Shown here in pieces: positions 1-64,000 of a DNA stretch of 64,000 bases. Position 1 is the first letter of the stretch, and each line of letters begins with the position of its first letter. This stretch comes from Acidobacteriota bacterium (GTDB lineage Bacteria > Acidobacteriota > Thermoanaerobaculia > Multivoradales > Multivoraceae), in the NCBI GenBank assembly GCA_003388555.1, contig QQVD01000023.1:1-64000 (forward strand), in the 5' to 3' direction. Under the pieces are notes generated by a model, which saw only the letters and a list, made by a program, of their open reading frames with translations, was not told the DNA's origin and searched no databases. Both the position numbers and the translations under genes were made by a program.

Positions 1-8476: not shown

Positions 8477-8848
8477 TCAATCGGAGCGGTCGCTCGCTCG
8501 CGCTGGCCCGCTGCTGGCCAGCAGACGTTCGACGCTGTCGACGAAGGCGCTCCACTGGGCGCGCAGCTCCTCGAGGTGGCGGGTGCCGGCGTCGGTGCGT
8601 CGGTAGTACTTGCGCGGCACGCCGCGCTGCGGCTGGCTCCACTCGGCCTCGATCAGGCCGCGGTCCTCGAGGCGGTAGAGCACTGGATAGAGGGTGCCCT
8701 CCTTCATCGAGAAGGCGCCGCCGGTGCGCTCGTCGAGCTGTGAGACCAGCTCGTAGCCATAACGGGGCTCCTCCGCCAGCATGTGCAGGAGGATCATCTC
8801 GAGGGTGCCGCGCTTGAGCTGTCGTTCGAGGTCTTCCATGGCCTTCAT
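8477..8848 (-). CDS. PadR-family transcriptional regulator
   Basis: A 123-aa winged-helix repressor: GTLEMILLHMLAEEPRYGYEL, then GTLYPVLYRLEDRGLI and RKYYRRTDAG, the PadR signatures, with a short C-terminal dimerisation helix. Several starts are possible: GTG 8869, ATG 8848 (used here) or ATG 8839. None has a strong ribosome-binding site. The promoter region just upstream is AT-rich and palindromic, as expected for autoregulation, and the RDD protein gene follows 82 bp downstream. Confidence 0.9.
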   Translation of the reverse strand: MKAMEDLERQLKRGTLEMILLHMLAEEPRYGYELVSQLDERTGGAFSMKEGTLYPVLYRLEDRGLIEAEWSQPQRGVPRKYYRRTDAGTRHLEELRAQWSAFVDSVERLLASSGPARASDRSD

Positions 8849-8876
8849 CCAGTAGTACGACGGCACCACATACTTT

Positions 8877-8900
8877 GTTCCACAAAATATATGGTGGAAC
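8877..8900. promoter_or_regulatory. Palindromic operator/promoter of the PadR gene
   Basis: GTTCCAC (8877-8883) and GTGGAAC (8894-8900) are perfect inverted arms around the AT-rich centre AAAATATATG, which supplies a -10-like TATATT reading toward PadR. The surrounding sequence extends the imperfect symmetry (CCACATA...TATGGTGG). A PadR autoregulatory site is inferred. The rest of 8901-9202 holds no gene; a TAGACT -10-like hexamer lies at 9090-9095, facing the next + gene. Confidence 0.65.
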
Positions 8901-9202
8901 AGGGCTTCTCGAAGCTGACCGCGGCCGACTTCGGCAGCGGTCGGCCCTGCATCCGACCCCCGATCGAGCTCGCGACTCCTCCACGGGCCGTGACGAGCTG
9001 GCGGCAGGGCTGCAGACTCCGTCGGTCCGACGACACCGAAGCCGGCGCGCTCATGCGGCCGCAGTCGATGGCTCCGGATCGGGCCGGGCTAGACTCGCTG
9101 AGGAATCCACCCCCAGCTCGCTGCTGCCTGCGACCGCTCCGCTCCGCCGCTCGATGTCGCCGGCCCGCCGAGCGGGATCTCGGCACCCTATGGAGGCACC
9201 CC

Positions 9203-9979
9203 ATGGACCTCGGCACCTCCCACCGCCACCGTGACAGTGGCTCCTCGTCGTCCGCGCTGTCGCTCACGCCGCTCGTCCCCGGGCTCGCCGTGGTGTTCGG
9301 TCTCTTCTCCCTCGTCGCCCTCGTCGCTGCTTGGCCCCTTGCCGCGCAGCAACCCAACCCCTTCGGTGCCGGCAGCGACCTGGTCTCCGGTCGCGACAAC
9401 ACGCGGCTGATGGGCACGGTCTTCGACGTCGCCGGCAACCCGATGACCGACGTAATGGTCTGGGTGGTCAACGACGCCGCCCCGGCCGAGCAGGCGCGCT
9501 CGCGCACCCGCAAGACCGGCAACTACCTGGTGCGCGGCATGGCGGGCCTTTACACCGAGCGCGACGTCAACGGCATCATCGCCAGGGCGCGCTTCGAGAA
9601 GGACGGCCACGAGACCGTGGTGGCGCGCATCGGCATCCCGAAGAACGCGGTCGAGCGGCTCAACCCGATCCTCGCGCCTGCCGGCCAGCCGGTGGTGCTC
9701 GACGGCCACGCCGCGATGTTCGTCGGCCAGGTGGTCGACGAGCGTGAGAAGGGGATCAAGGGCGCCGTGGTGCGGGTGCTCGAAGAGGGCGAGGCGATCG
9801 CCACCTCGGAGCCGACCAAAGGCGACGGCGAGTTCGAGGTGGTGGTGTGGAACGCGGCGGCCGAGCTGGTGCTCGAGGCCAGCGCGGACGGCCGCGAGAG
9901 CCGCCTCGAGGTGGTGCTCGAGCCGCCGCCGCAGCCTGACGTGGTGCCGGTGCGCAGCTTCACCGTGAAGCTGCCGTAG
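9203..9979 (+). CDS. Secreted carboxypeptidase-regulatory-like domain protein
   Basis: A 258-aa exported protein. A hydrophobic segment at residues about 27-50 is followed by a Q-Q-P-N mature start. Two carboxypeptidase-regulatory-like (beta-sandwich) repeats follow: GTVFDVAGNPMTDVMVWVVN...KTGNYLVRG and GQVVDEREKGIKGAVVRVLE...GDGEFEVVV. Such domains often sit at the cell surface; there is no catalytic domain here. Start 9203 has GGAGG six bases upstream. The leader from TAGACT 9090-9095 is about 100 nt. Confidence 0.8.
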   Translation: MDLGTSHRHRDSGSSSSALSLTPLVPGLAVVFGLFSLVALVAAWPLAAQQPNPFGAGSDLVSGRDNTRLMGTVFDVAGNPMTDVMVWVVNDAAPAEQARSRTRKTGNYLVRGMAGLYTERDVNGIIARARFEKDGHETVVARIGIPKNAVERLNPILAPAGQPVVLDGHAAMFVGQVVDEREKGIKGAVVRVLEEGEAIATSEPTKGDGEFEVVVWNAAAELVLEASADGRESRLEVVLEPPPQPDVVPVRSFTVKLP

Positions 9980-10015
9980 CACCGCCACAGGGCGGCCGTG
10001 CTCGGAGTCGTGCGG

Positions 10016-10450
10016 TCAGGTGCCGTCGTCCTCCGGGACGTCGCGCTCCGCGTCGTCGTCGCGGCGGCGACGATCCTTGCGCCGTCGGATCGCCACCGCC
10101 ACCACGGCGACGATCGCGGTCAGCGACAGCGCCACCGTCGCCACGCCCACGTCGCCCTGGGTGCCGAGTGCGTGCTGCAGGAAGCGCTCGGCGGGATCGA
10201 CCGAGCGGAAGCCGGTCGGCGGAGTCGCCCCGTCGGGTCCAGAGGCAGCCTCTTCGCCCGCACGGGACTCGTTCCGAGGGTCGGTCGGTAGAGCGGGAGC
10301 TGCGGAACGCCCCGACGACTCCGGCTCGGCCGGCGATGCGGCTCGCACGGAAGAGGACTCGGTCTGCACGCGGGGCATTGTCGCAGCTCGCGGCGCCGCG
10401 CCGGGGGCGCTCTGCACGAGGCGTCGATCGGTGCCGAGACTCAGCGGCAT
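10016..10450 (-). CDS. Small single-pass membrane protein, hypothetical
   Basis: A 144-aa low-complexity protein: about 95 residues rich in Ser, Ala, Pro and Glu, then one clear membrane span (VGVATVALSLTAIVAVVAVA) followed by a strongly basic patch (RRRKDRRRR) and an acidic tail. Topology would be outside-out with a cytoplasmic tail. No family is recognised. An in-frame ATG at 10378 is an alternative start. It is convergent with the gene ending at 9979. Moderate confidence only, because composition is biased. Confidence 0.5.
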   Translation of the reverse strand: MPLSLGTDRRLVQSAPGAAPRAATMPRVQTESSSVRAASPAEPESSGRSAAPALPTDPRNESRAGEEAASGPDGATPPTGFRSVDPAERFLQHALGTQGDVGVATVALSLTAIVAVVAVAIRRRKDRRRRDDDAERDVPEDDGT

Positions 10451-10589
10451 CAAGGGGCGTCGAGGTGGCCGACCTGTGGCCGCGCCTGCTGCGCTACTGA
10501 GTCACCCCTGTGCAGACTGCTGCTAGCGTGCCCTCGGACCGTCGTTCCACCCTGCGCCAGCTCGTAGTTCTCGTCCTGAGGAGTCCGTC

Positions 10590-12425
10590 ATGCCTCGTGC
10601 GCTACAACACCTCCGCTCGTCCGGATCGGGCCGCACAACTCGTGGCGCCACGGCGCCGGTCATCGCCCTCGCACTCTCCCTGCTCACGTTCGCCTGCACG
10701 GGCGGGCCTTCGACCGAGCTGCCGCGCGGCGACCGTTCGCTGCGTGTCGAGGTCACCTGGGACGCGGCGGCCCTGGCCTCGGCGGAGGGGGCTGAAGCAT
10801 CGGACCAGCGGCTCGACGGCCGGCTGCTGCTCTTCTTCGCCCGCAGCGCCGAGCCGGAGCCGCGCTTCCAGGTCTCGCCGCGGCTCGACGCGATCCCGGT
10901 CTACGGCGTCGAGGTCGACGCCTGGCCGGCGGGCGAGAAGGCGGTGCTCGACGGCGCCGTCTTCGGCTTCCCGGTGCCCTCGCTCGACGAGCTGCCGGCG
11001 GGCGAGTACTTCGTGCAGGCGCTGCTGCACCGCTACGAGAGCTTCGAGCTCGCCAGCGGCCACGTCGTCGAGCTGCCGATGGACCGCGGCGAGGGGCAAC
11101 AGTGGCGCCGTGCGCCGGGCAACCTCTACTCGACGCCGCGACAGGTCACTCTCGAAGCCGGCGGGCGCGAGAGCCTCGACATCGTCCTCGATCAGGTGAT
11201 CCCTGCGATCGAGCCGCCGCCCGCCACCAGCCACGACGGCTATGTGCGCCACGTCGAGATGCGCAGCGAGCTGCTGTCGGAGTTCTGGGGCCGCGACATG
11301 AAGCTCGGCGCCCACGTGCTGGTGCCGCACGGTTTCGATGGCGACCCCGACGCTCGCTATCCGCTGATGATCTTCCACGGCCATTTCCCGGCCGAGTTCG
11401 GCGGCTTCCGCACCTCGCCGCCGGACTCCGATCTCGAGTGCGAGGACTCGGCCCGTTTCGGCGTCGCCTGCTACAACCGGATCCAGCAGCAGGAGGCCTA
11501 CGACTTCTATCGCCAGTGGATCTCGCCGGACTTCCCGCGCTTCCTGGTGGTGGAGATCCAGCACCCGAATCCGTACTACGACGACTCGTACGCGGTGAAC
11601 TCGGCCAACCTGGGGCCCTACGGCGACGCGATCACCCATGAGCTGGTGCCCTTCCTCGAGCAGCAGTTCCGCGGCGTCGGCGCCGGCTGGGGCCGTTTCC
11701 TCTACGGCGGCTCCACCGGCGGCTGGGAGGCGCTGGCGGCACAGGTCTTCTATCCGCGCGAGTACGGCGGCGCCTTCGCCGCCTGCCCCGATCCGATCGA
11801 CTTCCGCGCCTACATGACCGTCGATCTCTACGCCGATCGCAACGCCTACTTCTACGACGCCGAGTTCAAGCAGCAGCTGCGGCCCGGGTGGCGCAACCAC
11901 CTCGGCGACGTGGAGGCGTCGCTGCGCGACTTCAACTGGATGGAGCTGGCGCTCGGCGGCGAGGACTCCAAGTCGGGCGACCAGTTCGACGTCTGGCAGG
12001 CGGTGTACTCACCGATGGACGAGGACGGCTACCCGAAGCCGATCTGGGACAAGCGCAGCGGCGAGATCGATCCCGAGGTCGCTGCCCACTGGCGCGAGAA
12101 CTACGATCTCGGCCACATCCTGCGCCGCGACTGGAAGGAGATCGGCCCCGATCTGGTGGGCAAGATCCACCTCTACTGCGGCGACATGGACAACTACTAC
12201 CTCAACAACGCCGTGTATCTGGTCGAGGAGTTCCTCGAGAGCACCACCGACCCGTACTACGCCGGCGTCGTCGACTACGGTGATCGTGCCGAGCACTGCT
12301 GGAACGGCGATCACGAGAACGGCAACCACATCTCGCGGCTGCGCTACAACACCATGTATCTGCCCCGCATCCGCGAGCTGGTGCGGGCCAACCGCGAGCC
12401 CGAAGTGCGCCTGGTCAACTGGTGA
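10590..12425 (+). CDS. Lipoprotein esterase (alpha/beta hydrolase, putative esterase family)
   Basis: A 611-aa lipoprotein with lipobox LTFAC (about residue 36). The N-terminal 200 residues form a beta-rich domain of unknown role. The C-terminal alpha/beta-hydrolase resembles the PF00756/IroE esterase group: PLMIFHGHFP (oxyanion region), nucleophile elbow YGGSTGGWEA (Ser near residue 375), a probable acid in YCGDMDNYY and a His in GNHISRL. It probably hydrolyses an ester at the cell surface; the substrate is unknown. The start has GAGGAG six bases upstream; TAGCGT (10524-10529) is a candidate -10 with a leader of about 55 nt. Confidence 0.85.
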   Translation: MPRALQHLRSSGSGRTTRGATAPVIALALSLLTFACTGGPSTELPRGDRSLRVEVTWDAAALASAEGAEASDQRLDGRLLLFFARSAEPEPRFQVSPRLDAIPVYGVEVDAWPAGEKAVLDGAVFGFPVPSLDELPAGEYFVQALLHRYESFELASGHVVELPMDRGEGQQWRRAPGNLYSTPRQVTLEAGGRESLDIVLDQVIPAIEPPPATSHDGYVRHVEMRSELLSEFWGRDMKLGAHVLVPHGFDGDPDARYPLMIFHGHFPAEFGGFRTSPPDSDLECEDSARFGVACYNRIQQQEAYDFYRQWISPDFPRFLVVEIQHPNPYYDDSYAVNSANLGPYGDAITHELVPFLEQQFRGVGAGWGRFLYGGSTGGWEALAAQVFYPREYGGAFAACPDPIDFRAYMTVDLYADRNAYFYDAEFKQQLRPGWRNHLGDVEASLRDFNWMELALGGEDSKSGDQFDVWQAVYSPMDEDGYPKPIWDKRSGEIDPEVAAHWRENYDLGHILRRDWKEIGPDLVGKIHLYCGDMDNYYLNNAVYLVEEFLESTTDPYYAGVVDYGDRAEHCWNGDHENGNHISRLRYNTMYLPRIRELVRANREPEVRLVNW

Positions 12426-12480
12426 CCGGTGCGCAGACTTCGGTGCGCGAGGCGACCGCCGCGCCCGAGGCCCGGGCCGA

Positions 12481-12954
12481 TCAGCCGTCCTGCTCGTCGC
12501 GCTTCGGCGGAGTCACCTGCACCTGGCTCGGAGAGAAGCCCGGCAGCAGCGTCGTCTCGATGTTGAGCTGTCCGGCGAGGCCGGCCTCACGGTGCACCGC
12601 TGCCTCGCGCCACTCCGCCGAGCTCGACATCTCGGCCAGCGCCCTGCGGCTCGGATAGCAGGCGACCGCCACCTCGTCCCAGAGCTCGTCCACCCGTCCG
12701 AGCGAGAGGTGCGTCACGTCGGCGGCAAAGACCACGTGGCCGCCGTAGCGGGGCAGGATCTGGGCCACCGCGCGGCCATAGATCTGGTAGGCCTCGCGGC
12801 CCGAGATGTCCGTGCCGTGCCCGTCGGGGTACTCGGCCCGCGGCTTGAACTTCAGCAGGTTGACCATGTAGATCGGGCCCTGCGGGCCCTCCTCCCGCAT
12901 CGCCTCGATCTGCTCCGCGTCGGTCGGGTAGACCTGGTTCTCGAACTGCGGCAC
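12481..12954 (-). CDS. DUF1330-family protein
   Basis: A 157-aa ferredoxin-like-fold protein of the DUF1330/dimeric alpha-beta barrel type: GPIYMVNLLKFKPRA, then YGRAVAQILPRYGGHVVFAADV and ELWDEVAVACYPSRRALAEM. Biochemical function is unknown. GTG 12954 was chosen because GGAGG lies six bases upstream; the longer reading is Arg/Pro-rich shadow. It is the last gene of the minus-strand DoxX/VOC/DUF1330 group and is separated from VOC by 247 bp in which I see nothing else. Confidence 0.85.
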   Translation of the reverse strand: MPQFENQVYPTDAEQIEAMREEGPQGPIYMVNLLKFKPRAEYPDGHGTDISGREAYQIYGRAVAQILPRYGGHVVFAADVTHLSLGRVDELWDEVAVACYPSRRALAEMSSSAEWREAAVHREAGLAGQLNIETTLLPGFSPSQVQVTPPKRDEQDG

Positions 12955-13201
12955 GGCGGACCTCCTCTCGCCCTTTGGGAGGGGCCGGGCATCGAATCGA
13001 CGATCCTGCTCGGCCCCGCGGCCCCAGGCTATCGCCAGTGGAGCTCGCAGGGCCGACCGGATCGAGGGACGTGGACGACGGGGGGCGACACGCGGTGAGA
13101 TCGGCCGGGCCTGGCCTCCCTCCTTCCGCGGCGGCCGAGGCATCCTCGAGCCGCCAGCCCTCCCGCCGGGCACGGATGGCTGGGAGGACTGGTCGGTCGG
13201 C

Positions 13202-13597
13202 TCAGAGGTCGAGAGCGCGCGAACGGCCGTCCCACGCACGGCAGCCGGCGGCGCCGCGCCGATCGAGGTAGACCTCCACCCCGAGCCCGTCGGGATCGCG
13301 GAAGTAGAGGGCGTGGCTGATACCGTGGTCGACCGCCGAGTAGCGGACTCCGGCGTCCCGCAGCCGCGCCGCCACGGCTGCCAGCTCCTGCTCGGAGTCC
13401 ACTTCGAAGGCGGAATGGTAGAGGCCGGGGCTGGCGCTGGTCTGCAGCGCCAGCTCGTGGTGGGCGGGGCCGCCGCTGAGGAAGCGGAAGCCGCCCACCG
13501 ATTCTCGGGTCTCGAAGCCGAGCAGCTCGCCGTAGAAGGCGGCGGAGCGCTCGGCATCGGCGACCTCCAGGTGGACGTGGCCGATGCGAATGCTCAT
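13202..13597 (-). CDS. VOC/glyoxalase-fold dioxygenase-like protein
   Basis: A 131-aa vicinal-oxygen-chelate protein with paired beta-alpha-beta-beta-beta units. It starts IGHVHLEVADAERSAAFYGELLGF and has YHSAFEVDSEQEL in the middle. ISHALYFRDPDGLGVEVYLD supplies the late His and Glu. Together with the early His these can form the metal site of an extradiol-dioxygenase-like or glyoxalase-like enzyme. It sits between DUF1330 and DoxX genes in a probable MarR-controlled group, which suggests stress or electrophile detoxification (inference). Confidence 0.88.
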   Translation of the reverse strand: MSIRIGHVHLEVADAERSAAFYGELLGFETRESVGGFRFLSGGPAHHELALQTSASPGLYHSAFEVDSEQELAAVAARLRDAGVRYSAVDHGISHALYFRDPDGLGVEVYLDRRGAAGCRAWDGRSRALDL

Positions 13598-13661
13598 CTG
13601 GTGACTCCTCTCTGCGGTGAGCCCTCTTCTCTCGAGGGCTCTGTTCTCTCGGGTCCCGTGC

Positions 13662-14114
13662 TCAGGCGACCACCCGACGCGCCGGTGCGGCGGTCTCGGA
13701 ACGCCGGCTCCACACCGATCCGAGGGCGAAGGCGCCGTCGCGACCGTCGAGGAAGAGAGCGAAGGCCACCACGGCCAGGAACGCGGTGAACTCCCAACCG
13801 CCCCCGGCGTTGCTGAAGGTGAAGCCGTTGCCCCAGTGGACCGTGGTCGCGCCGAGCACGATCGGCACGACGGCGAGCGCTGCCCAGCGGGTGAAGAGAC
13901 CCGAGAGCAGGAGCAGGCCGCCGACGATCTCGACGCCGATCGTGGGTGCGGCGAGGAAGGTCGGCATGCCGACGCTGTCGAAGAACGCGGCGGTGCCGGC
14001 AGGGGTGTAGACGAGCAGCTTGATCAGGCCGTGGGCGAGGAAGAGCGCTCCGAGGGCGGCGCGCAGGACCGTGATGGCGAACGACGAGTTGCTGGGGATG
14101 GTCGGGGTGTTCAT
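13662..14114 (-). CDS. DoxX-family membrane protein
   Basis: A 150-aa integral membrane protein with four predicted spans: LRAALGALFLAHGLIKLLVY, then GVEIVGGLLLLSGLFTRWAALAVVPIVLGAT, and FLAVVAFALFLDG near the end. The DoxX signature includes the His in AHGLIKL. AAGGAGA lies ahead of the ATG. It is the first gene after the promoter at 14156-14175 and is divergently organised with respect to no + gene; MarR is encoded just upstream on the same strand. Confidence 0.88.
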   Translation of the reverse strand: MNTPTIPSNSSFAITVLRAALGALFLAHGLIKLLVYTPAGTAAFFDSVGMPTFLAAPTIGVEIVGGLLLLSGLFTRWAALAVVPIVLGATTVHWGNGFTFSNAGGGWEFTAFLAVVAFALFLDGRDGAFALGSVWSRRSETAAPARRVVA

Positions 14115-14155
14115 GGCGTGTCTCCTTGCGGTTCAGTGGTTGGTCTCGGTACAGA

Positions 14156-14175
14156 CTGTCCTAACACGAACTATA
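14156..14175 (-). promoter_or_regulatory. Probable MarR-controlled promoter of doxX group
   Basis: On the minus strand TATAGT (14175-14170) is a good -10 and overlaps TAGTTC (14173-14168), the same half-site that forms the perfect operator of the MarR gene. The second half is degenerate (GGACAG instead of GAACTA). Confidence 0.55.
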
Positions 14176-14233
14176 TACGTGGATTCAGGCGAATCGGTTT
14201 CACCAACGGCTGCGGGAAACCCGAGAAAAGCGA

Positions 14234-14689
14234 TCAGGCGCCCTGGAGGTGGCCTCGCAGCTCCACCAGCAGCTCGCGGAGATCCTCCCGTCGTCCCTCG
14301 GGGAGACTGCCGAAGCGCTGCTCGAGGACTGCGATGTGTGCCGGGAACTCCTGTTCGAAGAGCTCGATGCCGGCAGGCGTCAGCTCGACGATCACGCTGC
14401 GGCGGTCCGAAGGAGACGTCGTGCGCAGCACCAGACCCTTCTTCTCGAGCCGGTCGATGATGCCGGTGAGGGTGCCCTTGGTGATCAGGCTGCGTTCCCC
14501 CAGCTCCTTGCACGTCATGCCGTCGGTGTTGCCGAGAGCGAAGATCACGTCGGCCTGCGGCGAGGTCAGCCCACGCTCCCGGAGGTCCTCGACGGCGAAG
14601 CGCTCGAAGTCCTGGTACGCCCGCACCAGCTCCCGCATCAGAGGGATGAAGGGGCGGCTGCGGGCCTGCTTGGAGGTCCAGGTCGTCAT
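14234..14689 (-). CDS. MarR-family transcriptional regulator
   Basis: A 151-aa winged-helix regulator: LTSPQADVIFALGNTDGMTC, then ITKGTLTGIIDRLEKKGLV and the wing TSPSDRRSVIVELTPAG. It probably represses itself and the DoxX group. The minus-strand promoter is nearly ideal (TTGACA, 18 bp, TAAATT) and the -10 ends only six bases from the ATG. The bases before the ATG (CTCCTC) are anti-purine, so the mRNA appears leaderless. The inducer is unknown. Confidence 0.93.
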   Translation of the reverse strand: MTTWTSKQARSRPFIPLMRELVRAYQDFERFAVEDLRERGLTSPQADVIFALGNTDGMTCKELGERSLITKGTLTGIIDRLEKKGLVLRTTSPSDRRSVIVELTPAGIELFEQEFPAHIAVLEQRFGSLPEGRREDLRELLVELRGHLQGA

Positions 14690-14695
14690 GAGGAG

Positions 14696-14725
14696 AATTT
14701 AGTTCGGATTAGAACTATCTGTCAA
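14696..14725 (-). promoter_or_regulatory. MarR promoter with perfect operator palindrome
   Basis: The -35 TTGACA is at 14725-14720 and the -10 TAAATT at 14701-14696, with an 18-bp spacer. Within it TAGTTC-6 bp-GAACTA (14717-14700) is a perfect 6+6+6 inverted repeat, the size expected for MarR. The site overlaps the first bases of the -10, so binding would block polymerase. Confidence 0.75.
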
Positions 14726-14827
14726 GACCCTCCCTCGATGCGGAGTGGGCACCGCGGCGCAGACGGAGCCGGGTCGCTCCAGCGGCCCGGTCCGCTCAGG
14801 GGGAACTTCGGCAAAGGCCGAGAGGCC

Positions 14828-15811
14828 TCAATTGCAGACCGGGTTCTCGCCGTCGCGCAGCCAGCGCTTGCCGTCGAGGAAGACCTTCTCGTCGCGGTAC
14901 TCGAGCACGATCTGCGAGCTCGATCCGTCGGGATGCTGCAGGAAGAGAGTCCCGTGGTCGCCGACGCCGGTGGCGTGCCAGCGCCCGGCGCCGCGGTTCT
15001 GGGTCGCGCCGGACGACCAACCCTCACCGTAGGAGGTGTGGCCGCCGCTCTCGAACGACTTGTGGAAGGTGCCGTCCGAGCACAGGTAGAGGTGCTGCTC
15101 CTCCTGGTAGCCGCTACCGGTGTAGAAGCGCACCAGGTGCATGCCCTGCAGGTAGGGCTGCCAGGCGTCGGAGCTCGAGCCGGAGGATCCCGTCGAGCCC
15201 GACGATCCCGAGGAGGCGCCACCATCGCCTCCAACGGAGGCGACCGCGCGCCTCTCGACGCTGGCGAGCACCGCGTCGGCCACCCGCTGCGTCTGCGCCA
15301 GAGCGTCGGATGCCGCCACCGCGAAGACCGCGGCGACGATGCCACCACCGACCTCGCGCGCCCGCACCGTGGCCCGGTCGGCACTGGCGCTGCCGCTCAC
15401 CGTGTAGCCGGCCGCGAGATGGGCTCCGTCGAGCCGGACGTCCCCGGAGGGCTGCAGCACGACGCCGCCGCCGAGCGGCAGCGGCGCGGAGAGGAATGCG
15501 CGCGCCTCGTCGAGGCTGGCGGCGTCGGCCATGGCAAGAACATAGGAGCGATCGTCGGCGGTCATCACGACCACCTCACTGCCCGCGGGCAGCAGCGCCT
15601 TGTAGCCGTCCGGCACCGAGAAGGAGAGACCCGCCTCGGCGACCTCCAGAACGGTGCCGCCCGGATAGAGACGGCCGGTCTCGAGCGGTACGGCGGCAGC
15701 CGACGCAGCCAGCAGCGGCAGAACGACGAGACCCGACAGTGCAGCCAGTGCAGCCAGTGCGTTGCGGAGCGCGGGGGAGGAGTCGTCTCGGGCAGTCGCG
15801 GCGTGTCTCAT
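14828..15811 (-). CDS. Secreted two-domain hypothetical protein with Ser/Gly linker
   Basis: A 327-aa protein, exported through a signal of about 40 residues (hydrophobic ALAALAALSGLVVLPLLAAS). Domain 1 (about 41-185) resembles nothing I know. A SSGSSGSTGSSGSSS linker leads to a C-terminal domain of about 110 residues with LYLCSDGTFHKSF, GRWHATGVGDHGTLFL and KVFLDGKRWL, suggestive of a small lipocalin-like barrel, ending in a Cys that may pair with the one in LYLCS. Function is unknown. It is followed by a 137-bp gap and then the ADOP permease, both on the minus strand. Confidence 0.75.
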   Translation of the reverse strand: MRHAATARDDSSPALRNALAALAALSGLVVLPLLAASAAAVPLETGRLYPGGTVLEVAEAGLSFSVPDGYKALLPAGSEVVVMTADDRSYVLAMADAASLDEARAFLSAPLPLGGGVVLQPSGDVRLDGAHLAAGYTVSGSASADRATVRAREVGGGIVAAVFAVAASDALAQTQRVADAVLASVERRAVASVGGDGGASSGSSGSTGSSGSSSDAWQPYLQGMHLVRFYTGSGYQEEQHLYLCSDGTFHKSFESGGHTSYGEGWSSGATQNRGAGRWHATGVGDHGTLFLQHPDGSSSQIVLEYRDEKVFLDGKRWLRDGENPVCN

Positions 15812-15948
15812 GCCAGGAACAGACGCCGCCGAGGCCGCCGAACCGTCAGCGGATCAGGGTCCGACCAGACCGTCGAGCTCGGCCATCCGCCGTGCACCGC
15901 GTCGCGTCCCCGGGTCGGCTGCAACCCACGGCGCAGGCCAGGCGGCGG

Positions 15949-18384
15949 TCACTCCGCCGCCAGCGCACGCACCGGGTCGGTGTTCGCGGCCCGCCGTGCC
16001 GGCAGGTAGACCGCGGCAGCGGCCACCACCAGCAGGATCGCTGGCACCGCGGCGAAGGTCAGCGGATCGAGCGCCCGGGTCTGGTAGAGCATGCCCTCGA
16101 CCAGGCGCGCCGCACCGGCGGCGCCGAGCAGTCCGACGACGGCACCGAAGACCGCGAGCCGCAGGCCCTCCGACAGCACCAGCCGGGTCACCGTGGGCCG
16201 GTCGGCGCCGAGCGCCACCCGCACGCCCATCTCGCGCCGCCGCTGCACCACCGAGTAGGCCATCACGCCGTAGATCCCGACCGCGGCGAGAAGCAGACCG
16301 AGGGTGCCGAAGAACCCGAGCACGATGCCGCCGACGCGGGCCGGCATCAGCGCGATGCCCATGTGGTCCTCCATGGTGCGCAGGTCGAAGAGCGCCAGCT
16401 CGGAGTCGATCCCGGCGACCGTGGAGCGCAGCGTGGCGAGTGCCAGCGCGGGCGGTCCCGAGGTGCGGGCCACGGCGGTCATCCCAGAGCTGAACACCTG
16501 GCGCTGGGGCAGGTACATGAACTCCGTCGGATCCTCGCCGAGCGAACGGTACTTGCCGGTCTCGACGACGCCGACGATGCGCCGGTCGGCACCTGCCGTG
16601 CCGACGATTCGACCGAGTGCCGACTCGCCGGGCCAGAAGCGCTCGGCGAAGGCGCGGTTGATCACGATCACCGGCTCGGCGCCGGCGTCGTCGGCACGGG
16701 TGAAGGTGCGGCCCTCGAGCACACTGGTGCCCATCGCCTCGAGATAGCCGGGCGAGATCTGGGTGTAGTGCAGGCTGTTGCGTTCCCCCTCGGCGAACTC
16801 GTAGCCAGGGATCTCGACGCCGCGATCCGAGTTGCCGAACCCGAGCGGCAGCGTCTCGACGAAGCCGACAGCGTCGATCTCGGGTCGCGCCAGCAGCTCG
16901 TCCTGCAGCCGGTCGTAGAACGCCCTGGCCTGCGCCTCGTCGTAGCCCTGCAGGCCGGGATCCACCGACGCCATCGCCAGGTGGCCAGGATCGCGGAAGC
17001 CCGGATCGATGCCCATCGCACCCTGCATGCTGCGCAGGAAGAGCCCGGCGCTGATCAGCAGCACCAGCGAAAGCGCCATCTGGCCGACGACCAGCAGACG
17101 GCTGGCGCGGCTGCGCTGCACCGAGCTGCCGCGCGACGTCGCCACCAGCCTCGCCCGGGACGACTGCATCGCCGGAGCGAGGCCGAACAGCAGCCCGGTT
17201 CCGAGCGAGATGGCGGCGGTGAACAGCAGCACTCGGGAATCGAGCCCGAAGTCGAAGGCGAAAGGGCCGTCCATCGGCGGCCGGATGCGCGACAGCAACC
17301 GTGTGGCGACCAGAGCGAGTGCCAGGCTGGCGGCGCCGGCGATCACACTGAACACGAGGCTCTCGACGAGCAGCTGCCGCACCACCCGCCAGCGTCCAGC
17401 ACCGAGGCTCATGCGCACCGCCATCTCCTGGCGGCGCTCGCGGGCGCGCGCCAGGAAGAGGTTGGCGACGTTGACGCAGGCGACCAGCAGGAGCAGTCCG
17501 ACGACGCTCAGCATCAGCGTCGCCATCGCCGCCTGGGCGCCGCGCATGCTCGGGTGCATACCGGCGTCGAGCTGCGGCACCAGGGTGGTGCCGACCTGGT
17601 CCTCGTAGCTGCGCGGGTGCTCCTCGCGCAGTCCCAGCAGGATCGCGTCGAGAGCCGACTCGGCTCGTTGCAGGCCGACGCCATCCTGCAGGCGCGCCAC
17701 CACCGTCATGTTGTTGTTGCCGCGCGAATCGATGCGGTTGTCGCCCGGCATCAGCATCGGCTGCATCATCAGCGGCAGGTAGAGCGGCGGATCGGCGCCG
17801 ACCATCGGGCCGGTGAACTCGCGCGGGGCGATGCCGACCACCTCGTAGGCGAGGCCGTTCAGCTCGACGGTGCTGCCGACCATCTGTCGATCGCCGCCGA
17901 AGCGCTCCTGCCAGAACGCATGGCCGAGCATCACCACCGGATGGGCGCCGGGATCGCGGTCCTCGACGCCAGGCAGGAAGGCGCGCCCGTAGAGCGGCTG
18001 CACGCCGTAGGTCTGGAAGAAGTTGGCACTGACCACCATGCCGAAGAGACGCTCGTTGCGCCCCTCGCTCGACATCGCGACCGGGGTGAAGAACCATGCC
18101 GCGACGTCGCTGAACACCTCGCCGCTGCGGTCGCGCAGGTCCTGGTAGTGAGGGATCGAGTTCGAGCCGTACTCGATGCCGGGCCACTGGCGGTAGAGCT
18201 GCACCAGTCGCTCCGGCTGCTCGACGCCGCCGAGAGGCCGCAGCAGCAGGCCGTTGACCGCCGAGAAGGTCGTTGCGTTGAGGCCGATGCCGAGCACCAG
18301 CGTGAGCAGTGCGACACCGGTGAACAGCGGGCTCTTGGTGAGCATCCGCAGGCTGTACTGGAGATCCTTGGCCAATCCGCGCAC
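15949..18384 (-). CDS. ADOP-type ABC transporter permease (MacB/FtsX-like)
   Basis: An 811-aa membrane protein of the acidobacterial duplicated orphan permease family. It has two tandem MacB_PCD-plus-FtsX units: an N-terminal span (PLFTGVALLTLVLGIGLNAT), a periplasmic core, three spans including LSVVGLLLLVACVNVANLFLAR, a second span and core, then a final three-span FtsX block with GIYGVMAYSVVQRRREMGVR and the VYLPARRAANTDPVRAL tail. No ATPase is adjacent, as is usual for this family. GTG 18384 starts the conserved RGLAKDLQYSLRML; longer readings are shadow. Substrate and partner ATPase are unknown. Confidence 0.92.
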   Translation of the reverse strand: MRGLAKDLQYSLRMLTKSPLFTGVALLTLVLGIGLNATTFSAVNGLLLRPLGGVEQPERLVQLYRQWPGIEYGSNSIPHYQDLRDRSGEVFSDVAAWFFTPVAMSSEGRNERLFGMVVSANFFQTYGVQPLYGRAFLPGVEDRDPGAHPVVMLGHAFWQERFGGDRQMVGSTVELNGLAYEVVGIAPREFTGPMVGADPPLYLPLMMQPMLMPGDNRIDSRGNNNMTVVARLQDGVGLQRAESALDAILLGLREEHPRSYEDQVGTTLVPQLDAGMHPSMRGAQAAMATLMLSVVGLLLLVACVNVANLFLARARERRQEMAVRMSLGAGRWRVVRQLLVESLVFSVIAGAASLALALVATRLLSRIRPPMDGPFAFDFGLDSRVLLFTAAISLGTGLLFGLAPAMQSSRARLVATSRGSSVQRSRASRLLVVGQMALSLVLLISAGLFLRSMQGAMGIDPGFRDPGHLAMASVDPGLQGYDEAQARAFYDRLQDELLARPEIDAVGFVETLPLGFGNSDRGVEIPGYEFAEGERNSLHYTQISPGYLEAMGTSVLEGRTFTRADDAGAEPVIVINRAFAERFWPGESALGRIVGTAGADRRIVGVVETGKYRSLGEDPTEFMYLPQRQVFSSGMTAVARTSGPPALALATLRSTVAGIDSELALFDLRTMEDHMGIALMPARVGGIVLGFFGTLGLLLAAVGIYGVMAYSVVQRRREMGVRVALGADRPTVTRLVLSEGLRLAVFGAVVGLLGAAGAARLVEGMLYQTRALDPLTFAAVPAILLVVAAAAVYLPARRAANTDPVRALAAE

Positions 18385-18510
18385 GGCTTCCCCTTTGCTG
18401 CTGGGACGGTCCGATGGGCCCTGCCTGAGCGGCGGCCCGCGTGCATCTAACGACGGCCGCTGCCGCGACGAGGTTTCAAGAAGCGTCGACGCATCTTCTC
18501 GGCGCGCCGG

Positions 18511-18676
18511 GCACGAAACCCACGCCTCCGAGGTCCTTCCCCGAGACGAACTCGAGCTGACACCGGTCCCGGGTCGGTCCGCCCGGGTGCCGTGCACGAA
18601 ACCCACGCCTCCGAGGTCCTTCCCCGAGACGAACTCGAGCTGACACCGGTCCCGGGTCGGTCCGCCCGGGTGCCGT
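18511..18676. repeat. Perfect 83-bp tandem duplication
   Basis: Positions 18511-18593 and 18594-18676 are identical (83 bp each). Each unit contains two CCCGGG palindromes eight bases apart. The second copy abuts the TAGACT -10-like element of the Rieske gene. It lies in the divergent region between the ADOP permease and the Rieske oxygenase. Confidence 0.95.
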
Positions 18677-18681
18677 AGACT
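18676..18681 (+). promoter_or_regulatory. -10-like TAGACT, leaderless arrangement
   Basis: TAGACT ends six bases before the GTG at 18688, leaving no room for a ribosome-binding site. It shares its first base with the end of the 83-bp repeat. Confidence 0.5.
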
Positions 18682-18687
18682 GCCGCG

Positions 18688-19875
18688 GTGACCTCCCGTC
18701 CCCCCCTGCAGCAACGCTCGCTGCCGGGCGCCCTCTATGGAGCGCCCGACCGCTTCGCCGAAGAGCAGCAGCGGATCTTCCGGCGCCGGTGGGTCTATGT
18801 CTGCAACGAGTCCGACCTCCCCAGGGTCGGCAGCCACGTCTGCCTCGATCTCGCCGACGACAGCGTCGTCGTGGTGCGCGCCGAGGCCGGCGTGCGGGCC
18901 TTCCACAACGTCTGCCGTCACCGCGGCACGCGGCTGTGCTGGAGCGAGCGCGGCCACCAGCCCAAGGCCCTCGTCTGCCCTTACCACGCCTGGGCGTTCT
19001 CGTTCGACGGTGAACTGATCGGCGCCCCGAACTTCGACCCCGAGTCGGTCCCCGGATTTTCGCGCGACGACTACGCGCTGCTGCCGGTCGCGGTCGCGGT
19101 CGTCGAGGGTCTCGTCTTCGTGCACCTGGGCGACGACCCCAGCGCGGCCCCGCCCGTCGGGAAGGCGCTGCCCCATCTCGCCGAACGGGTGCGGCCTTGG
19201 GATCCGGCACGGCTGGTTGCGGTGGAGCGCCGCAGCTACGAGGTGCCGGCGAACTGGAAGCTCTTCTTCCAGAACTACAGCGAGTGCTACCACTGCCCCA
19301 GCGCCCACCCGGCGCTCAACCGGCTGACCCCCTACCTCGACTCCAGCAACGACCTCGACGAGGGAGCGATGCTGGGCGGCCCGATGCGACTGCGGGACGG
19401 GGTGGCGTCGATGTCGGCTACGGGAGCGGCGTGTGCCGCTCCCCTGCCGGGACTCGACCCGGACCGCCGGCGCGGCGTCTGGTACTACACCGTCTTCCCC
19501 AACCTCTTCCTCAGCCTGCACCCGGACTACCTCCTGGTGCACCGCATCGACGCGCTGGAGCAGGACCGCACCCGCATCGAGTGCGCCTGGTACTTCGCGC
19601 CGGAGAGCGCGACGCGCGACGACTTCGATCCCACACCGGCGGTCGAGTTCTGGGATCAGACCAACCGCCAGGACTGGGAGCTCTGTCGACAGGCGCACCG
19701 CGGCGTCACCTCGCGCGCCTACGTGCCGGGTCCCTACGCCGCGATCGAGAGCACGGTCGCCGCCTTCGACCGTGAGTACCTGCGGGCGATGGGCCTCGGC
19801 ATGGAGGACCTCGGGCAGGACCTCGGGCGTGGCGGCGCACGGTCGCCGGCGGACGAGGCGGCGGAGCGCAGCTGA
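18688..19875 (+). CDS. Rieske non-heme iron oxygenase, alpha subunit
   Basis: A 395-aa ring-hydroxylating-type oxygenase. The Rieske [2Fe-2S] motif is CRHRG (Cys76, His78) and CPYHAW (Cys97, His100). The mononuclear iron site is ECYHCPSAHP (His202, His207), with a late Asp probably in QTNRQDWEL. The overall pattern resembles quaternary-amine/carnitine/glycine-betaine monooxygenases more than naphthalene dioxygenases, but aromatic substrates are not excluded. No reductase or small subunit is adjacent. The crotonase gene starts three bases after the stop, so this heads a three-gene operon. The GTG start is leaderless-like. Confidence 0.9.
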   Translation: MTSRPPLQQRSLPGALYGAPDRFAEEQQRIFRRRWVYVCNESDLPRVGSHVCLDLADDSVVVVRAEAGVRAFHNVCRHRGTRLCWSERGHQPKALVCPYHAWAFSFDGELIGAPNFDPESVPGFSRDDYALLPVAVAVVEGLVFVHLGDDPSAAPPVGKALPHLAERVRPWDPARLVAVERRSYEVPANWKLFFQNYSECYHCPSAHPALNRLTPYLDSSNDLDEGAMLGGPMRLRDGVASMSATGAACAAPLPGLDPDRRRGVWYYTVFPNLFLSLHPDYLLVHRIDALEQDRTRIECAWYFAPESATRDDFDPTPAVEFWDQTNRQDWELCRQAHRGVTSRAYVPGPYAAIESTVAAFDREYLRAMGLGMEDLGQDLGRGGARSPADEAAERS

Positions 19876-19878
19876 GCG

Positions 19879-20667
19879 ATGAGCCTCATCGAGCTCAGCC
19901 GTGACGGAGCGATCGGCCGCCTGACCATCCGGCGGCCCGAGAAGCGCAACGCCATCACCCAGGAGATGATGACGGACCTCGAGGGCACGGCTCGAGAGCT
20001 CTCCGGCGATGAACAGGTCCGCGCCGTCGTGCTCGACGCGGAAGGCGACGACTTCTCGGTCGGCGCCGACCTCTCGCAGCCCCGTTTCTCCGGCGGCGAG
20101 CAGCCGTCACTGCTGATGCGCCGGCGCGGCGCCGAGCTCGGCGCCAAGCTGATGCGCAGCCTGCGCGAGATCCCGCAGCCCACGGTGTGCGCGATCCAGG
20201 GCGTCGCCACCGGCGCCGGCGCCTGCATCGCCACCGCCTGCGACTTCCGCATCGCATCTCGCGAGGCGCGGATCGGCTACGGCGAGGTCAAGATCGGCAT
20301 CAACCTGATGTGGCACGCGGTCGGCCCCTGCGTGCAGCTGGTGGGCCCGGCCCGCGCCAAGCAGCTGATCATGACCGGCCGTCTGTTCGGCGCCGAGACC
20401 CTCGAGCGGTGGGGCTTCGTCGACGAGGTCGTCGAGCCGTCGGCCCTTCAGGAACGAGCGCGCGAGTGGGCGGAGGAGTACGCGGCGCTGCCGCCGATCG
20501 CGGTGCAGATGATCAAGCGCACCATCCAGCGCTACAGCGGCGCGCTCGACGAGGCGATCCTGCACGCCGACGCCGACCAGTGGATGCTGGCGTCGCTCAG
20601 CGAGGACTTCCGCGAGGCGGTCAGCGCCTTCTTCGAGAAGCGAACGCCCACCTACCGTGGCAACTGA
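19879..20667 (+). CDS. Enoyl-CoA hydratase/isomerase (crotonase) family
   Basis: A 262-aa crotonase. Oxyanion-hole segments are FSVGADLS and GVATGAGACIATACD. Glu136 in YGEVKIG aligns with the first catalytic Glu (Glu144 in rat hydratase). The second catalytic Glu position appears to be Gln162 (AKQLIMTG), so classical hydration is doubtful; an isomerase, hydrolase or C-C-bond-cleaving role is possible. It lies between a Rieske oxygenase and a DsbA/isomerase-like gene, pointing to catabolism of an oxygenated ring or amine through a CoA ester. The alignment is by eye. Confidence 0.88.
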   Translation: MSLIELSRDGAIGRLTIRRPEKRNAITQEMMTDLEGTARELSGDEQVRAVVLDAEGDDFSVGADLSQPRFSGGEQPSLLMRRRGAELGAKLMRSLREIPQPTVCAIQGVATGAGACIATACDFRIASREARIGYGEVKIGINLMWHAVGPCVQLVGPARAKQLIMTGRLFGAETLERWGFVDEVVEPSALQERAREWAEEYAALPPIAVQMIKRTIQRYSGALDEAILHADADQWMLASLSEDFREAVSAFFEKRTPTYRGN

Positions 20668-20684
20668 GCGGAGCGGCAGGTGAG

Positions 20685-21395
20685 ATGAGCGACCGCACGA
20701 CGAAGAGAGAACGCGACCGGGAGAGAGCTCCTGACAATGCGGCCAGCCCGATCACGTTCTACTTCGACTACATCTCGCACAACGCCTACGTCGCCTGGCA
20801 CGCGCTGCGACCGATCGCCGACCGTCACGAGCGCGAGGTCGAGGCGACGCCGGTGCTCTTCGCCGCACTGCTCGACGCGCACGGCAGCGTCGGTCCGGCC
20901 GAGATCCCCGCCAAGACGCGCTGGATGATCCGTGACGTGGCGCGCAAGGCGATCGATCTCGGGCTGCCGCTGGCGCCGCCTGCCTCGCATCCGTTCCGAC
21001 CCCTCGTGCCGCTGCGCGCCACCGCCTGGTTCGACGACCGCGGCGAGCGTGACCTGGCGGTCACCGCGCTCTTCGCCGCCACCTGGGCGCACGGCCTCGA
21101 TGTCTCGGATCCGGCCGTGGTGCGCCAGGTGCTCGACGAGGCCGGGCTCGACGGCGAAGCCGCGGTGCGCTGGAGCGAACAGCCCGAAGGCAAGCTGCGC
21201 CTGCGCCAGGACACCGAGGCGGCGATCGCGCGCGGTGTCTTCGGCGTGCCGACGATGATCGCCGACGACCGGTTGTTCTGGGGCTACGACGACCTGATCA
21301 ACCTCGAGCGCTACCTGCGCGGCGACGATCCGCTCGAGCGTACCGAGCTGCCGTCGTGGCGGCACGTGCGGCCGACGGCGCAGCGCCGCAGGTGA
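20685..21395 (+). CDS. DsbA-fold 2-hydroxychromene-2-carboxylate isomerase-like protein
   Basis: A 236-aa thioredoxin-fold protein of the HCCA isomerase/GST-kappa type: FYFDYISHNAYVAWHAL at the N-terminus (Ser in place of the DsbA Cys), a helical insert, then RGVFGVPTMIADDRLFWGYDDL (cis-Pro loop) and a C-terminal extension. HCCA isomerases act with glutathione in naphthalene-type degradation, which would match the Rieske gene, but this family is broad. It starts 17 bp after the crotonase stop with AGGTGAG nearby, so it is in the same operon. Confidence 0.85.
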   Translation: MSDRTTKRERDRERAPDNAASPITFYFDYISHNAYVAWHALRPIADRHEREVEATPVLFAALLDAHGSVGPAEIPAKTRWMIRDVARKAIDLGLPLAPPASHPFRPLVPLRATAWFDDRGERDLAVTALFAATWAHGLDVSDPAVVRQVLDEAGLDGEAAVRWSEQPEGKLRLRQDTEAAIARGVFGVPTMIADDRLFWGYDDLINLERYLRGDDPLERTELPSWRHVRPTAQRRR

Positions 21396-21489
21396 TCCGC
21401 CGGGCCGGAGCAGGGCGCCACGGCCCGGCGCCGACCATCCAAGACCCACAGGCCGCAATCCGAGGCGCTGGCTCCGGAGGAGAACGACG

Positions 21490-23079
21490 ATGAAGCGACT
21501 GCCCCCCACGCGCCCCACGGTCGAAGCCTGGTTGCCGATCCTGCTGCTCGCCGCGCTCGGCTCGACCTTGCTGGCGCCGCCCGTCGCAGCCGCGGCCGCC
21601 GACGAGGCCGGCGTCGACTGGGACGCCTTCCGCTCCGGCATCGAGACCGCCATGCGCCAGTGGGAGGTCCCCGGACTCGCGGTGAGCGTGGTGTCGGGCG
21701 ACGAGGTGCTCTTCGCCGAGGGCTTCGGCACCACCTCGCTCGGCGGCGACGGGGCGCGGGCGGTCGACGAGCACACCCTGTTCGCCGCCGGCTCGACCAC
21801 CAAGGCGATCGCCGCGGCGGCGCTCGGGCTGCTGGTCGACGAGGGCAGGATCGGCTGGGACACCCCGGTGCAGGAGCTGATGCCGGAGCTGCGCTTCTCG
21901 GACCCCGAGCTCACCGCGCGGCTGCGGGTGCGCGACCTGCTGACCCACAGCGCAGGGGTGCCCAACACCGACGTGCTCTGGTACGAGCAGGAGCACTCGC
22001 TCGAGGAGATCCTGCGCCGCATGCGCTTCGTGCCGGTGGATGCGCACGCGGTGCCGCGCTTCACCTACCAGAACGTGATGTACGCGGCGGCCGGACGGCT
22101 CACCGAGATCGTCTCGGGCGAGGCCTGGCCGCGCTTCGTCGAGCAGCGCCTCTTCGCGCCGCTGGGCATGAGCCGCTCGGTGGCGACTCTCGCCGCCACG
22201 GAGGCGATGGCCAACGTGGCGCAGCCTCACCACCGCGTCGCCGGCGAGGTGGTGCGGATCGAGAACGCCAGCGTCGATCCGGTGGCCGCCGCCGGCTCGG
22301 TGTGGAGCAGCGTGCACGACATGTCGCTGTGGCTGCGCTTCCTGCTGCGCGGCTGCGCCACCGAGGAGGGCGAGCAGCTGCTTCAGCCGGAGACGTGCGA
22401 CGAGCTGTTCGAGCCGCAGGTGCTGATCGATCGCGAGATGTACCCCGTGATGCGCCTCTACGATCACAAGTGGCTCACCTACGGCCTCGGCTGGTTCCAG
22501 GCCGACTACCGCGGCCGCGCGCTCGACTTCCACAGCGGCAGCATCGACGGCATGGTGGCGCTGGCGGGGCTCGTCCACCGCGAGGACGTCGGTGTCTACG
22601 TGCTCGCCAACCTCGACCACGCCGAGCTGCGCCACTCGATCCTGCTCGAGGCGCTCGACCGTCTCGATCCGCGTCCGGAGCCGAGCGACGCGAGCCAGAC
22701 CCGCGACTGGCACCGCGAGGTGTACGAGCTCTACCGGCCGGAGGGCGAGGTCGAAGCGGCGACGGACGAGTCGACTGCCGCGGCGGGCGATGCTCGGCCG
22801 CCGCGCCCGCTCGAACGGTACGTCGGACGCTACGCCGACCCCATCGCCGGCGAGATGGTGGTGGAGCAGCGCGGCGAGATGCTGACCCTGCGCTGGGGAC
22901 GACGCGAGTGCGTCCTGGCGCCGCTCGACGCCGATCGCTTCCTCTGTGCCTGGACCAAGCGCTGGCGCGGCGAGATGGTGCTCGAGTTCGAGACCGGGCG
23001 TAGCGGCGGTGTCGGTGCGATCGATCTCGGTGGCACGATGCTGCACCGGCAGGTGAGCGATCCCGCGGCCGAGGAGTGA
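21490..23079 (+). CDS. Secreted beta-lactamase-fold serine hydrolase
   Basis: A 529-aa exported class C beta-lactamase-like hydrolase. The signal peptide ends near AAAAADEAG. The active-site Ser-x-x-Lys is AAGSTTKAIA (Ser102, Lys105), the Tyr-x-Asn is FTYQNVMY, and FHSGSIDG supplies the third motif. A C-terminal lipocalin-like DUF3471-type domain (LERYVGRYADPIAGEM...) follows residue about 440. Family members are esterases or D-amino-peptidases; the substrate is unknown. It follows the Rieske operon by 94 bp and has GGAGGAG before the ATG, so it may be read with it or separately. Confidence 0.9.
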   Translation: MKRLPPTRPTVEAWLPILLLAALGSTLLAPPVAAAAADEAGVDWDAFRSGIETAMRQWEVPGLAVSVVSGDEVLFAEGFGTTSLGGDGARAVDEHTLFAAGSTTKAIAAAALGLLVDEGRIGWDTPVQELMPELRFSDPELTARLRVRDLLTHSAGVPNTDVLWYEQEHSLEEILRRMRFVPVDAHAVPRFTYQNVMYAAAGRLTEIVSGEAWPRFVEQRLFAPLGMSRSVATLAATEAMANVAQPHHRVAGEVVRIENASVDPVAAAGSVWSSVHDMSLWLRFLLRGCATEEGEQLLQPETCDELFEPQVLIDREMYPVMRLYDHKWLTYGLGWFQADYRGRALDFHSGSIDGMVALAGLVHREDVGVYVLANLDHAELRHSILLEALDRLDPRPEPSDASQTRDWHREVYELYRPEGEVEAATDESTAAAGDARPPRPLERYVGRYADPIAGEMVVEQRGEMLTLRWGRRECVLAPLDADRFLCAWTKRWRGEMVLEFETGRSGGVGAIDLGGTMLHRQVSDPAAEE

Positions 23080-23106
23080 AACCGCCGGCGTCGTCGCGTT
23101 CCGCGC

Positions 23107-23984
23107 TCAGCCGACGATCGGCGGCGCCATCGCCTTGTCGTGCGCCAGCTCGACGACGGCCTCGCGGGCTCCCTGCCCGGCGAGAGCGCAGAGCACCCCG
23201 CCCTCGCGCCACACCACCAGAGTCCGGTCGCCGCGGGTGAAGACGAAGAAGCGGAAGCCCCCGTGGTCGTGCACGTCGACCGGATCGGCGAGAGCCTCTT
23301 CGAGACCCGGCGCCGCCTCGAACATCCAGCAGCTGACGATGCCTCCGGCGCCGCGGTAGAGCGCCAGTGCCGCGGGCCGGCCCGCCAGTCCGGTTGCCTC
23401 GCCGCCGAGCAGATCGTTGCCGCTCATCGAGAGGTCGAGCACGCGGGTCGGGAAGTCGAGCCGGCTCCAGCGCTGCTCGAGCTCGGCGGCGTCGGCCCGC
23501 CACTTCTCGGACACCGGGCCGGTGGCGAGCTCACTGGCGTGCTCGGCGTGCGCCTCGAACGCCGCGGCGACCAGGCCGGGCGGCGACGGCGGCGCGACGG
23601 TGCCGCGCAGCAGATAGACGGACAGCAGGCCGGCGGCCGCCAGCGCGACCACTCCGGCGGCGAGCAGCCAGACGGCGCCGCGGGAGGTGCTCGACTCGCT
23701 CCTGTCGCCGGGGGCCGGCGTCGGCGCCGGCTCTGACGCCGGGGTGCCGGCGCGGTCCTCCGCGTCGAGGGACGCCAGGATCCGCGCCTCGAGCCCTGCG
23801 GGGACCTCGTCGCCAGGCTCCTCGGCGACGTCGGCGGCCAGCAGGGTGCGGGTGGTGCGCAGTGCCTGCGCCCGGGCGCGGCAGGTGGAGCACTGCTCGA
23901 GGTGACGCTCGAGCTCGCCGGCGCGCCGCGGATCGAGACGCCCGTCGAGCCAGGCGTCGAGATGGCGATCGGCCTGGGCGCAGT

Positions 23985-23988
<4 letters not shown>
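23107..23988 (-). CDS. zf-HC2 anti-sigma factor-like membrane protein
   Basis: A 293-aa single-pass membrane protein. The N-terminal zinc-binding anti-sigma domain has HLDAWLDGRLDP then ELERHLEQCSTCR (the H-x3-C-x2-C pattern plus Cys3). A linker leads to one membrane span (VWLLAAGVVALAAAGLLSVY, about residues 106-125) and an extracytoplasmic domain of about 165 residues. It should sequester the co-encoded sigma factor until an envelope signal is sensed. GTG 23988 overlaps the sigma stop by four bases (GTGA) and has GGAGG seven bases upstream, so synthesis is coupled. Confidence 0.92.
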
Positions 23989-24638
<650 letters not shown>

Positions 24639-24646
24639 GGCGTTGG

Positions 24647-24926
24647 AGGGAAGAGGGAAAAGGGAAGAGGGACGAGGGAAGAGGGAAAAGGGAAAAGGGA
24701 AGAGGGAAAAGGGAAAAGGGAAGAGGGAAAAGGGAAAAGGGAGGCGGAAGGGGTTAGGGGTCAGGGGTCAGGGGTTGGGGACAAGGGACAAGGGACAAGG
24801 GACAAGGGACAAGGAAAAGGGAGGAGGGAGGAGGGAAGAGGGAAGAGGGAAGAGGGAAAAGGGAAGAGGGAAGAGGGAAGAGGGAAAAGGGAGGCGGAAG
24901 GGGTCAGGGGTCAGGGGTTGGGGGTC
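24647..24926. repeat. G-rich polypurine satellite array D
   Basis: About 280 bp of near-pure purine on the + strand with the same words as array A: GGGAAGA, GGGAAAA, (GGGACAA)5 and GCGGAAGGGGT-AGGGGTCAGGGG occurring twice (near 24743 and 24894). It is immediately upstream of the minus-strand sigma gene. Confidence 0.93.
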
Positions 24927-24929
24927 CAG

Positions 24930-25344
24930 TGGAAGAGGACGGAGAAGTGCGGACGAAGGGACCGGCGCGAACGACCTCGTCGTCCCTCCTGGACTGGGGT
25001 CGGTGTCGTTTGAGGAGCTCTCTCGGGTCTCGCCGTGTGTTCGGTGCTCGCCGGGGGGGTGGTTCACCGCCGTCGAGCCGTTCTCGACATGGATGCCGTC
25101 GCGGCGCCCGACCACCGGATCTCAGGCGACTCGCGGTCCTGCATCGAGAGCGTGAGCAGATCTCTTCCGTCGACCCGGGAACCGTCTCCGCAGGTCGCGT
25201 GTTCCTCCCCCTCCTGCAGGCGGCAGCAGCGTGCTGCCGGCCCGGATCCGCTGGCGGCGCGACGTCGCCGCCCGATGGATCCCAAGCATTCGAAGCAAGG
25301 CCGTCCACGGACAGGGCGGCGACGAGAAAAGGAAGCCCTTCGCG
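24930..25344. other. Intergenic region with a leader hairpin
   Basis: No gene is supported in these 415 bp. A perfect 8-bp hairpin CGGCAGCA-GCG-TGCTGCCG lies at 25221-25239, about 105 bases before the beta-helix gene, and could structure its leader. The segment near 25020-25055 faintly resembles the 50-bp repeat at 1394 and 1558. Confidence 0.45.
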
Positions 25345-26259
25345 ATGATCCCCAGTAATTCGAACCTCACCGACCTGTCCCCAACGACCCATGGCCCTCG
25401 GGGCGCAGTGCGCCATGACCTTCGCCCGACCGCCATCGCCTGCGCCGTGCTCTTCGCTCTCACGGCCCTCGTCGGCCTCGGTGGCCCCGCCGTCGCGGCC
25501 GCGTCGCCGTTCGTGATCGGCGCTGCCAGCGAGAGCGGCGACAAGGTGGCCGCGATCACCCTCGACAACTTCCGCCGCCGGCCGGTGCAGATCGAGCGTT
25601 CGGGCTCCTACGTGCTGTCGCGCGACCTGCTGCTCGACGGCGAGGTGGCGATCGAGATCACCGCCAGCGACGTCACCCTCGACCTCGCCGGTCACGCGGT
25701 GGTCGGCTCGGGCGACCTCGACGGCGTCGGCATCTCGATCGCGGGCGCGACCAACGTCAAGGTCTCCGGCGGCAACATCCGCTCCCAGGGCATCGGTGTG
25801 CGGGTGACCGACTCGACCAACGTCGAGATCGCGGATCTGCGCATCGACGCCGACGATGCAGGCGGTGCGCCGCCGGCGATCGAGATCGGCGTGCTGATCG
25901 TCGACTCGCGCGGCGTTGTGGTGCGCGGCAACACCATCACCGAGACCTTCCTCGGCGTCTTCGTGCGCGGCGCCAACTCGTCGGGCAACTACATCACCGG
26001 CAACACCATCACCGGCGGCGACAACGGCGAGCTGGCGATCTGCTACAACCCGGCGCCCGGCGGCACCGGCGGCCCGAGCGGCGACCTGATCGCCGGCAAC
26101 CTGATCTCGAGGTTCCGTCGCGGCTTCTCGTTCAGCGCCGACAGCGCCGGCAACGTGCTGCAGGGCAACACCTTCGCCTACTTCGACCTCGGCATCGTCG
26201 AGGCGACGCCGCAGTCGAACGTGATCGAAGGCAACGTCGAGATCGAGATCCCGCGCTGA
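25345..26259 (+). CDS. Secreted right-handed parallel beta-helix protein
   Basis: A 304-aa protein. Signal peptide (LRPTAIACAVLFALTALVGL, cleavage near AVAAA), then about ten beta-helix rungs with NosD/pectate-lyase-type periodicity: DVTLDLAGHAVVGSG, TNVKVSGGNIRSQG, RGVVVRGNTITETF, SGNYITGNTITGGD, AGNVLQGNTF. No catalytic triad is visible; polysaccharide binding or adhesion is plausible. ATG 25345 was chosen because it precedes the signal peptide and AAAAGGAAG lies about ten bases upstream. Confidence 0.85.
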   Translation: MIPSNSNLTDLSPTTHGPRGAVRHDLRPTAIACAVLFALTALVGLGGPAVAAASPFVIGAASESGDKVAAITLDNFRRRPVQIERSGSYVLSRDLLLDGEVAIEITASDVTLDLAGHAVVGSGDLDGVGISIAGATNVKVSGGNIRSQGIGVRVTDSTNVEIADLRIDADDAGGAPPAIEIGVLIVDSRGVVVRGNTITETFLGVFVRGANSSGNYITGNTITGGDNGELAICYNPAPGGTGGPSGDLIAGNLISRFRRGFSFSADSAGNVLQGNTFAYFDLGIVEATPQSNVIEGNVEIEIPR

Positions 26260-26293
26260 GAAGACCACCTGCCGACATCGCGAACCTCCGCCT

Positions 26294-26313
26294 CCTCCCC
26301 CTTCAGGGGGAGG
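26294..26313 (+). terminator. Terminator-like hairpin after the beta-helix gene
   Basis: A perfect 8-bp stem CCTCCCCC / GGGGGAGG with a TTCA loop lies 35 bases after the stop. No T-run follows, so termination is inferred from position and stability only. Confidence 0.5.
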
Positions 26314-26325
26314 CTGGGAAGCAGG

Positions 26326-26518
26326 GTCAGTGGTCGCAGGCTCCCACTGCCGCTCCTGCGGCTCAGCTCGCTGGCGCTCGCTTCGGCACCGGAGGTGTCT
26401 CGTGAAGCGAATCAATTCCGGGGTGGGGGAGCGTCAGTGATCGCAGGCTCCCACTGCCGCTCCCGCGGCTCAGCTCGCTGGCCCTCGCTTCGGCGCCCGA
26501 GGGTGTGTCACGAGGCGA
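26326..26518. repeat. Two diverged 85-bp direct repeats
   Basis: Copies at 26326-26410 and 26433-26518 (about 90% identical by eye, one indel), separated by 22 bp. Each contains GCGGCTCAGCTCGCTGG. They fill most of the 380-bp gap before the Cys-rich protein gene. No ORF or transposase is present, so a non-coding dispersed repeat is likely. Confidence 0.85.
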
Positions 26519-26641
26519 GAACCCTCAGGGCTGGCGCTCCTGTCGCTTCTCCATGGGCCAGGAAGTCGATTAGCCACGCCGAAGGTGATCGGACGACGCC
26601 CGTGCGACTCGTCGGGGAGAAATCGGTCCGATTCAGGTGGC

Positions 26642-27289
26642 TCAATAGCTCGGGGGACTGCATTTGATGCGACAAGCCCTCCGGTCCTCATCGCAATCGC
26701 AACTGAGCTCGTCGACGCCTCCTGCGCAAATGGCGGCTCGCGCATAGCAGGCCTCGCAGAACGCGATGCAGGTGCCGGTCACGTTCTGCTGGGACACCCC
26801 TTCAGGGCCGCCACACGCTCTGCCGTGCGAAGAGGTCGAAGAGAGCTCGCCGAGGGGCGCCTGGCTGATGCGGAGTTCCTGAGCGGTCAGGGCAGAGACA
26901 GTGATGACATCGCCAGGTTCGATCTCGAGGCCGAGGAGTCCGTTGGTGTGCTGGTAGTGCTTCGAGCTCGCCGGCTTCACGGCTCCTATCGTGAAGAGAC
27001 CCGTGCCTTTCGCATGCCCGTCTGGAGCGAAGACCGTCCAGGAAACGAAGGCATCCTTCTCGAATCGATTGCTGTGGTTGGCTACGTCCATCACGAAGCG
27101 GTAGAGCCTCTGGGAAGAGGGGAAGCCCTCGCGAAGATCGAACGACTCGACGGCGAGATGTGACTCGTCCTCTACCTGGATCACCAGTTGATTGACACTG
27201 GAGAGACTCGAGTCTTCTCGGTGGTCCTGTGAGAGTGCCAGTTGGGTCGAGGTGAACGATAGAAACAAAAAAATCCCGGCTCTTGTCAT
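26642..27289 (-). CDS. Secreted Cys-rich hypothetical protein
   Basis: A 215-aa exported protein: a short signal peptide (GIFLFLSFTSTQLALS) then a beta-rich region (about 25-145) and a C-terminal Cys-rich tail of about 55 residues with nine Cys in patterns like GTCIAFCEACYA and LSCDCDEDRRACRIKC. The tail may be disulfide-bonded or bind metal. I do not recognise the family. Its base and codon use is visibly less GC-rich than neighbours (many A/T-ending codons), and it sits next to repeats and a gap, so recent acquisition is plausible. Confidence 0.7.
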   Translation of the reverse strand: MTRAGIFLFLSFTSTQLALSQDHREDSSLSSVNQLVIQVEDESHLAVESFDLREGFPSSQRLYRFVMDVANHSNRFEKDAFVSWTVFAPDGHAKGTGLFTIGAVKPASSKHYQHTNGLLGLEIEPGDVITVSALTAQELRISQAPLGELSSTSSHGRACGGPEGVSQQNVTGTCIAFCEACYARAAICAGGVDELSCDCDEDRRACRIKCSPPSY

Positions 27290-27349
27290 GTCCTAGCCCT
27301 CACTCAAATTGATGTGTGAGAGCAGGGTAGTTACTTCTGTAACGATTCG

Positions 27350-27802
27350 TCAAGCAGTGGAAGGGTCGCTGGGTCGCTCGCGCCTCTCGCCCTCCAACAT
27401 CCCACACACCCTTTCCACCGCCGGCACGTCCGCCTCCGCCCACTCCAGCCCCCGCAGCTCCTCGGCGGTGAACCAGCCGACGCGGGCGTGCTCGCGCGGG
27501 TGGAGCTCGCCACCGACGAGTCGCGCCAGGTAGACGTCGAGCACGATCTCGACCTCACCCTGGCGGGCACTGCCGGTGCCGAGCAGCTCGCCGACCTCGA
27601 CGTCGACGCCGAGCTCCTCGCGCAGCTCGCGGCGCAGGGCCGCGCGCGGGTCTTCGCCGAGCTCGACCTTGCCGCCGGGGAACTCCCACTGCAGCGGCAG
27701 CGGCATCTGCGCCGAGCGCTGGGCCGCCAGGCAGCGGTCGCCCTGCACGATCGCCGCGCCGACGACCGCGATGCGCTGCCGCGGTGCGTCGGCGCTCGAC
27801 AT
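27350..27802 (-). CDS. MutT-like Nudix hydrolase
   Basis: A 150-aa Nudix pyrophosphohydrolase. The Nudix box GGKVELGEDPRAALRRELRE-ELG is complete (G-x5-E-x7-R-E-x2-E-E-x-G). The N-terminal VVGAAIVQGDRCLAAQRS and the WEFPGGK context match oxidised-dNTP sanitising MutT proteins (8-oxo-dGTP to the monophosphate). The metalloprotease gene ends 24 bp upstream on the same strand, so they may be co-transcribed. Confidence 0.9.
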   Translation of the reverse strand: MSSADAPRQRIAVVGAAIVQGDRCLAAQRSAQMPLPLQWEFPGGKVELGEDPRAALRRELREELGVDVEVGELLGTGSARQGEVEIVLDVYLARLVGGELHPREHARVGWFTAEELRGLEWAEADVPAVERVCGMLEGERRERPSDPSTA

Positions 27803-27826
27803 GACGTTCGGCTCTACGGCTCCCGC

Positions 27827-30355
27827 TCAGCCGATCGGCGCGCCGGGCGGGACCTCGATGCGGCCGAGTCCCTCGGGAGCTCCTTCGAGCCACTCGCCCT
27901 CGTCGAGGTAGCGTTCGATCTCCTCGATCAGCAGCGCCCGGAAGGCGGCGCCGACGGCGCCATCACCCGACGACGCGGCGAGCGGACCGTCGTCGCTGGC
28001 CAGGGCCTCGAGCTCGGCGCGCGCCAGGGCGCGCACCTGGGGCATGGCGGCGTGGTGCGCCAGCGACACGATCGCTTCGGTCGTAGTCCACTGCACGGCG
28101 CGTGCGACCTCGGCCTCGTAGGCGCTGCCAGCTCCTGCGGCGAACACCGCGTCGCGGAGTGCACCGAGCACCAAGTCGAGGCCCGGCAGGCTCTCGTCGA
28201 GGGCCGCCTGCTGCACCAGGCGCGCGGCGCGGTCGGGCTGCAGCAGCTCGCCGAGGGTGAGCTGTGCCGCGGCCACCGCCGGCGACACCGCGTCGAACGC
28301 CGGACCGGTGAAGCGGTCGAAGAGCTCGCGGTGCGGGCGCCAGCCGTCGGGCCGCGGTGGGATCAGCTCGATGACACCGCGCGGCAGCGCCAGCGCCTCG
28401 GTGCTCAAGGTCGCGAGCAGCGCGTCGAGGGCGCGCCGCTGCGCCTCGGCCGGTACCCGCTCGAACGGCCTGCGGCCGTCGCCGCGGAACGAGTAGATGT
28501 AGTCGAGGCCGCCGAGCATCGAGGCCGCCGCCTCGACCTGGAATCGGTGGTGCAGGTAGAGCGGCACCAGGGTCTCCTCGAGGGTCGCCAGCGGTGCGCC
28601 GCGGCGGATCACCTTCTCGCCGAAGCGGCCCAGCGCCACCCGCCGCACCTCCATCATGCGCTCGAGCTCGGCCGCCGCGTCGACGCCGTTCGACCACTGG
28701 TCGGCGCGCGGATGCACCGAGGTGTCCTGGTTGCTGAGGAAACGCAGGTCGTCGCCCCACGCCGACTCGAGGATCTGATCGAGCGCCTGCTCGACGTCGA
28801 CGCCGGGTGCGAAGTCCTGGTAGCCCCAGGCGATGGCCACCTCGTCCCACTCACCGATCTCGTTCTCGTAGACCTCGTCGAAGACGAAGTTCCCGTCCTC
28901 GTCGAGCTCGATCAACGGGTGCGGATAGTCCATCACCGAGGTGCGGCCGACGGCGCTGTCGTAGTAGTTGTGCGACAGGCCGATGGTGTGACCGATCTCG
29001 TGCGCCGAGAGCTGGCGGATGCGCGCCAGCGCCCACTCGGCGAGCTCGGGCGGCACCTCGTCGCCGGTCTCGTAGGGCGCCAGCAGGCCTTCGGCGATCA
29101 GGTAGTCCTGGCGGATGCGCAGCGAGCCGAGGGTGACGACCCCTTTGATGATCTCGCCGGTGCGCGGATCGACCACCGAGCCGCCGGTGCTCCAGCCACG
29201 GGTCGAGCGGTGCACCCAGTTGATGACGTTGTAGCGGATGTCGTGGCGGCTGGCCCCTTCGGGCAGCATCTCGACCCGGAAGGCGCCGCGGTAGCCGGCG
29301 GCCTCGAACGCCTGGTCCCACCAGCGGGCACCGTCGAGCAGCGCGGTGCGCACCGGCTCCGGCGTGCCGCGATCGAGGTAGTAGACGATCGGTTCGACCG
29401 GCTCGCTGACCCGCGCCGACGGATCCTTCTTCTCGAGCCGGTGGCGCATGATGTAGCGCTGAGTCATCGGCTCGCCGAGCGGCGCCGAGTAGTCCTGCCA
29501 GGTGACCTCGATGTAGCCGGCGCGCGGGTCCGAGCGGCGCGGCTCGTAGCCCGGCTCAGGTAGCGCGGTGAAGGTGTGGTGCAGACGGATGCTGGCTGCA
29601 GCCCCCGTGGCGGCGACGTCGCCGACGTCCTCGAAGGTGTCGCGCCGGAAGCCGCCGCGCCCGGGGAACGGGAAGCTGCCGCCGCCCGGCCCGCCCTGCA
29701 GCACGAAGGTGAGCTCGGCCTCGATCTCGGTGTTGCGCGGGAAGTTCATCGTCATCGGCAGGTAGACCGAGCTGCGGCTGACATCGACCTGGTAGTTGCC
29801 AGGCAGGCGCGGCCCCAGGTTCACCGAGTCACGCAGCAGGAAGTCGGTCAGATCGACCAGCACGCGCCCGTCGTCCTCGGCGATCGCCTGGAAGCCCCAC
29901 AGCACCGAGCGCGCGAACGCCTCCTCCACCGACTGGCGTTCGGCGGCGTTGTCCCGCGAGGCGCGGAACTTGAGGTTCGGCTGCACCAGCAGCACCTTTG
30001 GGCCCACCCGCTCGAACCGCACGATGCGCGAACCGGCGAGGGCGCCGCGGTCGATGCCGATGTCGTTCGAGCCGAGGCCGGCGCCGAGCCCGTTGACGTG
30101 CAGCAGGTCCTCGTTCCAGCGCGAGATCTCCATCATCAGTCGTCCGCTTCGAGCGTCCCAGTAGAGCGGCAGGTAGCCGTCCATCTTCTCGGCGCCCTGG
30201 GTCTTCTCGGCGATGGGCGGCAGCCCTTCGTTGGCGGCAGCGGGTCCAGAAGGCGCCACTGGCCCTCCGGAGGGCGGCTGCGCGAGCAGCGCTCCAGTGC
30301 ACAGGAGGAGGAGGGGAAGCGACGAGGCGAGAGACGACGAGAGAGATCTGGACAT
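27827..30355 (-). CDS. Secreted zinc metalloprotease (DUF5117/DUF4953-like)
   Basis: An 842-aa exported zincin. Signal peptide of about 25 residues. The first half is a beta-rich DUF5117-like domain (YLPLYWDARSGRLMMEISRW...). The catalytic part has the zinc motif HEIGHTIGLSH (near residue 450) with Glu as general base, followed by the Met-turn-like SVMDYPHP. The C-terminal 300 residues are helical. Family members are common in Bacteroidota and Acidobacteriota and are presumed extracellular or periplasmic proteases. Start 30355 precedes a good signal sequence. No inhibitor or exporter gene is adjacent. Confidence 0.88.
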   Translation of the reverse strand: MSRSLSSSLASSLPLLLLCTGALLAQPPSGGPVAPSGPAAANEGLPPIAEKTQGAEKMDGYLPLYWDARSGRLMMEISRWNEDLLHVNGLGAGLGSNDIGIDRGALAGSRIVRFERVGPKVLLVQPNLKFRASRDNAAERQSVEEAFARSVLWGFQAIAEDDGRVLVDLTDFLLRDSVNLGPRLPGNYQVDVSRSSVYLPMTMNFPRNTEIEAELTFVLQGGPGGGSFPFPGRGGFRRDTFEDVGDVAATGAAASIRLHHTFTALPEPGYEPRRSDPRAGYIEVTWQDYSAPLGEPMTQRYIMRHRLEKKDPSARVSEPVEPIVYYLDRGTPEPVRTALLDGARWWDQAFEAAGYRGAFRVEMLPEGASRHDIRYNVINWVHRSTRGWSTGGSVVDPRTGEIIKGVVTLGSLRIRQDYLIAEGLLAPYETGDEVPPELAEWALARIRQLSAHEIGHTIGLSHNYYDSAVGRTSVMDYPHPLIELDEDGNFVFDEVYENEIGEWDEVAIAWGYQDFAPGVDVEQALDQILESAWGDDLRFLSNQDTSVHPRADQWSNGVDAAAELERMMEVRRVALGRFGEKVIRRGAPLATLEETLVPLYLHHRFQVEAAASMLGGLDYIYSFRGDGRRPFERVPAEAQRRALDALLATLSTEALALPRGVIELIPPRPDGWRPHRELFDRFTGPAFDAVSPAVAAAQLTLGELLQPDRAARLVQQAALDESLPGLDLVLGALRDAVFAAGAGSAYEAEVARAVQWTTTEAIVSLAHHAAMPQVRALARAELEALASDDGPLAASSGDGAVGAAFRALLIEEIERYLDEGEWLEGAPEGLGRIEVPPGAPIG

Positions 30356-30658
30356 CGGGGAAACCTTCGCGGAGTGGATGGGGGCACAGCTCGTAGCGGC
30401 GGGAGCTCACCGAGAAACCGCCTCCGGAGAACCGGACGACGCTCCTCGGCGGAGGGGTCGTGCAGCACGATACCGCCTGTGGACGACCGCCCGGAGCGGG
30501 ACGTTTCGTCCGTGGAGCGACCGGTAGACGCCGCGGTACCGCGATTCGCCCCCGCGGGATTCCGCGCCGAAGCCTTCGGAGATCGCTCGGAGAACGACTC
30601 GGCGAAGACGTCACGGACACCGTATGCTCCGCCGCCTTCGCAGAGGAGTACTGGCGCA
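30356..30658. promoter_or_regulatory. Divergent intergenic region, -10-like TATGCT
   Basis: About 300 bp separate the metalloprotease and DUF3592-like genes. TATGCT at 30623-30628 is a candidate -10 for the + gene (leader about 25 nt with GAGGAG before the ATG). I see nothing else. Confidence 0.4.
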
Positions 30659-31258
30659 ATGGGCACGATTCGAGTCAGGGATTCGGGTGTCACGAACGCG
30701 GTCTTCCACGTCGTCTTCGCAGCGATCGTCGGTGGCATCGGCGGTTGGGTGCTCTGGGTGGGCTATCCGTTCACCCTCGACGTCGACTCTCCCGACTTCA
30801 ATCCCCTGATCCTGGTGCCGGCGCTTTTCCTGCCGTTCGCCGGCTGGCAGCTGATCTCCGGTCTTCGCTACGCGAATCACGCGCGGCGGTTCGGGGCCAC
30901 CGTGCTAGAGCTCGACTCCGCGCTGCGACCGGGCCGGACGCTCGTGGGCCGGGTCGACACGAGGCACACCTTCTCGTCCGAGGACGCGATCGCCTTCGAG
31001 CTGCAGTGCACCGACCGCTACAAGACCCAGTTCGACGACTCGGTGCGGGATCGCGAGGTCGTCGAAGTGGTCTGCAGCGAGTCCGGGCACATCCGGCTCG
31101 CCGAGTCACGAACCACCCTCCCGATCAGGGTCGAGGTGCCGCAGTCGGGCTACTCGCGCTACGACTCGCGCAAGCGCGGCGACGTGCAGTGGGTGCTGGA
31201 GGTGAGTGCGCCGAAACTCGGTTTCAAGGCCGCCTTCGACATTCCGGTGGAGTCGTGA
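30659..31258 (+). CDS. DUF3592-like membrane protein
   Basis: A 199-aa protein with two N-terminal spans (FHVVFAAIVGGIGGWVLWVG and FNPLILVPALFLPFAGWQLI) followed by a soluble, beta-rich C-terminal domain of about 130 residues (GRTLVGRVDTRHTFSSEDAIAFELQC...). This layout resembles DUF3592 proteins, with function unknown. The start is the ATG preceded by GAGGAG; the longer in-frame reading upstream is shadow of the protease gene. It ends 155 bp before the SGNH-like gene. Confidence 0.72.
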   Translation: MGTIRVRDSGVTNAVFHVVFAAIVGGIGGWVLWVGYPFTLDVDSPDFNPLILVPALFLPFAGWQLISGLRYANHARRFGATVLELDSALRPGRTLVGRVDTRHTFSSEDAIAFELQCTDRYKTQFDDSVRDREVVEVVCSESGHIRLAESRTTLPIRVEVPQSGYSRYDSRKRGDVQWVLEVSAPKLGFKAAFDIPVES

Positions 31259-31395
31259 AGCGCCTTCCCCGACCGGGGGTGGCAGGTCGGGTCCGTCACC
31301 CGGTGACGAGGTCTCGACGAGTCGCGATCTGGTCAACAGCGGGCTGAGACCCGCGGCCGCCTCGGCCCGAGATCGCAGGTCGCCCATCGGTGCTC

Positions 31396-31401
31396 TATGC
31401 T
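31396..31401 (+). promoter_or_regulatory. -10-like TATGCT before the acylation operon
   Basis: TATGCT ends twelve bases before the ATG at 31414, without a Shine-Dalgarno, giving an almost leaderless transcript. Confidence 0.4.
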
Positions 31402-31413
31402 GCCTCCGACGGC

Positions 31414-32796
31414 ATGACCTCTCCCCAAGACGCCCCCCAGTCGGCTCCCGAGTCCGTTCCCGAATCGGCGCCCGAATTCGACTCGGGACCCCTCGACGCC
31501 TTCGAAGCGTTACTACTCTTCCTCGCCCTCGGGGTGCTGGTGTTCTGGAGCTTCGTCTGGTCCGACGCGGCGCCGGACGACCGGCTGGTGGCCTGGGTCC
31601 TCATGCGCCCTGAGATGCTGTCGGCGACGCTGGTGGCCCAGGGGCTGCTCGTCGCGCTGATCCTCGCCAGGGTGGCGCGCGGCTCGGCCAGAGAGGAGGC
31701 GGGTCGGCAGCGGCTGAGGGACGGCGCTGCGGGAGCCCTGCTGCGCCGCTCCGGTCTCGCTGTCCTCTGCCTGCTCACCGCCGCCGTCGTCCTCGGTGCC
31801 GCCAATCGCGTACTGCGTCTCGAGGGCGACGATCTGCTCAGCGCCAAGCTGCGGCAGTACGAGCAGGTGAAGGATCAGGTCGACGCGGTCTTCATCGGCT
31901 CGAGCCGCATCTACCGCCACCTCGATCCTCGGGTCTTCGACCTGGTGCGCGAGGAGCGGGTGCGGGTCGGCGGACAGCCCGGCCTGTCGTTCAACCTCGG
32001 CGTGCCCGACATGCGCATGCTCGAGGTGCTCTATCTGGCCGAGTGGGTCTTCGAGCGCTCGGACCGCGTGGAGCTGCTGATCGTCGAAGCGACCGACGAT
32101 CCGCTCGAGCTGCCGGAGTGGAACCGCAACGCCGAGCGCACGATCGCCTGGCACGACGAGAAGGCGATGGAGCGCATCCGTCGCGGCATCGCTCAGCTCG
32201 AGGCGGGCGAGACGCGGCGCGCCGAGCTGCTGGCGGCGCACCTCGAGATCTACCAGCGTCGAAGCTCGGCGGTGGGTCGTGGCGCGGTGCTTCTCGATCG
32301 CGAACCGTGGCCGGGTCTGCCGCCCGAGCAGCGTGGCTACCAGTCGCTCGAGCAGAACCAGCGCCACCCGATCTCGGAGGACGAGGCGCAGGAGCTGGTC
32401 GAGCGCTGGAACCTGCTGCACGAGCGGCCGGGGGCCTGGAACCGGAGCCTCGCCCGGCTCGAGCGCGAGGTCGACTCGGCGACCACGGACCCCTTCGAGC
32501 AGGAGCTCTTCGGCGAGCTCGAGGCACTGGCGGCGCGGCACGGTGCCCGGGTGCTGTGGCTCGTCTCCCCCGGCCCGACGAGGCGCCCTGATCTCATCGC
32601 GGCGCAGGAGAAGGGGATCGTGCGTGAGGTGCTGCGCTTCGACGACCCGGAGCGTTTCCCCGAGTTCTACGCCCCGTCCGGGCGCTTCGACCGCCACCAT
32701 CTCAGCGAGGAGATGGCGGCACGGTTCACCGTCCTCGTCGCGGAGGCGGTGGTGGAGCGCGGCCTCGCATCCCCAGCGGAAGATCCTGCGCGTTGA
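31414..32796 (+). CDS. Membrane-anchored SGNH-like acyltransfer partner (AlgJ/AlgX/DltD-like)
   Basis: A 460-aa protein with three N-terminal spans (about 28-48, 68-88, 110-130) and an extracytoplasmic domain. The domain has the diverged SGNH block I in VDAVFIGSSRIYRHLDP and the block V-like DRHHLSEEMAARF near the end, as in AlgJ/AlgX/DltD partners of MBOAT acyltransferases. The stop overlaps the MBOAT start (TTGA). It is expected to transfer or edit acyl groups on an exported polymer. A GTG at 31390 is an alternative start, but the -10-like TATGCT would fall inside it. Homology is remote, so the exact activity is inferred from motifs and context. Confidence 0.8.
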   Translation: MTSPQDAPQSAPESVPESAPEFDSGPLDAFEALLLFLALGVLVFWSFVWSDAAPDDRLVAWVLMRPEMLSATLVAQGLLVALILARVARGSAREEAGRQRLRDGAAGALLRRSGLAVLCLLTAAVVLGAANRVLRLEGDDLLSAKLRQYEQVKDQVDAVFIGSSRIYRHLDPRVFDLVREERVRVGGQPGLSFNLGVPDMRMLEVLYLAEWVFERSDRVELLIVEATDDPLELPEWNRNAERTIAWHDEKAMERIRRGIAQLEAGETRRAELLAAHLEIYQRRSSAVGRGAVLLDREPWPGLPPEQRGYQSLEQNQRHPISEDEAQELVERWNLLHERPGAWNRSLARLEREVDSATTDPFEQELFGELEALAARHGARVLWLVSPGPTRRPDLIAAQEKGIVREVLRFDDPERFPEFYAPSGRFDRHHLSEEMAARFTVLVAEAVVERGLASPAEDPAR

Positions 32797-34211
32797 TCTT
32801 CACCGAGCTGCGCTTCTTCGCCCTGTTCGCCCTGGTGTTCGGCGTCACCTGGGGTCTCGGGTCGAACCGTGGGCGCAAGATCTGGCTGCTCGCCGCGAGC
32901 TACGCCTTCTACGCCGCCTGGGACTGGCGCTTCCTGGCGCTCATCCTCTTCTCGACCCTGGTCGACTACTGCGTCGGCCTGGCGCTCGGCCGGGAGGAGC
33001 GTGCCGAGCGCCGGCGGGCGCTGCTCGGGGTGAGCCTGGCGGCGAACCTCGGTCTGCTGGGCTACTTCAAGTACGCCGGCTTCTTCGTCGACAGCGCCGA
33101 GGAACTGCTCGCCGTGCTCGGCTTCGCAGTCAACCGCTCGAGCCTAGAGATCGTGCTGCCGGTGGGGATCAGCTTCTACACCTTCCAGACGCTGAGCTAC
33201 ACCATCGACGTCTACCGGCGCCAACTGGCGCCGACCCGCAGCCTGCTCGATCTCGCCCTCTTCGTCGCCTTCTTCCCGCAGCTGGTGGCGGGGCCGATCG
33301 TGCGTGCGGCGCACTTCCTGCCACAGCTGGGGCGGGCCGCGCGGTGGAGCGCCGTGCGGGTGCGCCCGATGCTGGGGCTCTTCCTCGTCGGCTTCGTCAA
33401 GAAGGCGTGCATCGCCGACAACGTCGCACCGACGGTGGACGCCTACTTCGCCGCGCCCGAGGCGTACGGCAGCACCGCGGCGTGGATCGCGGTGCTGCTC
33501 TTCGCGATCCAGATCTACTGTGACTTCTCGGGCTACTCCGACATGGCGATCGCCTCGGCCGGCCTGCTCGGCTTCGATCTCGGCGCCAACTTCCGCCACC
33601 CCTACGTCGCGGCGAGCCCGCGCGAGTTCTGGCAGCGCTGGCACATCAGCCTCTCCACCTGGCTGCGCGACTACCTCTACGTCCCGCTCGGCGGCAACCG
33701 GGTCAGCACCGCCGTCACCTACCGCAACCTGATGCTGACCATGGTGCTCGGCGGTCTCTGGCACGGCGCCGCCTGGCGCTTCCTCTTCTGGGGCTTCCTG
33801 CAAGGCGTCGCCCTCTGCGTGCACCGGGCGTGGACCCGGTCACCGCTCGCGGCGTCGCTTCCCCAGGTCCCCGGCTGGCTGGGCATCGCTCTCACCCAGG
33901 GCGTCGTCGCCTTCGGCTGGATCTTCTTCCGGGCGCCGGACTGGCAGACGGCATGGACGACGGTGCGCGCCGTCGCCGGTCAGGCACCTGGAGCCGCGGC
34001 GAGCGCGGCGGGCGCTGCCTTCGACCCGCGCTGGTGGCTGCTGATCGTCGCCTTCGCCCTGGCCCACTCGATCGCGTCGCGCATGCCGCGAGAAGGGCTC
34101 TGGGACCGGCTGCCGCGGCCCGCCTTCGCCGTCGCCTACGGTGGCGCCTTCGCGCTGGCGATCCTCTTCGTGCAGGTCGAGACGCAGCCGTTCATCTACT
34201 TCCAGTTCTGA
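32793..34211 (+). CDS. MBOAT-family O-acyltransferase (AlgI-like)
   Basis: A 472-aa polytopic membrane protein with about ten spans. Recognisable motifs: LPVGISFYTFQTLSYTIDVY, then FFPQLVAGPI, IYCDFSGYSDMAI, FWQRWHISLSTWLRDY-LYVPLGGN and the catalytic His in LGGLWHGAAW (near residue 323). These proteins pass acyl groups across the membrane to polysaccharide (AlgI) or teichoic acid (DltB). TTG 32793 overlaps the upstream stop by four bases. No alginate, cellulose or dlt genes are nearby, so the acceptor is unknown. Confidence 0.93.
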   Translation: MIFTELRFFALFALVFGVTWGLGSNRGRKIWLLAASYAFYAAWDWRFLALILFSTLVDYCVGLALGREERAERRRALLGVSLAANLGLLGYFKYAGFFVDSAEELLAVLGFAVNRSSLEIVLPVGISFYTFQTLSYTIDVYRRQLAPTRSLLDLALFVAFFPQLVAGPIVRAAHFLPQLGRAARWSAVRVRPMLGLFLVGFVKKACIADNVAPTVDAYFAAPEAYGSTAAWIAVLLFAIQIYCDFSGYSDMAIASAGLLGFDLGANFRHPYVAASPREFWQRWHISLSTWLRDYLYVPLGGNRVSTAVTYRNLMLTMVLGGLWHGAAWRFLFWGFLQGVALCVHRAWTRSPLAASLPQVPGWLGIALTQGVVAFGWIFFRAPDWQTAWTTVRAVAGQAPGAAASAAGAAFDPRWWLLIVAFALAHSIASRMPREGLWDRLPRPAFAVAYGGAFALAILFVQVETQPFIYFQF

Positions 34212-34227
34212 AACGGAGCGCCCGACC

Positions 34228-34626
34228 TCACTGGAGGAGGTCGATGGGGAGGATCTCAGCGTAGCGAGAGAAGTCCCGATCGGTCGTGAAGATCGGTGTG
34301 CCATGCCGATGTCCCACCGCGCACAACAGGAAGTCGACGCTCGAGCCCTGCACACCGTGGCTTCGGCAGAGGTTGAAGAACGCCGCGGCCTGCACGTGGT
34401 CCTCGGAGTCGACGAGAAGGTCGACGAAGGGCTCCAGGCTGTCCCGCAGTCGCTCGAACTGCGCCTCGGAGCGAATGCCCGAGAGGACTTCCTGACGAAT
34501 GGCTCCCATCATCACCGCGCGTCCATCTCGGATCAGATCGCTCAACACATCGACGGCCCTTCCCCCAGGATCGGACCGCCTCCTCAACGCCAGCGACCAG
34601 ACGGAAGTGTCCACGAGTACATTCAC
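34228..34626 (-). CDS. vapC: PIN-domain ribonuclease toxin (VapC-like)
   Basis: A 132-aa PIN-domain protein with the four acidic positions: VDTSVW (Asp6), RQEVL (Glu), SSVDFLL (Asp) and TTDRDFSR (Asp). VapC toxins cut tRNA or rRNA in the cytoplasm. The start overlaps the antitoxin stop by four bases (ATGA). It converges on the MBOAT gene with a 16-bp gap. Confidence 0.92.
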   Translation of the reverse strand: MNVLVDTSVWSLALRRRSDPGGRAVDVLSDLIRDGRAVMMGAIRQEVLSGIRSEAQFERLRDSLEPFVDLLVDSEDHVQAAAFFNLCRSHGVQGSSVDFLLCAVGHRHGTPIFTTDRDFSRYAEILPIDLLQ

Positions 34627-34826
34627 CGATCACGCTTCCGCTGCTCTTTGTAGTCGTAGTCCTCGTCGTAGTCGATGGTCCCGAAGAGATCGAGGACGTG
34701 CTTCTGTTTGCGGCGCCGGACGTACTCCTCCAGGGCTTCGGTGACCGTCGCCTTCTTGGTCTTCCTCTTGCCCACGCGGTGAGCCTCTTCCAGAAGCTCC
34801 GGATCGATCGCGAGATTGGTGGCCAC
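34623..34826 (-). CDS. vapB: VapB-like antitoxin
   Basis: A 67-aa antitoxin of the DUF2191/ribbon-helix-helix VapB type: ATNLAIDPELLEEAHRVGKR, then KATVTEALEEYVRRRKQK and an acidic, Tyr-rich tail (YDEDYDYKEQ) that would bind VapC. GTG 34826 was chosen for GGGAGG seven bases upstream. On the minus strand a GATAGT -10-like hexamer (34862-34857) lies about 30 bases upstream. Confidence 0.88.
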   Translation of the reverse strand: MATNLAIDPELLEEAHRVGKRKTKKATVTEALEEYVRRRKQKHVLDLFGTIDYDEDYDYKEQRKRDR

Positions 34827-35050
34827 GACACACCTCCCTACACAGAGCGCCACACACTATCACGGGTGGTGCGTCAGCAGAGGTGACGCCGTGGCGCCGT
34901 GCTCGAGGCAGGGACCATGGCGCTGCCATCACTTGCAGCCGCGAAGCCCGAAGAACCCGGCCAGGCCCTGAGGGGGTCGCGGGTCGAGGTTCGTTCCAAC
35001 CGAGGAACCCAGCGCCCCTCGGGGCGCATCAACCTCGAAGGAAACGAACC

Positions 35051-35821
35051 ATGAGACTCTCGATAGCACCAAGATCCCTTTCCACGCTGCTCGCTGCCGC
35101 CGTTCTGACCCTCACCACGCTGCTGGCCGCGGTGGCTCCCGCCCTCGCCGAGGGCAGCGGCCCCTCCCCGGTCCTGATGGTGATCTCGAACCAGGACTTC
35201 TGGTACCAGGACTACGCCGACACACGATCGTCGCTCGAAGCCGCCGGGCTCGAGGTGGTCGTCGCCGCCAGCACCACCAGGCCTGGCGCGTCGCGGCCCA
35301 CCGTGGTGCCGGACATCGCACTCGCCGACGTGCGGGCCGAGGACTACTCGGCGATCGTCTTCAGTGGGGGCTGGGGGATGGCCCAGTACCAGTACGGCTT
35401 CGAGGGCACCTACCACGACGCCGCCCTGCACGATCCCAGGGCGGCCGCGCTCGCGAACGAGCTGATCGGCGCCTTCGTGGAAGGTGAAAAGCACGTCGCC
35501 GCGATCTGCCACGGAGTCTCGGTGCTCGCCTACGCCCGCGTCGACGGAACGAGCCCGATCGAGGGCCGCACGGTGACCGGCTGGAACGGTGCCGCACCGG
35601 GATTCGAGCTCGGCGGTCAGAGCTACCCGGCCGGCACGGTGCCGGCGCGCTGGCAGGTCGAATCACAGGGCGCCGACATGCCGCTCTCGGCCGCGATCGG
35701 AGATCCTCAGACGGTGGCGGACGACGTGATCGTCGACGGCAACATCATCACCGCCGAGAACTACGACTCGGCCTGGGTCTTCGCCAGGACGCTCGCGCGC
35801 GCCCTCAGGGCCGGGCGTTAG
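35051..35821 (+). CDS. Exported DJ-1/PfpI-family protein
   Basis: A 256-aa protein with a clear signal peptide (TLLAAAVLTLTTLLAAVAPALA), so periplasmic. The DJ-1/PfpI glutamine-amidotransferase-like fold shows PVLMVISNQDFWYQDY, AIVFSGGWGM and the nucleophile elbow VAAICHGVSVLA with Cys; a Glu-like partner may be in the first strand region. Members include glyoxalase III, chaperones and amidases. AAGGAAAC precedes the ATG. A strong hairpin follows the gene at 35852. The specific activity is unknown. Confidence 0.88.
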   Translation: MRLSIAPRSLSTLLAAAVLTLTTLLAAVAPALAEGSGPSPVLMVISNQDFWYQDYADTRSSLEAAGLEVVVAASTTRPGASRPTVVPDIALADVRAEDYSAIVFSGGWGMAQYQYGFEGTYHDAALHDPRAAALANELIGAFVEGEKHVAAICHGVSVLAYARVDGTSPIEGRTVTGWNGAAPGFELGGQSYPAGTVPARWQVESQGADMPLSAAIGDPQTVADDVIVDGNIITAENYDSAWVFARTLARALRAGR

Positions 35822-35851
35822 ACGACCTCGCGCGGGGGTCACCGGGGTGTC

Positions 35852-35876
35852 GGCTGCCGGGGACTCCCCGGCAGCC
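35852..35876 (+). terminator. Terminator-like hairpin after the DJ-1/PfpI gene
   Basis: A perfect 11-bp stem GGCTGCCGGGG / CCCCGGCAGCC with an ACT loop, 31 bases after the stop. No T-run is present. The rest of the gap to 36052 shows nothing. Confidence 0.6.
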
Positions 35877-36052
35877 GAGTTCCGAGAGCTCGGTTCCCGG
35901 CCATGTCGCCGGCTCCGCGATCGTCGAGTGCCCGAGGCGCCCCGCCGCGCACGGTCCAGGCCGTCGCGCGACGGGGCGCTCTCGTGCCGACGCCGAGACT
36001 CTCGGAGACGCTCGGAGGTCGGGAGCCCAGTCCTCTCCGAGGAGCTCGCCCC

Positions 36053-36712
36053 TCAGAGCATCTCGGCCAGCGCCGTCAGGCGATCGCCCCAGAACTCCTT
36101 GCGGCGCTCGATGTCGGCCTGGTCGGCGAGGCCGACGTGCTGTACCGAGATCTGCGTCTTCTCCTCACCCTTGGGCACCAGGTAGACGTGCACCGAGGTG
36201 TCGTCGGGCCAGGTGATGCGCAGCGACCTGTTCTCCTGCCGGGTGCGGATCGTCCAGTCGACGTCGGGCAGCCACCTGCGGCGCTTCCTGCCGTCGACGA
36301 ACGCCGCGTAGACGCCCGCGACCGGAGCCGCGACCGTCTTGCTCTTCGAGCCTTCGAAGGTCTTGTCGGTCCGCCTCTGGCCGACCGCCCGCAGGCCGCG
36401 GATGCGCTCGTAGCCGACGGTCACCGACTGCGCCCACCAGCCCGAGAAGTCGCCCTGCTCGGCGACCCGCCTGGCGATCTCTGTGTGGGTCATCGAGATC
36501 GCATCCATCGCATCGAGCGTCTGCACCCACTGCTTCCAGGTGCGGCCGGTGCGCGCCTTCACCGTCTCGTCCTTGACGCCCGCCAGCTCGGCGAGGCGCT
36601 CGTCGGGCGGCAGGGTCTGCTTGAGGATCTGCGCCCGGGCAGCCGTGTACGACTCGCCCGTCTTCTCCATCCGCTGACGGATGCGTCGCTTGAGGTCCTT
36701 GTTCTTCGGCAT
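36053..36712 (-). CDS. DUF4287-like plus SRPBCC (AHSA1-type) protein
   Basis: A 219-aa cytoplasmic protein. The N-terminus (MPKNKDLKRRIRQRMEKTGE) is a basic helix. A DUF4287-like segment follows with the typical MTHTEIARRVAEQ then GWWAQSVTVGYERIRGLR and SKSKTV. The C-terminal 85 residues look like an AHSA1/START-type domain (WLPDVDWTIRTRQENRSLRI, then FWGDRLTAL). Function is unknown. Start 36712 has AAGGAGA eight bases upstream; the nine residues before it are shadow. Confidence 0.82.
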   Translation of the reverse strand: MPKNKDLKRRIRQRMEKTGESYTAARAQILKQTLPPDERLAELAGVKDETVKARTGRTWKQWVQTLDAMDAISMTHTEIARRVAEQGDFSGWWAQSVTVGYERIRGLRAVGQRRTDKTFEGSKSKTVAAPVAGVYAAFVDGRKRRRWLPDVDWTIRTRQENRSLRITWPDDTSVHVYLVPKGEEKTQISVQHVGLADQADIERRKEFWGDRLTALAEML

Positions 36713-37046
36713 CACGGATTCTCCTTCGTGTCGCCGCACCGGTGTCTCGGCTCCCCAGCAGCTCTGACCCCGACGCGGCCCGAATGAGGGTCCGTGTGCA
36801 GATCCGGGAGTGTTCCCCCCTTTGCCTCACCAGGGCCCGATGCTGGGGATGCGGGCCGAAGAGGTTGGGCGTGGATCGAACGCCGTGAAGAGATGGTGCC
36901 CGATCGGGCCGCGGATGGTCAACCTCCTCGGTTCCGGCGACTCGCACGGCTCTTCGCCAGCCGAAGGCGCGGCTGGCGCTCCAGCACCTGGAGGCCGGCC
37001 TCTGCGCACAGGGTTCCCCACGACCGCGTGCTAGCGTGAACTTCCG
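36713..37046. promoter_or_regulatory. Divergent gap; TAGCGT leaderless promoter at 37032
   Basis: About 330 bp without a supported gene. On the + strand TAGCGT (37032-37037) ends nine bases before the ATG at 37047, with no ribosome-binding site between. Confidence 0.45.
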
Positions 37047-37259
37047 ATGGGCGAGCGTCGAGAAGCGGGAGAGGAGTTCGAGCCCGCCTGGGGGGCGGAC
37101 GGATGGCCGCGCCCGGTCGAAGGCGGCCTCGACGAGGGGGACGAAGACCTGCTCCGGTCCTGCCTGCGCCTGACGCCTCTCGAGAGACTCCAGCAGCTCG
37201 AGCGCGTCGTCAACGGCCTGCAAAGGATCCGCCGTGTCCGACGAGTTCCGGCCGACTGA
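37047..37259 (+). CDS. Small partner protein of the nucleotidyltransferase cassette
   Basis: A 70-aa protein whose core LRLTPLERLQQLERVVNGLQ matches the 'xTPxERLxxLE' helix found in small proteins encoded just before nucleotidyltransferases. Its 3' end overlaps the next gene by 26 bp, and the ribosome-binding site of that gene (AAAGGA) lies inside it. Probably one half of a toxin-antitoxin or defence-like cassette. The start is leaderless-like. Confidence 0.65.
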   Translation: MGERREAGEEFEPAWGADGWPRPVEGGLDEGDEDLLRSCLRLTPLERLQQLERVVNGLQRIRRVRRVPAD

Positions 37260-37728
37260 TCTCCTGCGGCAGTTGGTCGATCACGACGTCGATTTCGTCA
37301 TCGTCGGCGGCGTCGCCGGCACTCTCGCCGGATCGCCGATCGTCACCAACGACCTCGACGTCGTCTACGCCACCGATCCTCCCAACCTGGCGCGGCTCGT
37401 CGGCCTGCTCAGCGAGATCGACGCCCACTACCACGACCCGGCCGGGAGGCGCGTCCGGCCCGACGCGGAGAAGCTGAGCCGCTTCAAGGTCAGCCTGCTG
37501 ACCACCGAGCTCGGGCGTCTCGACCTGCTGCGCGAGATCGGCGAGGGCTGGGGCTACGGCGAGCTCGTCGAGCGGAGTGTCCAGTATCAGCTCGACGACT
37601 CGGCGATTCTCGCCATCGACCTGGAGACGCTGATCGAAGCGAAGGTCCTGGCAGGCCGCGACAAGGATCTCCACGCTCTGCCGTTCCTGCGACGGTTGCT
37701 GCTCCTCGAGCGCGGGCGTCGGGACTGA
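37234..37728 (+). CDS. Nucleotidyltransferase-fold protein
   Basis: A 164-aa protein with the polymerase-beta-type core VDFVIVGGVAGTLAGSP then TNDLDVVY (GG...DxD with one strongly conserved Asp pair) and a C-terminal DLETLIEAKVLAGRDKDL helix typical of AbiEii/MNT-like and DUF6036-type proteins. Such proteins transfer nucleotides to tRNA or to a partner protein. GTG 37234 has AAAGGA seven bases upstream. It forms a tight pair with the 70-aa gene. Confidence 0.85.
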   Translation: MSDEFRPTDLLRQLVDHDVDFVIVGGVAGTLAGSPIVTNDLDVVYATDPPNLARLVGLLSEIDAHYHDPAGRRVRPDAEKLSRFKVSLLTTELGRLDLLREIGEGWGYGELVERSVQYQLDDSAILAIDLETLIEAKVLAGRDKDLHALPFLRRLLLLERGRRD

Positions 37729-37946
37729 CGGGAACGAGAACTGATGAGAGCGCGCGTCCGAAGCCGTTAGGTCCCGCGAGGCAAGGCTTCGTCGCCGCGC
37801 TGCCGGACGCAGGTTGGCGTGGACGAGGACCGCGACGCGCTCCTGGCCTCGGTTCGAGCGGATGACGGCCCCGGCTGGAGACTCGACGACCCCACCTCCG
37901 TGACGCGACCGGCGAGCTCGATGCGATGCCGGAGGCGCGGGACGTC

Positions 37947-38534
37947 CTAGCCTGGTGTCTGCCCGTCCCGGGACTCCAAGCCCCTCGTCAACTCCCTGAA
38001 GAGCCACGCCCTGGCCATCGTCCAGTCGCGTTTGACGGTGATCTCCGAGACCTCGAGGACCACCGCGATCTCCTCGATGGAGAGTCCGCCGAAGTAGCGC
38101 AGCTCGACGACCCGCGCCTGGCGCTCATCCTGTTGCTCCAAACGCTCGAGCGCCTGGTGCGCGAGGAGGACGTCGGTCTGGTGGCTCGCCGGCGCTCCGT
38201 GGGCGTCCTCGAGGGGGATCCGCAGGACGTCGCCGCCGCGTTTGGCCGCACCGCGGGTGCGGGCGTGGTCGACCAGGATCCGTCGCATCAGCCGGGCGGA
38301 GACGCCGAAGAACTGGGCCCGGTTCCGAAAATGCGCCCGGCGCTGGTCGACGAGCTTCAGGAAGGCCTCGTGCACCAGGGCGGTGGGCTGCAACGTGTGC
38401 GAGCCGCGCTCACGTGCGAGCTGGGCGCTCGCCCGCTGCTTGAGCTCGGCGTAGACCAGCGGCAGGAGGCGATCGAGCGCCTCTCGGTCGCCGTCACTCC
38501 ACGCCAGGAGCAGCTCGGTCACCCCCTCCGCCAC
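37947..38534 (-). CDS. ECF-type sigma factor (PF07638 group)
   Basis: A 195-aa sigma factor of the sigma-70_ECF group common in Acidobacteriota and Planctomycetota. Region 2 contains LQPTALVHEAFLKLVDQ, then FFGVSARLMRRILVDHARTR; region 4 contains QARVVELRYFGGLSIEEIAV and SEITVKRDWTMARAWLF. This group is usually linked to Ser/Thr kinases rather than anti-sigma factors, and a kinase lies 1.8 kb away. GTG 38534 has GGAGG six bases upstream. Three 14-bp repeats lie 77-118 bases upstream of the start. Confidence 0.93.
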   Translation of the reverse strand: MAEGVTELLLAWSDGDREALDRLLPLVYAELKQRASAQLARERGSHTLQPTALVHEAFLKLVDQRRAHFRNRAQFFGVSARLMRRILVDHARTRGAAKRGGDVLRIPLEDAHGAPASHQTDVLLAHQALERLEQQDERQARVVELRYFGGLSIEEIAVVLEVSEITVKRDWTMARAWLFRELTRGLESRDGQTPG

Positions 38535-38610
38535 TTCACTCCTCCCACGGCCTCTCTCGATTCGGAGCCGTCGTCTCTCGCCCTCAGGGGAAAGGACGGC
38601 CAACCTCCAC

Positions 38611-38652
38611 GCTGCTACCGGAAGGCTGCTACCGGAAGGCTGCTACCGGAAG
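38611..38652. repeat. Three perfect 14-bp direct repeats upstream of sigma gene
   Basis: GCTGCTACCGGAAG occurs three times without spacing (38611-38624, 38625-38638, 38639-38652). It sits in the promoter region of the ECF sigma gene, where such iterations could be activator sites or a slippage array. The remaining 38535-38901 interval holds no other feature. Confidence 0.93.
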
Positions 38653-38901
38653 CGACGAGGTCCCCTCTCGGACTTCGAGCGAGGGAGCGAGATCGGTTGT
38701 ATCAGCTGTCGGCCATGGCGTCGGTCGGTCGGCAGGACGCCTGGGGACGCGGGTGATACCTGGGCGCCGCGGATTCCGCGTCTCATGGTGAGGCCGCCTC
38801 GGCCGGCTGCGCCCGACCCCGAGCTCTCGGCGAGGGTCGAGAGGAACGCTTCGCAGCCCTCTCTCGACGGCCGCCGGACGACACCCGACAGGAGGAACCC
38901 G

Positions 38902-40305
38902 ATGTCTCGATACCGCAGCGTCCCAGCAGACCCGTGCACACGACCCGCCCCTCAGCCCCCGCGACCCTGGATTGCGGGCCTTCTGACCGCCGCCGCGCTC
39001 TGCCTCTCGACGCCGCCAACCGGCTTGGCGAGCACCCCACTTGCCGGGCAGTTCCAGGTCAATACCGTGACCGCGAGCGCACAGCAGCAGGCCGAGGTGG
39101 CGTCCGACGGCGCCGGCAACTTCGTCGTCGTCTGGGAGAGCTACGCTTCGGCGGGGACCGACACCGATGCCCGCTCGATCCAGGCGCGGCTGTATGGCGC
39201 CGGCGGCAGCCCGATCGGGGCCGAGTTCCAGGTCAACACCTCCACGACGGGCGAGCAGAGGGCCCCGGCGGTGGCGAGGAACTCGAGCGGCGCCTTCGTC
39301 GTCGTCTGGGAGAGCAACCACTCGGCGTCGGACTACAACATCATCGCCCAGCGCTACACCGCGGCCGGTGTGAAGGTTGGCTCCGAGCTGCTCGTCAACA
39401 GCGCGTTCACCGCCGGTGTGCAGGAGGAGCCGGCGGTCGCGATGGCCGACAACGGCGACTTCGTGGTCGTCTGGAGCAGCCCGTCGGGCGCCGGCGGCGA
39501 CCCCGACGCCAGCATCCAGGGCCGACGCTGGCGTGCTTCGACCTCCACCTTCTTCAGCCAGTTCCTGGTCAACGACGTGACGGCCGGTGTCCAGAGCTCG
39601 CCCGCCATCGCGACCGATGGCGGCACGAAGTTCCTGGTCGCATGGGAGACCGCGGCCGCGAGCCAGGACATCGCCATCCGCTACTTCACCGCCGACAACG
39701 TCGACGCCGCGGGACTGATCCCGGACTTTCTCCAGGAGACGGCGAACACGTTCCCGACAGGGCTGCAGCAGGAGCCGGCGGTCGCCATGACCCCGGATGG
39801 CCGGGCGGTGATCGCCTGGGACAGCTTCGGCGCCACGTTCGGCACCGACACCTCGCGCTACTCGGTTCAGGTGCGCCGCCTCGCCGCCGACGGCAGCTTC
39901 GTCGACGGCAACGACGTCCAGGTCAACACCTACGTCGACGACGACCAGCGGGATGCGGCGGTAGCCATGGACGATAGCGGGATCTTCGTCGTCTCCTGGG
40001 AGAGCTTCGGATCCGAGGTCGGCAACGACAGCGACTTCAGTCTCCAGTTCAGGGCCTTCGATCTCGCCGGCTTCGCCATCGACCCGATTGACGTGCAGGC
40101 CAACACCTACACCAGCGGCTACCAGTGGTATCCGGCGGCCGCCTTCGGCTCGAACGGCCGCCTGTTCGTGGGCTGGGAGAGCAACGGCAGCCTGGGTACG
40201 GACAACAACGGCTTCAGCGTCCAGGGCCGCCTCTACGACGTTTTCATCTTCGCCGACGGCTTCGAGATCGGAGACACATCGAGGTGGTCGTCGGTCGCAC
40301 CGTAG
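38902..40305 (+). CDS. Secreted propeller-like repeat protein with C-terminal DGFExGD tag
   Basis: A 467-aa exported protein: signal peptide (PWIAGLLTAAALCLSTPPTGLAS), then seven or so repeats of about 60 residues with the theme FQVNTxTxGxQxxPAVAMxx-GxFVVVWES, as in large surface beta-propellers. It ends in FADGFEIGDTSRWSSVAP, the tail shared by four other secreted proteins in this window. ATG 38902 has AGGAGG six bases upstream. It lies between the ECF sigma gene and the first Ser/Thr kinase. No catalytic motif is seen; adhesion or a structural role is possible. Confidence 0.88.
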   Translation: MSRYRSVPADPCTRPAPQPPRPWIAGLLTAAALCLSTPPTGLASTPLAGQFQVNTVTASAQQQAEVASDGAGNFVVVWESYASAGTDTDARSIQARLYGAGGSPIGAEFQVNTSTTGEQRAPAVARNSSGAFVVVWESNHSASDYNIIAQRYTAAGVKVGSELLVNSAFTAGVQEEPAVAMADNGDFVVVWSSPSGAGGDPDASIQGRRWRASTSTFFSQFLVNDVTAGVQSSPAIATDGGTKFLVAWETAAASQDIAIRYFTADNVDAAGLIPDFLQETANTFPTGLQQEPAVAMTPDGRAVIAWDSFGATFGTDTSRYSVQVRRLAADGSFVDGNDVQVNTYVDDDQRDAAVAMDDSGIFVVSWESFGSEVGNDSDFSLQFRAFDLAGFAIDPIDVQANTYTSGYQWYPAAAFGSNGRLFVGWESNGSLGTDNNGFSVQGRLYDVFIFADGFEIGDTSRWSSVAP

Positions 40306-40369
40306 GTGAGATACCGGTGCGCGGCTCGAAGATCCGGGAAGCCGCGGCTTCGCCCGCCTTCCCCGGGCT

Positions 40370-42802
<2,433 letters not shown>

Positions 42803-43176
42803 GTCGTCGGCCTCCCTTCGCGCTCATGCTGAGTGACCAGGGGCTTCGTGCGCAAGACGGCTGAGCCGGCGATGTGCCTTCAACCCGCCCATCGGGCCGA
42901 TGGATCGGCGATGGCCGGGGCGGACGGCTGGGACTGTGGCGAGCTCGTGGGGCGTAGCGGGGAGTCCCAGACCAGGGCAGGAATCTTGCGCCGCTCTGCG
43001 ATGTGCCTCGGAGCTGCGGCGTGGGTCCGTGATGCGTCGAAAACCACACCCAGGCCTCAGACCGCGGCGCGCCGCCTGCGCCGCGCTCGCCTCGCACCAT
43101 CGGACCGCACGTCACTCTTCGTCGCCGCCGACGCTGTCCGAGGCTCCGGCTGTGACGGTGAATCGAGGCTCCGCCC
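42803..43176. other. 374-bp intergenic region
   Basis: Upstream region of the kinase gene, between it and the FG-GAP gene on the same strand. I see no ORF with credible codon use, no RNA gene and no clear repeat. Confidence 0.4.
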
Positions 43177-44829
43177 CTACGGCACCACCGAGCTCCAGAC
43201 CAGCGCGTTGCCGGCCTCGAATCCGTCGCTGAACAGCAGCTGCGCGGCGTAGAGCACCTGCACCGCGCCGGCGTCGCTCTGCCCGACGCCGCGGCGGGAG
43301 AAGACGTGGGCGTCGGGCGCGGCGATCGCCAGGTCGTCGAAGCCGTCGCCGTCGAAGTCGCCGGCCGCCAGGGCGTAGCCGAACTGCGCCCGCGATCGGG
43401 GCGGCCCCGGCGGCTGCTCGTGGGAGCCGGAGTGGGCGTTGGTCCAGCGGTTGGTGAAGGGAGCGAAGCCGACGACGTCCCGGGTCGAGGGATGGCTGAT
43501 GTGCACCATGCCGTGGCTCTGGGCGATGAAGCCGGGCACGTGCTCGCCCGGGCTGGCCAGGACGGCCTCCTCTCTGCCCGGGGCGCCGCCGAAGTCGCCG
43601 GTCGCCATCGCCCAGCCGAAGAGATCGTCCTCCTCCAGGACCTCTCCGACCGTGCCCTGGTGGATGAAGGTCCCCATCCCGAGGGGCTGGAACAGGCTGA
43701 ACAGGTTGACCCGCCCGATCCCGTCGCTGGCGAGGGGCGCGCTGGCCAGGACGATGCAGTCGTCGGGGGGCGCCGACACCTCTCCGCTGGCGAGCGAGAA
43801 GCCCATGCCCTCTCCCTCCGGTCCGTACCGGGCGGCCTGCGGCAGGCTGCCGGGATCGGGATGGTCGGTCGGCAGGACTCCGGCCGCGGTGCTGGCGAAG
43901 AAGTGCACGACCCCGTTGTCGAGCTCGGGCTCCTCGTCTTCGCCGCTGGCCGACACGATCAGGTCGTCGATGCCGTCGCCGTCGAGATCGCAGATCTCGG
44001 TCGCGGTGCCGAAGCGATCGTTCACCTCCGCGGTCTCGTCCACCGCACCGAGGCCCTGGTTGATCAGCTGCCGCCAGCCGGTAGGGGCATCGAAGGCGCC
44101 ACGCAGGCCGTCGGGTCCGCCGGGCAGCAGCCACACCGCGCCAGCACTCGCGAGACTGCCGATCGCCTCGCCGAAGCCGCCGATCGCGAGGTCGTCGAAG
44201 CCGTCTCCGTTGAGATCCCCGGTGGCCAGCGAGCTGCCGAAGTGGTCGAGGGCCTCGACCCCGTCGGAGATGTCGGGATCGGCTTGCGACCAGCGCCGCG
44301 CGAGGCTGAGCTCGGGCCCGCCGGGTCCTCCCGGTATCTCCCACACGGCGCCGACGTCGTCGAGGCCGCCCTGGTCGACCTCGGGCACGCCGATCGCCAG
44401 GTCGTCGCAGCCGTCGCCGTCGAAGTCGCCGACCGCGAGCACCTTGCCGAACTCAGCGCTGGAGGTCGACACGGCGCCGAAGAGGTCGCCTTCGGTGATC
44501 GTGCGCGCGTCGGCGAAGGTGAGACCGGCGACGCCGCCGAAGAGCACGTGCACGGTGCCGGCGCGCACCAGCGAGTTGTTCACCCCGAGACTCTCGAGCG
44601 GCACGCCGACGATCAGGTCGTCGAAGCCGTCGCAGTCGAGATCGCCGCTCGCCAGGGCGCGACCGAAGCGATCCCCCTGCTCGGCGTCCTCGCCGGGGAA
44701 CGGCACCTGGTCGATCCACTGGGTGCGGTGGGCGTCGAAGAGCTGGGCTCTGGCGCCGGTCGGCAGCAGCAGTGCGGCGGGCAACAGGCACGAGATGATG
44801 GCGGGGAGCAGGCGACCGTTGGAGGGCAT
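43177..44829 (-). CDS. Secreted FG-GAP (integrin-like) propeller with DGFExGN tag
   Basis: A 550-aa exported protein. Signal peptide (LLPAIISCLLPAALLLPTGARA), then about seven FG-GAP blades, each with FG...ALASGDLDCDGFDDLIVGVP-type sequence in which D-x-D-x-D-G-x-D-D loops bind calcium. It ends FSDGFEAGNALVWSSVVP, the diverged version of the tag. Probably a surface or extracellular adhesin-like propeller. It lies upstream of the kinase gene on the same strand. Confidence 0.92.
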   Translation of the reverse strand: MPSNGRLLPAIISCLLPAALLLPTGARAQLFDAHRTQWIDQVPFPGEDAEQGDRFGRALASGDLDCDGFDDLIVGVPLESLGVNNSLVRAGTVHVLFGGVAGLTFADARTITEGDLFGAVSTSSAEFGKVLAVGDFDGDGCDDLAIGVPEVDQGGLDDVGAVWEIPGGPGGPELSLARRWSQADPDISDGVEALDHFGSSLATGDLNGDGFDDLAIGGFGEAIGSLASAGAVWLLPGGPDGLRGAFDAPTGWRQLINQGLGAVDETAEVNDRFGTATEICDLDGDGIDDLIVSASGEDEEPELDNGVVHFFASTAAGVLPTDHPDPGSLPQAARYGPEGEGMGFSLASGEVSAPPDDCIVLASAPLASDGIGRVNLFSLFQPLGMGTFIHQGTVGEVLEEDDLFGWAMATGDFGGAPGREEAVLASPGEHVPGFIAQSHGMVHISHPSTRDVVGFAPFTNRWTNAHSGSHEQPPGPPRSRAQFGYALAAGDFDGDGFDDLAIAAPDAHVFSRRGVGQSDAGAVQVLYAAQLLFSDGFEAGNALVWSSVVP

Positions 44830-45083
44830 GTCGGTTCCTCGGGCGCGAAGGTGGCGAGGTGGCGAGCGGCCGCGAGGCCGCTTGCCACTTCACACGTCGT
44901 TTCGGAACCGCCGCGCCACGAGGGTGGCAGTGCGCGTGTTGGGTGCTGCCCGCAGCAGTCTCTCGAGAGTCTCTCGAGCGACCTGGCACCTCCCGAACGA
45001 GCAACGGGCACTTCCCGAGCCCTCCCGAAGCCTCGGCTCGGGCACCGCTCGATCAAGCGGTCGGCTCTTCTACCCCGAGTGCT

Positions 45084-45497
45084 CTACCTCACCGCCTCGA
45101 CACACTCCGCAAGGCGCACGACCCAGGGAGTGGTGCTGCGCTCCGCCGTCACCAGCGAGGCGTCGAGCTCGAGGGCCAGGGAGATGAAGACCGCGTCGTA
45201 CGCCGTGGCCTGATACTCGAGGGCCGTCGCCAAGAGGTTCCCGCGTGTCGGCTCGAGGGTCTCCAGAGGCGCATCCAGGTGCAGTCGCCAGATCTCCTCG
45301 GCGAGCTCCGGAGCGAGCGCCCGTCGCTTGACATGGGTCCGCAGCACGTTGGCGAGCTCCGCGTAGTGCAGACGCGGCACGATGCCGCGCACCTCACCGT
45401 CGAGCAGTGCGGTCTGCCAATGCCTCGCGTTGCTGGCGAAACTCTCGGGCAGGTACCACGCGACGGTGACGCTGGTATCGAGAACGACCGTCTTCAC
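45084..45497 (-). CDS. vapC: PIN-domain toxin (VapC-like)
   Basis: A 137-aa PIN protein: VLDTSVTVAWY (Asp7), HYAELANVL (Glu), TAYDAVFISLA (Asp). The fourth acidic residue is Glu in LVTAERS instead of the usual Asp, which should still allow metal binding. GTG start overlaps the antitoxin stop by four bases (GTGA). Confidence 0.92.
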   Translation of the reverse strand: MKTVVLDTSVTVAWYLPESFASNARHWQTALLDGEVRGIVPRLHYAELANVLRTHVKRRALAPELAEEIWRLHLDAPLETLEPTRGNLLATALEYQATAYDAVFISLALELDASLVTAERSTTPWVVRLAECVEAVR

Positions 45498-45733
45498 CGT
45501 GAGTCCCGATCACGGCGCACGATCTCCTGGCTGTCGACGTCAGGGCTGAAGTGCTCCAGCTCCTGGCGCACGCGGAGCAGGCGCTCTCGGTAGCTCTCCC
45601 CCTGCGCGGCACGCTTCTTGACCCGGATGAGGGTGGCCAGCGCCTCCTCCACGAGGGCACGCTTCGTCTTGGCTTCGGAGACTTCCATGGCGGCACGCAC
45701 CAGGTCGTCGTCGAGGACGATGTTGGTTCTCAT
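45494..45733 (-). CDS. vapB: VapB-like ribbon-helix-helix antitoxin
   Basis: A 79-aa protein: MRTNIVLDDDLVRAAMEVSE then KTKRALVEEALATLIRVKKR (RHH DNA-binding fold) and an acidic tail for toxin binding. Start 45733 lies just downstream of a perfect palindrome, its probable autoregulatory site. It is coupled to VapC through a 4-bp overlap and follows the ADOP gene by about 90 bp. Confidence 0.92.
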   Translation of the reverse strand: MRTNIVLDDDLVRAAMEVSEAKTKRALVEEALATLIRVKKRAAQGESYRERLLRVRQELEHFSPDVDSQEIVRRDRDSR

Positions 45734-45742
45734 GGCGCCATC

Positions 45743-45759
45743 ATACACCAGAGGTGTAT
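45743..45759. promoter_or_regulatory. VapB operator palindrome
   Basis: ATACACC-AGA-GGTGTAT is a perfect 7+3+7 inverted repeat ten bases upstream of the vapB start. The adjoining sequence (GTGTGTATAGTGATAC) carries partial further copies and, on the minus strand, a CACTATACAC -10-like region. Confidence 0.75.
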
Positions 45760-45822
45760 TCGTGTGTGTATAGTGATACGGCGATCCTCCGTAGGCTCAC
45801 CCGGTTCCTCTCCTGGTGGCCC

Positions 45823-48516
45823 TCACTCGCTGCGCAGCGACACGATCGGATCCACCGCCGAGGCGCGGCGCGCCGGGAAGTAGGTGGCGGCGAGGCCGAT
45901 CGCCACCATCGCGGCCGACATGCCGACGAAGGTCGGCAGGTCGCGCACGTCGACGCCGTAGACCATCGTCCCGAGCACCCGCGTGCTGGCCATCGCCGCG
46001 ACCACCCCGACCGCCAGCCCGAAGGCGACGACGCGGATGCCCTGGCCGACAACCATCAGCTGCACCCGGCCCGGCGCAGCGCCCATCGCCATGCGCACCC
46101 CGATCTCGCGGGTGCGCTCCGCGACGACGTACGACAGCACTCCGTAGAGCCCGATGGCGCCGAGCACGAGCGCCAGCACCGCTGCGATGCCGAGCGTCAG
46201 CAGGGTGAACGAGAGCTGCACCATGGAGTCGGCGGCAAGCCCCTCCATGGTGTAGGTGCGGTACATCGGCGCATTGGGTGCCAGCTGACGCACCAGCTCG
46301 CGGATCTCAGGGCCGATCTCCTCCGCGCGGCGGGTCTTCACCACGTAACCGGGGCTCGACATCGGCCGGCTGTCGAGTGTCGGGCCGACCAGGGGCCGGT
46401 ACACGAGAGGCTCGGGATCGCCCCGGAAGCCGTACTGCCAGACGTCCTCGACGACGCCGACGACGGTCTCCCAGCTGTCATCGCCCGAGCGCTGCAGGCG
46501 GCGACCGATCGGGTCCTCGCCGGGCCAGAGCAGGTCCGCCGCGAGCCGGCTCACCACGACGTTGCCGAGGTTGGTGGTGTGGTCAGCCGAATTGAACGTG
46601 CGTCCCTGCAGCAGCGAGATGCCCATGGTGCCGAAGTAGCTGCCGCTCGCCCAGGTCATGCTGAGCAGCGTGCCGTCCTCCGCCTCGACGCTCATCTCCT
46701 CGGTGCGGAATCGCTGCCCCGAGACTCCCTCGTCGAGTGGGACGTTCTCCACCAGGCCCACCGACTGCACGCCGGGCAGCGCCGCCACCCGCTCGGCGAA
46801 GTCGAGGTGGAAGGCGGCGTACGACGGTGCGTCGGTCAGGTGCGCGCCCTCCGGCGCGATCTGGAAGGTGAACACGTCGCGGGTGTCGTACCCCGGATCG
46901 ACCTGGCGCAGCTCCCAGAAGCTGCGCATCAGCAGCCCCGAGCCGATCAGCAGCACCAGCGCCAAAGCGGTCTGCGCCGTCACCAGTGCGGTGCGTCCCC
47001 AGTGCCGGCGGCGGGTCGCTCCTCGTTCTCCCTGGCGCAGCCGGCTGATCTTCACCCCGGCGGCGCGCAGCGCCGGCGCCAGGCCGCACACCAGGGCGGC
47101 GAAGGCGGAGATCGCCAGGGTGTAGAGCAGCGTCGTGGCGGTGATCCCCACCTCACCGAGCCGGGGGATCTCCGACGGGGCGGCGCGCAGGAAGAGCGGC
47201 GTCGTCCACCAGGCGAACGCCACCGCGCAGACGCCCGCGAGGAGCGCGACGATGGCGGCCTCGGCCATCTGGAGGCGGACCACCTGCATCCGCGTGGCAC
47301 CGATGGCGCGCCGGATGGCGACGTCGCGCTGGCCGCGCTCGGCCCTCACCGTGAACAGGTTGGCGACGTTGGAGCACGCGATGAGCAGCACGATGCCCAC
47401 CGCGCCGAGCAGGATCGCCAACGGGTTCGCGGCGTCGCCGAGCAGCTCCTCGTGCAGCGACCTGATCACCGGCTGGTGCTGCTCGATGACCCGCGCGTAA
47501 CTCGCCGAGCCGCCGAAGCGCTCGGGCAGCCGCAACGCCAGCGCCCGCAGCTCGTCGGCGAGCTCGGCGTGGGTCACCCCGGGCGCCAGCCGGCCGACCA
47601 TCGCGGCGCCGAAGCGGCCCGGCTCGAGGCCCTCTTCGCGGATCACCTGGGGGACCCACAGCAGGACCTGGTCGTTGGGGAACCAGAAGTCCTTCTTCAT
47701 CACGCCGATCACGGTGCGATCGCGGCCCCCGACGTAGAACGAACGGCCGACGACGTGCTCGTCGGAGCCGAACCAGCTGGTCCACAGGGCGTGGCTGATG
47801 ACGACGACGTCGCTCTCGTCCTCCTCGACCGGCAGCCGTCCGAGCAGCGGCGTGACGCCGAGGGTGCGGAAGAGCGAAGTGCTCGGAGCCGACATCGCGA
47901 TCCGCTCGGTACGGTCCTCGGCGCGGAAGGTGTTGGTGAACCAGTTGTAGACCGCCGCGTCCTCGAGCAGCCGCGACTGCTCGCTGTACTGCAGGAAGAA
48001 CTCCGCCGAGACACCGAACTCCTCGGGCAGGTCGCTGCCGGGAGCCGAGGCCGCGATGCGCACCAGTCGCTCGTTGTCGCGGTACGGCAGAGGGTCGAGC
48101 AGCACCGTGTCGACGACGCTGAAGATGCCGGCGTTGACGCCGATCGCGAGAGCGAGGGTGGCGACGGTGGCGACTGCGAAGCCAGGTGTGCGGCGGAGCC
48201 TGCGCGCCGCGTGGCGCAGATCATTCATCCAGGAACCGATCATCGTGGTGGCATCCCCTGGTCGTGGGTCTTCGAGGTGGGTGGCCCCGTGCTGAGCCCG
48301 GGTCCAGGTCGGGAAGAGACGCTCCAGGCTCCCCTGGGCGACGAGCTCGGTGGCGCTGCGCAGGGTGAACAGCCAACCGGCGAGGGCTCCGCGCTCCCAG
48401 GCTCGACCGAGGTCGCGCTCGAGCTGGTCGGCGATCTCGGCGCCGAAGCGGGCGCGAAAGCGCGGCGGGAAGCAGTGCAGGAGCAACCGCAGGCAGGTCG
48501 AGTGGGCCCTCCTCAA
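45823..48516 (-). CDS. ADOP-type permease with N-terminal prefix domain
   Basis: An 897-aa ADOP family membrane protein. The N-terminal 85 residues form a soluble prefix (LRLLLHCFPPRFRARFGAEI...) typical of the PadR-linked ADOP subgroup. Two MacB_PCD/FtsX units follow: GFAVATVATLALAIGVNAGI, GAVGIVLLIACSNVANLFTV, TAQTALALVLLIGSGLLMRS, GLYGVLSYVVAERTREIGVR, and the tail ATYFPARRASAVDPIVSL. TTG 48516 overlaps the PadR stop by four bases. No ATPase is adjacent. Substrate unknown; efflux or lipoprotein-related transport by analogy with MacB is only a guess. Confidence 0.93.
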   Translation of the reverse strand: MRRAHSTCLRLLLHCFPPRFRARFGAEIADQLERDLGRAWERGALAGWLFTLRSATELVAQGSLERLFPTWTRAQHGATHLEDPRPGDATTMIGSWMNDLRHAARRLRRTPGFAVATVATLALAIGVNAGIFSVVDTVLLDPLPYRDNERLVRIAASAPGSDLPEEFGVSAEFFLQYSEQSRLLEDAAVYNWFTNTFRAEDRTERIAMSAPSTSLFRTLGVTPLLGRLPVEEDESDVVVISHALWTSWFGSDEHVVGRSFYVGGRDRTVIGVMKKDFWFPNDQVLLWVPQVIREEGLEPGRFGAAMVGRLAPGVTHAELADELRALALRLPERFGGSASYARVIEQHQPVIRSLHEELLGDAANPLAILLGAVGIVLLIACSNVANLFTVRAERGQRDVAIRRAIGATRMQVVRLQMAEAAIVALLAGVCAVAFAWWTTPLFLRAAPSEIPRLGEVGITATTLLYTLAISAFAALVCGLAPALRAAGVKISRLRQGERGATRRRHWGRTALVTAQTALALVLLIGSGLLMRSFWELRQVDPGYDTRDVFTFQIAPEGAHLTDAPSYAAFHLDFAERVAALPGVQSVGLVENVPLDEGVSGQRFRTEEMSVEAEDGTLLSMTWASGSYFGTMGISLLQGRTFNSADHTTNLGNVVVSRLAADLLWPGEDPIGRRLQRSGDDSWETVVGVVEDVWQYGFRGDPEPLVYRPLVGPTLDSRPMSSPGYVVKTRRAEEIGPEIRELVRQLAPNAPMYRTYTMEGLAADSMVQLSFTLLTLGIAAVLALVLGAIGLYGVLSYVVAERTREIGVRMAMGAAPGRVQLMVVGQGIRVVAFGLAVGVVAAMASTRVLGTMVYGVDVRDLPTFVGMSAAMVAIGLAATYFPARRASAVDPIVSLRSE

Positions 48517-48866
48517 CGGCCGTCCTCCCCGGTGAGCCCCAGGCGCTCGGCTGCCAAGGCCGCCACCTGCCGCAGGCGGTAGGTCTCGTCGCCCAGCGCC
48601 TGCTCGCCGGCGGCGGTGAGACGGTAGTAGCGCCGCGCCAGGCCGGGGTGCGGCTCGGCGTCCTCCGGCGGCGCCGTCTCCGCCACCAGCCCCGCCCCGA
48701 TCAGCCTCGCGATCAGGCGGTAGAGCGACCCTGCACCGGGACGATGGGCGCCCGCCGAGTCCTCCTCGATCGCGCTCTTGATCGCATAGCCGTAGAGCGG
48801 TCCCCGCGCCAGGGCCAGCAGCACGTGCAGCTCGAGCGGGCTCACCGGATGCCCGGGCAGCTGTAC
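48513..48866 (-). CDS. PadR-family transcriptional regulator
   Basis: A 117-aa winged-helix protein: PLELHVLLALARGPLYGYAI then SLYRLIARLIGAGLV and RRYYRLTAAGEQAL. It overlaps the ADOP gene (TTGA), the usual PadR-ADOP regulatory pair. The start is uncertain: GTG 48866 (used), GTG 48845 or TTG 48914. The two TACGGAACA repeats overlap this region. Confidence 0.88.
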   Translation of the reverse strand, partial: VQLPGHPVSPLELHVLLALARGPLYGYAIKSAIEEDSAGAHRPGAGSLYRLIARLIGAGLVAETAPPEDAEPHPGLARRYYRLTAAGEQALGDETYRLRQVAALAAERLGLTGEDGR

Positions 48867-48913
48867 GGAACAGAGCGGCGGAGGACGCGTCGCATAATTG
48901 CGCTTACGGAACA
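48864..48913. promoter_or_regulatory. Two TACGGAACA direct repeats at the PadR promoter
   Basis: TACGGAACA at 48864-48872 and again at 48905-48913 (spacing 41 bp, about four helical turns) flank an AT-rich stretch. On the minus strand they read TGTTCCGTA. They are candidate PadR or activator sites. Confidence 0.5.
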
Positions 48914-48970
48914 ATTAGCCGCAGGTTTCGCATCGCCCGCGCTTCCAAAGGCAGAAGGACGACCGCCCCG

Positions 48971-49705
48971 GAGCTTTCCGAACGCTCGGTTTCGCTCTGT
49001 CGTGAGGTCTTCGGCGAGCGCCACCCGACGACCGTGGTGGCGATCTACGACCTCGGTCGGTTGCAGCACGTCGTCGGCGACTTCGAGCCGGCGGGCGAAC
49101 GCCTGCAGCAAGCGGTGGCAGGCGCCAGGCGGGCGTGAGGACGAGCACCCGTCGTACGCCACGATCCTTGCCGGTTTCGCGGGACCGCTGGTGGACGTCG
49201 GTTGTCTGAGCGAAGCCGAGGAGGCCCTGGGTTCGCGAGATCCGCACGGCCGTTCTCCCAGCGGGAGCAGTTGGCCGACATCGACCTGATGTTGGCCTGC
49301 CTGCGCGCGTCCAAGACCAGAGCATCGGAGGCCGAGGCTCTCTTCCAGCGCGCGCAGACCGGCTATCGCGCCTCGGTCGGCGACCGGAACCCGCGCCTAG
49401 CGATGGCTCTGCTCTGGCACGCCGAGTTCCTCCTCGAAAAGAACCCAGCTGAAGATCGGCATCCCGCAGAGCCGCTGCTCGAGGAGGCGGCGGCAATCCT
49501 GAGCACCGAGCCGGAGGCGAACCGGTATTCGATCGCCCTGCTCGACAGTGCCAGAGCGGAACCGCTCCTGCGTTCCGGCCGGCTCGAGGAGACACTGCGG
49601 CTTCTCGAGTCGAGTCTCGAGATGCTCGGGGGGGCGCAGACCGGCTCACCGCATCGGCTGCGCGCCGAACGACGCCTGGCACGGGCGCGCTCAGCAGACT
49701 CCTGA
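48971..49705 (+). pseudogene. Decayed TPR (kinesin-light-chain-like) gene
   Basis: TPR-type sequence continues through three reading frames. Frame one (48971-49138) gives EVFGERHPTTVVAIYDLG then GDFEPAGERLQQAV and stops. A shift gives EDEHPSYATILAGFAGPLVD and LSEAEEAL (about 49138-49235). A further shift gives REQLADIDLMLACLRA, AEALFQRAQTGYRASVGDRN and PLLEEAAAIL to the stop at 49705. The pattern matches the C-terminal half of TPR-linked kinases or regulators such as those at 40370 and 53439, lacking a start and kinase domain. Sequencing error could explain one shift but not the missing 5' part. Confidence 0.75.
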
Positions 49706-49717
49706 GGTGCGATCAGC

Positions 49718-50125
49718 CTACGGAGCGAGCCAGTTCTCGACCGCAAGCCCCGGAACCCTCGAGAACTCGCCCACGTTGGCGGTCACCACGGTGAGATCGG
49801 CCGCCAGGGCGTGGGCCGCGATGAGCAGGTCGTTCGGGCCGATCGTCATGCCTTGACGCGTGAGGGTGTCGCGCAGCTCGGCGTAGCGACGATCGGCCGG
49901 TTCCTCGAGAGGCAGCACCTCGAGCGCGGAGAGCAGGAGATCGATCCGGCTCCTCAGCGCGGTCGAGTCGGACTTGGCGCCTCCGTAGCGCAGCTCGCTC
50001 GCGACGACGATGCTCGTGCAGATCGAATGTTCGCCATGCTCCTCGATGCGTTGCGCGACCTTGCCCTGCGGATCGCGGACCAGGTCGGAGACGATGTTGG
50101 TGTCGAGCAGGTAGCGGCGGGCCAC
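49718..50125 (-). CDS. vapC: PIN-domain toxin (VapC/FitB-like)
   Basis: A 135-aa PIN ribonuclease: YLLDTNIVSDLV (Asp8), VVASELRYG (Glu), IGPNDLLIAAHA (Asp), and TVVTANVGEFSRVPGL-AVENW, the standard C-terminal VapC/FitB block with Asn at the fourth position. The GTG start lies three bases after the antitoxin stop. Confidence 0.93.
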   Translation of the reverse strand: MARRYLLDTNIVSDLVRDPQGKVAQRIEEHGEHSICTSIVVASELRYGGAKSDSTALRSRIDLLLSALEVLPLEEPADRRYAELRDTLTRQGMTIGPNDLLIAAHALAADLTVVTANVGEFSRVPGLAVENWLAP

Positions 50126-50128
50126 GGC

Positions 50129-50383
50129 TCAAACGGCCTCTTCGTCGAGGGCGGGCAGGTCTCGATCGACATCGGGAAACGGAGCGTCGATCGGTTCGAG
50201 GCTTGCCAGGAGTCGGAGCAGGCGGTCGGAACGCACCGGTTCGATGATCAGCCGATCTCCCTCCTTGCGGAGAACGGCCTCCTCACCGTCGAGCTCGAGG
50301 TCTCGAGGGATACGAATCGCTTGGTTGACTCCGTTGCGGAACAGGCGCACGACTCTCTGCTGTGACGGTACGGGGCCTCCCAT
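50129..50383 (-). CDS. vapB: VapB-like AbrB/MazE-type antitoxin
   Basis: An 84-aa antitoxin with a swapped-hairpin AbrB domain: VVRLFRNGVNQAIRIPRDLE then EAVLRKEGDRLIIEP, and an acidic C-terminal VapC-binding tail. The ATG at 50383 is inside a palindrome whose other arm is the probable -10 (TATGCT), so the mRNA is predicted leaderless and the operator includes the start codon. Confidence 0.92.
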   Translation of the reverse strand: MGGPVPSQQRVVRLFRNGVNQAIRIPRDLELDGEEAVLRKEGDRLIIEPVRSDRLLRLLASLEPIDAPFPDVDRDLPALDEEAV

Positions 50384-50396
50384 ATGCTTTAGCATA
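50383..50396. promoter_or_regulatory. Palindromic promoter/operator containing the vapB start
   Basis: TATGCT-TT-AGCATA is a perfect 6+2+6 inverted repeat. On the minus strand the arm at 50396-50391 reads TATGCT and serves as a -10 seven bases before the ATG, whose A is base 50383. Repressor binding would cover both -10 and start codon. Confidence 0.65.
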
Positions 50397-50489
50397 GGTT
50401 GTTCGGCGCAGTGCCGTCAAGGCCTGCTCGTCGCTCCGTCGTGGCCCCCTCTCGCCGTAGACGTCGATCTGGAGACAGGAGGACCCACC

Positions 50490-51728
50490 ATGGCCACCCG
50501 CTCCTTTCGCATCGTCATCGGCGGCTTCGTCACCGCGACCCTCGCGACCCTCGCCGCCCAGCCGCTGTCGGCCCAGACGCCCCACCTCGTCGTCGACCTG
50601 CGCCCCGGTGACGACTCCGGGGTGCCGTCGATCGAAGCCGCTTCGTTCGGCGGCAAGCTCTACTTCAGCGGCGACAGCGACGGCGGCGCCGCCGACCTTT
50701 GGTCGTACGACGGCTCCGGGCCGCCGACCGTCGTGCCCGGCACCGTCGGCGTCGAGCCGACCGATCTGATCGTCTTCCAGGGCGCGCTCTACTTCCAGGG
50801 CGGTCCCTACAACCCCGAGGACCGGGAGCTCTGGCGCTACGACGGTGTGAATCCGGCGCACGAGGTCCTCGATCTGCATCCTGGCGGCAGCTCGCTGCCC
50901 TACGCCTTCGCCGTTTACGGCGACCGGCTCTGCTTCCAGGCCCGCGACGCGACGATCGGCGCCGAGCTTCGCTGCTGGGACGGGGTGAGCCCCCCAGCCT
51001 CCTACGACATCTGGTCGGGTGTGCAGAGCTCGGGGGTCGAGGACCTGACGGTGATCGACGGCCTGCTCTTCTTCAGCGGCTACCCCGACGCCGGCGACGG
51101 ACGCGAGCTCGGCGTCTTCGACGGTCTCAACGCTCCCGTCATGCGCAGCCTGGTGCCGGGCATCGTCGGTGGCGATCCCGCGGGCTTCACCCTCGTCGGC
51201 GGCAGTGTCTACTTCGCCGCTCAGGACCCCTTCACTCCCGCCTTCCGGCGGGTCTGGCGAGGCTTGCCGGACTTCACCGCACCCGGGGTGGAGATCCAGG
51301 GCCTCGACGTGCAGGGAGGCTTGACCCGCTACGGCAGCAGCGTCGTCGTGGTCGGCGAGTCGGCGAGCTCGGGGGAGGCGAAGCTGCACGGCTGGGACGG
51401 CGGCGCGCTCTCGGTCCTGCAGACGTCGGACACCGCCTGGGAGGCACGGGACTTCGTCCGCATCGGCTCCCGGCTCTACTTCCTCGCCGAGTCGGAGACC
51501 GCCAGCTACGACCTGTTGCGCTTCGACGGCGCGGGCGTCGAGCGCGTGCTCGACGGTGAGCTGACGAACTACTACCTGACCCCCGGCCTCGCGCTCTGGA
51601 ACGGTCGACTCTTCTTCTCGGCCTACCAGCAGGCGACCGGCGACGAGCTGTGGACGATCGAGGTCGACCCGGTGCTCTTCGCCGACGGCTTCGAGTCGGG
51701 CGACACCTCGGCCTGGTCGCTGCCATGA
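50490..51728 (+). CDS. Secreted ELWRYDG-type propeller with DGFESGD tag
   Basis: A 412-aa exported protein. Signal peptide (IVIGGFVTATLATLAAQPLSA), then repeats of about 45 residues like LYFSGDSDGGAADLWSYDG, ALYFQGGPYNPEDRELWRYDG and RLCFQARDATIGAELRCWDG, the 'ELWxxDG' propeller type. It ends in VLFADGFESGDTSAWSLP. The ATG has CAGGAGGA upstream. The next gene starts inside its stop codon (ATGA), so both tagged proteins are made together. Confidence 0.9.
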   Translation: MATRSFRIVIGGFVTATLATLAAQPLSAQTPHLVVDLRPGDDSGVPSIEAASFGGKLYFSGDSDGGAADLWSYDGSGPPTVVPGTVGVEPTDLIVFQGALYFQGGPYNPEDRELWRYDGVNPAHEVLDLHPGGSSLPYAFAVYGDRLCFQARDATIGAELRCWDGVSPPASYDIWSGVQSSGVEDLTVIDGLLFFSGYPDAGDGRELGVFDGLNAPVMRSLVPGIVGGDPAGFTLVGGSVYFAAQDPFTPAFRRVWRGLPDFTAPGVEIQGLDVQGGLTRYGSSVVVVGESASSGEAKLHGWDGGALSVLQTSDTAWEARDFVRIGSRLYFLAESETASYDLLRFDGAGVERVLDGELTNYYLTPGLALWNGRLFFSAYQQATGDELWTIEVDPVLFADGFESGDTSAWSLP

Positions 51729-53416
51729 GCGGCAGGCGGATCGTCGGCGCTCGCCCTGGCGCGGTGGGAGCGCTCCTGGTCCTCCTGCCGCTCGTACCGC
51801 TGCTCGTGGGTGCCGCAGCGGCCGCCCAGACCCTGCGCCTGTCGCAGGGCCTCGCCTTCAGCGACGTCGGCCGCGCCGGCGTGGCGCCGACCCCCGGCAG
51901 CGTCGACCTGCCGGTGGTCTCGCCGAACGGTCAGTGGGTGGTCTACAACCACGACGCCGAGATCGACGAGGCCTACGAGCTCTGGCGTGTGCCGGTCGCC
52001 GGCGGCACGCCGCAGCGGATCAGCGGCCTGCTGCCCGCCGGACAGAGAGCCTTCGGTTTCAAGTTCACGCCCGACGGGCAACGGGTCGTCTACCGTGCGG
52101 CGCAAGACGATCTCGAGGCCACCGAGCTGTACGCGGCGCCGATCGCGGCGCCGCCCGGAAGCTGGGTCAAGCTCAACGAGGCGCTCGCTCCCGGGTTCGC
52201 CATCGTCGACTTCGGGCTGGCGGCGGATTCGTCCCGGGTGGTCTACGTCGTCCTCCCCACCGAGGGTCCCGATCTCGACTACCGCGAGCTCTGGGTGGCC
52301 GACACCGACGGCGGCGACAGGGTGCAGCTGCTCGACCTGCCCGCCGGCCGCGAGCTCCTGCCGCCGTTCCCGTCGCCCGACTTCTCGCGCATCGTCTACA
52401 TCGCCGATTCGGTCGTCGACGACCGTTTCGAGGCCTGGTCGGTCCCCTCGGTCGGCGGCAGCCCCGTGAAGCTCAACGGGGCGCTGGTCTCCGGCGGCGA
52501 CGTCGCCACGGTGCACATCTCGCCGGATTCGGCGACCGTCGTCTACGTGGCGGACCAGCAGACCGACGGCATGAACGAGGTCTACGTGGTGGCGGTCGAC
52601 GGCGGCCCGGCGACCCGGGTCAACCCGCCGCTCGCAGCGGGGCGTACCGCGATCCTGGCCCTCTTCCTGCCGGGCGGCAGGATCCTCTACGCGGTGCTGA
52701 CCACCGCGACGGGCCAGATCGCCTTCTGGAGCGTCGCCGCCGACGGCTCGGGGGCGGTGCAGCTGACGCCGGCGATGGTGGCCGGCGGCACGGTGACCCG
52801 CTACGCGCTCTCGCCGAGCGGGCACCGCCTGCTCTACGTCGCCGACCAGCAGCAGGACGAGGTCTTCGAGCTGTTCAGCGTGCCGACCACGGGGGGAGCG
52901 GCGGTGAAGCTGAGCGGCACGCTGACCAGTGGCGGCGACGTCGTCACCCAGCCGCCGCCGCTGGTGACGCCGGACGGTGGGCGGGCGCTGTTCCTGGCCG
53001 ACAAGCTGGCGGACGGCCGGATCGAGCTGTGGAGCGCTCCGGTCGACGGCTCCGCCCCCGCGGTTCGTCTCAACCCCTCCGGCACCCAGATCGGCGCCTG
53101 GGAGGTGCTCGGCTTCCAGCCCACGGCCGACGGATCGCGCGTCGTCTACACCTACCGCTCTCGGGCCTGCCCAGTGTGCCCGTGGACCGTGCGCCTGCAC
53201 GAAGTGCCGGCCGGCGGCGGGGTGCGTCGGGTGATCGACGGCTGCCAGAGCACCAGCGCCAACGTGTTCGACTTCCCGGTGCCGTCGACCACCGAGCCCT
53301 GGCGCACCTTCTACCTCGCCGACCAGGACGCCGACGAGCAGTTCGACCTCTACGTCACCGAGTCGTGCCTGTTCTGCGACGGGTTCGAGTCGGGCGACAC
53401 CTCGGCGTGGCAGTGA
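51725..53416 (+). CDS. Secreted TolB-like propeller with DGFESGD tag
   Basis: A 563-aa exported protein. Signal peptide (GALLVLLPLVPLLVGAAAAA), then about ten WD40-like/PD40 repeats: PVVSPNGQWVVYNHDAEIDE, YELWRVPVAGGTPQRISG, HISPDSATVVYVADQQTDG and so on. These resemble TolB-type propellers that bind partner proteins. There is a small Cys cluster near the end (SRACPVCPW, ESCLFCDGFESGDTSAWQ). The final tag retains a Cys just before it. Start overlaps the previous stop by four bases. It converges on the second kinase gene with a 22-bp gap. Confidence 0.9.
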   Translation: MSGRRIVGARPGAVGALLVLLPLVPLLVGAAAAAQTLRLSQGLAFSDVGRAGVAPTPGSVDLPVVSPNGQWVVYNHDAEIDEAYELWRVPVAGGTPQRISGLLPAGQRAFGFKFTPDGQRVVYRAAQDDLEATELYAAPIAAPPGSWVKLNEALAPGFAIVDFGLAADSSRVVYVVLPTEGPDLDYRELWVADTDGGDRVQLLDLPAGRELLPPFPSPDFSRIVYIADSVVDDRFEAWSVPSVGGSPVKLNGALVSGGDVATVHISPDSATVVYVADQQTDGMNEVYVVAVDGGPATRVNPPLAAGRTAILALFLPGGRILYAVLTTATGQIAFWSVAADGSGAVQLTPAMVAGGTVTRYALSPSGHRLLYVADQQQDEVFELFSVPTTGGAAVKLSGTLTSGGDVVTQPPPLVTPDGGRALFLADKLADGRIELWSAPVDGSAPAVRLNPSGTQIGAWEVLGFQPTADGSRVVYTYRSRACPVCPWTVRLHEVPAGGGVRRVIDGCQSTSANVFDFPVPSTTEPWRTFYLADQDADEQFDLYVTESCLFCDGFESGDTSAWQ

Positions 53417-53438
53417 CGGTGAAAGCGCCGGTCGAACC

Positions 53439-55930
<2,492 letters not shown>

Positions 55931-55934
<4 letters not shown>

Positions 55935-56575
55935 ACCCCCGCCACGCCGACCGTGGCGTCTCCCGACATCTCGCGCAGCAGGAACGCCCGCGCCACCTGC
56001 CAGTCGCGCTTCAGCGTCCGCTCCGACGTCGTCGTCATCCCGGCGATCTCCTCCAGGGTGAGGCCGGCGAAGAACCGCCACTCGACCAGCCGCCCGAGCT
56101 CCTGGTCGACCGCCTCCAGCCGGTCGAGGGCCGCGTCGAGCGCCAGCAGGTCCTCCACCGGCGCACCGGCCGACTCCGCCCGCACCTCGATGTGCTCGAG
56201 CGGCACGTGGTCGGCGGCGCCTCCGCGCTTGCGCCGTCCGCGATGGCGCAGGTGGTCGACGAGGATCTGGCGCATCGCCCGCGCGGCGAGGGCGAAGAAG
56301 TGCACCCGGTCGTTGCTGGCCACCACCCCCTGTCCGACCAGCTTCAGATAGGCCTCGTGCACCAGGGCGGTGCTGGCCAGCGAGTCGCCGACGCCGAGCC
56401 GCGCCGCCTGCCGCGCCGCGACCCGCCGCAGCTCGTCGTAGACCCGCGCGAACACCTCGTCGTAGGCCGACCGGTCGCCGCCGCGCGCCGCCGCCAGCAG
56501 CTCGGTGGTGTCGCGGTGCTCTCCTTCGGGTTGCGAGCCGTCAGGGCGGGATGCACGTCCTGCGGTCACCGGCAA
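55931..56575 (-). CDS. ECF-type sigma factor (PF07638 group) coupled to kinase
   Basis: A 214-aa sigma factor: STALVHEAYLKLVGQG, FFALAARAMRQILVDHLRHR (region 2), then GRLVEWRFFAGLTLEEIAGM and SERTLKRDWQVARAFLLREM (region 4). It resembles the sigma factor at 37947 in layout and is followed by a kinase, supporting a duplicated ECF-kinase module. The start (ATG 56575) is tentative; a ribosome-binding site is not obvious. About 290 bp upstream (56576-56868) contain nothing recognised. Confidence 0.93.
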
Positions 56576-56868
56576 GGCTCCCGGTGCTCGTCGGCCTCCG
56601 GATCACGCGCCTGGAGGCTGGGCCGCTCCGATCTGCTGCCGTACCGAACCGTTGTCACGACCCGGTGTCCCTCTTTCTGTCGAGGTCTTCCAGCCGGCCG
56701 CCGGGCCGGCGCCGTCGCGAGTGAAGTTAGCACCGCGCGAGGCACTCTCGGAGTGCGACCCTCCCGGTTCCGGAGGCGCAGTCCCGCGGTCGTCCGCTCG
56801 CCTGCGCGGCGGCGGCGGGAACGGAGCTCGTTGTGGTGCTGTCGTGGGCTCTCTCGCAGCCCGGCTTC

Positions 56869-57639
56869 TCAGTCGAGGTGTCGCTTCAGCGCCGCGAGCA
56901 CCAACTCCGGGCCGGAACGACGCTGGTAGTTCTCCGAGTGCTCGAGCCAGAGCACCTTGCCGTCGCGGTCGATCAGCAGCGTCGTCGGCACCGGCAGCGC
57001 GTCGGCGCCCGACGGCGGTCCGGAGTGCGCACCCTGGTTGCGCAGGCCGAAGGCATCGGTGACCGCGAGGTCGCGATCCGAGAGCATGATCGCCTGCAGG
57101 CCGTGGTGCCTGCGTTTGTCGCGGATCTCCTCGGGGAGATCGGTGCTGACGGTGACGACCTGGACGTCACGCTGCTCGAGCTCTCCGTGCAGCTCTGCCC
57201 ATCGCCGTAACTCGGCGACACAGTACGGTCACCAGTGGCCGCGGAAGAACTTGAGCAGCACCAGCTCGCCGGCGAGACTGGCGGAGTCGAACCGTTCGCC
57301 CCGCTCGTCCAGCGCCGTGAACTGCGGCATGGTCTCGCCGACCCGGATGCTGTTCGGCGCCACCTCCTGACGGCTGATCGCCACCGTGAACAGCAGGAGG
57401 GCCCCGATGCCGATGCCGAGCACCGCGGCGATGCCTCCGAACCAGCGGGTCCGCTGGACGAAGGCGGCGAGGCCGAGGGCGATGGCGAGGATCCAGGCGG
57501 CGACGAAGAGCGACCGGTTCTCCGGGATCGCCACCAGGCGCACCTGGCGGAACCAGAGCATCGTGGCGCCCGCCGCCAGCAGCGGGGCGCACAGCCCGAG
57601 GGCGGTGCCGAGCTTCCCGGTGTGGGTGTCCGTGCTCAT
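56869..57639 (-). CDS. Probable selenoprotein: membrane-anchored AhpC/TSA-type redoxin (UPYC)
   Basis: A 256-aa protein read through one UGA. Residues 1-90 hold three membrane spans (about 11-30, 45-61, 68-86). The rest is a peroxiredoxin/redoxin domain: APNSIRVGETMPQFTALDER, GELVLLKFFRGHW, then UGA (57231-57229, residue 137), then PYCVAELRRWAEL, TVSTDLPEEIRD, AIMLSDRDLAVTDAFGLRNQ, PTTLLIDRDGKVLWLEHSEN. In homologues the FxRGHWCPYC position is Cys, so UGA replaces exactly the first redox Cys, giving U-P-Y-C. A SECIS-like hairpin begins five bases downstream. The start is the ATG before the first span. The frame is open on both sides, so a frameshift is not needed. A single-base error TGC to TGA is the main alternative. 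Confidence 0.8.
57195..57223 (-). promoter_or_regulatory. Candidate bacterial SECIS element
   Basis: In the mRNA, UGA is followed by five bases and then a hairpin: CUG, internal loop, UCGCCG, apical loop AGUUA, CGGCGA, internal loop, CAG. The upper stem is a perfect 6 bp, the loop has G at its second position, and 16 bases separate UGA from the loop. These fit the bacterial SECIS rules as I recall them (G among the first two loop bases, loop 16-37 nt from UGA). Confidence 0.72.
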
Positions 57640-57805
57640 CACTGACGTATCGCGGCCGTGCGCGTCGGCCAAAGGCGACGGCGCTTTGCTCACGAAGGGG
57701 TTGAGGTGGCAGGAGTCTACAAGGAGCCGCGAGCGGCGTAGTCGAGGCGGAGGCCGGGAGCCGTGCGAGGACCCGCCGCACTCGGAAGTCGTCGACGCGT
57801 CTGCG

Positions 57806-59074
57806 CTAGGGCACGCTCGCCGACCACTGCGACAGATCGCCCGTCTCGAAGCCGTCGGTGAACAGCACCAGGAGCGAGGCCGAGTAGGCGTAGGCGCGTC
57901 CGTCGCCCTCACCGGTGGGCCCCATGGGATCGCCGACGAGGACGCCGCTGAGCTCGTCGATTGCGACAGCAGCACCGAAGTCGGCCGGTGCGTCCGGGTC
58001 GATCACCAGCGGCGTGGCGCGCAGGCGGGCGTACTCGCTCCACGACCCTTCGGCGCAGCTGGTCCCCGAGCGGCGGAAGAGCGCCGCGTCGCCCTGCGGG
58101 TTCGCGTTCAGGCGCTGCACGTCCTGACCGCCGAGCACCAGGTTGGCGCCGGCGAGCGAGAGCGAGTCCCCCCACGCGTCGTCCTCCAAGGCACCCTCCG
58201 GCACCACGGTCTCCTGCGGGGTCCAGAGGCCGAACTGGTTGAGACCGTACGAGACGATGGCTCCGGTGTCGGGGGTCGGCGGGATGAAGCCCCGGTTGTA
58301 ACCGGGAGCCCCCACCACCAGGCAGTCCTCGTCGACCGCCACCGAGGCGCCGAAGCGGGCACCTGATTGCAATGGGTTCTCGTAGACGATGGTGTTGACG
58401 TAGCCGACTCCGCCACCGGGCTGTCTGATCAGGATCTCGACGGCTCCGTTGTCGCCCTCGGCGGGATCGCCGACGGCGAACCAGGTGCCGTCCGTCGCCA
58501 CGGCGCTGCCGTACCCGAGATCGAAGGGCTCGGCCGCGCGCTGGAGAAGCTGCGACCAGGTGCTGCCGTCGTAGCCGAAGACCCGCATGTGCGACTGCAC
58601 GTTGCCGTCTCCCCTGGGAACCCCCAGCAGCACGACGTCCTCTGCCGCGGCCAGCGCGGCGGGGGCGGCGCCAGGGGAGGCGATCAAGGTCACGACCTGG
58701 GGGCTGGGGAACAGCCTCTGAGCCCGCACCTCGTAGGTCTGCGTGGCGGGGGGGTTGGCGCCGAAGTCGGTGATCACCGAGTAGAAGACGGTGAGGCCCG
58801 AGACCGCGACGGCCGGGCCGAGCCCCACGGCACCCGATGGCGACAGGGTCGGGCCGACGGTCCATCCCTGGGTGGAGGTGTCGAAGGTGAAGAGCTGAAT
58901 CGTCAGATCGCCGGGCGAGAGCACTGCGGCGAGAGCGCCGTCGACCGCGACGCGCAGACCGAACTCACCCATCGAGCCGCCGCTGAGCGTCTCGTCGGCC
59001 GAGATGGTCTCGAACGCGGCGAGGGGGGGCGTTGCCAAGGTCAGCAGGAGGGCGAGAGCGCGAAGCGTCTTCAT
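57806..59074 (-). CDS. Secreted propeller-like protein with DGFETGD tag
   Basis: A 422-aa exported protein: signal peptide (MKTLRALALLLTLATPPLAA), then FG-GAP-like blades with FGLRVAVDGALAAVLSPGD, GYGSAVATDGTWFAVGDPAE, FGASVAVDEDCLVVGAPGYN and FGAAVAIDELSGVLVGDPMG. It ends FTDGFETGDLSQWSASVP. AAAGGA precedes ATG 59074. It lies upstream of the selenoprotein and ECF-kinase genes on the same strand. Confidence 0.9.
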   Translation of the reverse strand: MKTLRALALLLTLATPPLAAFETISADETLSGGSMGEFGLRVAVDGALAAVLSPGDLTIQLFTFDTSTQGWTVGPTLSPSGAVGLGPAVAVSGLTVFYSVITDFGANPPATQTYEVRAQRLFPSPQVVTLIASPGAAPAALAAAEDVVLLGVPRGDGNVQSHMRVFGYDGSTWSQLLQRAAEPFDLGYGSAVATDGTWFAVGDPAEGDNGAVEILIRQPGGGVGYVNTIVYENPLQSGARFGASVAVDEDCLVVGAPGYNRGFIPPTPDTGAIVSYGLNQFGLWTPQETVVPEGALEDDAWGDSLSLAGANLVLGGQDVQRLNANPQGDAALFRRSGTSCAEGSWSEYARLRATPLVIDPDAPADFGAAVAIDELSGVLVGDPMGPTGEGDGRAYAYSASLLVLFTDGFETGDLSQWSASVP

Positions 59075-59381
59075 CGGGTGGTCCTTTCTGGTCGTGTCGT
59101 GGGCTTGGCTGGCACTGCCCCTACGTACCGACTCAGGTGCGATACGGACGCACCGGCTTCGAGCGGACACAGCTCGTGCCTCTTCGCGCCGCCGCCGACA
59201 TTCGGTGCCGTCGACGAGACACTTCTCCCTCCGGCGCCGGACAACCGAACCGCGTTTCTTGGGCGGATCGACTCCACGGGTGATCGAGTGCCACCGGCGG
59301 TCCGTGGAGAACGTGACCTCGATGCCGCCGGGGTCGGCGACCAACCCACGAGGGGGTGTGGGCGCGTGGCGGGAGCAGTCC
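59075..59381. other. 307-bp intergenic region
   Basis: Separates the tagged propeller gene from the sugar-dehydrogenase gene on the same strand. No ORF with credible coding character, RNA or repeat was seen. Confidence 0.4.
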
Positions 59382-60959
59382 CTACTGCGGCGTCATGCGC
59401 ACGATCTGGCCGCCGGACGCGTGCTCGAGCAGCAGCAGGATGGTGCCGTCGGGCGCGACCTCGATGTCGCGCACCCGGGCCAGGTCCTCGACCACCTTCT
59501 CGCGGGCGACCAGGCGACCGTCCTCCATCACGTAGCGCTCGACGTCGGAGCCCTTGAGCGAGCCGACCAGCAGGTGGCCTCGCCAGCCGGGGAACGCCTC
59601 GCCGTCGTAGACCACGAAGCTGGAGACGGCGACTCCGGGTGTCAGGTCGACGACCGGCTGGTCGATGTCTTCGAGCGGGACGGTGATGCCGAGTCCCTCG
59701 CCGTCGACCGGCTTGCCGTTGTAGTGCACGCCCTTGGAGGTCAGCGGCCAGCCGTAGTTGTGCCCTCGCACGATGAGGTTGACCTCGTCGCCGCCGCGGG
59801 GGCCCATCTCGGTCTCCCAGAGCTGGCCGGTCGCCGGGTCGAACTCGAGGCCGTGCGGGCTGCGGTGGCCGAGGGTCCAGATCGTGCCGAACGCGCCGGG
59901 CACGTCGACGAACGGATTGTCCGCCGGCACCCGACCGTCGTCGTGCAGGCGGTGAATCTTGCCCCACGGTCGATCGAGGTCCTGGATGCCGGTGTAGCCG
60001 AAGCCCGGCATCATGCCGAAGCTGAGGAAGAGGTGGCCGGCGCCGTCGAACGCGATCCGCCCGCCGGCCGCCATGTCGGTGCCCGGGGCGTAGAGCTTCT
60101 TGTCCACTGCCCAGAGGGTCTCCTCGTCGACCCAACGGCCGTCGCGGATGCGGCCGCGGACCAGCTTGAGCGCCGACACCGGTGGCTTCCCTGCGCCCCG
60201 GCTGACCTCGTTGCAGTCGCTGCAGCGGTCGCCGTAGGAGAGGTAGATCCAGCCGTTCTCCTCGAACTCGGGATGCGGCGCGACGTCGAGGATCCAGCCG
60301 TTGCCGAAGCGCAGGATGCCGCCGCTCGGCGCGTCGTCGTAGCCGGTCGGTGCCCCGGCGACGAGGTCGGACTGCTCGCCCTGCGGCGAGATGACACTGA
60401 GTCCGCGCATCTTCTCGGTCAGCAGGATGCGGCCGTCGGGCAGCGGAGCGATGGAGTAGGGCAGCGGATCGAGATCCGCGACGACGGTCTCGAAGCGGAA
60501 GTCGTGCAGCTCGCTCGACTGCACGGCGGTCGGCACCTCGAGCGGCGCGGCGACCTTGAAGTCCGCGAACGGCATCTGGGCGCGCTCCTCGGCGATGTAG
60601 ATGGCGAGCGAGCGGATCTGCGTGTCGCTCAGCTCGCCGGAGAACGCCTCCATGCCGGTGCCGCGCACCCCCTTGGCGATCGTCGCCGCGATCTGCTCGA
60701 CGGAATCGCCGTGCTTCAGCTCGACGCCCACCAGCGGCGTACCCTGGGCTTCGCCGCTGAGGTCCGCACCGTGGCAGACCGCGCAGTAGTCGACGTAGAG
60801 AGCGGCCCACGCCGAGCTGTCGCTGGCGCCGGAGGCCGGCGCCTGGCCGAGGGAGGTCGCCGCGGTGAGCAGACAGCCCAGGGCCGCGAGGCAAGGAACG
60901 AGAGAGGGAGCGGAGGGTAGAGAGGGTACGGAAGGCACGGAGTCACGCATGAGGGGCAT
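59382..60959 (-). CDS. Cytochrome c-PQQ-type sugar dehydrogenase fusion
   Basis: A 525-aa exported protein. After a signal peptide with a Ser/Val/Pro-rich start, residues about 48-125 form a class I cytochrome c domain: heme-binding YCAVCHGADLSG and a distal Met in TGMEAFSGELSD. The rest is an aldose-sugar-dehydrogenase/GSDH-type propeller (PYSIAPLPDGRILLTEKMRG, GHRSPHGLEFDPATGQLWET, EMGPRGGDEVN, HNYGWPLTSKG). It would oxidise sugars in the periplasm with PQQ and pass electrons through the fused heme. The fusion of the heme N-terminally is noteworthy. PQQ synthesis genes are not in the window. Confidence 0.92.
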   Translation of the reverse strand: MPLMRDSVPSVPSLPSAPSLVPCLAALGCLLTAATSLGQAPASGASDSSAWAALYVDYCAVCHGADLSGEAQGTPLVGVELKHGDSVEQIAATIAKGVRGTGMEAFSGELSDTQIRSLAIYIAEERAQMPFADFKVAAPLEVPTAVQSSELHDFRFETVVADLDPLPYSIAPLPDGRILLTEKMRGLSVISPQGEQSDLVAGAPTGYDDAPSGGILRFGNGWILDVAPHPEFEENGWIYLSYGDRCSDCNEVSRGAGKPPVSALKLVRGRIRDGRWVDEETLWAVDKKLYAPGTDMAAGGRIAFDGAGHLFLSFGMMPGFGYTGIQDLDRPWGKIHRLHDDGRVPADNPFVDVPGAFGTIWTLGHRSPHGLEFDPATGQLWETEMGPRGGDEVNLIVRGHNYGWPLTSKGVHYNGKPVDGEGLGITVPLEDIDQPVVDLTPGVAVSSFVVYDGEAFPGWRGHLLVGSLKGSDVERYVMEDGRLVAREKVVEDLARVRDIEVAPDGTILLLLEHASGGQIVRMTPQ

Positions 60960-61261
60960 CTCCCAGACGACAGCTTCCGGACAGGAGAATCGAGGTGTTT
61001 GCCCATAGCCTAGCGACTTCGTGCAACGAGGCGCGCCCGTTCCCGAAGCCCGCGGTGTCGGACGGACGAAGCCCGGTACATGGATCTGCCGGCACCGAGG
61101 TACAGCTCGCAGTCATGGCGGTGGCGAGCACGATCGCCGACCGATGCGGATACTTGCGGCTCATGGAAGTCTCAGAGGGTCCATCGACTTCCCTCCGAGT
61201 CCCTCCTCATCACCATCCGGTCGTCAACGCCGATGAGCGTGTGTTGGCGAGCGACCGTTGT
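60960..61261. other. Intergenic region upstream of the winged-helix gene
   Basis: About 300 bp of divergent space with no supported gene; codon use of the short readings is poor. The regulatory palindrome and -10 begin at 61262. Confidence 0.4.
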
Positions 61262-61294
61262 GCGGTCGATATCGACCGCTTTCCGGTGTATAAT
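61262..61294 (+). promoter_or_regulatory. 18-bp palindrome plus consensus -10 (TATAAT)
   Basis: GCGGTCGAT-ATCGACCGC (61262-61279) is a perfect 18-bp palindrome, placed where the -35 box would be, and TATAAT (61289-61294) is a consensus -10 fourteen bases before ATG 61309. It is a likely autoregulatory operator of the winged-helix protein. Confidence 0.7.
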
Positions 61295-61308
61295 GGCCAG
61301 AGGTCATC

Positions 61309-61671
61309 ATGCAGGATCCAACTCTCGACGCCGTCTTCGGCAACACCTCCGCGACCCGCGTTCTCCTATTCCTCGAGAACTACGGATCCGGTCACGCCGC
61401 CCGAATTGCCAGGACCTTCGGGATGTCTCCCAGCAGGGCCCGCGAGCAGCTGGAGAAGTTCGAAAGTGCGAGCCTCTTGACGAGCCGCCCCGTCGGCCGG
61501 TCCCGTGTCTTCGAGTGGAATCCGCGGAGCCCAATCGTCGATGGGCTGCGGAACTTCCTTGCCACCGTCCTTGCGGGGCTCCCTACAGAGGTAACGAAGA
61601 AGTACTTCCGTCAGAGGCAGCGACCTCGGCGTAGCGGAAAGCCCCTCGAGGTCCAGAAGGTCGGCCGTTGA
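61309..61671 (+). CDS. Winged-helix DNA-binding protein of a nucleotidyltransferase pair
   Basis: A 120-aa protein: LDAVFGNTSATRVLLFLENYG, then HAARIARTFGMSPSRAREQLEKFE (HTH) and the wing LLTSRPVGRSRVFEWNP, with a basic C-terminus (RQRQRPRRSGK). It looks like the ArsR-like antitoxin or repressor half of an AbiE-like or HTH/nucleotidyltransferase cassette. A purine-rich GAGG lies upstream of the ATG. The next gene overlaps its stop (TTGA). The local sequence is less GC-rich than average, suggesting transfer. Confidence 0.82.
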   Translation: MQDPTLDAVFGNTSATRVLLFLENYGSGHAARIARTFGMSPSRAREQLEKFESASLLTSRPVGRSRVFEWNPRSPIVDGLRNFLATVLAGLPTEVTKKYFRQRQRPRRSGKPLEVQKVGR

Positions 61672-62216
61672 TCACTGAGCGCTCGAGTCTGCTGGAGGTC
61701 GCTGGCCTCGTTTCTAGGGCTCTGAGCGAGGCGGGAATCACAGCGGTCCTCTCGGGAGGCGGAGCAGTGTCGGCCTACACCGACAACGAGTACCAGTCAG
61801 CGGATCTCGACTTCGTCTGCTCTGCACACATGCGGTATCTCGAGCGGGCGCTGCAACCGCTGGGTTTCGAACGGGCGAGCCAAGGACGAGCGCGCTACTT
61901 CGATCATCCGAAGAGCCGATGGTTCGTCGAGTTTCCTCCTGGCCCCGTCTCCTTCGGCCGCTCTTTTCCGGCGGCAAGCGAGTTTGCGAGCATCGCTACG
62001 CCCTATGGTCCTCTCGTGGTCATTACACCGACGCAGAGCGTGATGGACCGCCTCGCTGCTTACCTACACTGGCAGGACCGACAGGCCCTCGACCAGGCAC
62101 TCATGGTCGCTGCTCACCAGACGGTCGATGCTGTCGAGATCCGGCGTTGGGCCGAAGCGGAGGGCATGTCGAGGACCGAAATCGACGACTTCCTCCGTCG
62201 ATCTTTGTCGAAGTAG
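61668..62216 (+). CDS. Nucleotidyltransferase-like protein (AbiEii/DUF6036-type)
   Basis: A 182-aa protein with a nucleotidyltransferase-type active-site region: ITAVLSGGGAVSAYTDNEYQ then SADLDFVCSAHM (GG...DLD), and a C-terminal VMDRLAAYLHWQDRQALDQA helix. In related cassettes the enzyme is the toxin or effector. The TTG start overlaps the winged-helix stop by four bases. Only remote similarity can be judged by eye. Confidence 0.78.
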   Translation: MITERSSLLEVAGLVSRALSEAGITAVLSGGGAVSAYTDNEYQSADLDFVCSAHMRYLERALQPLGFERASQGRARYFDHPKSRWFVEFPPGPVSFGRSFPAASEFASIATPYGPLVVITPTQSVMDRLAAYLHWQDRQALDQALMVAAHQTVDAVEIRRWAEAEGMSRTEIDDFLRRSLSK

Positions 62217-62353
62217 CCCTGCAGTGGACTCGGACTCCGTCTGGGGCCCGGATCAGGAGATCGGGGCCGCAGGACAGGCGGACTGGCACACCGAGCGATC
62301 GAGTGGAATCAGGCGCGTCAGGATGTGCCATCGTCGAACCGAAGGGAAGGCAC

Positions 62354-62566
62354 ATGTCGGCCATCGAGATCAGCTCGAAGGTGGACGAGAAGGCCTGGAA
62401 CGAGCTCCGCCAGCTGGCGCAGGAGACGAACCGAAGCGTCTCCGGCCTCTTGACTGAGGCGGTCCAGGAGTACCTGAGCAGGCGTCGCGTCCGGTCGAGC
62501 GTGCTACGGCACCTGGAGGACTCGATCCATGAGAACGAGGAGCTGGGCGGGGTCCTCGCAGAGTGA
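62354..62566 (+). CDS. Orphan ribbon-helix-helix antitoxin-like protein
   Basis: A 70-aa protein: SSKVDEKAWNELRQLAQETN then SVSGLLTEAVQEYLSRRRVR (RHH) and the acidic tail LEDSIHENEELGGVLAE, the usual layout of a PIN-partner antitoxin. GAAGGGAAGG precedes the ATG. No PIN gene follows; the 100 bp to the next gene contain no toxin remnant that I can identify, so it is an orphan. Confidence 0.82.
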   Translation: MSAIEISSKVDEKAWNELRQLAQETNRSVSGLLTEAVQEYLSRRRVRSSVLRHLEDSIHENEELGGVLAE

Positions 62567-62666
62567 AACGGTAGCTGCCCGTGCTTAGACCCCAGTGGAT
62601 CTGAGCCCTTGGGGTCTGCGGCACCTGAGGCGAGGTCTAGCGGAGACTTTCAGCGAGGGGTCAACC

Positions 62667-63086
62667 ATGACGCGAATGAGTCGAGACGAGAAGCGGGCTT
62701 TCCTGGCCGGTCTGCACGTCGGCATCCTCGGCCTCGAGGATCCAGGGTCGGGCCCGCTCCTGGCGCCCGTCTGGTACGACGTCGCTCCGGGCGACCAGCT
62801 CTGGTTCACCACCGACGCCGGATCGCGCAAGGGCAGGCTGCTCGAGGTCGGACGGCGGGTGAGCCTCGTCGCCCAGACCGAGACGTCGCCGTACACCTAC
62901 GTCAGCACAGAGGGCCCGGTGGTTTCGATCCGCGGGGCCTCCGACGAGGAGCTCCTGCACATGGCCGTCCGCTACCTCGGAGAAGAGCGGGGGACGGCCT
63001 ACGCCAACTCCGGCGGCTTCGAAGGCCAGGTGACGGTGCACGTCGCGATCGAGCGCTGGCTCGGCGTCGACTACCGCAAGGAGTGA
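62667..63086 (+). CDS. Pyridoxamine-phosphate-oxidase-like flavin-binding protein
   Basis: A 139-aa split-barrel protein of the PPOX/F420- or FMN-binding group: MSRDEKRAFLAGLHVGILGL, APVWYDVAPGDQLWFTTDAG, SRKGRLLEVGRRVSLVAQTE and YTYVSTEGPV. Such proteins reduce or oxidise small molecules with FMN or F420. ATG 62667 has GCGAGGGG upstream; a longer GTG start is possible. It lies between toxin-antitoxin genes and has no obvious partner. Confidence 0.85.
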   Translation: MTRMSRDEKRAFLAGLHVGILGLEDPGSGPLLAPVWYDVAPGDQLWFTTDAGSRKGRLLEVGRRVSLVAQTETSPYTYVSTEGPVVSIRGASDEELLHMAVRYLGEERGTAYANSGGFEGQVTVHVAIERWLGVDYRKE

Positions 63087-63132
63087 GAGCTGTCCGCAGG
63101 ACTGAGATGCTCGTACCCCCGCAGAGTGGTAT

Positions 63133-63150
63133 CCTTACCTGCAAGTAAGG
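63133..63150. promoter_or_regulatory. VapB operator palindrome
   Basis: CCTTAC-CTGCAA-GTAAGG is a perfect 6+6+6 inverted repeat 25 bases before the antitoxin start, typical of toxin-antitoxin autoregulation. Confidence 0.75.
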
Positions 63151-63175
63151 AATCCGGAGTCTGGAAAGGAGCAGT

Positions 63176-63445
63176 ATGGCTTCGGCAACCCTGACGAGCA
63201 AAGGCCAGGTGACGATTCCAAAGTCCGTGCGAGATGCTCTCGCTCTCGACCCTGGAGACCGCCTGGAGTTTCGTGTGCGAGACGACCGAGTCGTCGAAGT
63301 GCGGCTTCAAGATGTCGACCTGCTCAGCCTCGTCGGGATCGTCAAGCCTCGCGAGCGCGGCATCACGGTTGAACAGATGAATCGGGACATCGCGGCCTCG
63401 ACTGCGAAGGGCACGCCTAGAGCAAGAAGGAAGCGCAGGAAGTGA
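63176..63445 (+). CDS. vapB: VapB-like AbrB/MazE-type antitoxin
   Basis: An 89-aa antitoxin: SATLTSKGQVTIPKSVRDAL then DPGDRLEFRVRDDRVVEVRL (swapped-hairpin AbrB fold), followed by a basic tail. AAAGGA lies five bases before the ATG. The stop overlaps the toxin start (GTGA). Confidence 0.93.
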   Translation: MASATLTSKGQVTIPKSVRDALALDPGDRLEFRVRDDRVVEVRLQDVDLLSLVGIVKPRERGITVEQMNRDIAASTAKGTPRARRKRRK

Positions 63446-63840
63446 TTGCGCTCGACACCAACGTTCTGGTTCGACTCCTGGTCGAAGACGACGAAGCGCA
63501 GACCGCACGCTGCAAAGCTCTGGTCGAGAGGATCCAGGCCGAAGGCGCCACAGCCTGGGTGTCCGACGTGGTGATCTGCGAGTTCGTCTGGGTCCTCTCG
63601 ACCAGCTACAAGTTGGGCCGGGGCGACGTCAGCGATCTCGTCGATGCGCTCTTGCGAGCGCGCCATCTGGTGTACCGAGATTCGGCGCGTCTACGGCGTG
63701 CCCTCGATCGCTTCCGAGCTGGCAAAGGGAACTTTGCCGACTACCTCGTTCGGGAAGACGCTGTCGAGGCGGGATGCTCGCAGCTGGCCACCTTCGATGG
63801 CGCCCTGCTGAATGAGGCGGAGTTCTTCATCGAGCCTTGA
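63442..63840 (+). CDS. vapC: PIN-domain toxin (VapC-like)
   Basis: A 132-aa PIN ribonuclease: IALDTNVLVRLLVEDD (Asp5), VVICEFVWVL (Glu), NFADYLVRE (Asp) and ATFDGALLNE (Asp). The GTG start overlaps the antitoxin stop. The remaining 160 bp to the window edge contain no gene I can support. Confidence 0.93.
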   Translation: MIALDTNVLVRLLVEDDEAQTARCKALVERIQAEGATAWVSDVVICEFVWVLSTSYKLGRGDVSDLVDALLRARHLVYRDSARLRRALDRFRAGKGNFADYLVREDAVEAGCSQLATFDGALLNEAEFFIEP

Positions 63841-64000
63841 ACCGCGGGAGTTCTTCGGGGGACGCACCCGGACAGCGCGACGGCAAACGCACTCAGGGCG
63901 AGAGCGGCGGCCGATGGGCAATGCACGTCGGGTGACCGGCTGGACTCAGTATCCACCGACGCCCGACACCTTCCCACGCTCCCTTGGGGCCCCACCACTC

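Follow-up and report, generated by a model that had tools for sequence, protein, structure and literature searches.

The window analysed here, a stretch of 64,000 nucleotides on contig C21 of an Acidobacteriota draft genome (6.8 Mb in 74 contigs, 98.8% complete), carries a gene that we take, with a probability of about 96%, to encode a selenoprotein: a peroxiredoxin-like (Prx-like, UxxC) redoxin of thioredoxin fold mounted on three N-terminal transmembrane (TM) helices. On sequence grounds, the UGA within this gene is almost certainly read as selenocysteine (Sec). The strong evidence lies in the conservation of the TGA column among relatives, purifying selection on the codons behind it, and a SECIS hairpin. 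A first-pass annotation of this DNA had proposed a ‘probable new selenoprotein’. The conserved TGA, the sel genes and the SECIS hairpin bear out the second half of that phrase, while ‘new’ fits the gene, and perhaps its three-helix branch, but not the kind of protein.

One reading frame interrupted by a single UGA

The features of the locus are as follows.

56869..57639, minus strand: predicted selenoprotein gene, a three-TM membrane-anchored redoxin of 256 aa including Sec137 (from frame, conservation and model)
57229..57231, minus strand: in-frame UGA, the putative Sec codon, U137 of the UPYC motif (from codon alignment)
57200..57220, minus strand: candidate bacterial SECIS (bSECIS) hairpin, arms 57220-57213 (TGTCGCCG) and 57207-57200 (CGGCGATG)
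57379..57639, minus strand: N-terminal membrane domain, residues 1-87, with predicted helices 5-34, 43-61 and 66-87
56950..57342, minus strand: redoxin domain (AhpC-TSA PF00578 / Redoxin PF08534), residues 100-230 (from domain matches and AlphaFold2)

As the first-pass annotation had observed, the frame runs from an ATG (57639-57637) to a TGA terminator (56871-56869) with a sole break, the TGA at 57231-57229 (codon 137), and a standard ORF list divides it into two pieces, 57229-57975 (from an upstream GTG) and 56869-57087. With TGA as U, the translation around the break reads ...LKFFRGHWUPYCVAELRRWAEL.... The open frame extends upstream of ATG 57639, and alignment places the starts of relatives near that ATG. 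Taken alone, the open frame past the UGA is weak evidence for read-through, because in DNA this rich in G+C 7.8% of 357-nt stretches remain open after base shuffling.

The two ORFs would also suit two separate proteins, one a membrane peptide that terminates at the UGA, the other a redoxin fragment with a start of its own. We consider this extremely improbable: the ATG-started piece after the UGA is 72 aa long and would be missing half of a thioredoxin fold, whereas the conserved sequence on either side of the UGA, with the 47 codons from the UGA to that ATG, belongs to one PF00578 domain.

By eye, ORFs at 53439-56575 of the window resemble a serine/threonine kinase with repeats and an ECF-type sigma factor, with no evident tie to the redoxin. 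No conserved gene neighbourhood was found across the loci of eight relatives, and these loci indicate no partner or substrate.

Conservation of the UGA and selection on the codons behind it

Relatives were sought with the protein carrying Cys at residue 137, a query that does not favour TGA. Among 149 genomes of the class, this gave 29 matches at E <= 1e-15. Of these, 26 carry a single internal stop, which is TGA in every case and aligns at U137; the remaining three have no internal stop, and TGT or TGC at codon 137. U137 thus sits in the Cys column of its homologues, as had been predicted. A phylum sample of 396 genomes gave 13 matches at E <= 1e-20, the window's own gene included, all 13 with a single TGA, which in the 12 other relatives falls at the same codon 137.

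Could the UGA be an artefact of sequencing or assembly, or a nonsense mutation that arose recently in a gene undergoing decay? A draft genome in 74 contigs would allow for the former, and an open frame would arise from base composition at the rate given above. But the same TGA at the same codon recurs in the independently assembled nearest relatives, L022 and L023 (69% and 65% identical), and in dozens more, and neither TAA nor TAG takes its place in any class or phylum match. For the codons that follow the UGA and the SECIS, dN/dS is 0.14, 0.27 and 0.17 for three pairs among L021-L023. The codons behind the UGA are under purifying selection, and the region is therefore translated in this frame. 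We give error or decay a very small chance.

A 27-base pattern for [FY]RGxWUP[FY]C, run against 84,980 species genomes, matched at least 119 stretches in many phyla, a count that is uninformative on the ratio of Sec to Cys because the pattern itself was chosen for UGA. Among the matches listed, the same frame runs about 105-199 codons past the UGA, save in stretches that end earlier. Two side observations concern UPFC proteins. A genome of the same family carries another such protein (L046, L165), and another UPFC gene, from a contig whose title names a Klebsiella pneumoniae MAG (L103, CAMATU010000054.1), groups with proteobacterial MAGs, so that either the organism may be mislabelled or the contig may be contamination.

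A SECIS hairpin downstream of the UGA

The candidate bSECIS has a stem of 8 bp with two G-U pairs at its base (about -9.9 kcal/mol) and an apical loop, AGTTA (AGUUA in RNA; 57212-57208), separated from the UGA by 16 nt. It agrees with the published bacterial rules (PMC13188914): a loop of 3-9 nt that has G at one of its first two positions and lies 16-37 nt from the UGA, on a stem of 4-16 bp with an MFE <= -7.5 kcal/mol.

Tested on its own against synonymous recodings, the hairpin of the window gene does not reach significance (p = 0.147), because the amino acids constrain the stem; the same single-gene test gives p = 0.027 in L022 and 0.020 in L023. The signal resides in the family, where it goes far beyond the synonymous-codon null. 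Across 139 distinct genes, the best SECIS-model hairpin averages -7.6 kcal/mol, against -2.56 ± 0.24 for synonymous recodings, and 112 of the 139 lie at or below -5 kcal/mol, against a null maximum of 41. In a group of 49 genes that share the loop AGUU at 16 nt, 86% of the cells in the inner six stem positions hold a standard pair, a figure inflated because the group was picked by hairpin register, and sliding the stem by one to three bases drops pairing to 32-53% of cells. The stem covaries in this group, several single positions using G-C, C-G, U-A and A-U. Between codons +1 and +10, synonymous codon identity reaches 0.68 among the eight nearest relatives, which span several phyla, and it is 0.51 elsewhere. 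By total MFE, the 42 nt after the UGA cannot be told apart from synonymous recodings (mean z -0.65); the SECIS-shaped hairpin alone makes the distinction. Rfam gave no SECIS family match, chance matches only.

Selenocysteine machinery of the host genome

The first-pass annotation had proposed a search for the sel genes of this genome, whose complete absence it held to be incompatible with a selenoprotein. All four components were found: selA (422 bits), selB (315 bits across the full model) and selD (228 bits), each above its curated cut-off and unbroken, and a tRNA-Sec (70 bits against a gathering score of 47) that ARAGORN calls with anticodon TCA (UCA in RNA).

If UGA were read as another amino acid, through a reassigned code or programmed read-through without Sec, a UGA within an otherwise open, conserved frame would appear identical. 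This is highly unlikely, since the gene's own terminator is TGA, the UGA-free relatives have Cys at the aligned residue, and the genome has both the Sec genes and a SECIS-type hairpin. No formate dehydrogenase alpha subunit scores above cut-off in the host genome and the weak matches hold no internal TGA, so Sec use here does not seem to depend on a Sec formate dehydrogenase.

The same genome carries other candidates. One is a UPFC protein with an apparent signal peptide (L173, G000:C31:31965-32399, plus strand; SVLVFYRGGWUPFCNTQLGKLQ). Another, without predicted helices (L178, G000:C3:148406-148696, minus strand; VLLVTFRGDWUPYCCGQLVRLANQ), branches with actinobacterial relatives in the 149-row tree described below. 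A TlpA/ResA-like candidate (L175, G000:C6:196805-197140, minus strand) has WASWUGC, comparable to the WAxxUGC of NCBIfam NF041054, and its addition to L173, L178 and the window gene makes at least four Sec redoxin candidates in the host.

A redoxin domain on three transmembrane helices

The redoxin domain matches PF00578 at 89.1 bits (cut-off 26) and PF08534 at 75 bits, and no Pfam family covers the residues upstream of it. That the gene encodes a membrane protein, as first proposed, agrees with the AlphaFold2 model (34 relatives; pLDDT 92.8, pTM 0.86), in which three transmembrane helices precede a thioredoxin fold and U137 lies directly before helix 138-149. Residues R133, W136, U/C137, C140, D188 and R241 are invariant among the 34 relatives. 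The charge distribution (positive-inside) weakly favours an extracytoplasmic redoxin domain, which would probably face the periplasm.

The best solved folds for the model are Bcp/PrxQ, AhpE, Tpx and ResA, and the closest solved sequence is ResA. The presence of Bcp/PrxQ/AhpE in this list, and of PF00578 and Redoxin as the top domain matches, would suit a selenoprotein acting as a conventional peroxiredoxin, that is, a peroxide reductase and not a thioredoxin-like oxidoreductase. We regard this as unlikely. Aligned with the ordinary Prx of the same genome, U137 falls over the Thr of TPxC (TPGC/TPVC) and C140 over the peroxidatic Cys; the peroxiredoxin motif PxxxTxxC/U is thus absent from the window protein, which carries a thioredoxin-like U-x-x-C instead. 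NCBIfam Prx equivalogs also score far under their cut-offs, and NF040737 reaches 30 bits against 270.

For a thioredoxin-like selenoprotein, the sequence, covariation and machinery suggest that the hairpin just 3' of the UGA would recruit SelB and Sec-tRNA-Sec, and that Sec would be inserted as the nucleophilic first residue of U137-P-Y-C140. The U137 selenol may then attack a disulfide or peroxide substrate, and Cys140 would resolve the intermediate to a selenenylsulfide that a partner could re-reduce. As the redoxin domain is probably periplasmic, it likely acts on thiols or peroxides at the membrane surface, in thiol maintenance or repair or in peroxide removal. From motif, fold and topology we infer a function in extracytoplasmic thiol-disulfide or peroxide reduction.

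A three-helix branch of UPxC redoxins

In a tree of 149 rows, every one of the 43 proteins for which a simple hydropathy scan predicts two or three N-terminal helices falls in one 47-row branch (support 87/92), drawn from Acidobacteriota, Verrucomicrobiota, Planctomycetota, Pseudomonadota, Myxococcota and Rokuibacteriota. A KFFRGHWUPYC subgroup (support 100/99) unites the window protein and its acidobacterial relatives with gammaproteobacterium NOR5-3, a Pseudomonadales MAG, a Myxococcota MAG, Plesiocystis pacifica SIR-1 and others. A Geobacter UPYC protein (L065) lies within the same tree, outside the three-TM clade.

In open-licence papers, a partial coverage of the literature, we found no description of the three-helix branch, and no reports of selenoproteins from Acidobacteria/Thermoanaerobaculia or of membrane-anchored selenoproteins. 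The branch is possibly undescribed so far. We see about even odds that it constitutes an undescribed selenoprotein subfamily, in which a conserved three-helix domain and a UPxC redoxin, mostly in the Sec form and in at least six phyla, make up an integral-membrane selenol reductase at the cell envelope. The membrane-anchored Sec redoxin branch is widespread yet would be missed by standard gene calling, and its cultured bearers, NOR5-3 and Plesiocystis pacifica SIR-1, open it to testing. The host itself is a Sec-decoding acidobacterium that has no clear Sec formate dehydrogenase and would put selenocysteine in several thiol-redox proteins.

Comparison with known selenoproteins and redoxins

Since Prx-like UxxC selenoproteins have been catalogued before, the window protein is of a known kind. 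Prx selenoproteins with TxxU are distinguished from Prx-like selenoproteins with UxxC (PMC1088965), a GOS survey counts 225 Prx-like 1 UxxC sequences (PMC2398784), and a 2026 review lists a Prx-like thiol:disulfide oxidoreductase (PF00578; UxxC, UxxU) and a Redoxin family protein (PF08534; UxxC) as predicted selenoproteins (PMC13188914, Table 1). Like the window protein, members of the Prx-like family belong to PF00578, have UxxC where Prx has TxxC, and come with a bacterial SECIS by the UGA and with Cys homologues. The window protein differs in its three N-terminal TM helices, of which the available text of PMC13188914, PMC2398784 and PMC1088965 makes no mention, and in forming its own clade among UPxC proteins. 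With the Redoxin family selenoprotein, as tabulated in PMC13188914, it shares the PF08534 match and the UxxC motif. It scores better on PF00578, and the boundary between the two is one of labelling.

SelL and the SelL-related redox protein (NF040769) are likewise Prx-like Sec redoxins, and NF040769 gives weak matches in 31 of 34 relatives. The SelL motif is UxxU, whereas the window protein has UPYC and reaches about 32.5 bits on NF040769 against a cut-off of 120. ResA, TlpA and DsbE resemble the window protein as membrane-anchored thioredoxin folds with a two-residue redox motif, and their NCBIfam models remain under cut-off on it (45.9/170, 29.6/230 and 15.4/123, respectively). ResA, TlpA and DsbE have one anchoring helix and Cys, whereas the window protein has three helices and, in our reading, Sec.
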